A stretch of DNA of 36,652 nucleotides from Flavobacteriaceae bacterium (GTDB lineage: Bacteria; Bacteroidota; Bacteroidia; Flavobacteriales; Flavobacteriaceae): the NCBI GenBank assembly GCA_019634365.1, contig JAHQVM010000112.1, positions 1-36,652 on the forward strand, in the 5' to 3' direction. The position numbers were made by a program, and so were the translations under genes. This document shows, piece after piece, positions 1-36,652 of this stretch. The notes beneath the pieces are model-generated. The model searched no databases. It was not told the DNA's origin and saw nothing but the letters and a program-made list of their open reading frames with translations. The stretch's first letter is position 1; each line of letters opens with the position of its first letter.

Positions 1-957
1 AATAGGTCCTGTACATGAAAAGGAAACTATGGCGAGTGCCAATGCCATGAAGAAAATACCAATAATTCCCCCTCTATTGGCTTGACTATCTACTTTATTG
101 GCCCAAGATTGCGGTAATGTAATTTCGAAGGCTCCTAAAAAAGAAATGGCAAAAACCACTAAGAGTGCAAAGAATACCAAATTGAACCACACTGCAGTTG
201 ATAATTCGTTAAGCGAATCTGAACCAAAAATAGCAGTTACCAAACTTCCCAAAACAACATAGATGACGACAATGGAAATACCATATATAATAGCATTCCG
301 AATTCCGACAACTTTATTTTTACTTTGTTTTGTGAAGAAACTAACCGTAAGCGGAATCATAGGGAAAACACATGGAGTCAAAAGTGCCGCAAAACCAGAG
401 AAAAATGCCAATAGGAATATGCCCCATAAGCTCCGACTATTATCGTTACCGGAAGTATCTTCATTAACTTCGGTGGTTTCCGAATTATCCGAAGTAAGAG
501 AGGAAGCGCTAATCAATTGAATTTCAAACTCTTCACTATCGAAAATACATTTTTCATCATCGCAGGTCTGATATTCCAATAGGACATTGACGATTTTCAA
601 AGCTGAATTAGTCCTTCTAATTCGTTGCTTAAAAACGGCCTCTTCAAAGAAAAAGGCCATTTCCATTTCAAAAATCTTATCGAATTTAACAACAGGAGTT
701 CCCTCTTCTGTTTCTCCAATGAGGTCGTAACCTTCAGAAATATTTTCAAAGGTAAATGTAGTAGGAATAGGGCCTCCTTCATCAATGTTTTGAGAATATA
801 TTGACCAACCTGGATCAATAGTAGCTTTAAAAATCAACTCAAAATTGTCATCCCCTAAGTCATTTACAGATGTCTCCCACTCTACAGGTTCTATGATTTG
901 AGAAAAACTATTGGTTAAAACAAAAAATGAGATTAAAAAAGAGAAGAAATACTTCAT
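1..957 (-). CDS. dsbD: DsbD-like thiol:disulfide interchange protein, 3' part beyond the window
   Basis: Reading from 957 to the left edge gives 319 uninterrupted codons; the gene continues outside the window. Residues 1-19 form a signal peptide. A periplasmic DsbD N-terminal-type domain follows, with a Cys pair at C132 and C137 (CDDEKC). Membrane segments start near residue 175 with the CcdA/DsbD signature TPCVFPMIPLTVSFF (C196). A second membrane Cys lies in SFSCTGP (C315), where the DsbD family keeps its partner. In this family, electrons pass from cytoplasmic thioredoxin through the membrane Cys pair to periplasmic thiol proteins. The C-terminal thioredoxin-like domain would lie outside the window. 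The ATG overlaps the tilS stop codon by four bases (ATGA), so translation is probably coupled to tilS. Recognition is firm; the exact symbol is by family. Confidence 0.9.
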   Translation of the reverse strand, partial: MKYFFSFLISFFVLTNSFSQIIEPVEWETSVNDLGDDNFELIFKATIDPGWSIYSQNIDEGGPIPTTFTFENISEGYDLIGETEEGTPVVKFDKIFEMEMAFFFEEAVFKQRIRRTNSALKIVNVLLEYQTCDDEKCIFDSEEFEIQLISASSLTSDNSETTEVNEDTSGNDNSRSLWGIFLLAFFSGFAALLTPCVFPMIPLTVSFFTKQSKNKVVGIRNAIIYGISIVVIYVVLGSLVTAIFGSDSLNELSTAVWFNLVFFALLVVFAISFLGAFEITLPQSWANKVDSQANRGGIIGIFFMALALAIVSFSCTGPI

Positions 958-2276
958 ATGTGAGTATTTGGGGTATAATCGATTCGTACTATTTTCTTTG
1001 TTTGCCGGGTCACTTTAAACCGATCGTCCATACGGTAACCCACTACCCAAACGATCTGATCTCCACTGCAAAGGAGCCAACAATTTTCCTTGGCCACCAA
1101 AGATAACTTTTCATCCTTAAAAAACTTACTCAATTTCTTTTTTCCTTTCATGCCAAAAGGATAAAAACTATCCCCTTCCTCCCACTTCCTTAGGGATAAT
1201 GGAAAGCGAAGGGTTTCGTCATCCAGAAAGACGGTATATCCATTGGTTATTTCGAACCTATCCGCCTCACTGAAAGAGAGAATAATAGGAGTTTCCATTT
1301 GGGTCGTGCTGGATGGGATTTCATAACGTTCTCCTTCGGCCTTTACATCTAAGACAGTTAACAACAACGCATCCCTATTTTTAAGAATTCTGTGACTGTT
1401 CGAAACCACTTGTTTCCCCGTTTGTGCATGCAGCAATTCCTTTAGTGCATTAAAGTCTGAAAAACCATACGGGCTCAACAATTCATACAACAGCGCCTCG
1501 GTATTGGGAAGATCCATCAATTTCTGGATATCAACAACCAACCCTTCTTCTGTTTTGGCAACGACTAGCTTCTCCACTAATTGAATGTAATCATCTATTA
1601 AACCCCGGTTCTGCCTCAAAAATCTTTGGGAACTTCGGAATCCTTTTTGGGCCTTTTCACCCAACTCTTTGTATGCAGGTATCAGGGATTTTCGGATTAG
1701 GTTACGAAGGTATTTGGTATCCTCATTACTACTATCCTCTCTCCAATAAAGCCCCTGTTGTTTGGCATACGTTAAAATATCATCCCGGGTAAAATTCAAC
1801 ATGGGACGAATGATGGAATCATTTTTTCTGGGAATTCCATCCAACCCTCTAATTCCCGTACCTCGAGAAAGGTTGACAAAAAACGTTTCCATATCGTCAT
1901 CGGCATGGTGGGCCGTGGCCAAAAAGTCGTATCCCTTTTCTTTTAACAAGGATGCAAACCATTGATACCGCAATTCACGGGCGGCCATTTGTATGGAAAG
2001 TTTGTTGTTCTTGGCATAATGCGAAGTGTCGAATTGCTTTAAAAAAAACGGAATTCCCATTTCCATGGCCAGTTTCTTCACAAACTGTTCGTCCTCATTA
2101 CTTTCTTCCCCTCTCAATCCAAAATTGCAATGGGCTACAGCGATATCAAACTTTAATGCATGAAGTAACTCTAAAAGTACCCTACTGTCCAAGCCCCCAC
2201 TAAAAGCAACGATTATCTTTTTCCCCATGAGATTGGGAAAATCATGTGCGATATGTTTTTCAAAAGTGGTTAACAT
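954..2276 (-). CDS. tilS: tRNA(Ile)-lysidine synthase
   Basis: This 440-residue protein has the PP-loop ATPase signature SGGLDS near residue 26 (VAFSGGLDSRVL), the conserved N-terminal adenylation domain (TAHHADDDMETFFVNLSRGTG), and a C-terminal TilS substrate-binding region. TilS uses ATP and lysine to convert C34 of the CAU anticodon of a minor tRNA-Ile to lysidine, so that the tRNA reads AUA codons. It is an essential cytoplasmic enzyme. The length fits the family. It sits downstream of pabB in the same direction and overlaps the next gene by four bases. A promoter-like element at 2292-2326 could give it its own transcription. Confidence 0.95.
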   Translation of the reverse strand: MLTTFEKHIAHDFPNLMGKKIIVAFSGGLDSRVLLELLHALKFDIAVAHCNFGLRGEESNEDEQFVKKLAMEMGIPFFLKQFDTSHYAKNNKLSIQMAARELRYQWFASLLKEKGYDFLATAHHADDDMETFFVNLSRGTGIRGLDGIPRKNDSIIRPMLNFTRDDILTYAKQQGLYWREDSSNEDTKYLRNLIRKSLIPAYKELGEKAQKGFRSSQRFLRQNRGLIDDYIQLVEKLVVAKTEEGLVVDIQKLMDLPNTEALLYELLSPYGFSDFNALKELLHAQTGKQVVSNSHRILKNRDALLLTVLDVKAEGERYEIPSSTTQMETPIILSFSEADRFEITNGYTVFLDDETLRFPLSLRKWEEGDSFYPFGMKGKKKLSKFFKDEKLSLVAKENCWLLCSGDQIVWVVGYRMDDRFKVTRQTKKIVRIDYTPNTHI

Positions 2277-2291
2277 GGTCTAAGTTGCATT

Positions 2292-2326
2292 CAAAAATAC
2301 ATAAAGAAGGCATAGGGATTTCCAAA
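2292..2326 (-). promoter_or_regulatory. candidate promoter for tilS-dsbD
   Basis: On the minus strand a TTTG box (2326-2323) and a TATTTTTG box (2299-2292) are separated by 23 nt, the upper end of the spacing for the Bacteroidota housekeeping promoter (TTG/TAnnTTTG). The predicted start lies about 10 nt upstream of the tilS ATG. It falls between pabB and tilS, so tilS may be transcribed both from the operon and from here. Confidence 0.5.
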
Positions 2327-2333
2327 GAATTCG

Positions 2334-3632
2334 TTAACCTTCCAATACCTTGCGCATTGCTTTGGCTTTTAAAAGGCATTCTTCGTATTCATTTTCAGGA
2401 AGGGATTTGGCGGTTATGGCCCCTCCAACCGAAAAACTAACGTATTTCTTTTCCTGATTGTACAAAATACTTCTAATCACCACATTGAAATCAAAATCCC
2501 CTTGGGGTGACAGATATCCAATGGCACCACTGTACAGCCCGCGTTTGGCATCTTCAAGGTTTTCAATAATCTTCATGGCCGAAATTTTTGGAGCACCGGT
2601 CATGCTTCCCATAGGAAACGTACTTCGAATGAGGGCAATGGAGGAAAAATCATCCGGCACTTGGCAGGTAATGGTAGAAATCATCTGGTGCACCTGTTCA
2701 AACGTATAGATCTTACAAAGCTCTTCCACTCGCACCGACCCTTTTACCGCTACTCTGGAAAGATCATTGCGCACTAGATCGGTAATCATGATGTTTTCGC
2801 TGCGTTCTTTAGGGTCATTTTCCAATCTTAACGCCATTTTGCGGTCTTCCTCAGGATCTTCCAAACGTTTTGCAGTGCCTTTAATGGGTTGTGAAACGAC
2901 CTGATTCCCTTCCCGTTTTAGGTACCTTTCGGGAGAGGCAGAGAGCGCATACAAATGATTTAGTTTTAAAAATGTGGCAAAGGGTGGGGTTGAAATGGCA
3001 TTGAGATGGTGAAATGCCTGTAGGGGATCTATTTCAGTATGTTCAGCAAAAAACTCCTGACAGAAATTAGCCTCATAAATATCCCCGCGACTAATGTGCC
3101 GCTTCATTTCGTTTACTTTGGAGAAATAACTGTCCTTGGAAGTCCTTAATAGAATTTTAATCGGTTCTTCTGAATGTGACCCGTCAAAGACAATTTCCTG
3201 GCGGGTAATAGCATTCCAATCACCCTCCATATCCTTCTCCAATCCCGACAAATAATGCAATTTTACTTCCGTATCGGAGAATACAAACACCCTTTTTGGT
3301 TGAAAAAAACAGAGATCCGGAAAACGAAGACCATCGAAGTTATGGGACTCTAAATCCTCTATATCATTCTTTATGTCATAAGAAAGGTAACCGAATATCC
3401 AGTCTTCAATTTCCTGGTAATAGCACTCTAAAGCATCTATAGCACCTTTGGCACTCATTTCGATTTTGGAGTAAGCATCTACGGCTAAAATCGCTTTATA
3501 GGTACTATGCTCCTGATCGTGATTATTGGAATCCAGCCAAACCACTTCTTCAAATTGCTGGGACCAACTAAGTAATTTTTCTTTAAGGGAGTGGGTTAAA
3601 GAACAGGAATATTTCTTTACGACTCTCTTCAC
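2334..3632 (-). CDS. pabB: aminodeoxychorismate synthase component I
   Basis: This 432-residue chorismate-binding enzyme makes 4-amino-4-deoxychorismate from chorismate and ammonia, the entry step to p-aminobenzoate and folate. The C-terminal catalytic domain carries PIKGTAKR. The Lys in PIKGT marks PabB, where anthranilate synthase TrpE has PIAGT. Other family motifs are MITDLVRNDLSRV, FPMGSMTGAPK and YSGAIGYL. No glutamine amidotransferase partner (PabA) or lyase (PabC) lies next to it here. The start codon is GTG; its G is shared with the TAG stop of the upstream reductase gene (TAGTG), which indicates translational coupling. The next in-frame Met lies far inside the protein, so GTG is the likely start. 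Confidence 0.92.
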   Translation of the reverse strand: MKRVVKKYSCSLTHSLKEKLLSWSQQFEEVVWLDSNNHDQEHSTYKAILAVDAYSKIEMSAKGAIDALECYYQEIEDWIFGYLSYDIKNDIEDLESHNFDGLRFPDLCFFQPKRVFVFSDTEVKLHYLSGLEKDMEGDWNAITRQEIVFDGSHSEEPIKILLRTSKDSYFSKVNEMKRHISRGDIYEANFCQEFFAEHTEIDPLQAFHHLNAISTPPFATFLKLNHLYALSASPERYLKREGNQVVSQPIKGTAKRLEDPEEDRKMALRLENDPKERSENIMITDLVRNDLSRVAVKGSVRVEELCKIYTFEQVHQMISTITCQVPDDFSSIALIRSTFPMGSMTGAPKISAMKIIENLEDAKRGLYSGAIGYLSPQGDFDFNVVIRSILYNQEKKYVSFSVGGAITAKSLPENEYEECLLKAKAMRKVLEG

Positions 3633-4168
3633 TACAGATTTTCTAAAAAAGTATGAACGGATTTGGAAAGAGTTTCGGAAAGTTCCTTATTGGTAATCTT
3701 TTGCTCCTCTACTGAAAAATTTTCATAAAACTTAGGGAAGGTAACGGAAGATACCACCTCTGCACCTGTTCTGGGTAGTGCGCCCGTTAAATACTCATTG
3801 GCAGAAAGTCCTCCTCTTCCGCCTGGAGAAGCACTTACAACCATCGCCTTCTTGCCCGCTCCATAGTTTCGGTCCATACGGGAAAGCCAATCTGTTACGT
3901 TCTTGAAAAATGCAGAAAGACCTGAATTGTGTTCATTGACGGAGATCAGCAACCCATCTGCTTCTTTGATCTTTTCCAATAGATCGCCCAATCGAGAAGG
4001 GAATCCCTCATTTTTTTCCAGATCTTCGCTGTACATAGGCAGCGGATAATCGGTCAATTTTATAACGGAAACTTCGTGGTTTTTTATGGCGGTAGCTAGA
4101 TGCGTTACCAACTTATGATTGATGGAAGTACTGCTGTTACTTCCAGCAAAGGCAAGAATTTTTTTCAT
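3632..4168 (-). CDS. NAD(P)H-dependent FMN reductase family protein
   Basis: This is a 178-residue flavodoxin-fold protein. The N-terminal MKKILAFAGSNSSTSIN is the phosphate-binding loop of the NADPH-dependent FMN reductase family. EHNSGLSAFFKNVTDWLSR and SASPGGRGG match its later FMN-binding loops. Members reduce FMN, quinones or other small acceptors; the substrate cannot be told from sequence. The open frame extends upstream to 4303, but that part has no family similarity and overlaps the preceding gene, so I take the ATG at 4168. The stop overlaps the pabB start by one base, which makes this the first gene of the reductase-pabB-tilS-dsbD operon. Confidence 0.88.
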   Translation of the reverse strand: MKKILAFAGSNSSTSINHKLVTHLATAIKNHEVSVIKLTDYPLPMYSEDLEKNEGFPSRLGDLLEKIKEADGLLISVNEHNSGLSAFFKNVTDWLSRMDRNYGAGKKAMVVSASPGGRGGLSANEYLTGALPRTGAEVVSSVTFPKFYENFSVEEQKITNKELSETLSKSVHTFLENL

Positions 4169-4181
4169 GGTATAAAGATAT

Positions 4182-4220
4182 TGAAAAACCAAAAGAACCA
4201 CCCAAGCATATGAGTGGTTC
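4182..4220 (-). terminator. rho-independent terminator after the T9SS protein gene
   Basis: On the minus strand a 9-bp stem (GAACCACTC / GGGTGGTTC, one G-T pair) with an 8-nt loop spans 4220-4195. It is followed by the T-rich stretch TTTTGGTTTTTCAA. It lies just downstream of the stop at 4248 and upstream of the reductase ATG, separating the two transcription units. Confidence 0.75.
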
Positions 4221-4247
4221 CTTGTGAACAATAAGTTATTAAAAAGT

Positions 4248-5777
4248 CTATTGTTTAATAAGCTTTTGCACTTGCTTAGAAAAACCGTTTGTAATTTCCA
4301 CAAAGTAAATTCCTGATTGCAATGCAGACACGTCCAAAAGGGTTTCGCTACCGGATTGATGTACCAATTTACCTTCTAGATTGTATATATGAACTTTTTC
4401 GAAACTGGCTTCCGTGGTGATTCGAACTTCTCTTTGCGCCGGATTTGGAGTTAGGGAAAATGTCGGATTTGAAACATCCTCCAATCCAAAGATAAGATCA
4501 CTAAACAAAATGTTGTCAATCCAATACTCACTTTCGATCGATGGTACTTCAAATCTCATGCCTCCTAAGGATTCAGGATAATCTCCATTATTATTGGTAA
4601 AATCAGTACCCATAGGAATTACATCAACTCCATCAATACTAAAACCCCAAACTGAAGACTCTATTCCAATTGATATATCCCAATCGAAATCTACTCGAAA
4701 CCATTGATCATGAGGAAAGCTAAACGATACTTCCCCAAGCGCGGAATCCATAACTTTACCTTGCCCTGGATTTGTACCTCCTTCATTGAATAGTATATCC
4801 CCTACAATAGAACCATCTTCAATTAGTGGTATTTTACCTTGTAAGGAGAATGCAGCTTCCTTCCCTGAAGGAATATACATGTAAAAATTGCTGTAATGTA
4901 AACCGAAAATCTGATTTCCAAAATTCAATACAGATGTGGAGCTACCATCTGGATACATATATCCCGAAGAACTAAACACATCTTGTGTATATGTGTCATC
5001 GACAGCGATTGGGCCATAATCCCACCATTCACCTGTAGCCAATGGCGTATCGTAATCCATTTGCTCCCAATACCCATCCACTGTTGGACTGGGTGTTTCA
5101 TTGGTATACTCAATATAATCTATAAACAACTCACTATTATTGGAAAGGGAAAAGAAGTTCACACCACCCAAACTCGTAGCAACAGTGCCATTGGAATCTG
5201 TAAAAGGCGTTCCAGCTGGTAGTACCTCAGTCTCATTAACCATAAATTCCCATGTGGCGTTGGCCATACCTCCCGTAAGGTCGAAATGCATCTCTACATC
5301 GAACCATTCGTCGTGCGGAAAGTTAAAAGGTATAGCACCCAGTGCAGAGTTGTCGATAAGCCCTATCCCATCATTGGTCCCGTTGGCGTCTTGATTAAAA
5401 AATATGTTGCCCACAATCCATTCACCGCCTCCCACGGGGACTTGCCCTTGCAAATTGAAATAGGCTTCACGGTTAGAGGGAACGTACATACAAAATTTAA
5501 GGCCCCACTCACCAGAGGTCTTGTTTCCCAAATCCAAAACAGGATCTATTACATCCCCAGCACCGGGATCACTCGGGCGAAGATAGCCCCCATAAGGCGG
5601 AATGCAACCACTGTTTCCAACGGTAATGCATTCACCCGTCCAAGATCCCCACCATGGCGGGCATTCCCCTAATTCAATCCAATTAAAGTCGTCTGTAAAT
5701 TGTGCCTTTGCACCCAAGGTAGCGAGGCATACAAAAAGTGCCGTCGCCCAAAAATACTTTTTCCCCATAGAATTCAT
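4248..5777 (-). CDS. secreted T9SS protein with two jellyroll-like domains
   Basis: This 509-residue protein is probably exported and displayed or released by the type IX system. It starts with a signal peptide ending near AKAQ (residues 1-26; an alternative ATG at 5768 gives the same peptide). Two similar domains of about 200 residues follow. Both contain a run like YVPSNREAYFNLQG / YIPSGKEAAFSLQG, then a segment like FNFPHDEWFDVE / FSFPHDQWFRVD, and both end in a conserved aromatic segment. The pattern resembles concanavalin/LamG-type beta-sandwiches, but this is only a guess. The C-terminus (SLTPNPAQREVRI onward, ending in KQVQKLIKQ) is a type A T9SS sorting domain. The N-terminal region has a tryptophan/cysteine-rich stretch (CPPWWGSWTGEC). 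No catalytic motif is visible; carbohydrate or matrix binding is possible. Confidence 0.8.
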   Translation of the reverse strand: MNSMGKKYFWATALFVCLATLGAKAQFTDDFNWIELGECPPWWGSWTGECITVGNSGCIPPYGGYLRPSDPGAGDVIDPVLDLGNKTSGEWGLKFCMYVPSNREAYFNLQGQVPVGGGEWIVGNIFFNQDANGTNDGIGLIDNSALGAIPFNFPHDEWFDVEMHFDLTGGMANATWEFMVNETEVLPAGTPFTDSNGTVATSLGGVNFFSLSNNSELFIDYIEYTNETPSPTVDGYWEQMDYDTPLATGEWWDYGPIAVDDTYTQDVFSSSGYMYPDGSSTSVLNFGNQIFGLHYSNFYMYIPSGKEAAFSLQGKIPLIEDGSIVGDILFNEGGTNPGQGKVMDSALGEVSFSFPHDQWFRVDFDWDISIGIESSVWGFSIDGVDVIPMGTDFTNNNGDYPESLGGMRFEVPSIESEYWIDNILFSDLIFGLEDVSNPTFSLTPNPAQREVRITTEASFEKVHIYNLEGKLVHQSGSETLLDVSALQSGIYFVEITNGFSKQVQKLIKQ

Positions 5778-6049
5778 TTTTAGTCGGTTACTAGATAAAG
5801 CATCAGATATAAATCTGACACAAACAATGATTATTCACCAAAAAACTGATTTAGGAAAAGAATGAATTATTTCAACATTTAGAATATTCCAGAAAGACGG
5901 AATTCATAAAGTTTGAATTCGGTAACTCAATGCGCATCACCCTCGCCAAAAAGTGCTGCAACGACCCATAAAAGTTTTTTAGTTGCCTTTTAAGTTACGA
6001 AAAAACTCAAAAACAGGAATGGCAAACGGTCTGTAAACTTGAAAGTTAT
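5778..6049. other. intergenic region with an inverted repeat
   Basis: I see no gene between the T9SS gene and the lpdA terminator. A perfect inverted repeat TCAGAT-ATAA-ATCTGA lies at 5803-5818, about 26 nt upstream of the T9SS start codon. That is a suitable place for an operator. A clear TAnnTTTG promoter for the T9SS gene is not visible; the rest is AT-rich sequence without recognisable structure. Confidence 0.4.
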
Positions 6050-6085
6050 CCAAATTAAAACCGCCTTTCAACAATGAAAGGCGGT
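6050..6085 (-). terminator. rho-independent terminator of lpdA
   Basis: An 11-bp perfect stem (ACCGCCTTTCA / TGAAAGGCGGT) with a 4-nt loop spans 6060-6085. On the minus strand it is followed by TTTTAATTTGG. It lies 26 nt past the lpdA stop. Confidence 0.88.
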
Positions 6086-6111
6086 CTATTAAACTTGTAA
6101 CGCAATACATT

Positions 6112-7512
6112 CTAAATATGAAGCGGTCGGTTTTCGGTAGCTGCTAAAGCTGCTTCTTTTACGGCTTCTGCATAGGTAGGATGCGCATGGCTCATTCTTG
6201 CAATATCTTCTGCACTGGCACGGAATTCCATAGCCGTGACTGCTTCTGAAATTAAATCGGCTACACGTGCTCCAACCATGTGAACTCCCAATACCTCATC
6301 GGTATTGGCATCACTCAAAATCTTAACGAAACCATCAGTATCTCCACTGGCTCGGCTTCTTCCCAAGGCACGCATTGGGAACTGCCCGTATTTGTAAGAA
6401 ATACCTGCTTCTTTTAATTCTTCTTCGGTCCTGCCTACACTCGCCACTTCTGGCCAAGTATAAACCACGCCTGGAATTAGGTTATAATCGATATGCGGCT
6501 TTTGTCCCGCTAAGATCTCAGCGACCAAAACACCTTCTTCCTCTGCTTTGTGTGCCAACATGGCCCCGCGAATCACATCCCCAATGGCATAGATATTGGC
6601 CACATTGGATTGTAGATGATCGTTTACTTCGATCTGTCCTCTTTCATTGGCTTTCACTCCCGCATTTTCCAATTTTAGACCGTCTGTATACGGTCTACGT
6701 CCCACAGAAACCAAGCAATAGTCTCCAGTAAAAGTTACTTCTTCATCTTTCTTGTTGGTCGCAGTAACGGTTACCTCATCACCTTTTCTTTCCACTGCCG
6801 AAACACGATGGGATAGATGAAACTTCACACCCTGTTTCTTCATCACCTTCATGAGTTCTTTACTTTGCGCTCCATCCATGGTAGGGATAATTCGGTCCAT
6901 ATATTCAACGACAGAAACTTCTGCTCCCAATCGACGGTATACCTGTCCCAATTCCAATCCAATGACACCACCGCCAATAACGATCATGTGTTTTGGGATT
7001 TCTGTAAGGCTAAGGGCTTCTGTAGAAGTAATGACCCGTTCCTTGTCGATGGTTATAAATGGTAAGGTTGAAGGCTTACTACCTGTAGCAATAATTGTAT
7101 GGGCTGCCTCTATGGTTTCTTTCTTCTCACCTTCAATTTCAATATGCGTCGCATCTTTGAAGGATCCCACACCATGATAGACATCAATTTTATTTTTATC
7201 CATCAAGAAAACAATCCCTTTGGTGGTCATATCCACAACCCCCTGTTTGCGTTCGATCATTTTCTTAAAGTTGATCTTAACCTCACCGGGGATCTCGATC
7301 CCATGTTCTTCGAAATGCTTTACGGCATCTTCGTAGTGGTGGGAAGAGTCCAACAATGCCTTACTGGGAATACAGCCTACATTAAGGCAGGTTCCTCCTA
7401 GGGTATTGTACTTTTCGATAATCGCGGTTTTCATACCCAATTGGGCACAGCGAATAGCGGCCACGTAACCTCCGGGACCCGAACCGATGACGGCAACATC
7501 ATATTTTGACAT
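6112..7512 (-). CDS. lpdA: dihydrolipoyl dehydrogenase (E3)
   Basis: This 466-residue flavoprotein reoxidises dihydrolipoamide with NAD+ in the pyruvate, 2-oxoglutarate and branched-chain 2-oxoacid dehydrogenase complexes. The FAD-binding GSGPGGY motif is at residues 11-17. The redox disulfide is C42 and C47 in GGTCLNVGCIPSK. The NAD-binding GGGVIGLE motif follows mid-protein, and the catalytic His-Glu lies in HAHPTYAE near the C-terminus. Length and all motifs match a functional E3. It is a single-gene unit with a strong terminator and no neighbouring E1/E2 genes, so it probably serves several complexes. Confidence 0.96.
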   Translation of the reverse strand: MSKYDVAVIGSGPGGYVAAIRCAQLGMKTAIIEKYNTLGGTCLNVGCIPSKALLDSSHHYEDAVKHFEEHGIEIPGEVKINFKKMIERKQGVVDMTTKGIVFLMDKNKIDVYHGVGSFKDATHIEIEGEKKETIEAAHTIIATGSKPSTLPFITIDKERVITSTEALSLTEIPKHMIVIGGGVIGLELGQVYRRLGAEVSVVEYMDRIIPTMDGAQSKELMKVMKKQGVKFHLSHRVSAVERKGDEVTVTATNKKDEEVTFTGDYCLVSVGRRPYTDGLKLENAGVKANERGQIEVNDHLQSNVANIYAIGDVIRGAMLAHKAEEEGVLVAEILAGQKPHIDYNLIPGVVYTWPEVASVGRTEEELKEAGISYKYGQFPMRALGRSRASGDTDGFVKILSDANTDEVLGVHMVGARVADLISEAVTAMEFRASAEDIARMSHAHPTYAEAVKEAALAATENRPLHI

Positions 7513-7535
7513 ATCTATTTTTTTAAATGCGAATG

Positions 7536-7543
7536 CAAAGTTA
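7536..7543 (-). promoter_or_regulatory. candidate -7 box for lpdA
   Basis: TAACTTTG on the minus strand fits the Bacteroidota -7 consensus TAnnTTTG and would place the transcript start about 15-20 nt before the lpdA ATG. No clear TTG -33 box lies at the usual distance, so support is partial. Confidence 0.45.
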
Positions 7544-7609
7544 CAAAGCTCCTGTGTAGTTTAAAAGGATATACTTTATTACTTGGTCGGAGAAAACAGC
7601 AATCCTTAA

Positions 7610-8248
7610 TTAGGGCCCTTCCATTCCGGGAAATGCCAGCATCTGGCCCATTCCAACCGTAAAAAGCCAATTGCCATATAAAGCGTGTTCGATACTTACT
7701 AGAGTCGTGCTTCGGAATTTGAAGTAGGTCCAAGCAAAAAGGATCCCTCCAACAAACGTAAGGAACAGTACCAAGGTGTTTCTGAAAAATATATGTGCCA
7801 GACTAAAAACGATGGCATTTACAAAAATGAAGAGGTACTTGTTCTTAAAAAGGTCTTCGTAACGCTCGAAGAAAAAAGTCCGGTAAATGATCTCTTGTTG
7901 CCAAACCGAAAGAAAGGTGTAAATAAATAGTATGACAACGTACAAACCGATATTCGTTCTGGGAACGTAGAACAAATCGTTGGGTTCAGAAAAATACACA
8001 AAAGCAGAGGTTACCAATGCGATCACTGCAAAAATGGTAAGGGTACGTTTCCAAAAGGCCCTCCATTCGATGCCCTGTTTAATTCTGAATTTAATTTTCT
8101 CAACACGAAAGAGCACATATACGATGTAGGCGAAACCCAACAACCCAATGGGGCCCTTGATCCATGGGGAATATGGCAAAGCGAAACTAACCGGAATAGC
8201 AATAAAAATGATAAAAAACTCGAGGAGAAGGTATCTAGGATGCGTCAT
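7610..8248 (-). CDS. CPBP family intramembrane metalloprotease
   Basis: This 212-residue membrane protein has about six hydrophobic segments. The CPBP (Abi) motifs are visible: QEIIYR around residue 120 (family consensus EExxxR), FSLAHIFF (FxxxH), and EHALYGN near the C-terminus (third motif). The family includes Rce1-like proteases and bacteriocin self-immunity proteins; the substrate here is unknown. The first Glu of motif 1 is Gln. This may be a subfamily trait or reduced activity; the second Glu and the Arg remain. Its 5' end overlaps the lrp-like gene by 14 nt, so the two form one transcript. Confidence 0.82.
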   Translation of the reverse strand: MTHPRYLLLEFFIIFIAIPVSFALPYSPWIKGPIGLLGFAYIVYVLFRVEKIKFRIKQGIEWRAFWKRTLTIFAVIALVTSAFVYFSEPNDLFYVPRTNIGLYVVILFIYTFLSVWQQEIIYRTFFFERYEDLFKNKYLFIFVNAIVFSLAHIFFRNTLVLFLTFVGGILFAWTYFKFRSTTLVSIEHALYGNWLFTVGMGQMLAFPGMEGP

Positions 8249-8708
8249 CGGGAAATCGTAATTCTGTGGTGTTTTTAACTTCGTTTATCGTAAAGGAACT
8301 TTGGGTACTACCAATATGCTGTATGGTAGTTAACTTATTCACCATAAAATTACGAAAGTGTTCCATATCCCTCACGACAACTTTCAAAAGATAGTCATAA
8401 TCTCCACTTACATGAAAACATTCCAACACTTCATCCAGCCTCTTGACTTCCTTCTCGAAATAGCCAATCGCATTTTTGGCGTGTTGCTCCAACTTTATAT
8501 GACAGAATACCAAGAACCCCAATCCGACTGACTCTTTATCAATCCGGGCCGAATATCCGGCAATGACGCCCAAACGTTCCAATTTCTTGATCCGCTCGTA
8601 AATGGCGGTCACAGAAAGATCCAGTTTCAAGGATAGTTCCTTATTGGTTTGCTTGCAATCTTCTTGCAAATATTTCAACAATAGTCGGTCTATGCGATCC
8701 AGTTCCAT
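8235..8708 (-). CDS. Lrp/AsnC family transcriptional regulator
   Basis: This 157-residue protein has an N-terminal winged helix-turn-helix (MELDRIDRLLLKYLQ, then SVTAIYERIKKLERLGVI) and a C-terminal RAM/ligand domain (ECFHVSGDYDYLLKVVVRD). Lrp/AsnC proteins form dimers to octamers and often sense amino acids. It is divergent from a methionine gamma-lyase-like gene, as Pseudomonas putida MdeR is from mdeA. Control of that gene, perhaps in response to methionine or a related amino acid, is the natural inference. It also overlaps the CPBP gene downstream. Confidence 0.92.
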   Translation of the reverse strand: MELDRIDRLLLKYLQEDCKQTNKELSLKLDLSVTAIYERIKKLERLGVIAGYSARIDKESVGLGFLVFCHIKLEQHAKNAIGYFEKEVKRLDEVLECFHVSGDYDYLLKVVVRDMEHFRNFMVNKLTTIQHIGSTQSSFTINEVKNTTELRFPDDAS

Positions 8709-8758
8709 AACTGAAAAAATTTCAGGTTTTTTAGTTGTTTATGTAGATTCAATAACAT

Positions 8759-8772
8759 ATTAATCTATTAAT
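8759..8772. promoter_or_regulatory. candidate Lrp-type operator
   Basis: ATTAAT-CT-ATTAAT is an AT-rich inverted repeat in the 170-nt region between the divergent lrp-like and gamma-lyase-like genes. It lies about 42 nt upstream of the -33 box of the latter. Lrp/AsnC sites are short AT-rich palindromes, so binding is plausible but unproven. Confidence 0.35.
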
Positions 8773-8813
8773 CACTTCAAATATAGTTTTATATTCTAAA
8801 TAACCATACTATT

Positions 8814-8845
8814 ATTGATATATAATCTACTAAGAGGTAATTTTG
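8814..8845 (+). promoter_or_regulatory. promoter of the gamma-lyase-like gene
   Basis: ATTG (8814-8817), a 20-nt spacer and TAATTTTG (8838-8845) match the Bacteroidota housekeeping promoter at near-ideal spacing. Transcription would start near 8852. This excludes the upstream TTG/ATG codons at 8843-8848 and supports translation from the ATG at 8879. Confidence 0.75.
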
Positions 8846-8878
8846 ATGTATTCTTTAATTATTCGAACTACCGCAACT

Positions 8879-10099
8879 ATGAAAAAATTCGCACCTGCAG
8901 ATCAGATTCAGGATCTTCAATATTTTGGTGAATTTGGAGGGGTGAACCCTTCCATTTCCGATTCTTCCACCTACACCTTTCTTTCGGCCAAGACCATGTT
9001 CGATACATTCGAAGGCAATGCCGATGGATGCTATTTGTATTCAAGACACACTTCCCCTTCCAATCTTTATTTGGGAGAAGCGTTGGCCGCCATGGAAGGT
9101 ACCGAAACTGCCAATGTTTCGTCTACGGGTATGGGTGCCATTACTGCTGCCATCCTACAATTGTGCAAGGCCGGCGATCATATTGTCTCCAGTAGAACGA
9201 TTTATGGAGGGACCTATGCATTTCTGAAAAACTTCACCCCACAACTCAACATTGCGACCGATTTTGTGGATATCACGAAAATGGATGTCGTAGAAGCAGC
9301 TATTACCCCAGATACCAAAATTATCTATTGTGAGAGTGTGAGCAATCCGCTATTGGAAGTGGCCGATATTGAAGCACTTTCCCAATTGGCGAAAAAGCAT
9401 AATCTAATGCTGTTGGTAGATAACACCTTTTCCCCATTGACCATCTCCCCAGCTCATTTGGGTGCTGATGTCGTGATGCACAGTTTGACCAAGTTCATTA
9501 ATGGTAGTAGTGATACCATGGGAGGTGTAATTTGCGCAAGTCAAGAGTTTATCGACGCGGTAAGGAATGTAAACGATGGAGCTAGTATGCTATTGGGTGC
9601 CTCTATGGATAGTTTAAGGGCCTCCTCCATTCTGAAGAATTTAAGGACGCTTCACATTCGAATCAAACAGCATAGTAAGAACGCCCTGTTCCTTGCGAAG
9701 CGTTTCCAAGCAGACGGATTGAAAACCGTGTATCCTGGACTCCCATCCCATCCAGGGCATGAGCTTTTCAAAAAAATGATGAATGAAGAATATGGATTTG
9801 GCGGAATGCTCACCATCGATGTAGGGAGTTTGGACAAAGCCAATGAACTTATGGAACTTATGCAAAAACGAAATCTTGGCTATTTGGCGGTAAGTCTTGG
9901 ATTCTACAAAACCCTATTCAGTGCTCCGGGAACTTCAACATCTTCAGAAATTCCAGAGGAAGAACAAGAAGAAATGGGACTCACCGATGGGCTCATTCGA
10001 TTCTCCATTGGTTTGGACAACGATATTGAGCGTACTTATGAACTCATGAAACAATGTATGAGAGAGGTAGGCGTTTTGGAAAACGAAATGGCCTATTAA
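8879..10099 (+). CDS. Cys/Met metabolism PLP-dependent enzyme, methionine gamma-lyase-like
   Basis: This 406-residue fold-type I PLP enzyme belongs to the Cys/Met metabolism family. The PLP-binding Lys is in HSLTKFINGSSD, the phosphate-binding region is SSTGMGAITA, and YSRHTSPSNLYLG matches the family N-terminus. Methionine gamma-lyase splits methionine into methanethiol, 2-oxobutyrate and ammonia. The Cys that marks P. putida methionine gamma-lyase in GRTLYGCTFAF is Gly here (SRTIYGGTYAF), so the true substrate may be methionine, cystathionine or O-acyl-homoserine. I chose the ATG at 8879 because a good promoter lies just upstream and the 12 preceding codons look unrelated. It is divergent from an Lrp-type regulator, which suggests amino-acid-responsive expression. 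Confidence 0.85.
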   Translation: MKKFAPADQIQDLQYFGEFGGVNPSISDSSTYTFLSAKTMFDTFEGNADGCYLYSRHTSPSNLYLGEALAAMEGTETANVSSTGMGAITAAILQLCKAGDHIVSSRTIYGGTYAFLKNFTPQLNIATDFVDITKMDVVEAAITPDTKIIYCESVSNPLLEVADIEALSQLAKKHNLMLLVDNTFSPLTISPAHLGADVVMHSLTKFINGSSDTMGGVICASQEFIDAVRNVNDGASMLLGASMDSLRASSILKNLRTLHIRIKQHSKNALFLAKRFQADGLKTVYPGLPSHPGHELFKKMMNEEYGFGGMLTIDVGSLDKANELMELMQKRNLGYLAVSLGFYKTLFSAPGTSTSSEIPEEEQEEMGLTDGLIRFSIGLDNDIERTYELMKQCMREVGVLENEMAY

Positions 10100-10100
10100 A

Positions 10101-10143
10101 AAAAAGAAAAACCGTCTAACCCCCATTAGACGGTTTACTTTTC
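10101..10143. terminator. bidirectional terminator
   Basis: An 11-bp perfect stem (AAACCGTCTAA / TTAGACGGTTT, 10109-10136) with a 6-nt loop lies between two convergent genes. The minus strand has a strong U-tract after the stem (TTTTTCTTTTTTTT) and the plus strand a short one (TTTACTTTTCT). It can serve both the gamma-lyase-like gene and the adhesin gene. Confidence 0.85.
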
Positions 10144-10170
10144 TACCTGCCAGCGCAGATAAGGAACTTA

Positions 10171-11580
10171 TTAGTTGTTGGCTTTGGTCGCCAAGATTAA
10201 TGCTTTCAATTCTTGAATTTCGGCTTTGAGTGAATCAATCTCCGTTTGTTGTTCCTGAACGGCTTTTACCAAGGGAACAACAAAAGTGGCGTAGGACACC
10301 GTGTAGTTATCCTTTTCAAGGTCTTCGGGGCGATTCACCCCACTGAATTCATATCCCAAGGATTGAGCGACTTCTTCTACTTGCTGTGCCAGAAATCCTG
10401 TTTCTACGGTCGAAGTGTTTTTAGCAATGGCCGATTCTCCTTTAAAGGTGCTCAATTTGGCATTGTCCAAGGTATACGTCACAGGCTTGATATTTAGGAT
10501 GAAGTCCAATCCCGGAACATTTTCCTTTACATTCAGTTTAAAACGTGCATCAGAAACATTTGACCAATTGGCATACCCTCCTATACTAGTTACAGCTGTA
10601 TTTCCTATTCGGATTTGGTCGGAACTGGAAACCCTCGCTCCATTTCCAATAGCCGTTGCATTGGAAACACTTCCATTACTCGCATCTGCATCGTATCCAA
10701 TAAAGGTATTATTGGTTCCATTGGTGTTGGTTTCTCCCGCATCGTAGCCAACAGCGGTATTGTTGCTGTTTAAGTTAGAGTCCAATGCATTTAATCCAAT
10801 GGCCGTGTTGTTGTTCCCCGTTCTATTCATTCGTAAAGCATCACGACCAATTGCTGAGTTAGAGCCGCCTGTAGTATTTTCCCGAAGGGCGTCGTTCCCC
10901 AAGGCGGTATTATTGCTTCCTGTAGTATTATCCTCTAGCGTTTCATCCCCGACACCTACATTGAAATTCCCTGTAGTATTGGATGTCATAGAAAAAGCCC
11001 CAACTGCTACATTATCTCGGCCCGAAGTGGAGGCGCGTGCCGCATGATACCCTATGTATACGTTCTGTTCGGCGGTAGTTCCGTCTGGATCGTAGTTCTC
11101 GCCTGCTTCTACACCGATGAGAACAGATTTTTCAGGGGATTCAATCTCCCATTGCCCTATTTCGGTAAGTCTGGATACATGCGTGTCGTTTACCCTAAAA
11201 TCTACTTCTTCCGCATTCGTAGTACCAATAAAATGGGTTTCACTGGCAGCATTGTTATTACCGGTGAGTTTCCATCCATTATCCAATGGAATCCAATCAC
11301 CTACTGAACCAGCATTGATATCCCAATAATGAAATCCTGGGGTTTTCGAACCCGAAGTGGTCGTTAAATAAACTAGCATTCCATGTTGCTCTGCCTTTGG
11401 GCTGTTTACGGGCAGGGCATCTAATCGGGGGATTAGCAAGCCATCGGTAGAAGATGGATTGGAAGGATCACTAACGGCAAGGTCTAGTAAGGATTGTGGT
11501 GAGGTAGTTCCTATTCCTACTTGCGCTCGTGCAACAAAAACAGTTACCAAGAGCAAAAAAACGGGGGCTAATTTTTTCAT
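10171..11580 (-). CDS. tail-fibre/adhesin-like protein with S74 intramolecular chaperone
   Basis: This 469-residue protein starts with a signal peptide (cleavage near VARAQ) followed by VGIGTTSPQSLLDL, a common start of flavobacterial tail-fibre-domain proteins. Residues about 165-320 carry repeats of the form NNTALGNDALRENTTG, similar to YadA/hemagglutinin head repeats that form left-handed trimeric beta-rolls. The C-terminus from about residue 343 is a peptidase S74 (endosialidase-type) chaperone. Its SDARFK motif places Ser343 and Lys348 at the spacing of the self-cleavage dyad. The end is a coiled coil (EQQTEIDSLKAEIQELKALI). No T9SS tail is present. The likely role is a trimeric surface or secreted fibre whose chaperone is cut off after folding. 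No phage genes lie nearby. Confidence 0.85.
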   Translation of the reverse strand: MKKLAPVFLLLVTVFVARAQVGIGTTSPQSLLDLAVSDPSNPSSTDGLLIPRLDALPVNSPKAEQHGMLVYLTTTSGSKTPGFHYWDINAGSVGDWIPLDNGWKLTGNNNAASETHFIGTTNAEEVDFRVNDTHVSRLTEIGQWEIESPEKSVLIGVEAGENYDPDGTTAEQNVYIGYHAARASTSGRDNVAVGAFSMTSNTTGNFNVGVGDETLEDNTTGSNNTALGNDALRENTTGGSNSAIGRDALRMNRTGNNNTAIGLNALDSNLNSNNTAVGYDAGETNTNGTNNTFIGYDADASNGSVSNATAIGNGARVSSSDQIRIGNTAVTSIGGYANWSNVSDARFKLNVKENVPGLDFILNIKPVTYTLDNAKLSTFKGESAIAKNTSTVETGFLAQQVEEVAQSLGYEFSGVNRPEDLEKDNYTVSYATFVVPLVKAVQEQQTEIDSLKAEIQELKALILATKANN

Positions 11581-11609
11581 TCAAATTTAATTTGGGTCAT
11601 TGATGGTAT

Positions 11610-11641
11610 CAAAATTATTTATGTAATCCTTTACCTACAAA
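11610..11641 (-). promoter_or_regulatory. promoter of the S74 adhesin gene
   Basis: On the minus strand, TTTG (11641-11638), a 20-nt spacer and TAATTTTG (11617-11610) match the Bacteroidota housekeeping promoter perfectly. The start would be about 24 nt upstream of the ATG at 11580. Confidence 0.8.
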
Positions 11642-11895
11642 CACATTAGAATATATTCGATGAAAACGCTTTTTTACTCGTTGAAAGGATCATTTTTACG
11701 GTAAAACCGTAGGAATGTTCTGTAGGAACTAATGATTACGTGTTGCACTTTATCGGATTTAATTGATTTTCAACGGATTTGCAATTAACCAAAACGCAAA
11801 AATGACAAACACCTCCAACCATAAGCAGAAGAAATAGGGAATTTGCATAGCAGGTTTCAAAGTCGTAACATTACATTTCATTTTAAAATATCACA
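11642..11895. other. divergent intergenic region with small repeats
   Basis: There is no gene here. An inverted repeat TACGGT-AAA-ACCGTA lies at 11697-11711. It is followed by a direct repeat GTAGGAA (11709-11715 and 11722-11728, 13 nt apart). Both lie 55-120 nt upstream of the adhesin promoter and could bind a regulator. For the antiporter only a weak promoter is visible (TTTG 11842-11845, 26 nt, TACATTTC 11872-11879). Confidence 0.35.
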
Positions 11896-13383
11896 ATGCA
11901 GAACCAGGACAACCTATCAGAAATTGATGTGAACGATCAGAAGATCATTGATAATAAGGAATTGAACTTCTTAGAGGCGCTCATTCCTGTATTTATTCTG
12001 ATGGGGCTTTTGGCATACAACATTTTTTTTGCCGATGGTGCTTGGTTAGGTGATTATTCCAATCAGTACATTCTGCTCATGGGAGGTATTGTTGCAGCCA
12101 TAGTTGGTTTTAAGAATAAGGTAAATGTTGGCACCATGTTGAACGAAATATGGGAGAACCTGAAAAGTGTTTTTGTCCCCATCATGATTCTTTTGCTGGT
12201 AGGTGCTTTGGCAGGTACTTGGTTGGCAAGTGGAATTATCCCTGCCATGGTATATTACGGCCTCAAAGTATTGAGCCCCGAAATATTCCTTCCTGCTTCC
12301 ATCATCATTGCTGCCATTATTTCCATTGCCACAGGTAGCTCTTGGACGACCTCGGCAACAGTAGGTATTGCTTTGATAGGAATTGGAAGTGCCCTAGGAA
12401 TTTCTGGTGGAATGATTGCAGGTGCTGTAATATCCGGAGCTTATTTTGGTGATAAAATGTCTCCATTGAGTGATACGACCAATTTGGCACCTGCAATGGC
12501 AGGAACCGATTTGTTTACACATATTAGGTATATGGCCTTCACTACAGTTCCCACCATCATTGTTACACTCATTGTTTTTTCAATCTTAAGCGCTACAATC
12601 GACACAACGGGTGAGGCAGACTTAAGTGGTTTGTTGAGTACCATAGATACCACCTTCAATATCACGCCATGGTTGTTTATGGTACCTGCTATTGTAATCG
12701 TATTGATTCTATTGAAAACCAAACCCCTTATCGCTCTTGCTGCTGGAGTGCTCTCGGCTGCAGTCTTTGCATTTATATTTCAACCTGAAATCCTGAACAC
12801 CTTGGGATCTTCCAAATTGTCTGCAATAGTAACTTCTATTTTTACTGACACAGCCATTGTCACCGATAACGAAACTCTCAATAATCTTTTCTCAGCTGGT
12901 GGAATGAAGGGGATGCTATGGACCATTGCCCTTATTCTGTGCGCCATGGTTTTTGGTGGCGTAATGGACGCCATTGGTGCCCTTGCAAGAATCACCAAGG
13001 AACTCCTAAAGTTGGCAACGACCATCTTTGGCTTATTTGCGAGCACGGTGATTAGTTGTTTGGGATTGAACGCCATTGCCAGTGACCAATACTTGGCTAT
13101 CGTAATTCCTGGTAAAATGTTCAAAAAGGCCTACGACGATAGAGGCTTGGCTCCTCAAAACTTATCCAGAACATTGGAGGATAGTGGAACGGTAACTTCG
13201 GTACTGATCCCTTGGAATACATGCGGCGCCTATCAAAGTGGTGTTTTGGGTGTGGGAGTTGCCGAGTATTTTTTCTACGCCATATTTAATTGGCTCAGTC
13301 CTTTTATGACTTTGCTTTTTGCAGCGTTCCGCATCAAGATTAAAATGATGACAGCGCCCAAAACAGCTACTGCAGGAGCCTAA
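11896..13383 (+). CDS. nhaC: NhaC family Na+/H+ antiporter
   Basis: This 495-residue protein has about 11-12 membrane segments. The region GAYFGDKMSPLSDTTNLAPA (near residue 185) is the NhaC hallmark, and SIATGSSWTTSATVGIALIG precedes it. NhaC antiporters exchange external protons for cytoplasmic sodium, sometimes coupled to organic ions such as malate/lactate. Sodium extrusion fits a marine organism. The N-terminal 25 residues are acidic and cytoplasmic. The gene appears to be monocistronic; a peroxiredoxin gene with its own start region follows 165 nt later. Confidence 0.9.
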   Translation: MQNQDNLSEIDVNDQKIIDNKELNFLEALIPVFILMGLLAYNIFFADGAWLGDYSNQYILLMGGIVAAIVGFKNKVNVGTMLNEIWENLKSVFVPIMILLLVGALAGTWLASGIIPAMVYYGLKVLSPEIFLPASIIIAAIISIATGSSWTTSATVGIALIGIGSALGISGGMIAGAVISGAYFGDKMSPLSDTTNLAPAMAGTDLFTHIRYMAFTTVPTIIVTLIVFSILSATIDTTGEADLSGLLSTIDTTFNITPWLFMVPAIVIVLILLKTKPLIALAAGVLSAAVFAFIFQPEILNTLGSSKLSAIVTSIFTDTAIVTDNETLNNLFSAGGMKGMLWTIALILCAMVFGGVMDAIGALARITKELLKLATTIFGLFASTVISCLGLNAIASDQYLAIVIPGKMFKKAYDDRGLAPQNLSRTLEDSGTVTSVLIPWNTCGAYQSGVLGVGVAEYFFYAIFNWLSPFMTLLFAAFRIKIKMMTAPKTATAGA

Positions 13384-13548
13384 ATACCCGTTGCTTTTGA
13401 ATGTCCAATCAGTAAATAACTGATACTGATTTCATTGCAAAAAAGTGTTCCTTTTTCAGTAAAGAATAGTCAATTTTTCTTTTTCCTAGGAGGTGTATTT
13501 CGTAATTTCGCAGCCTCAAAAAATCAGGTACAATTTAAAAGATACTAT

Positions 13549-14193
13549 ATGGCATTCGTTGGAAAAAAATTCCCGAATCTTACCGTAGATGCAATCAGCA
13601 AATCGGGAGTTCCCCAAAAAGTAAACATTCTTGAAATGGCACAACAAGAGCAGAAGAAAATTTTGCTTTTCTGGTACCCAAAGGACTTTACATTTGTATG
13701 TCCCACCGAGCTCCACGCTTTCCAAGAGGCGCTTGCAGAATTTGAAAAAAGAAATACCTTGGTAGTAGGTGCTTCATGCGATACTCCGGAAGTACACTTC
13801 GCTTGGTTAAATACCCCAAAAAATATGGGAGGTATCGAAGGGATCTCCTACCCTATCATTGCCGATAGCAACCGTAACCTTTCTTCTCAATTGGGAATTC
13901 TGGATATTACCAACGAACGCTACGACGAAGAAACCAACACCGTATTGGTTGAAGGGGATAACGTAACCTATCGCGCTACCTATCTTATTGATGAGGATGG
14001 TACCGTATTCCACGAAAGTATTAACCACATGCCACTGGGCAGAAATGTTCAGGAATTTATGCGCCTTATCGACGCTTACACCCATGTACAACAAAACGGT
14101 GAGGTTTGTCCAGCCAATTGGCAAGAAGGCGCTACAGCGATGAATGCCGACCGTGAAGGGGTGGCAGAATATCTCTCACAGCATTTAAACTAA
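13549..14193 (+). CDS. peroxiredoxin, AhpC/Prx1 type
   Basis: This 214-residue 2-Cys peroxiredoxin reduces hydrogen peroxide and organic hydroperoxides in the cytoplasm. The peroxidatic Cys51 lies in FTFVCPTELHAF. The resolving Cys187 lies in GEVCPANW, and the C-terminal arm is of the typical 2-Cys type. The reading frame is open upstream to 13435, but the family starts at MAFVGKKFPNLTVDA, so the ATG at 13549 is taken. A TAATTTCG element at 13503-13510 is a plausible -7 box giving a leader of about 30 nt. It is followed by a strong terminator and then by tpx, forming a small oxidative-stress cluster. No AhpF is nearby. Confidence 0.93.
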   Translation: MAFVGKKFPNLTVDAISKSGVPQKVNILEMAQQEQKKILLFWYPKDFTFVCPTELHAFQEALAEFEKRNTLVVGASCDTPEVHFAWLNTPKNMGGIEGISYPIIADSNRNLSSQLGILDITNERYDEETNTVLVEGDNVTYRATYLIDEDGTVFHESINHMPLGRNVQEFMRLIDAYTHVQQNGEVCPANWQEGATAMNADREGVAEYLSQHLN

Positions 14194-14235
14194 TTTTCAA
14201 ACGGATTAGTTTATTTTTTTAAGTTAGGTTAAACG

Positions 14236-14269
14236 CACCCTTTCCGGACACGGAAGGGGTGTTTTTTTT
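14236..14269 (+). terminator. rho-independent terminator after the peroxiredoxin gene
   Basis: An 11-bp stem (CACCCTTTCCG / CGGAAGGGGTG, one T-G pair) with a GACA loop spans 14236-14261 and is followed by eight T residues. Confidence 0.93.
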
Positions 14270-14339
14270 GACATTCTCTTCACATAAAAACGGATTCTTA
14301 GTTGTATTTTTAAGGTTGAAAAAATCAATCTCAAAAACT

Positions 14340-14840
14340 ATGGCTCAAATAACCTTAGGGGGAGACCCTGCCGAAACCTCAGGAAACCTTCCCGCAATAG
14401 GCAGTACTGCCCCCGGATTTACCCTCACCGCTTCCGATCTATCTTCTAAATCCCTTTCCGATTACGATGGAAAACGCAAGCTTTTAAATATTTTCCCGAG
14501 TGTTGATACCGGCATTTGTGCCGCTTCTTCACGAAAATTCAATGAGGCTGCTGCAAATCTGGAAAATACGCAAGTTCTGTGCATTTCCCGCGACCTTCCC
14601 TTCGCCCAGGCGCGTTTCTGTGCTGCTGAAGGCATTGAAAACTTAGCGATGCTTAGCGATTTTAAGGATGGTTCTTTTGGGAAAGACTACGGATTGGAAA
14701 TTTCCAAAAGCGCGTTTACAGGCTTGCATTCCCGTGTGGTGATCGCCTTGGATGAAAACAATAAGGTTTTGTACACAGAACAAGTGCCAGAAATTGGTCA
14801 AGAACCCGACTACGAAGCAGCTCTTAAAGCCCTTTCATAG
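14340..14840 (+). CDS. tpx: thiol peroxidase
   Basis: This 166-residue atypical 2-Cys peroxiredoxin carries the peroxidatic Cys60 in SVDTGICAASSRKFN and the resolving Cys94 in ARFCAAEG, the spacing of Escherichia coli Tpx. Thr57 of the TxxC motif is kept, while the usual Pro after Thr is Gly. It removes alkyl hydroperoxides using thioredoxin. The open frame reaches back to 14259, but MAQITLGG is the family N-terminus, so the ATG at 14340 is chosen. It is convergent with the TonB receptor gene (4-bp gap) without a visible terminator between them. Confidence 0.95.
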   Translation: MAQITLGGDPAETSGNLPAIGSTAPGFTLTASDLSSKSLSDYDGKRKLLNIFPSVDTGICAASSRKFNEAAANLENTQVLCISRDLPFAQARFCAAEGIENLAMLSDFKDGSFGKDYGLEISKSAFTGLHSRVVIALDENNKVLYTEQVPEIGQEPDYEAALKALS

Positions 14841-14844
14841 GCAC

Positions 14845-17163
14845 TTACCAGTATAATCGAAGTAAGAAATTAGGGGTAAAACCCAATGAAAACCTGTCCA
14901 CCACGGTAACAGGATCGTTGATATTGTTATTACCGAAATATTCACGGCTCAAATAATTCCTTTTGTCGTAGAGATTCCTAATGGAAAAGCCCATTTTTCC
15001 ACGAAGGGGACTTGTTTTCGAAAAACGAAAGGTATAGGTGGAAGAAATATCCAAGCGATGATAATTGGGCAATCGCTTTGTGTTTATTTTTTGAAAATAC
15101 AGCTCATCCGTGGAAGGTATGGTAATGGCTTCGGTAAAGGGTCTACCTGTATGCCAATTCCAACCCAAAGCCACTTCGAACCCTTTTAAGCGATAGGTAA
15201 CAGATGCCGTAACATTATGCCGTATGCTATTGCTGGCAGTAAAATAATCATCATTGTTTAATTCGCGATACTTACTTCGAACTTGGTTAATGGAATAGCT
15301 GAACCACGTATTAAAAGAGGAAAAATCTTTTTTAATGTAGAAATCGGCTCCTACTATTTTTTGCTCCCCAATATGAAACTGACTGTCCAACGGATTTAAA
15401 AAACCCAAGGCCAATGCGGTTAAGCCATCTATCTTCTTATAGTAGGCATCGGCGTCTAAAGTCCACCCTTTATTATTATACACCATCCCTGCCGAAACCT
15501 GATGGCTCTTTATAATGGGAAAGGTATTCCCATCGGCAAGGCGCCACAAACGATTTTCAAGGGAAAGGTCGCTCAATACGGTCTCATCTATTTCACTAAT
15601 GATCTGGCTGCGTACTTCCCCAGATACCTGAAGCCTAACATTTTTGAATACATCCTTATAAATGAAAATCCTTGGCTCGATTCGGAAGTCATCCAAATTT
15701 TGAAAATAATTCACCCGAACCCCTATTGCGACATCAAAAAGCTTTGGGTTTCGGTAATCGTAATTGCCAAACAGCGAATGGGTTCGCTCGACGGTCTGAT
15801 CGCTGTCCAAAACAAAAGACAACTGCGCTGTTTCCAAAAAGGCATAACTCACGTCTTTTAAGGAATATTGATATCCTAGGGAATATTCTTGGGCATCGCT
15901 TGTTTCGAAAAAGAATTCGGTCGAAACTCCAGAATCGAAGATCACATTCTTTTTTTCGAAATCGGACACTTGTTCCGAATCTTCAAATTCCAACAAATTA
16001 TAGGTAAATCGGTATTTGGAAATGGAAGCGACCACCTCCTGTCGCATCCTATCGTCCCATTGCGCATGCCATTGGAGCCCATAACCTTCATTGCTGATCT
16101 CCAATAGATCGTTTAACAGACTTCCATTGTCCGTATCCCGCACGACATAATCAAGGTCATTATCTATTTGGATGGTGCTTAAGTGTACACGGTGGCGGTC
16201 ATTGGGTCGATAATTCAGTTTAATAGTATAGTCCTGAAAGAAGAAATCGTTGTTGGTATTCTCCGAATTCGTGATTTTGGTACTTTCAAATACCTTGTCG
16301 GCCATTCTATCGAAGGTAAACGACTGAAACAATTCATCATAACTCCTTCGAATTCCTGCTTGAACATCCAACTTTTCCTTCAAAATGGGTACATCCAGAT
16401 AGGCATCTGCTCCCACTCCGTTAATGCCTATTCCCCCCGAAAATCGATCGGATATATTCCTCCCAGAGGAAATGGAAACCACACTCGAAAGCCGTTCTCC
16501 ATATCGGGGATGCGTTCCTTTATTCTGAAACTGGACATCTTCGATACGATTGGGATTAAAGGCCGAAATCATTCCAAAGAGATGACCCTTATGGTAAATA
16601 TTGATTCCATCCCAAAGAATTCTATTCTGGTCTGCCCTTCCGCCACGAACATTGAATCCCGTTGCCGTTTCATTGGGACTAATGACCCCTGGCAACAACT
16701 GAATACTCTCAAGCACATCCGATTCGGTAAGACCTGGAAGCGCTCCCAATTCGTTAGGACGCAAAGTAAAGGTTCCATCCTTGCGCTTATAGATCCCTTG
16801 GGTAAGGTAGCTAGTAACAATAACATCATTCAATTGTTGAATATCGGCGAAGTCAGAGGTAGCAGCATATACGGATATATACCGCTCATCGATCCTTTGA
16901 AAACGGATTTGAAGGGATAGTTCCAATTCTGTCAACAATTCATCAAGTGTATAATCCCCATCAACCAATGTGACTACCGTATCCGTAAATAGCGCATCTT
17001 GATAGGAAAAGCGCACGTCGAAAACATCTTCTATGTGAGATAGTACTTCGGATACATCCGTTTCATTGAACTGAACACGAAAAGCAGCCGTTTCCTGGGA
17101 AAAAGCTGCTGTAAAGGGAAAGAATAGGATAAAAATCCAATAAAGGGTATTTCTTCTATTCAT
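14845..17163 (-). CDS. TonB-dependent outer membrane receptor with STN signalling domain
   Basis: This 772-residue receptor has a signal peptide (cleavage near FSQ). An STN domain follows (residues about 25-100, VSEVLSHIEDVFDVRFSYQD onward), then a TonB-box/plug region (residues about 120-240, with SDVLESIQLLPGV, GFNVRGG and ILWDGINIYH), and then a 22-strand-type barrel ending in the terminal aromatic LRLYW. An STN domain on a TonB-dependent receptor touches the periplasmic FecR domain and reports ligand uptake. There is no SusD partner gene. The ATG at 17163 overlaps the fecR stop by 8 nt (ATGAATAG); ten upstream in-frame codons lack signal-peptide character. The ligand is unknown. Confidence 0.9.
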   Translation of the reverse strand: MNRRNTLYWIFILFFPFTAAFSQETAAFRVQFNETDVSEVLSHIEDVFDVRFSYQDALFTDTVVTLVDGDYTLDELLTELELSLQIRFQRIDERYISVYAATSDFADIQQLNDVIVTSYLTQGIYKRKDGTFTLRPNELGALPGLTESDVLESIQLLPGVISPNETATGFNVRGGRADQNRILWDGINIYHKGHLFGMISAFNPNRIEDVQFQNKGTHPRYGERLSSVVSISSGRNISDRFSGGIGINGVGADAYLDVPILKEKLDVQAGIRRSYDELFQSFTFDRMADKVFESTKITNSENTNNDFFFQDYTIKLNYRPNDRHRVHLSTIQIDNDLDYVVRDTDNGSLLNDLLEISNEGYGLQWHAQWDDRMRQEVVASISKYRFTYNLLEFEDSEQVSDFEKKNVIFDSGVSTEFFFETSDAQEYSLGYQYSLKDVSYAFLETAQLSFVLDSDQTVERTHSLFGNYDYRNPKLFDVAIGVRVNYFQNLDDFRIEPRIFIYKDVFKNVRLQVSGEVRSQIISEIDETVLSDLSLENRLWRLADGNTFPIIKSHQVSAGMVYNNKGWTLDADAYYKKIDGLTALALGFLNPLDSQFHIGEQKIVGADFYIKKDFSSFNTWFSYSINQVRSKYRELNNDDYFTASNSIRHNVTASVTYRLKGFEVALGWNWHTGRPFTEAITIPSTDELYFQKINTKRLPNYHRLDISSTYTFRFSKTSPLRGKMGFSIRNLYDKRNYLSREYFGNNNINDPVTVVDRFSLGFTPNFLLRLYW

Positions 17164-18079
17164 ATGGGCGAAGTACAACCACGTTTTGGTCATTGTAGCT
17201 GTACGCTATTCGCATGGCGTTGAACACCGTAGACAGTGCTACTTCTTGGTTATTATGTCCGAAACTTCCCGTAAACCGAGCACTGTCATCAATTGCTTTG
17301 GTATCGAACGTTAGTGAATATTGTTTTTCCAATTCGTTTAGGACGTAATTGAGTGGTACACTTTTAAAGCTGCTTTCTCCTTGCAGCCAGCTCGGCCTGC
17401 CTTGTGCAGACCTTCCTTCCTCAACAGCAAATCCGTTGATCCTGCGTACCGTCATACCCGGTAATAATACGCGAGCTTCATCTTGGTTACGCACCTCTAC
17501 CATTCCTTCATAACAGGTTACTTCAAAATAGTCCAAAGTGGTCTTTACATTAAACTGTGTCCCTAACACCTTAACGCTACCATTGTTGGTCATGACCGTA
17601 AAGGCACTCCCTTTCTCGACCTTGAAATAAGCCTCACCGTCCAATCGAACCTCACGGTTAGCGTCCCAATTGCCTTCATCATAACTCAATTGTGTCTTGG
17701 CATTCAATATGACTTCAGATTCGTCTAACAACGCAATAGTAATCTGTTCCGAAAATGAAGTGGAAATGGTCGTTGTTCCGTTTTCAAAATAAAAATAGCT
17801 TGCCAAAAATAAAAGAAGGGAAGCCGCTATTGCCATAGCCAAACGGATATTCTTTCTTCGAATAGGCTTTACCTTTCCTTTTGAATGAATCCGATCCTGA
17901 ATGGCAGCAAAGGAATCTTCACTTGGTGGACTGAGGAGTTCTGTACCTAGCTTTAATTTTCTGTAGAACGCTATATCTTCTTCAGATACGTGCTTCGACA
18001 GTTCGGCATCGGTTATTTCACCGGCCATCCATTGGGCGAGATACACTTCTTGATCGTTATTTAAATTCGTTTTTTCCAT
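17156..18079 (-). CDS. FecR family anti-sigma factor
   Basis: This 307-residue protein has a cytoplasmic N-terminus (about 75 residues, sigma-binding), one membrane segment (LAMAIAASLLLFLASYFYF, residues about 81-100), a periplasmic FecR domain (ILNAKTQLSYDEGNW, LDGEAYFKVEKG, VKVLGTQFNVK), and a C-terminal STN-like DUF4974 domain (FKSVPLNYVLNELEKQY). In FecIR systems it holds the sigma factor until the loaded receptor signals. It is translationally coupled to the receptor gene (8-nt overlap). Directly upstream lies a 30-bp two-box element also found before the Kazal lipoprotein gene, so fecR and the receptor are likely autoregulated by the sigma factor. Confidence 0.93.
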   Translation of the reverse strand: MEKTNLNNDQEVYLAQWMAGEITDAELSKHVSEEDIAFYRKLKLGTELLSPPSEDSFAAIQDRIHSKGKVKPIRRKNIRLAMAIAASLLLFLASYFYFENGTTTISTSFSEQITIALLDESEVILNAKTQLSYDEGNWDANREVRLDGEAYFKVEKGSAFTVMTNNGSVKVLGTQFNVKTTLDYFEVTCYEGMVEVRNQDEARVLLPGMTVRRINGFAVEEGRSAQGRPSWLQGESSFKSVPLNYVLNELEKQYSLTFDTKAIDDSARFTGSFGHNNQEVALSTVFNAMRIAYSYNDQNVVVLRPYE

Positions 18080-18092
18080 AGATCATCATGGG

Positions 18093-18122
18093 TACGACAA
18101 TTCAGCAAGGGAAAACCCTACC
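18093..18122 (-). promoter_or_regulatory. candidate ECF sigma promoter of fecR-receptor
   Basis: On the minus strand GGTAGGGTTTT (18122-18112), 11 nt, then TTGTCGTA (18100-18093). The same two boxes, with identical spacing, recur on the plus strand at 18718-18747 (24 of 30 positions identical; differences sit almost only in the spacer). The second box ends 13 nt before the fecR ATG, so the leader would be very short. The two-box form is compatible with an ECF (FecI-type) promoter. Confidence 0.78.
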
Positions 18123-18138
18123 TTATATTCATTTTATT

Positions 18139-18651
18139 TTAAACATTTCCTATTTTTTCCCGCATCGTCTTCAATGCCAAATGCATTCTCTTTTCTACTG
18201 CTTTAACCGAAATCCCAAGTATTTGGCTTATTTCTGCATACTTCTTTTTCTCCATCCTATTCATTAAGAAAACCTCTCGTTGGGTCTCGGGCAAGTCTGC
18301 AATGGCTTGTTCAATCTTTTGGAGGAATTCTTTCTCCAACAGAATGAACTCAGGTGATTCGGGATTGTTCTTTGCAATGGAGTTCTTTTCAAAATTCCGT
18401 TTCACTTTTCTGTGCTTGATCCAATTCAGAAAAATATGGTTGGCAGAGGTAAACAAATATCCTTTTACTTTACTGTAGGAAACGCGATCACAATTTTCCC
18501 AGAGTTTTACAAATGCTTCCTGCAGGATATCCTCGGTCAAATCCAAATCCTGAGTCTTAAAGAATAGGAATTGTTTCAAATCACGGGAATGGGTTTTGAA
18601 AATAGTTTCAAAAACGGCCGGTTTACATATTTTTTCCAGTTCTTTGAGCAT
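18139..18651 (-). CDS. ECF RNA polymerase sigma factor, FecI-like
   Basis: This 170-residue sigma-70 family protein has region 2 (DLTEDILQEAFVKLWEN and a VKGYLFTSANHIFLNWIKHRK segment) and region 4 (DLPETQREVFLMNRMEKKKYAEISQILGIS, split by a turn, then VKAVEKRMHLALK). The length and the linker fit Bacteroidota FecI-type ECF factors. It directly precedes fecR and the STN receptor gene, the standard layout of a cell-surface signalling module. Its own promoter seems to be different from the shared 30-bp element: only a housekeeping-like -7 box (18687-18694) is seen, which would keep a basal level of sigma factor. Confidence 0.93.
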   Translation of the reverse strand: MLKELEKICKPAVFETIFKTHSRDLKQFLFFKTQDLDLTEDILQEAFVKLWENCDRVSYSKVKGYLFTSANHIFLNWIKHRKVKRNFEKNSIAKNNPESPEFILLEKEFLQKIEQAIADLPETQREVFLMNRMEKKKYAEISQILGISVKAVEKRMHLALKTMREKIGNV

Positions 18652-18686
18652 GGTTGGATCACAAACTTTTGGGTCTGGGGTGTGGT

Positions 18687-18694
18687 CAAAGCTA
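18687..18694 (-). promoter_or_regulatory. candidate -7 box for the sigma factor gene
   Basis: TAGCTTTG on the minus strand fits TAnnTTTG and would give a leader of about 30 nt. A -33 box is not evident. No copy of the ECF-type element lies in this direction. Confidence 0.35.
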
Positions 18695-18717
18695 TGTAAA
18701 AAATTAATTTATTCTTG

Positions 18718-18747
18718 GGTAGGGTTTTTTAATCCTGAGTTGTCGTA
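18718..18747 (+). promoter_or_regulatory. candidate ECF sigma promoter of the Kazal lipoprotein gene
   Basis: GGTAGGGTTTT (18718-18728), 11 nt, then TTGTCGTA (18740-18747): the same element as the one before fecR, on the opposite strand. It ends 47 nt upstream of the lipoprotein ATG. Conserved boxes around a diverged spacer of equal length are what a shared sigma-factor promoter would look like. Confidence 0.8.
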
Positions 18748-18794
18748 TGGTTGATTAATCGCAAAAAAGCGCGCCCACTATTAACCTTAAACCT

Positions 18795-20480
18795 ATGAAA
18801 ATGAAGCATTTCAAAATATTTTTTGCCGCATGCCTACTTTCACTCATGTTTGTGGCTTGTACTAATGATGAAGCCATAACGCCCCCGCAAAATGTTCAGG
18901 AAAGTGAGTCCGTGCAAAATGCATTATCGCAGTTGGAAACCCATTTCGATGACAACGGAGTCCTACTTAGTGATACCAACCCAACGGGGAATCTGGTCAT
19001 CGATTTTTGTTTCGAGTTCGTTTATCCCATTACCCTCATTTACAATAACGGCGCAACCGTTACGGTTGAAAATCTGGGTGAACTTATCACGGTCATCCTA
19101 AATTCAACCCCAGAACTCTATATAGTAGGGATTGAATTCCCCTTCGATGTCATATGGTATAATCCTGCTACGAATGAGACCGAAGTGGTGACGATTAATA
19201 ATGAAGATGAATTCATCACCTTAATCGAAACCTGTAATTTCGATCCTTGCATCTGTCCCGATGTGGTCGATCCCGTATGTGTTGAAATCATTACCGATGA
19301 AGGCCCCATAATTCTAACGTTCCCAAATCCATGTATTGCAGAATGCGAAGGGTTTACTGAAGAAGACTATGTAGATTGCGAAAACGACTGTCAATGTACC
19401 GATGAGTACGAGCCTGTTTGTGTAGAAAGCGGCGGTGCCATTATTGAATTCGGAAACGAATGTTTGGCCCTTTGTGAAGGATTTACTCCCGAAGACTTTG
19501 TAGATTGTCCAACCGATTGTGACTGTCCAACAGAAATAGATCCAGTCTGTGTGGAGACTCCGAGCGGAAATATCATTCAGTTCGACAATGAGTGCTTAGC
19601 ACTTTGTGAAGGCTTCGAAGTTGAGGATTTTGTGGACTGTCCCGTTGAAGATTGCGAGATTACCAATGTTACCGTAGAGGTTGGCGAATGTGATGCTGCT
19701 GGCAACGTATACGAAGTCACCATCGATTTTGAGGTACTTAATCCTACCGGCGATACTTTCGAAGTAACTAAGTTAGACGGTGTTTTAATTGGAAGCTTCC
19801 CTTACACAAGTCTACCACTCACCCTTGAGTTTGAATCCAATGCTGCCGAAGCTGGAGTAATTGTTTGTGTTAGTGATGTCCCTGAATGTTGTACCACCAT
19901 AACCTGGATTCCCCCAACATGTGGCGGAGGTGAATGTGCCATTACCAATTTAACCGTGGATGTTGGCGAATGCGACCCATCAGGGGTGTATGCACTCACC
20001 ATTGATTTCGATTATGTAAATGCAGATAATGAATTCTTCGATTTGTTTATTAGGGACGAAGTTTTCATTGGATTCTTCGAACTTTCACAATTACCACTTA
20101 CTATTGCTTTCGAGCCCAGTGGATTCGATAATGACTATATCCGGGTATGTATCAACGATAACCCAGATTGTTGTGCAGAAATCGAATGGGTTCCACCTGC
20201 CTGTCCCGGGGAGTGTGAATGCAACAGTCTATACGATCCTGTATGCGTAGGTACTGGCGGAGCAGTGATAACCTATTTTAACGCCTGTTATGCAGAATGT
20301 GATGGATTCACCGAAGCTGATTACGTAGACTGTGATCCTGTTGAACCGTGTGTCGATTGTATCTCAGAACCTTACGAACCTCTATGTGTAGAATTTGGAG
20401 GAACCGTACTCACCATGTACAATGAATGCTTCCTATTCTGTAACGGATTTACAGGCGATGATATCGTTGACTGTAATTAA
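18795..20480 (+). CDS. lipoprotein with five Kazal-like modules
   Basis: This is a 561-residue lipoprotein with lipobox LMFVAC (Cys22). The acidic pair in CTNDE just after the Cys resembles surface-export signals of Bacteroidota lipoproteins. Residues about 35-147 form an N-terminal domain (CFEFVYPITLIYNNGATVTV). Five Kazal-like cysteine modules follow at about 152-195, 199-238, 242-282, 474-513 and 519-560, each of the form C-x-C...DPVCV...F-x-N-x-C-x-A-x-C-x-GF...D-x-VDC. Between modules 3 and 4 are two copies of a roughly 90-residue Cys-containing beta domain (287-376, 381-470). Kazal domains inhibit serine proteases, but these loops lack the usual VCGxDGxTY, so binding roles are equally possible. 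The divergent sigma/FecR/receptor genes and the shared promoter element tie it to that system. The protein is very acidic. Confidence 0.82.
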   Translation: MKMKHFKIFFAACLLSLMFVACTNDEAITPPQNVQESESVQNALSQLETHFDDNGVLLSDTNPTGNLVIDFCFEFVYPITLIYNNGATVTVENLGELITVILNSTPELYIVGIEFPFDVIWYNPATNETEVVTINNEDEFITLIETCNFDPCICPDVVDPVCVEIITDEGPIILTFPNPCIAECEGFTEEDYVDCENDCQCTDEYEPVCVESGGAIIEFGNECLALCEGFTPEDFVDCPTDCDCPTEIDPVCVETPSGNIIQFDNECLALCEGFEVEDFVDCPVEDCEITNVTVEVGECDAAGNVYEVTIDFEVLNPTGDTFEVTKLDGVLIGSFPYTSLPLTLEFESNAAEAGVIVCVSDVPECCTTITWIPPTCGGGECAITNLTVDVGECDPSGVYALTIDFDYVNADNEFFDLFIRDEVFIGFFELSQLPLTIAFEPSGFDNDYIRVCINDNPDCCAEIEWVPPACPGECECNSLYDPVCVGTGGAVITYFNACYAECDGFTEADYVDCDPVEPCVDCISEPYEPLCVEFGGTVLTMYNECFLFCNGFTGDDIVDCN

Positions 20481-20523
20481 GACTAGCGCTCTAGAATACG
20501 TTGGTTGTTAAGTTTAAGTTGGT

Positions 20524-20557
20524 AGGCCGCCCTATTGGGTGGCCTGTTTTATTTTAT
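20524..20557 (+). terminator. rho-independent terminator after the Kazal lipoprotein gene
   Basis: A 9-bp stem (AGGCCGCCC / GGGTGGCCT, one G-T pair) with a TATT loop spans 20524-20545 and is followed by GTTTTATTTTAT. Confidence 0.88.
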
Positions 20558-20560
20558 AGG

Positions 20561-20589
20561 TTGGGTTTCACTTCTAAATAGTACCTTTG
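20561..20589 (+). promoter_or_regulatory. candidate promoter for dgkA
   Basis: TTG (20561-20563), an 18-nt spacer and TACCTTTG (20582-20589) match the Bacteroidota housekeeping pattern. The start would lie about 18 nt before the GTG start codon of dgkA. Confidence 0.6.
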
Positions 20590-20613
20590 CGGCCTAACAT
20601 GTTCCCAGATTAA

Positions 20614-20976
20614 GTGAAGAAAAAGTCCTTTCTCGTAAAACGATTGCTCGGTTTTAAATACGCTACCAAAGGCGCATGGATGCTTCTTAAAAACGAAGCG
20701 AGTATTCAAGTGCAAGCCGCTATTGCAGTGATCATGACAGTGGCGGGTTTTTATTTTCAAATCTCTCCTGCCGAATGGATTTTTCAAACATTGGCCATCG
20801 GTTTGGTAATGAGTATCGAGGGGCTAAACACAGCAGCAGAGGAAATCGCAAACTTTGTCCATCCAGACTTCCATAACAAAATTGGATATATTAAAGATGT
20901 CGCAGCAGGGGCCGTTTTCTTCGCGGCCATTGCAGCCGTGGTCGTAGGCTGTATTATTTACATTCCAAAATTCTGA
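20614..20976 (+). CDS. dgkA: diacylglycerol/undecaprenol kinase family protein
   Basis: This 120-residue membrane protein of the prokaryotic DgkA fold has three hydrophobic helices. The family signature is EGLNTAAEEIANFV (residues about 69-82), with Glu and Asn residues that bind Mg-ATP. Gram-positive and Bacteroidota members often phosphorylate undecaprenol rather than diacylglycerol, so the lipid substrate is open. The start is GTG at 20614; no in-frame ATG lies upstream before the promoter. It precedes ftsK at 71 nt. Confidence 0.88.
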   Translation: MKKKSFLVKRLLGFKYATKGAWMLLKNEASIQVQAAIAVIMTVAGFYFQISPAEWIFQTLAIGLVMSIEGLNTAAEEIANFVHPDFHNKIGYIKDVAAGAVFFAAIAAVVVGCIIYIPKF

Positions 20977-21022
20977 TCGGTAAACTTCAAAATTTTATCT
21001 AGATTCGAACGTTAACAATTTG

Positions 21023-21030
21023 TACTTTTG
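21023..21030 (+). promoter_or_regulatory. candidate -7 box for ftsK
   Basis: TACTTTTG fits TAnnTTTG and lies 17 nt upstream of the ftsK ATG. A -33 TTG at the normal distance is not visible. Confidence 0.4.
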
Positions 21031-21047
21031 TGTAACGACAACCAACT

Positions 21048-23447
21048 ATGGCGAAAAAAAAGACAACAAAAAAAAGGACAGCCAAAAAACCTAGAAAAAA
21101 AATATCCTTCTCGCTTTCAAGGCAACAAAAAATCATCTTGGGTTGTGCCCTGTTCTTTTTCGGTCTAGCGCTGCTCTTTTCCTTTATTTCCTATTTCTTC
21201 ACCTGGCAGGCAGACCAAAGTGCCGTAGGTGAGTTGAGTAGGGAGAATGACGCACAGAATTGGTTGTCATCTGTGGGAAGGGATTTATCAGAATTCTTTA
21301 TCGGAAATGGTTTTGGGATTTCCGCCTTTATCATAGCATTTCTCATTGGACTTACGGGCATTTATTTTTTCTTCGATTACGCAAAAAAACAATTGCTTCG
21401 ATTTTGGTTTTGGGGACTACTTATGACCGTATGGCTTTCCGTCTTTTTTGGTTTTTTCGCAGTAGAAAAGACCATCTTTAGCGGAGTAGTCGGTTTCGAA
21501 ATCAATGACTTGCTACAGCAGTATATGGGGCTCATAGGAGCCATCTTAGTGATGGCATTTTTGGCAGTCATTTATTTGGTGATTCGCCTAAAAATGACTC
21601 CTGAAAAAATTTCCGCCGCCCTTAAAAAGACCAAAAAAGAAATCCAAGACGATTTTAATACAGATCAATCGCTACCATCGGATGAAACCGGAATTGAGCA
21701 AACCGATTATGAAAAAGAAGTCATCGACACGGTGATAACGCCTACTCAGGAAATTAATCTGAATCCTGAACCCATAGAAGATGAAATTCTGGAGGAGCCC
21801 ACCCTAAAAACTGTTGAAGAACCTACTAAGGCTGAAGCTCCGGAAATGGACGTTACCATGGAAGTAGAAGCGGCACCTCAGGAAGAAGAAGTGACCGAGA
21901 ATCTTGCCAAAAAACTGGTGGATGATTTTGGTGAATTCGATCCTACTTTGGAATTGGGTAATTTTAAATTCCCTACCATCGAATTGCTGAAAGATTACAG
22001 TGGTGGGCAAGGTATTACGATTAATCAAGAAGAACTGGAGGCCAACAAAAATCGTATTGTCCAGACCCTGAGCAATTACAAAATTGGTATTGCCAACATT
22101 AAAGCTACCGTAGGACCCACGGTTACCCTTTACGAAATCGTACCGGAAGCCGGGATTCGAATTTCGAAAATCAAGAACCTAGAAGATGACATTGCCCTTT
22201 CCCTTTCGGCATTGGGCATTCGAATCATTGCCCCAATCCCGGGAAGAGGAACCATTGGTATTGAAGTGCCCAACAAGAATCCGCAAATCGTATCCATGCG
22301 ATCTGCCGTGGCCTCACCCAAGTTTCAGAATGCAGAAATGGAACTTCCCCTCACCCTGGGGAAAACCATTAGCAATGAAACCTTCGTGGTGGATTTGGCG
22401 AAAATGCCGCACTTGTTGATGGCGGGAGCCACGGGGCAGGGAAAATCGGTTGGATTAAATGCCATACTTACCTCCTTGCTGTACAAAAAACATCCTGCTG
22501 AGGTTAAATTTGTTTTGGTAGATCCCAAAAAAGTGGAACTAACACTTTTCAATAAAATAGAACGGCACTATTTGGCGAAATTACCAGATACCGAAGAGGC
22601 TATCATTACCGATACCAATAAGGTGATCAACACTTTGAATTCCCTGTGTATCGAGATGGATACACGTTATGATCTCCTTAAGGACGCCATGTGCCGTAAC
22701 ATTAAGGAGTACAATGTTAAATTCAAGGCAAGGAAACTAAATCCGCATGACGGGCACAAGTTTTTACCCTATATCGTATTGGTCATCGACGAATTTGCCG
22801 ACCTCATCATGACGGCGGGTAAAGAAGTGGAAACACCTATCGCGCGTTTGGCACAATTGGCCCGTGCCATTGGTATTCATTTAATTATTGCCACCCAACG
22901 ACCTTCGGTAAATGTAATCACCGGTATCATTAAGGCGAATTTCCCGGCCAGAATTGCATTCAGGGTGACCAGTAAAATCGATTCTCGTACGATCTTGGAT
23001 GCCGCTGGAGCCGATCAGTTAATCGGTCGAGGTGACATGTTATATACCCAAGGGAACGATCTCACCCGGATTCAATGTGCCTTTGTCGACACTCCAGAAG
23101 TTGCCGATATCACCGAATATATTGGTTCCCAGAAAGCGTATCCCGATGCCCATCTCCTTCCAGAGTATGTGGGTGAAGAAGGTGGCACAACTATTGATAT
23201 AAGTGTGGAAGAACGGGACAAATTGTTTCGTGAAGCCGCAGAAGTTTTAGTCATTGCGCAGCAAGGTTCGGCCTCGCTATTGCAACGAAAATTAAAGCTA
23301 GGGTACAATCGCGCCGGCCGTATCATAGATCAACTAGAGGCAGCAGGTGTGGTAGGTCCCTTCGAAGGCAGCAAGGCGAGACAGGTACTCGTTCCAACAA
23401 TAGATGCATTAAACCAACTTTTAGACAACGAAAACAACGATTTGTAA
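21048..23447 (+). CDS. ftsK: DNA translocase FtsK
   Basis: This 799-residue septal DNA pump moves chromosome termini through the closing septum and activates dimer resolution. A basic, Lys-rich N-terminus (residues 1-25) is followed by four or so membrane segments up to about residue 180 and an acidic linker (about 190-290). The motor domain has Walker A GATGQGKSVG (near residue 459) and Walker B LVIDEFADLI (near 575). The C-terminal gamma winged helix (LLQRKLKLGYNRAGRIIDQLE) would read polar DNA motifs. The length is typical for Bacteroidota FtsK/SpoIIIE. lolA starts one base after the stop, so ftsK-lolA-lptG form an operon. Confidence 0.96.
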   Translation: MAKKKTTKKRTAKKPRKKISFSLSRQQKIILGCALFFFGLALLFSFISYFFTWQADQSAVGELSRENDAQNWLSSVGRDLSEFFIGNGFGISAFIIAFLIGLTGIYFFFDYAKKQLLRFWFWGLLMTVWLSVFFGFFAVEKTIFSGVVGFEINDLLQQYMGLIGAILVMAFLAVIYLVIRLKMTPEKISAALKKTKKEIQDDFNTDQSLPSDETGIEQTDYEKEVIDTVITPTQEINLNPEPIEDEILEEPTLKTVEEPTKAEAPEMDVTMEVEAAPQEEEVTENLAKKLVDDFGEFDPTLELGNFKFPTIELLKDYSGGQGITINQEELEANKNRIVQTLSNYKIGIANIKATVGPTVTLYEIVPEAGIRISKIKNLEDDIALSLSALGIRIIAPIPGRGTIGIEVPNKNPQIVSMRSAVASPKFQNAEMELPLTLGKTISNETFVVDLAKMPHLLMAGATGQGKSVGLNAILTSLLYKKHPAEVKFVLVDPKKVELTLFNKIERHYLAKLPDTEEAIITDTNKVINTLNSLCIEMDTRYDLLKDAMCRNIKEYNVKFKARKLNPHDGHKFLPYIVLVIDEFADLIMTAGKEVETPIARLAQLARAIGIHLIIATQRPSVNVITGIIKANFPARIAFRVTSKIDSRTILDAAGADQLIGRGDMLYTQGNDLTRIQCAFVDTPEVADITEYIGSQKAYPDAHLLPEYVGEEGGTTIDISVEERDKLFREAAEVLVIAQQGSASLLQRKLKLGYNRAGRIIDQLEAAGVVGPFEGSKARQVLVPTIDALNQLLDNENNDL

Positions 23448-23448
23448 G

Positions 23449-24090
23449 ATGAAGAAAGTAATTTTTTTAGCAATGATTTTAGGCTGCGTTTCTTTGGCAC
23501 AGGCGCAGAATGCCAATTCTTTGCTTAATGAAGTATCGGAAAAGGTTAAGAGCTATGAAAATATCGTGATCGATTTTAAATGGAACCTTAACAACGCAAA
23601 AGAAGGTGTAAACCAAGACACCCGTGGAGACGTAACCATACAAGGAGAGCAGTATTTACTCAATATGCTGGGAACAACCCGTATGTTCGATGGCAATAAC
23701 ATCTACACCATTGTTCCTGAAGATGAAGAAGTAACCATTTCAGGTTATAACGCTCAAGACGACAAGGAAATAACCCCTTCCAAACTACTTACGTTTTACG
23801 AAAACGGGTATACCTCTAAAATGGATATTTCTCAAACCGTGAAGGGACGGAAGATTCAATACGTGAAGTTGGTGCCGATAGATTCAAAGGCCGAAATAAA
23901 AGACATTCTGTTGGGGATCGATGCGCAGACGAAGCATATCTACCGATTGATCCAAACAGACGCCAACGGCACGAAGTATACACTTACTGTTAATTCTTTT
24001 AAAACCAATCAGCCATTATCAAAAACACTTTTTACCTTTGACCAGGCAAAGTTCGAGAAAGATGGATACTACATCAATCGATTGGACTAA
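23449..24090 (+). CDS. lolA: outer membrane lipoprotein carrier protein LolA
   Basis: This 213-residue periplasmic protein has a signal peptide (MKKVIFLAMILGCVSLAQAQ). The fold region includes MLGTTRMFDGNNIYTIVPED and a C-terminal LFTFDQAKF segment, typical of Bacteroidota LolA. LolA accepts lipoproteins released from the inner membrane and carries them to the outer membrane. It begins one base after ftsK and ends 12 bases before lptG, so the three genes are co-transcribed. Confidence 0.93.
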   Translation: MKKVIFLAMILGCVSLAQAQNANSLLNEVSEKVKSYENIVIDFKWNLNNAKEGVNQDTRGDVTIQGEQYLLNMLGTTRMFDGNNIYTIVPEDEEVTISGYNAQDDKEITPSKLLTFYENGYTSKMDISQTVKGRKIQYVKLVPIDSKAEIKDILLGIDAQTKHIYRLIQTDANGTKYTLTVNSFKTNQPLSKTLFTFDQAKFEKDGYYINRLD

Positions 24091-24102
24091 TAAAGTGTTT
24101 GT

Positions 24103-26100
24103 TTGAAAATACTCGATCGGTACATATTAGTGGCATTTTTGAAGACGTTTATTAGCGTCTTCATTATTTTAATGTTCATTTTTGTACTGCAAACCATCTG
24201 GCTATATATTTCTGAATTGGCCGGGAAGGACCTGGATGTTTGGATCATATTGAAGTTCCTCTGGTACTTCTCACCCAAATTGATCCCATTAGTATTACCA
24301 CTAACAATCCTTGTGAGCTCCTTGATGGTCTTCGGAAACTTTTCCGAAAAGTATGAGTTCGCCGCCATGAAGTCCACGGGGATTTCCTTGCAACGGGCCA
24401 TGCGAAGTCTTACCATCTTCATACTTGGCCTGGCATTGCTGGCCTTTTTCTTTGCCAATAACGTTATCCCCTATTCAGAATACAAATGGCAAAACCTGAG
24501 GCGGAACATTGCTCAGGTAAGTCCGTCTATGGCCATTGTGGAAGGACAGTTTAGTAGTATTGGAGATGACACCAATATTAAAGTATCTGAAAAATACGGT
24601 GAAAATGAACAGTTCTTAAGGGAAGTTATCATTCACCAAAAAAACGCCAAACGCCCTGCAAAAAATGCCATTGCCATTATTGCGAAAGAAGGTGAGTTGG
24701 CCAGTGTAGAAGGAAGTAACACCCTTTCGTTAATACTTTACGATGGCTATTATTATGAGGATGTGCAAGTAAAGAACCTCTCCAAACAGCGCAGTCTTCC
24801 CTTTGCTAAAAGCTACTTCGAACGATATACCATTAATATCGATCTTACCAAGCTGAATGATGCCGATATCGATAAGGATAATAAGTTGAGCAACCACAAT
24901 ATGTACAGGGCTAGTGAGTTGGTTACAGAGATCGATAATCTATCCGAAGAATTTACTAAAAACATCGACCAGTTTGCGGTCGACATGTATTATCGCCTCG
25001 GACTCCCCAAAAAGAAGGATTCCACTGCACGCAAAAGACAGCGGGACACGACGGTACAGCAGGTGATGGATGTCTTTACCAATGACAGAAAGACCAAAAT
25101 CCTGCAAACGGCCTTGGATAATGTTAGAGGTTCAAAGAAATCTGTAGAGGCTAAAAAGAGTCAGTTCAAACAAAAAATAAAACGACTCAACAAACACGAG
25201 ATCGCCTTTCATGAGAAATTCGCCTTGGCCATTGCCTGTATCATCCTCTTCTTTGTAGGAGCCCCGTTGGGAGCCATTATTAGAAAGGGAGGTATGGGAT
25301 TGCCCATGGTCGTGGCCGTGCTCTTATTCCTCACCTATCATTTTATTGGGATTTTTGCCAAGAACAGTGCCGAAGATGGGACCATGCATCCTTTTATTGC
25401 GAGTTGGTTGAGCACCTTTATCATGTTCCCACTAGGAATTTGGCTCACGTATAGAGCTACGACCGATCAGGGGATTTTCGATATGGATGCCTTCCTGCAA
25501 CGCTTCAATTTCCTAAAAAAGAAAAAAGACGAACCCGAAATTGTCGAAGAACCCATTTTATTAACGCAGCACGAAAAAGCTATGGTATTGTCCAGGACCG
25601 AGGATCAATTAATGGATATTGTAAAGAACTACCGTCAATATGATTATTCCGAAGATGTGCGAAAAGCTTCGTTGCGCGAACTAAAACTGAAAGGGTATAC
25701 CGAGGAACAACTTAAAATGTCTCGGAATTTTGAAAACGCCAAGTACTCAAGTGCCCATACTGAATTCAAGAGTTTTAAGAAACATTCAAAAAAGGCCTTA
25801 CTGTTTTATGGGCTTTCCTTATTGTCTTTTTTCTTCCTAATTCTAGCCGCAACCCTAGACCTTCATTTGTTCGGCGGCATAGCGGAAGTGCTCTTTTATT
25901 TGCGCCCCTTATTCATTATCGTATTCATCTACTATGCTGTTAGAGGAGCACTTAATGAAATCAAGTTCTATGAGGCACTTGGCAAGAAAAGGGAAACCGG
26001 AATTACCTGGATCATACTGCTCTTTGGGTTACTGTTATACGTCCTCATTTTTTTCTACACCAAAAAAAGAATGAAGGAAGAATTGCAAATGATTCGTTAA
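24103..26100 (+). CDS. lptG: LptF/LptG family permease (lipopolysaccharide export)
   Basis: This 665-residue YjgP/YjgQ family membrane protein starts with KILDRYILVAFLKTFISVF, the conserved family start. N-terminal membrane helices lie at about 10-35, 55-80 and 100-125, then a periplasmic beta-jellyroll domain, then helices from about 370 (FALAIACIILFFVGAPLGAI). With LptB and LptC it extracts lipopolysaccharide from the inner membrane. It is longer than the roughly 360 residues of E. coli LptF/G: an extra C-terminal part of about 180 residues adds a charged region and two or three more helices. The start codon is TTG at 24103; no in-frame ATG or GTG fits the family N-terminus. Which of LptF or LptG it is cannot be settled. 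Confidence 0.88.
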   Translation: MKILDRYILVAFLKTFISVFIILMFIFVLQTIWLYISELAGKDLDVWIILKFLWYFSPKLIPLVLPLTILVSSLMVFGNFSEKYEFAAMKSTGISLQRAMRSLTIFILGLALLAFFFANNVIPYSEYKWQNLRRNIAQVSPSMAIVEGQFSSIGDDTNIKVSEKYGENEQFLREVIIHQKNAKRPAKNAIAIIAKEGELASVEGSNTLSLILYDGYYYEDVQVKNLSKQRSLPFAKSYFERYTINIDLTKLNDADIDKDNKLSNHNMYRASELVTEIDNLSEEFTKNIDQFAVDMYYRLGLPKKKDSTARKRQRDTTVQQVMDVFTNDRKTKILQTALDNVRGSKKSVEAKKSQFKQKIKRLNKHEIAFHEKFALAIACIILFFVGAPLGAIIRKGGMGLPMVVAVLLFLTYHFIGIFAKNSAEDGTMHPFIASWLSTFIMFPLGIWLTYRATTDQGIFDMDAFLQRFNFLKKKKDEPEIVEEPILLTQHEKAMVLSRTEDQLMDIVKNYRQYDYSEDVRKASLRELKLKGYTEEQLKMSRNFENAKYSSAHTEFKSFKKHSKKALLFYGLSLLSFFFLILAATLDLHLFGGIAEVLFYLRPLFIIVFIYYAVRGALNEIKFYEALGKKRETGITWIILLFGLLLYVLIFFYTKKRMKEELQMIR

Positions 26101-26137
26101 GTCCATTATTTCCTATAATCCAATCGGCTACATTCCC

Positions 26138-26145
26138 TATCTTTG
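26138..26145 (+). promoter_or_regulatory. candidate -7 box for ribB
   Basis: TATCTTTG fits TAnnTTTG, 19 nt before the ribB ATG. No -33 TTG at the right distance. The 64-nt gap before ribB is too short for an FMN riboswitch and shows none of its conserved stems. Confidence 0.45.
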
Positions 26146-26164
26146 CAGGAGCAAAAAGTAGATT

Positions 26165-27313
26165 ATGCTTACTACCGAAAACAGTACTGCCATTCAGTTG
26201 AACACCATAGAGGAAGCCATTGCCGATATTCGTGCTGGCAAAGTTGTAATTGTCGTTGACGATGAAAACCGTGAGAATGAAGGGGATTTCATTGCTGCCG
26301 CAGAAAAAGTGACGCCAGAAATGATCAATTTCATGGCTACCCATGGAAGAGGGCTTATTTGTGCGCCTCTTACCGAACAACGATGTAAGGAGTTGGAGCT
26401 CAACATGATGGTTGAAAACAACACCGTATTGCATCATACACAATTCACAGTTTCGGTAGATCTTATTGGTCACGGCTGTACGACAGGTATTTCGGTGCAT
26501 GATCGCTCCAAGACCATTCAGTCCCTTGTGAATCCTGATACCAAAGCATCGGATCTAGGTCGCCCTGGGCATATTTTCCCATTGAAAGCCAAAGAAGGTG
26601 GCGTGCTGAGAAGAACAGGACATACGGAAGCCGCTATCGATCTTGCTCGCTTGGCAGGACTACAACCTGCGGGTATACTTGTAGAAATTCTGAATGAAGA
26701 TGGAACCATGGCCCGCCTTCCCCAATTGGTTGAGGTAGCTAAAAAATTCGATCTGAAGCTTATTTCCATTGAAGATCTTGTGGCCTATAGAATGGAGCAT
26801 GATTCCTTGATTGAAAAAATGGAAGATTTCGATATCAATACCAAATTCGGAAGCTTCCGCTTACGGGCCTACAAACAAACGACTAATGATCAAGTCCACA
26901 TTGCCCTTACCAAAGGAAGTTGGGCCAAGGATGAAGCAGTTGCCGTTCGAGTGAATTCCACTTTGGTGAACAATGATATCCTGGGAACCCTTACCAACAA
27001 TGCGGATAAAAAGCTTGACAATATGTTCAAGGCGATTAATTCGGAAGGAAAAGGTGCCATTGTGTTTATCAATCAGCAAAGTCAGTCACTAAACTTGTTG
27101 AATCGTTTGTCGCAACTTCGTGAAATGCAGGACGGAGAAACGGTGGTGAAAGCCCCAAGGATTGAAATGGATAACAAGGATTTCGGTATCGGTGCACAAA
27201 TCCTACACGATCTCAACATTAGTAAAATCCGATTGGTTTCCAACCGGGAACAGGGAAAGCGTGTGGGAATGATTGGCTACGGACTGGAAATTACAGACTA
27301 TATTCCTTTTTAA
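26165..27313 (+). CDS. ribB: 3,4-dihydroxy-2-butanone-4-phosphate synthase with degenerate GTP cyclohydrolase II half
   Basis: This 382-residue protein is built like RibBA. The RibB half (residues 1-205) is intact: [11 protein letters not shown] (32-42), [10 protein letters not shown] (60-69), [11 protein letters not shown] (104-114) and RRTGHTEA (149-156) bind ribulose 5-phosphate and Mg2+ to make the four-carbon unit of riboflavin. The second half (about 222-382) keeps the GTP cyclohydrolase II fold ([18 protein letters not shown]) but has lost the three zinc cysteines: the canonical SECLTGDVFGSLRCDCG reads [18 protein letters not shown]. The RQEGRGIGL loop reads NQQSQSLNL. It should therefore not hydrolyse GTP; a separate RibA is expected elsewhere. 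The 3' end overlaps the convergent aminotransferase gene by 23 nt. Confidence 0.92.
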
Positions 27314-28502
27314 GCACTTCTGAAATTACCTCAGCCATTTTAGTGGCTCTTTCGTGTACATCTTCCGAAGACCAACCTATTTTCACCAATGAAGAAATGG
27401 TTCGTCCCATCCATGCATCACTGGCTGAAAAATCGGTAGCATTCAAATCCTGTATCTGATTTCTGATTTCAGAAGGTACATTTCCTAGAGCCTTAAGATC
27501 TCTTAGGTGTTCCCAACCATTAATATAGTGCCAGTTATTGGTGTACCAATAAAAACAAGCATCCACACCGGCTTCACTTAATGTTTTATGCGCTTTTTGG
27601 GTAAGCTCAATTGAGGGAAGGAAGAAATTCAGGAAAGAATAATTTTCCTCTCCTCCATCGGGTACTCTTCTAAAAGTGACACCACTCACCTGCTCCAAGG
27701 CATTTCTCATAATGGTATAGTGTTCCTTTTGTTTGGCGAGGAAATGATCGAATTTACTCAATTGCCCTAAGCCCACGGCTGCATGCAATTCAGAGATACG
27801 AAAATTATAACCCAATGCCGGATGGGTTTCGGCACCGCGATCCTTGCCCACATGGTCGTGCCCATGATCTTGGTACTGATCTGCATGTACAGCATACTGT
27901 TTATTATTGGTAATAACGGCTCCGCCTTCTCCACAGGTAATGGTTTTTACAAAATCGAAAGAGAAACACCCTAAATCTCCATAGCTTCCCAAAGGTTTCC
28001 CTTTGTAGGTACCGCCTATGGCTTGACAGGCATCTTCCAGTAGTATGAGGTCATGTTTATCACAAATGGCCTGTAGTGCGTCCAAATCGGCCATGGAACC
28101 GCACATATGCACGGGCATGACACAACGGGTTTTATCGGTAATGGCTGCTTCCACAGCAGCGGGATCCAAAGTGAGGGTATCATCAATATCCACTAAAACT
28201 GGAACCGCACCCAACATCATGATCGACTCAAAACTAGCTACGAAGGTAAAGACAGGCATGATCACCTCATCCCCTGCTCCCACACCGGCAGAAGCCAATG
28301 CTACGGTTAGGGCCGAAGTTCCACTGGAAACCAATTGGCAATGCTCTACCTGCATGCGCTGGGCAAAAGCCGTTTCGAACTCCTTGGCTTTCCAGTGTCC
28401 GTTTCGCATTCCGTCGAAACCATAGCGCATAAGCACGCCACTATCCAATACATCGTTTACGTGTTTTCTTTCTTCTTCTCCAAAGGCTTCAAATCCTGGC
28501 AT
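27291..28502 (-). CDS. DegT/DnrJ/EryC1/StrS family aminotransferase
   Basis: This 403-residue fold-type I PLP enzyme is of the sugar-aminotransferase family. The PLP Lys lies in SFDFVKTITCGEGGAV (residues about 180-195). The substrate-side loop ILLEDACQAIGGTYKGK and the N-terminal region (HWKAKEFETAFAQRM, SSGTSALTVAL) match the family. Members aminate keto-sugars for surface polysaccharides or antibiotics, often next to sugar-nucleotide genes. No such genes are nearby, so the substrate is unknown. Its last eight codons overlap the end of ribB on the other strand. A well-formed promoter lies upstream at 28549-28580. Confidence 0.9.
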   Translation of the reverse strand: MPGFEAFGEEERKHVNDVLDSGVLMRYGFDGMRNGHWKAKEFETAFAQRMQVEHCQLVSSGTSALTVALASAGVGAGDEVIMPVFTFVASFESIMMLGAVPVLVDIDDTLTLDPAAVEAAITDKTRCVMPVHMCGSMADLDALQAICDKHDLILLEDACQAIGGTYKGKPLGSYGDLGCFSFDFVKTITCGEGGAVITNNKQYAVHADQYQDHGHDHVGKDRGAETHPALGYNFRISELHAAVGLGQLSKFDHFLAKQKEHYTIMRNALEQVSGVTFRRVPDGGEENYSFLNFFLPSIELTQKAHKTLSEAGVDACFYWYTNNWHYINGWEHLRDLKALGNVPSEIRNQIQDLNATDFSASDAWMGRTISSLVKIGWSSEDVHERATKMAEVISEVLKKEYSL

Positions 28503-28548
28503 AGCAATCTAATATTTTGAGGTTAGGTAACGTTTGTAAGACGTGTTG

Positions 28549-28580
28549 CAAAGATAAGGGTTGCGTTTATGGGGTGCAAT
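28549..28580 (-). promoter_or_regulatory. promoter of the DegT-type aminotransferase gene
   Basis: On the minus strand, TTG (28579-28577), a 20-nt spacer and TATCTTTG (28556-28549) match the Bacteroidota promoter. The start is about 40 nt before the ATG. The -33 box overlaps one copy of a direct repeat that may be an AraC-type site. Confidence 0.7.
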
Positions 28581-28603
28581 GATAATATACTATATTGCAA
28601 TGA
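28575..28603. promoter_or_regulatory. direct repeat TGCAATGA, 21 bp apart
   Basis: Two exact copies of TGCAATGA (28575-28582 and 28596-28603) start 21 bp apart, two helical turns. They lie in the region shared by the divergent aminotransferase gene and the methyltransferase-AraC operon. AraC-type regulators usually bind such direct repeats, and the regulator encoded at 29234-30064 is a candidate. The same sequence also holds an inverted repeat TGCAAT/ATTGCA. Confidence 0.4.
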
Positions 28604-28635
28604 AACCGAAAACTATGGTAAATGGTTTATAACAT

Positions 28636-29244
28636 ATGAACAACGAGCAACAGTATTGGTCCCAACGCTACATAGAAAACCGTACTGGTTGGGATTTAGG
28701 GCAGGTTTCCACTCCCATAAAGGAATATGTAGATCAATTAAAGGACAAGGAGCTGAAGATTTTAATTCCCGGAGCAGGTAACGCCTACGAGGCAGAATAT
28801 ATGTTTCGGGTAGGTTTTAATAATCTGTACATTATCGATATCTCTCCCCTTCCGTTGAAAAACTTTAAGGAGCGTGTTCCCGATTTTCCTTCAGATCAAA
28901 TTATAGAGGGCGACTTTTTCAAATTGAAGGACAGCTTCGATCTCATCATAGAACAAACCTTTTTCTGTTCTTTTCCGCCTGTAGATAACAATCGGGAAAG
29001 GTATGCGGCCAACATGCATAAGTTATTGTACGACAACGGCAAACTTGTGGGACTTTGGTTCGACTTTCCTCTGACTGGGGATCTTACCAAGCGACCTTTT
29101 GGGGGAACCAAAGCTGAATACGAATCGTTGTTCTCGCCCTATTTTGAATTGAAAACCTTGGAAGCATCCTACAATTCAGTTCCCAATCGTGGGGCAAAAG
29201 AACTTTTCGGGATATTAATTAAAAAGAAAGAAGATGATATTTAA
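28636..29244 (+). CDS. TPMT-family SAM-dependent methyltransferase
   Basis: This 202-residue class I methyltransferase is related to thiopurine S-methyltransferase and to plant halide/thiol methyltransferases. Visible motifs are RYIENRTGWDLGQ near the N-terminus, ILIPGAGNAYEAEYM (SAM-binding motif I), IIDISPLPL and EQTFFCSFPP. It probably methylates a thiol, halide or other small nucleophile in the cytoplasm; the substrate is unknown. The last 11 nt overlap the AraC regulator gene, so the two genes are co-transcribed. Confidence 0.85.
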   Translation: MNNEQQYWSQRYIENRTGWDLGQVSTPIKEYVDQLKDKELKILIPGAGNAYEAEYMFRVGFNNLYIIDISPLPLKNFKERVPDFPSDQIIEGDFFKLKDSFDLIIEQTFFCSFPPVDNNRERYAANMHKLLYDNGKLVGLWFDFPLTGDLTKRPFGGTKAEYESLFSPYFELKTLEASYNSVPNRGAKELFGILIKKKEDDI

Positions 29245-30064
29245 AACGCATTCCCTATCCTCACCACAATCCAAGTATATAGAATCTGTTTTTCATTTCA
29301 AAAACTTTACTCCAGACCATTCCATAGAAAGGGTAGTTCCTACAGGGCATATATTTATCATTTTTGAATTGGACGGTTTTGTGCGAAACACGTACGATAA
29401 TGATACCCTAAAACCGAATCGGGAGTTTACCAAGGTTTGGATTTCGGGCATGCACAAAAATTACATATCCATTTCGGCTCATCAGGATTCCGAAATGTTC
29501 GTAATTCAATTCAAACCTTTTGGGGCACATCCCTTTTTCCACTTCCCGATTCACAAATTGAACGACCGTATCTTGCCTTCGGATGAACTCTTCGGAAATG
29601 AATTACTCGAATTACGCGAGGCCCTTTTAGCTAAGGAAACTTCGGAAGAAAAATTTCAACGAGCTGAAAAATGGTTAACAGGTCGATTTCAAATAGAGAA
29701 AACGCCACCAAACGAATTGCTTGGGGTAATTGAGGAGTTGCAAACAAAATCGGTAGCCAACTACAACCGTATCATTGAAAACTATTCTAAAACGCATAAG
29801 CATTTGATAGATCAGTTTAAAAAATACGTAGGGCTTACCCCTAAATATTACCAGCGAATCTTGCGATTCAATGAAATTTTGCAACAAATTCATAAGGCTG
29901 AAAAAATAGAATGGTCGCAAATTGCCTATCAATGCGAATATGCGGATCAGTCCCATTTTATTAAAGAATTCAAACATTTTTCTGGTTTGAATCCACAGAA
30001 GTTCATAAAGAATGATTTTCATAATGATGAACCTAACTTTTTCCCTTTAGACAGGGAAGGTTAA
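29234..30064 (+). CDS. AraC family transcriptional regulator
   Basis: This 276-residue protein has an N-terminal sensory domain (residues about 1-150) and a C-terminal AraC double helix-turn-helix. The HTH region includes TPKYYQRILRFNEILQQI, then WSQIAYQCEYADQSHFIKEF and FSGLNPQKF, the family signature. The ligand is unknown. The gene overlaps the methyltransferase gene by 11 nt, so it likely controls that operon. A direct repeat of the spacing used by AraC proteins lies upstream of the operon. Confidence 0.9.
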   Translation: MIFKTHSLSSPQSKYIESVFHFKNFTPDHSIERVVPTGHIFIIFELDGFVRNTYDNDTLKPNREFTKVWISGMHKNYISISAHQDSEMFVIQFKPFGAHPFFHFPIHKLNDRILPSDELFGNELLELREALLAKETSEEKFQRAEKWLTGRFQIEKTPPNELLGVIEELQTKSVANYNRIIENYSKTHKHLIDQFKKYVGLTPKYYQRILRFNEILQQIHKAEKIEWSQIAYQCEYADQSHFIKEFKHFSGLNPQKFIKNDFHNDEPNFFPLDREG

Positions 30065-30127
30065 TTTTTTACTATCCCAAGAGTTTTGCTTCCCGTAATA
30101 TTGTTCCACAACTTAAAACAACGTATT

Positions 30128-30538
30128 ATGGATTTAGTAACTGCATTCGGAAACATTAAATGGCTCTCCGTTATCGGAGCCGCAGTCTCTTCATTTCTCA
30201 TTGGTGGGATTTGGTATGGACCTCTTTTTGGAAGGGCTTGGATGACAGAATTCGGTTTTACCGAGGAGGACTTAAAAAAACGAAGTATTCCAAAGACCTT
30301 CGGACTTTCCCTTATATTGGCCTTTATTGCGGCTACTATTCTGGAAATGTTCATTGGTCCGAAGGCAGATCTGGCATTTGGTGCCAGCGCAGGATTCTTT
30401 GCCGGTTTTGGTTGGGTAGCTATGCTATTGGGAATTCTTTATTTATTTGAAATGAAATCACTGAAAGCTTATTTAGTTAACGCAGGCTACTGTGTTGTAA
30501 CATTAACAGTAATGGGTACCATTCTCGGTGCTTGGTAA
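30128..30538 (+). CDS. DUF1761 domain membrane protein
   Basis: This 136-residue protein has four hydrophobic segments and the DUF1761 features IGGIWYGPLFGRAWM and a Gly-rich third helix (GASAGFFAGFGWVAM). The function of the family is unknown. I chose the ATG at 30128: the 14 upstream in-frame codons are AT-rich leader. It is followed after 10 nt by the DUF4287 gene, likely in the same transcript. Confidence 0.82.
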   Translation: MDLVTAFGNIKWLSVIGAAVSSFLIGGIWYGPLFGRAWMTEFGFTEEDLKKRSIPKTFGLSLILAFIAATILEMFIGPKADLAFGASAGFFAGFGWVAMLLGILYLFEMKSLKAYLVNAGYCVVTLTVMGTILGAW

Positions 30539-30548
30539 CAATATAATT

Positions 30549-31079
30549 ATGGAAAAAGGACTACTGGAAAAAACAGGAAAGCCGTTGGATCATTGGATTA
30601 AAATAGTGAAGGCTTCCAAAATTGAAAAACATAAAGCCATTATCGATTTCTTGAAAACCGAACACGGGTTCACCTATGGATACGCCAATTTCGTTTCACT
30701 TAAAGCCCGAAAATCGGACGCGGGATCTATGGATGATATCGATTTGCTAACCAATCAGTACAAAGGGAAAGAACAGTTAAAGCCCTTGTACGATTTGCTA
30801 CACGCTAACATAAGTGCCTTGGGGAATGATGTTACTATTACCCCAAAAAAAGACAGTGTAAGTTTTATACGAAAGCGACAGTTTGTATTGGTAAAACCAG
30901 CCACCAAAACCCGAATTGACTTGGGATTGAAATTGAAAGGCAATACTATTACGGAACGCTTGGAAAATTCCGGTCCATTTGGTGCTATGTGTACCCACAG
31001 GGTTCGATTAACTTCAATAGATGAAATTGACACGGAACTCATGGATTGGATTAAGGAGGCATACGATAGAGCAGAATAA
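30549..31079 (+). CDS. DUF4287 and DUF5655 domain protein
   Basis: This 176-residue soluble protein has an N-terminal DUF4287 (TGKPLDHWIKIVKAS, then HGFTYGYANFVSLKAR) and a C-terminal DUF5655 (PLYDLLHANISALG, KPATKTRIDLGLKL, HRVRLTS). The domain pair is widespread in bacteria and of unknown function. The ATG at 30549 fits the domain start; the frame also opens at 30528 inside the DUF1761 gene, with no support. Confidence 0.85.
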   Translation: MEKGLLEKTGKPLDHWIKIVKASKIEKHKAIIDFLKTEHGFTYGYANFVSLKARKSDAGSMDDIDLLTNQYKGKEQLKPLYDLLHANISALGNDVTITPKKDSVSFIRKRQFVLVKPATKTRIDLGLKLKGNTITERLENSGPFGAMCTHRVRLTSIDEIDTELMDWIKEAYDRAE

Positions 31080-31143
31080 TAGATTAGGGACAGAAAAATT
31101 CATTACGATAAGTCTCATTCAATATTCAAAACAGTAACTTTGA

Positions 31144-31169
31144 AAGACAGCCCTGCCAAGGGTTGTCTT
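31144..31169 (+). terminator. hairpin between the DUF4287 and GNAT genes
   Basis: AAGACAGCCCT / AGGGTTGTCTT form an 11-bp stem (one G-T pair) with a GCCA loop, followed only by CTTTGTTT. It may be a weak terminator. A TAACTTTG box (31135-31142) directly before it could instead make it part of the leader of the GNAT gene. Confidence 0.5.
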
Positions 31170-31189
31170 CTTTGTTTAAAATAGGAGCA

Positions 31190-31720
31190 ATGCATTTAAA
31201 TGTCCGAGAAATAACACATCAAGATATTCCAGGCCTTTTGGCCTACTGGCTGGAATCGGATGATGAATTCATAGTGGGAATGGGTGTGGATCTTTCTAAA
31301 ATTCCATCCCGAGAAGCATTGCAGCAAATGTTTTCAGAACAAATCGGAGCTCACTATAAAGAAAAAAAGGCCTATGCCTTGATCTGGGAAATTGATGGCA
31401 TCGCATCTGGCCATACCAACATTAATCAGATTGAATTTGGAAAGCAAGCCCATATGCATTTACATTTATGGCATGGTGCCCATCGGAAAAAAGGTATGGG
31501 AACGGCATTGGTCCAACAATCCCTCCCCTTTTATTTCGAAAACTACCAACTTGAGGTATTGTATTGCGAACCCTTTGCTTTAAATCCTGCCCCCAATAAA
31601 ACCTTGTCAAAATTGGGGTTCGAATTCATCAAAAACTATGAAACCATTCCAGGTTCGATAAACTTTATGCAAGAAGTGAACCAGTGGAAACTGACAAGAG
31701 AACAATTTCTAAAAGGTTGA
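31190..31720 (+). CDS. GNAT family N-acetyltransferase
   Basis: This 176-residue protein has the GNAT acetyl-CoA pattern: a beta-strand HMHLHLWHGAHRKKGMGTAL (residues about 86-105, with the pyrophosphate-binding R/K-x-x-G-x-G/A form) and a C-terminal NKTLSKLGFEF segment typical of ribosomal-protein and small-molecule acetyltransferases. The substrate is unknown. The start at 31190 has an AGGAG just before it; a TTG at 31163 is also open but lies in a hairpin. Confidence 0.78.
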   Translation: MHLNVREITHQDIPGLLAYWLESDDEFIVGMGVDLSKIPSREALQQMFSEQIGAHYKEKKAYALIWEIDGIASGHTNINQIEFGKQAHMHLHLWHGAHRKKGMGTALVQQSLPFYFENYQLEVLYCEPFALNPAPNKTLSKLGFEFIKNYETIPGSINFMQEVNQWKLTREQFLKG

Positions 31721-31810
31721 ATGAAAACCCGTTATTCAGAAAAATTCAAACTAAAATCGGATGCTGCTCAGAAAAAATATGCTAAGGTCGAAGCCAACGA
31801 TCCGGATTGA
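31721..31810 (+). CDS. possible 29-residue ORF
   Basis: An ATG directly follows the TGA of the GNAT gene and opens 29 codons (MKTRYSEKFKLKS..., very Lys-rich). It overlaps the 3' end of the M23 peptidase gene on the other strand by 29 nt. The immediate stop-start junction would allow coupled translation, but there is no family support. Coding status is doubtful. Confidence 0.2.
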   Translation: MKTRYSEKFKLKSDAAQKKYAKVEANDPD

Positions 31811-32378
31811 GGTAGAACATCTTTTTCCATCCCTGTACGGCTTCAGTATCCCGCAATCCCAAATACGGAAATGGAGTGGTGATCGCATAATGCAAATGCG
31901 GGGGTTTTCCCTTGGCATTCCCAGTATCTCCAACAGTTCCCAATTGAGATCCCATTTTTACAGGTTGCAGCGGAAATGCATCGATACGATCCAAATGGGC
32001 ATAATAATGAAATCGCCATTTTGGTCCCAGTACCATGACAGACTTCCCTCCTTTTCCACCTTCATGGGTGTACACTACAATCCCATAGGTCGCTGCTGTT
32101 ACCGGGGTTCCTTTTTCTTCAAAAATATCGATTCCTTTGTGGGTAATCGAAGAACCCCAAGGATAGGCCCAAAAAGAATTCACGTCCCAATCGGCTGTAG
32201 TCGCTCCCTGAACGGGAATGGACATAGGCTGTGGTAACAAGAAGCCAACTACTAAAACCACCAAGACAAAAATGGAATAGTTGCGGTATTTCTTTCGAAA
32301 AAACAACCAGAAAAACCCTGTAATGAGGGTCGTAAGAAAATTGCGCGTGGTACGGGTAATCATTGCCTTAAGATACAA
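31782..32378 (-). CDS. M23 family metallopeptidase
   Basis: This 198-residue protein has an N-terminal membrane anchor (IFVLVVLVVGFLLPQP, residues about 33-48) and an M23/LytM domain. The zinc ligands are visible: His and Asp in HKGIDIF and His in HLHY, with HYYAHLD between. M23 enzymes cut peptidoglycan cross-bridges or act as amidase activators. Here the enzyme would sit in the periplasm with the catalytic side outward. It starts 16 nt after the nitroreductase gene in the same direction. Confidence 0.87.
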   Translation of the reverse strand: MYLKAMITRTTRNFLTTLITGFFWLFFRKKYRNYSIFVLVVLVVGFLLPQPMSIPVQGATTADWDVNSFWAYPWGSSITHKGIDIFEEKGTPVTAATYGIVVYTHEGGKGGKSVMVLGPKWRFHYYAHLDRIDAFPLQPVKMGSQLGTVGDTGNAKGKPPHLHYAITTPFPYLGLRDTEAVQGWKKMFYLNPDRWLRP

Positions 32379-32394
32379 TAAATACCCAATGGCA

Positions 32395-33033
32395 TTAATT
32401 CATTTCGATCACCACTTCTTCGACGCCGCGCCGAACTTTCTTCAAATCGGAAAATAAATCGTCTTCGGCACGATACCCTACAGGAAGCACCAATACGGAA
32501 GACAATCCTTTTTCGGCAAGCCCTAAGAAATCGTTGTATTTAAGCGGTTCAAAACCTTCCATAGGACATGCATCTATGCCTTCCAGTGCACAAACGGTAA
32601 GTAGATTACCCAAGGCAATGTAGGCTTGCTTTGCCATCCAAAGGGAAACATCGGCAGTTTCTTTGGCACCAAAGGATTCCAGCAAGTGATCCTCGAAGGA
32701 CTCCAAAATCTCGCGTGGTGTATTGCGAATATCTACGACCCGGTTAAAATGTCCCTTGATATAGTCTGGTGAGATGGTATTTTCCCGACAAATTACCAAT
32801 ACGTGAGAAGCGTCGCGTACTTGCAATTGATCCATGGACAACGGAACCAATTGCTCCTTGATCTCTTGATTAGAGATTACCAACATTTTCAATGGCTGCA
32901 ATCCATAGGAAGTTGCCGTTAAATTGAAGGCATCCTTAAGGATTTGAATCTGTTCTTCCGATAGTTTTTTGGAAGGATCAAACTTTTTACAAGCGTAGCG
33001 CCATTTTAATTTTTCAATGATTTGAGAAGCCAT
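32395..33033 (-). CDS. NfsB-like nitroreductase family protein
   Basis: This 212-residue FMN-dependent oxidoreductase has the family N-terminus (LKWRYACKKFDPSKKLSEEQ), TSYGLQPLKMLVI, a KQAYIALGNLLTVCALEGID helix, and DACPMEGFEP near the C-terminus. Such NAD(P)H enzymes reduce nitroaromatics, quinones or flavins; the physiological role is unknown. It is the first gene of a two-gene unit with the M23 peptidase gene. Confidence 0.9.
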   Translation of the reverse strand: MASQIIEKLKWRYACKKFDPSKKLSEEQIQILKDAFNLTATSYGLQPLKMLVISNQEIKEQLVPLSMDQLQVRDASHVLVICRENTISPDYIKGHFNRVVDIRNTPREILESFEDHLLESFGAKETADVSLWMAKQAYIALGNLLTVCALEGIDACPMEGFEPLKYNDFLGLAEKGLSSVLVLPVGYRAEDDLFSDLKKVRRGVEEVVIEMN

Positions 33034-33058
33034 AATAATTCACCTTAACTTTACGGTA

Positions 33059-33093
33059 CAAAAATACGCATCCCTGCGTTGGATTTTGGCAAA
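33059..33093 (-). promoter_or_regulatory. candidate promoter for the nitroreductase gene
   Basis: On the minus strand, TTTG (33093-33090), 23 nt, then TATTTTTG (33066-33059), at the upper limit of the Bacteroidota spacing. The start would be about 20 nt before the ATG at 33033. Confidence 0.5.
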
Positions 33094-33131
33094 CACCATC
33101 GAATAATTCAATCGCACCAAAAAGAAATATT

Positions 33132-33521
33132 ATGTCCGATATTGACCAACGTATCAACCGTAGTGAAACCCGTATTTTCAGAGCGGTTTTTCCCAATACC
33201 ACCAATCATTACGACACCTTATTTGGCGGTACTGCCCTTCATATGATGGACGAGGCCTCATTTATATGTGCCACGCGCTTCAGTCGCAAGAAGGTGGTTA
33301 CCGTTTCTACAGATAAGATCGACTTTACAACACCCATCCCTCAAGGAACCATTGTAGAGTTGGTAGCCCGGGTGGACAAAGTGGGCAGATCCAGTTGTGT
33401 GGTGAAAGTAGATATCTTTATGGAAGACATGTACAGTGATAAAAGGGATAAAGCGGTAACAGGCTATTTTACTTTTGTGGCCGTGGGTGATGACAAGAAG
33501 CCTATTCCTATAGTGGGGTAG
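33132..33521 (+). CDS. acyl-CoA thioesterase (hotdog fold)
   Basis: This 129-residue protein belongs to the YciA/BFIT-type acyl-CoA hydrolases. NHYDTLFGGTALHMMDEASF carries the catalytic Asp in the MDEAS helix, and KIDFTTPIPQGTIVEL follows. It hydrolyses acyl-CoA thioesters, chain length unknown, in the cytoplasm. It is divergent from the nitroreductase gene and ends at a terminator shared with the tRNA. Confidence 0.88.
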   Translation: MSDIDQRINRSETRIFRAVFPNTTNHYDTLFGGTALHMMDEASFICATRFSRKKVVTVSTDKIDFTTPIPQGTIVELVARVDKVGRSSCVVKVDIFMEDMYSDKRDKAVTGYFTFVAVGDDKKPIPIVG

Positions 33522-33536
33522 TATTAATAATAACAA

Positions 33537-33566
33537 AAAACGCCTCACCTTACGGTGAAGCGTTTT
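33537..33566. terminator. bidirectional terminator between the thioesterase gene and tRNA-Ser
   Basis: A stem of 12 pairs with one C/A mismatch (AAAACGC-C-TCACC / GGTGA-A-GCGTTTT) and a TTAC loop. Both strands end in T runs (TTTTGCTT on plus, TTTTTTGTTA on minus), so it can end both convergent units. Confidence 0.8.
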
Positions 33567-33571
33567 GCTTG

Positions 33572-33656
33572 CGGAGGAAGAGGGATTCGAACCCCCGGAG
33601 GTGTGACCCTCAACAGTTTTCAAGACTGCCGCATTCGACCACTCTGCCATTCCTCC
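33572..33656 (-). tRNA. tRNA-Ser(UGA)
   Basis: The minus strand folds as a class II tRNA of 85 nt: acceptor GGAGGAA/TTCCTCC, D-arm with GCAGAGTGGTCGAATGC, anticodon loop CTTGAAA (anticodon TGA), a long variable arm (GAGGGTCACACCTC) and T-arm GGGGGTTCGAATCCCTC. The discriminator is G and no CCA is encoded. The long variable arm is the seryl identity element, and the anticodon decodes UCA (and UCN by wobble). Confidence 0.96.
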
Positions 33657-33667
33657 TTTAGCGGGTG

Positions 33668-33675
33668 CAAATATA
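33668..33675 (-). promoter_or_regulatory. -7 box of tRNA-Ser
   Basis: TATATTTG on the minus strand lies 12 nt upstream of the tRNA 5' end. A TTTG lies 24 nt further upstream, slightly beyond the usual spacing. Confidence 0.55.
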
Positions 33676-33828
33676 CAAGGCTTTTTCTTTTTCTGAAAAC
33701 AAATTTTGAAGAATCCACTTAAAAGGTTGATGTTTAAAATTCAATCAGAAGATGATAAATTCTACACTTCATAATTGCCCATGATTACTTTTCAAATAAG
33801 TGATTCTTGTACTTAAAAGACTTTTAAT

Positions 33829-35214
33829 CTATCGTTTTATCACCTTCTTCACCGTTACTTTGTCCACTGCCTCCAACTTGAAAAAGAACAAACCACTGGG
33901 CAGGTGGGCCACATCCAAAGTGGTGAGGTTTCCTTCACGTTCCATCATTTTTTCGCCACGTACTCCATATACGGTAAGTCGGGTAATAGGCTCTTGGGAT
34001 TGTATGGTAAGTTGGTCATCCACTGGATTGGGAACCAATCGTACGGCCAAGGCATTGTTATCCTCCACCCCGGCTATGGTGGTGTTTTCGTACCAAGCGA
34101 GCTTATCGTCATTCTGCGAAGCGGATAACACATCCATATCGGTATCGTTATCGAGATCGGCAGCAAAAACTTGTCTTGTACTGAGCAAATCGACTGTAAT
34201 AATGATTTCAGAGCTAAAATTGCCCGCGCCATCCAAATTCTCATACCATGCCACTTTTCCATCCACAGAAGAACCAGAAATCACATCCATATCATCGTCA
34301 TTATCCAGATCGGCAGCATAAACCGATAATGCGAATACTGCTTGATCGGTAATCACCTGTTCTGGGCCAAAAGTGCCTTGCCCGTCTAAATTTTCAAACC
34401 ATGCCACCTTGTCCGCTGCATTAGTAGTTGACAATACATCATTATCATTGTCTCCATCTAAATCTACAGAAAATACACTCGATACCGTTAACGCACTCCC
34501 CGCTATAATCTGTTGGGAGCCAAAACTTCCAAACCCATCTTCATTTTCATACCATGAAACCGTTACGGAACCAGATGAAGAGCCAACAACATCTAAATCC
34601 AGATCGCCGTCAATATCCACAAGTATAACGGATCGCGAATTAGATGCCCCATCATTTATAGACTGTCTTGGACCAAAGTTGCCCAATCCATCTAAATTTT
34701 CAAACCAAGAGACACCATTAAAATCCGAACCAAGTACCACATCCGGGTCGTTATCACCATCAATATCCTCGACACGCATGTTGTATGACCCCGCTCCAGG
34801 GCTTGACCCATCATAAATTCCATGGGTAACATCAAAAGTTCCCAAGCCATCCGTATTTTCGTACCATACCAAGGCATCCAAGAATGGACTTACAGCTAAT
34901 ATGTCCATATCATTATCCCCATCGAGATCAGCTGCGACCACATTTTCGGGTATGCTAAGATTTGAAATTTCAATGGCTGGTCCAAAAGTCCCTTGACCAT
35001 CCAAATGTTGATACCAAGTAACCGTGTTGCCAAAGCGATTGGCAGAGACTACGTCCTTAAAATTATCCCCATTCAAATCGGCCACAAAAAGCGATTGGGT
35101 GCCATCGGCATCATCAGCAATAATCTGTTGAGAACCAAATTGGGCTATTGCATAATGGCACACCATATTCGATAAGAGCACCCATAATAAACCTGGGTGG
35201 ATTGCAAGTTTCAT
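33829..35214 (-). CDS. secreted seven-repeat FG-GAP/VCBS-like propeller protein, T9SS (copy 1)
   Basis: This 461-residue protein begins with a signal peptide (MKLAIHPGLLWVLLSNMVCHYAIA). Seven repeats of about 48 residues follow, each like DLDGDNDMDILAV...VWYENTDGLGTF. The acidic DxDGDxDxD loop binds calcium in FG-GAP/VCBS propellers. Seven repeats suggest a seven-bladed beta-propeller. A type A T9SS sorting domain ends it (VRLVPNPVDDQLTI onward, ending VKKVIKR). It probably binds a surface ligand or carbohydrate; no catalytic motif is seen. The ATG at 35214 is preferred over a GTG at 35226 because the signal peptide starts at MK. It is the last gene of a tandem array. Confidence 0.88.
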   Translation of the reverse strand: MKLAIHPGLLWVLLSNMVCHYAIAQFGSQQIIADDADGTQSLFVADLNGDNFKDVVSANRFGNTVTWYQHLDGQGTFGPAIEISNLSIPENVVAADLDGDNDMDILAVSPFLDALVWYENTDGLGTFDVTHGIYDGSSPGAGSYNMRVEDIDGDNDPDVVLGSDFNGVSWFENLDGLGNFGPRQSINDGASNSRSVILVDIDGDLDLDVVGSSSGSVTVSWYENEDGFGSFGSQQIIAGSALTVSSVFSVDLDGDNDNDVLSTTNAADKVAWFENLDGQGTFGPEQVITDQAVFALSVYAADLDNDDDMDVISGSSVDGKVAWYENLDGAGNFSSEIIITVDLLSTRQVFAADLDNDTDMDVLSASQNDDKLAWYENTTIAGVEDNNALAVRLVPNPVDDQLTIQSQEPITRLTVYGVRGEKMMEREGNLTTLDVAHLPSGLFFFKLEAVDKVTVKKVIKR

Positions 35215-35229
35215 TCTAGCAGCCACCTC

Positions 35230-36615
35230 TTACCGTTTGATCACCTTCTTCACCGTTACTTTGTCCACTGCCTCCAACTTAAAAAAGAACAAACCACTGG
35301 GCAGGTGGGCCACATTCAATGAGGTGAGGTTTCCTTCCCGTTCCATCACTTTTTCACCACGTACTCCGTATACGGTAAGCCGGGTAATAGGCTCATGGGA
35401 TTGTATGGTAAGTAGGTCATCCACTGGATTGGGAACCAATCGTACGGCCAAAGCCCTGTTGTCTTCCACCCCGGCTATGGTGGTGTTTTCGTACCAAGCG
35501 AGCTTATCGTCATTCTGCGAAGCAGAGAGTACATCCATATCGGTATCATTGTCCAGATCGGCTGCAAATACTTGCCTTGTACCCAACAAACTTTCCGTAA
35601 TTATATTTTGGGAACTAAAATCTCCGAGACCATCCATATTTTCAAACCAAGCCACTTTTCCATCCACGGAAGAACCCGATATTACATCCATATCATTGTC
35701 ATTGTCCAGATCGGCTGCATAAACAGAAATGGCAAACACTGCTTGATCGGTAATGACTTGTTCGGGACCAAAAGTTCCCTGGCCATCCAAGTTCTCATGC
35801 CATGCTATTAAGTCATGTGAAGCCATAGCAGTAATAATATCTATGTCGTTATCACCATCCAGATCGGCACAAAATAGGGAGCTGGTGGAAGTAGTCGTAT
35901 TGGCTACCATAATGTTAGTACTGAAATCTCCCATCCCATCTAGATTTTCGAACCAATAGAGGCTATTGGCGCCAGAACCATTAGCCACTAGGTCTAAATC
36001 ATTATCCCCGTCAATATCAACGGCACTTATATTTCGAGTAACCGAAATATCTGTTGATACCTGTTGTTGTGAGCCAAAATTGCCAAGACCATCTAAGTTC
36101 TCGAACCATGATACTCCATCAAAATTAGATGCCATGGCCACATCTAAATCATTGTCACCATCCAAATCTGCAGCTACCATTGCATAGGCCCCAATCCCTA
36201 CACTGGTGCCATCGAAAATGCCATGGGAAACATCGAAGGTCCCTAAACCATCTGTATTCTCATACCACAAAACTGAGTCATTGGCCAAGGAATTGGCTAA
36301 AACATCTAAGTCATTATCACCATCAACATCGGCAGCTACTACCGTTTTGGGTTCATTTAAAAAGGCAATTTCTATTTCGGGTCCGAAGGATCCTTGCCCA
36401 TCCAAATGTTTATACCATGCAATCGAATTTTCAAACCGATTGGCAGAGACTACATCCTTAAAATTATCCCCATTCAAATCGGCCACAAAAAGCGTTTGAA
36501 CCCCATCGGCTTCAATGCTTATAATTTGCTGGGAGCCAAATTGGGCTACGGCATAATGGCACACCATATTCGATAAGAGCACCCATAAAAAACATGGGTA
36601 GATTGTAAGTTTCAT
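35230..36615 (-). CDS. secreted seven-repeat FG-GAP/VCBS-like propeller protein, T9SS (copy 2)
   Basis: This is a tandem paralog of the preceding protein with the same length, 461 residues, and the same plan: signal peptide (MKLTIYPCFLWVLLSNMVCHYAVA), seven DxDGDxDxD repeats, T9SS tail ending VKKVIKR. The first repeat, the last two repeats and the tail are near-identical to copy 1. Repeats 2 to 5 differ strongly (for example repeat 3 reads VAADLDGDNDLDVAMAS against VEDIDGDNDPDVVLGS). The stop is separated from the copy 1 ATG by 15 nt, so the copies are co-transcribed. The promoter is not in the window. Confidence 0.88.
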   Translation of the reverse strand: MKLTIYPCFLWVLLSNMVCHYAVAQFGSQQIISIEADGVQTLFVADLNGDNFKDVVSANRFENSIAWYKHLDGQGSFGPEIEIAFLNEPKTVVAADVDGDNDLDVLANSLANDSVLWYENTDGLGTFDVSHGIFDGTSVGIGAYAMVAADLDGDNDLDVAMASNFDGVSWFENLDGLGNFGSQQQVSTDISVTRNISAVDIDGDNDLDLVANGSGANSLYWFENLDGMGDFSTNIMVANTTTSTSSLFCADLDGDNDIDIITAMASHDLIAWHENLDGQGTFGPEQVITDQAVFAISVYAADLDNDNDMDVISGSSVDGKVAWFENMDGLGDFSSQNIITESLLGTRQVFAADLDNDTDMDVLSASQNDDKLAWYENTTIAGVEDNRALAVRLVPNPVDDLLTIQSHEPITRLTVYGVRGEKVMEREGNLTSLNVAHLPSGLFFFKLEAVDKVTVKKVIKR

Positions 36616-36630
36616 TCTAGCAGCCACCTC

Positions 36631-36652
36631 TTACCGTTTGATCACCTTCTTC
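36631..36652 (-). CDS. 3' end of a third propeller paralog
   Basis: The last 22 bases encode KKVIKR and a TAA stop in the same frame and context as the end of copy 2. The junction following it (AAGAGGTGGCTGCTAGAATG) is the same as between copies 1 and 2. Only six codons are visible, but their position exactly one repeat period (1401 bp) away makes a third copy nearly certain. Confidence 0.8.

Follow-up and report, generated by a model that had tools for sequence, protein, structure and literature searches.

Gene content of the locus

The window analysed here is a 36,652-nt stretch of a Flavobacteriaceae draft genome (3.29 Mb, 144 contigs, 88.55% complete), and it harbors a cell-surface signalling module of the FecI/FecR/TonB type, comprising an ECF sigma factor, a FecR-type anti-sigma factor and a TonB-dependent receptor with both a signalling domain and a plug. 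A lipoprotein gene on the plus strand diverges from the sigma gene on the minus strand, which is followed on the same strand by fecR and then by the receptor gene. The sigma factor (P0001, 170 aa; 18139..18651, minus strand) consists of regions 2 and 4 only, with Sigma70_r2 (PF04542) and Sigma70_r4_2 (PF08281) scoring over cut-off and a score of 123.4 bits against TIGR02985, just below the cut-off of 126.4. Against the FecI equivalog model NF041727 it reaches 59.7 bits, with a cut-off of 260, and it is therefore not classed as FecI proper, the ferric citrate sigma factor. The initial annotation, made from the sequence alone, had placed a FecI-type ECF sigma gene next to the element described below; the factor is indeed FecI-like by its domains, though far under the cut-off of the FecI equivalog.

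The anti-sigma factor (P0002, 307 aa; 17156..18079, minus strand) matches PF04773 over cut-off (65.6 bits), while its C-terminal FecR_C region scores 24.0 bits, just below the cut-off of 24.4; reading of its sequence places one membrane span near residues 77-97. The receptor (P0003, 782 aa; 14845..17193, minus strand) carries an N-terminal FecR_C/STN-like domain (residues 41-106, 26.3 bits) and a Plug domain (residues 158-234, 29.9 bits), both over cut-off. As annotated, the receptor ORF overlaps fecR by 38 nt (window 17156-17193); translation may in fact begin at the ATG at 17163, which would give a more usual signal peptide. The divergent gene (18795..20480, plus strand) encodes a 561-aa protein (P0004) whose translation has a lipobox with Cys22 and could be aligned with 22 homologues.

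A twin two-box element on both sides of the sigma gene

The pattern GGTAGGGTTTT-N11-TTGTCGTA, consisting of a box A, an 11-nt spacer and a box B, has exactly two matches in the whole window, both without mismatches, and none in 100 dinucleotide shuffles. Copy 1, on the minus strand at 18093..18122, runs from box A (18122-18112) over the spacer (18111-18101) to box B (18100-18093). It lies in the gap that separates the sigma gene from fecR, ends 13 nt before the fecR ATG (18079) and is a probable sigma-dependent promoter of fecR and the receptor gene. Copy 2, on the plus strand at 18718..18747, has its box A at 18718-18728, its spacer at 18729-18739 and its box B at 18740-18747. It stops 47 nt short of the start codon of the lipoprotein gene (ATG at 18795) and is probably the promoter from which the sigma factor transcribes that divergent gene. 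Because dgkA, ftsK, a LolA-like gene and lptF-like genes come next in the window, the lipoprotein gene is probably a one-gene target.

Pattern matching and a count on the sequence reproduce what the initial annotation had reported of these two 30-bp copies, namely their positions and strands and 24 identical positions out of 30. Its statement that the boxes are conserved and the spacer is not also holds, as the boxes agree at 19/19 positions and the spacers at 5/11, and the spacers vary between loci as well. It had further observed that the element is absent before the sigma gene itself, and a pattern search of both strands likewise found no copy directed into the sigma gene in the window.

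Conservation of the element among relatives

Related sigma genes were collected by a protein scan, and the best 80 of its 517 candidates are referred to as the named loci. An element was called where at least 17 of the 19 box positions matched within 200 nt of the sigma gene, using a relaxed consensus that had been set after the loci had been inspected. Among these best 80 of 517, fecR follows the sigma gene in 79 and the receptor gene follows in 76, while a P0004-like divergent gene occurs in 55, together with fecR and the receptor in 54; four loci reach a contig edge on that side.

The element flanks the sigma gene on both sides in 66 of the 80 named loci (best 80 of 517; shuffles 0.0 per set), being found on the divergent side in 67 and after the sigma gene in 74 (shuffles 0.1 and 0.0 per set). 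The initial annotation had suggested an alignment of the same intergenic regions in related genomes, and this recurrence is in line with its proposal. Across loci the boxes are kept while the spacers differ, and the copies occupy the same two places, in the same orientations, at related sigma genes. More distant sigma homologues (40 loci) have the element on the divergent side in 28, after the sigma gene in 27 and on both sides in 23, the last with 0.0 per set in shuffles. By comparison, none of the 643 other genes of the named loci has it on both sides, and three have it on the downstream side. When the window's own letters replace the relaxed consensus, both sides are recovered in 43/80 loci at no more than 3/19 mismatches and in 64/80 at no more than 5 (again the best 80 of 517). 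The two-sided test was failed by 14 of the 80 named loci (best 80 of 517) and 17 of the 40 distant ones, some of which have a diverged element or end at a contig boundary.

Within the family, the relaxed pattern was found in 89 of 299 Flavobacteriaceae genomes, and the reversed control in 6. A class-level sample of 28 loci, one of which was too short, left 27 to be read against a threshold set by the best of 10 shuffles. The twin rose above the shuffles in 3 of these 27 (L161 and L162 in the same family, L163 in another), so the element is rejected as a phylum-wide rule and the layout appears, in this sample, to be mainly a feature of Flavobacteriaceae. Pedobacter cryophilus (L045) has both copies, and some other class-level loci have a single GGGG-TTGTC-like site after the sigma gene.

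Copies elsewhere in the genome and the two other modules

In the draft genome to which the window belongs, GGTAGGGTTTT-N11-TTGTCGTA matches only the two window copies within 2 mismatches. A third match at 3 mismatches sits inside a 227-aa ORF and was discarded as chance level, the reversed control also giving 3 matches. A relative of the same genus (G156/G445) likewise has two copies only, the relaxed pattern giving one forward and one reverse match. The initial annotation had held that a genome with only these two copies would mean a dedicated sigma factor and that more copies would extend the regulon; by that measure, the factor would be a dedicated one in its own and the same-genus genome, but two Winogradskyella genomes with a third copy do not follow. 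Copies were counted in nine genomes reached via the named loci, using the TTGTC form of box B and at most 1 mismatch (controls total 3): three genomes have 2 copies, two Winogradskyella have 3 and 4, two have 1 and two have 0, the loci with 0 copies (Kordia, Aquimarina) using the other form of box B. Winogradskyella eximia and W. luteola each have an extra exact copy before a gene for a lipoprotein with two CxxCH motifs (L190:1237-1265, L191:1213-1241), indicating that the regulon is not always limited to two promoters. This lipoprotein is likely a third target, and probably the same distant target in both species; in both, its gene is followed by a gene for a large FG-GAP-like surface protein. 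At another locus (L056:4545 and 4775 (-)), two more elements of the form AGTAGGGTGTT-N11-CTGTTTTA/CTGTTATA are found at no more than 1.5 kb from the sigma gene.

The draft genome has three FecR genes and three FecI-FecR modules, each with a twin of its own that differs from the others, box A reading GGTAGGGTTTT, TTCAGGAGTTT or RGTAGGAATTT. The twin of the module on contig 67 (L117) is TTCAGGAGTTT-N11-TTGTTTTA/TTGTTATA and that of the module on contig 42 is RGTAGGAATTT-N11-TTGTTATA/TTGTTTTA, with TTGTTWTA as box B in both. Their copies share 18/19 positions each, compared with 13-16 (contig 67) and 13-14 (contig 42) in six shuffles, and each pattern has two exact copies in the genome, at its own sigma gene. 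One further copy of the contig-67 element, with 1 mismatch (L188:1019-1048), lies 16 nt before a 7TM_transglut and ATPgrasp_ST gene pair, and a third copy of the contig-42 element, also with 1 mismatch (L118:8469-8498), lies 30 nt before a gene for a fasciclin-domain lipoprotein; the latter element has one more genome copy at 2 mismatches. At 3 mismatches the matches come near control level (9 vs 5 for the contig-67 pattern, 12 vs 7 for the contig-42 pattern). At L188, the first gene of the pair codes for a 7TM/inactive-transglutaminase protein and the second for a sugar-transfer-associated ATP-grasp protein, and the divergent ORF of L148 looks alike by eye.

Co-variation of the two copies within loci

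Co-variation was assessed with 83 sigma representatives sharing less than 80% identity, 69 of which have both elements at a score of at least 15. The two copies of one locus differ on average by 1.32 mismatches in box A and 1.23 in box B (n=69), compared with 1.92 and 2.14 for copies re-paired between loci (2000 permutations that did not keep kinship; minima 1.54 and 1.80), and at 50 of the 69 loci both copies begin box B with the same five letters. A motif-free comparison of the two flanks yielded 17/19 shared positions in 40 of 83 loci, with 0.4 in shuffles. Re-paired flanks of different loci also reach 17/19 in 14-24 of 83, suggesting that a large part of the element belongs to many sigma factors alike and that private specificity is partial. 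The motif-free scan has a broad spacer optimum at 8-12 nt (47/83 at 10, 40/83 at 11) and does not single out exactly 11 nt.

Sigma residues were also compared with box B. Lys at residue 79 goes with T as the first base of box B in 37/39 cases, and Ala or Glu with C in 14/14, which is suggestive of a box B reader; however, these cases reduce to 3 independent pairs on the tree with a non-significant sign test, and residue 79 was set aside. Residues 34, 62 and 85 track clades and were likewise rejected as box B readers.

Geometry of the probable promoters and a candidate box of the sigma gene

The distance from the end of box B to the fecR ATG is 8-24 nt in 129/141 rows and that to the divergent ATG is 18-52 nt in 105/128 rows, with some genomes counted twice in both; the window's 13 and 47 nt fall within these ranges. 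The short gap before fecR suggests a fecR leader of a few nucleotides.

For the sigma gene itself, sequence reading points to a candidate TAnnTTTG box of the Bacteroidota housekeeping (sigma-A) type, -7-like, at 18687..18694 on the minus strand (TAGCTTTG). TAnnTTTG occurs on the sigma strand within 120 nt of the sigma gene in 74 of the 80 named loci (best 80 of 517); the opposite strand has it in 9, and shuffles in 7.6. Upstream of the box, the majority sequence shows the complement of box A and a T tract, without a -33 TTTG. In the window the box lies 35 nt from the ATG, and 23 nt separate it from the divergent copy's box A. The latter gap has precisely this length in 45 of 67 named loci (named loci being the best 80 of 517), in 32/57 representatives and in 10/21 of those at less than 65% identity. 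The 23-nt stretches have an identity of 0.61, compared with 0.48 expected from composition, and relatedness therefore explains part of this constancy. The frequent 23-nt gap places the predicted sigma-gene and divergent promoters back to back, an arrangement in which they may exclude each other.

The partner lipoproteins

A simple lipobox pattern was detected in 99 of the 128 divergent ORFs that follow an element (58/72 at named loci, 41/56 at others). The partner lipoproteins, including those of the genome's other two modules, have in common an N-terminal repeat, FP-x-x-V-x(4)-G-x(4)-I-x-S-x-E-E-L. Profile comparison relates three lipoprotein groups at 97.9-99.6% probability, values to be read with caution given the few sequences and the repeats. 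In L102, L104, L107, L108 and L124, the divergent lipoprotein has 332 aa and is built almost throughout of about six FP-x-x-V...EEL repeats, part of it matching DUF7767 (over cut-off in L124). Almost no Pfam families were recognised in the partner lipoproteins, and none in P0004 at E <= 0.001.

P0004 itself has a repeat domain at its N terminus and Cys-rich modules of Kazal-like appearance, and a low-confidence AlphaFold2 model (mean pLDDT 77.6, pTM 0.34) suggests two beta-sandwich domains. At E <= 0.001, a fold search of the PDB with this model hit antibody, cytokine-receptor and beta-glucuronidase chains, four matches in all, which are uninformative given TM-scores no higher than 0.14 of the query and rmsd above 10. 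The short helix-strand modules and the Cys pattern of P0004 look Kazal-like, and a Kazal-like Cys pattern occurs in 61 of 111 divergent proteins longer than 150 aa. However, Pfam gave no Kazal match in P0004 up to E 1, and Kazal_2 appeared only in L052, with E 0.054 and 14.0 bits against a cut-off of 22.8. With no Pfam Kazal match over cut-off, Kazal remains a pattern here and an inhibitor function for P0004 is rejected; the gene product, called a Kazal lipoprotein in the initial annotation, keeps the second half of that name through its lipobox (Cys22) but not the first.

The most likely guess for the role of the partner lipoprotein is that of a surface partner of the receptor. Past the lipoprotein gene, L034 has a ferritin-like gene and a LysR-type regulator (L034:3801-4280), where the window has dgkA, ftsK and the LolA-like gene, and many Winogradskyella and Psychroserpens loci have ORFs of 159 and 312 aa there, sizes as in L034.

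Interpretation and alternative explanations

Collectively, these analyses indicate that each twin element is very probably, at a likelihood we put at nearly nine in ten, a promoter recognised by the ECF sigma factor whose gene the two copies enclose. The initial annotation had proposed the element as the promoter of the adjacent sigma factor, with FecR, receptor and lipoprotein forming one regulon, and this is the best-supported reading of the sequence evidence, given the asymmetry and orientation of the element, its recurrence at sigma loci and the co-variation of its copies. The sequence itself shows the twin elements, their conservation, orientation and co-variation within loci, and the gene order; we infer that the sigma factor reads both elements, that transcription starts from them and that lipoprotein and receptor cooperate. 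Compared with the initial annotation, the wide occurrence of the layout in the family, the twin belonging to each module and the predicted housekeeping-type box of the sigma gene, back to back with the divergent copy, are new.

Box A would be the -35-like part and box B the -10-like part of such a promoter. Housekeeping RNA polymerase would supply a basal amount of sigma factor from the TAnnTTTG promoter, and FecR would keep it inactive until an occupied TonB-dependent receptor signals through FecR with its N-terminal domain, as in FecI/FecR biology. The active sigma factor would then transcribe fecR and the receptor gene from copy 1 and the divergent lipoprotein gene from copy 2, but not its own gene. 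As the receptor-lipoprotein pair would be amplified together with the anti-sigma factor, the system could switch off quickly after the signal ends.

An alternative scenario, which we consider unlikely though worth weighing, is that FecI-class promoters are common to several sigma paralogues of a cell and that the modules cross-talk. The family-wide spread of the relaxed pattern (89/299 genomes; control 6) and the frequent match of re-paired flanks from different loci would agree with it, but one genome has three forms of box A, with each exact pattern found only at its own sigma gene, and the copies co-vary within loci. Operators of a separate DNA-binding regulator of fecR-receptor and the lipoprotein gene are a far less probable explanation. 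Two conserved boxes one helical step apart could suit a regulator, but the boxes are dissimilar, not palindromic and always in one orientation towards the gene, and the elements are at sigma genes (0/643 other genes) and vary with the sigma locus. Moreover, the sigma-fecR-receptor-lipoprotein unit contains no further conserved regulator gene, the LysR-type gene past the lipoprotein gene in L034, with a 312-aa ORF there in many others, being absent from the window. A leftover inverted repeat (mobile element ends or a recombination site) or an RNA element is hardly credible, since, although the copies form an inverted pair around one gene (I1, 54 nt, 72% complementary), the boxes are kept while the spacers vary between species, the spacing to the start codons is kept, the enclosed gene is always a sigma gene and no Rfam match was found in window positions 16000-21500.

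Beyond the reading of the elements as promoters of the enclosed sigma factor, a wider scenario is offered tentatively and at less than even odds. Flavobacteriaceae may use a self-limiting, insulated switch in which each FecI-type sigma gene sits between two private promoters and the divergent one is held 23 nt from the housekeeping promoter of the sigma gene itself, so that the active sigma factor would induce its anti-sigma factor and block its own synthesis. One lipoprotein family, with a shared N-terminal repeat and exchangeable C-terminal modules, could provide the receptor's ligand-binding lid or its substrate, and flank comparison could read promoter code and regulon without experiment.

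Flavobacteria have many FecI-type sigma factors without known targets. Since a copy of the probable promoter of the sigma factor stands on either side of its gene, comparison of the two flanks may give the promoter code, with which the rest of the regulon can be searched, and it has already yielded candidate distant targets in this genome and two relatives. The finding further links a family of unannotated lipoproteins to TonB-dependent receptors and points to natural sets of separate sigma-promoter pairs within one cell. The layout, which recurs in many related marine bacteria, would make the genes under such sigma switches predictable from sequence.

Comparison with known systems

The literature searched, which did not include the main ECF classification and may therefore lack a published motif, yielded neither the twin element nor a layout with a sigma gene between two such promoters. 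Bacteroides polysaccharide loci resemble the window in having an ECF sigma gene adjoining genes for a FecR-type anti-sigma factor and a TonB-dependent receptor, but the twin is mostly absent from the class-level sample. In the available portion of a 2013 study of Bacteroides, predicting ECF-controlled promoters was called challenging (PMC3878776), and excerpts of a further report describe a 5' end mapped inside an anti-sigma gene, without a housekeeping consensus (PMC11501099). Within the same family, the Flavobacterium psychrophilum motif SM6 is a mapped ECF-type promoter motif, for which the part of its report consulted gives a CGT box within the -10 region as the defining feature and T9SS genes as targets (PMC9723704). 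The window copies also contain CGT, while the orthologue consensus is TTGTCTTA, SM6 being compared here by its description.

The domain content of sigma factor, anti-sigma factor and receptor is similar to that of Escherichia coli FecI/FecR/FecA. According to the sections drawn on of one account, fecIR of E. coli lacks autoregulation, the promoter used by FecI being located before fecA (PMC9249621); unlike that arrangement, the window has a predicted sigma-type promoter between the sigma gene and fecR. Closer to the window is Serratia marcescens HasI/HasS/HasR, which also combines an ECF sigma factor, a FecR-like anti-sigma factor and a TonB-dependent receptor, and in which, in the same sections, HasI activates the genes hasS and hasR without activating its own, the -35 sequence being TTTACGGGTTT (PMC9249621). 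By eye, this -35 sequence and GGTAGGGTTTT have a core like AGGGTTT/CGGGTTT in common. The Has system differs, as far as the portion consulted goes, in that HasA is a secreted hemophore encoded in the same operon direction, whereas the window has a divergent lipoprotein without a Pfam family. With the predicted element before fecR in 74 of the 80 named loci (best 80 of 517) and none directed into the sigma gene in the window, the locus fits, without being classed as Has, a Has-type circuit in which the sigma factor would drive the gene of its own anti-sigma factor.
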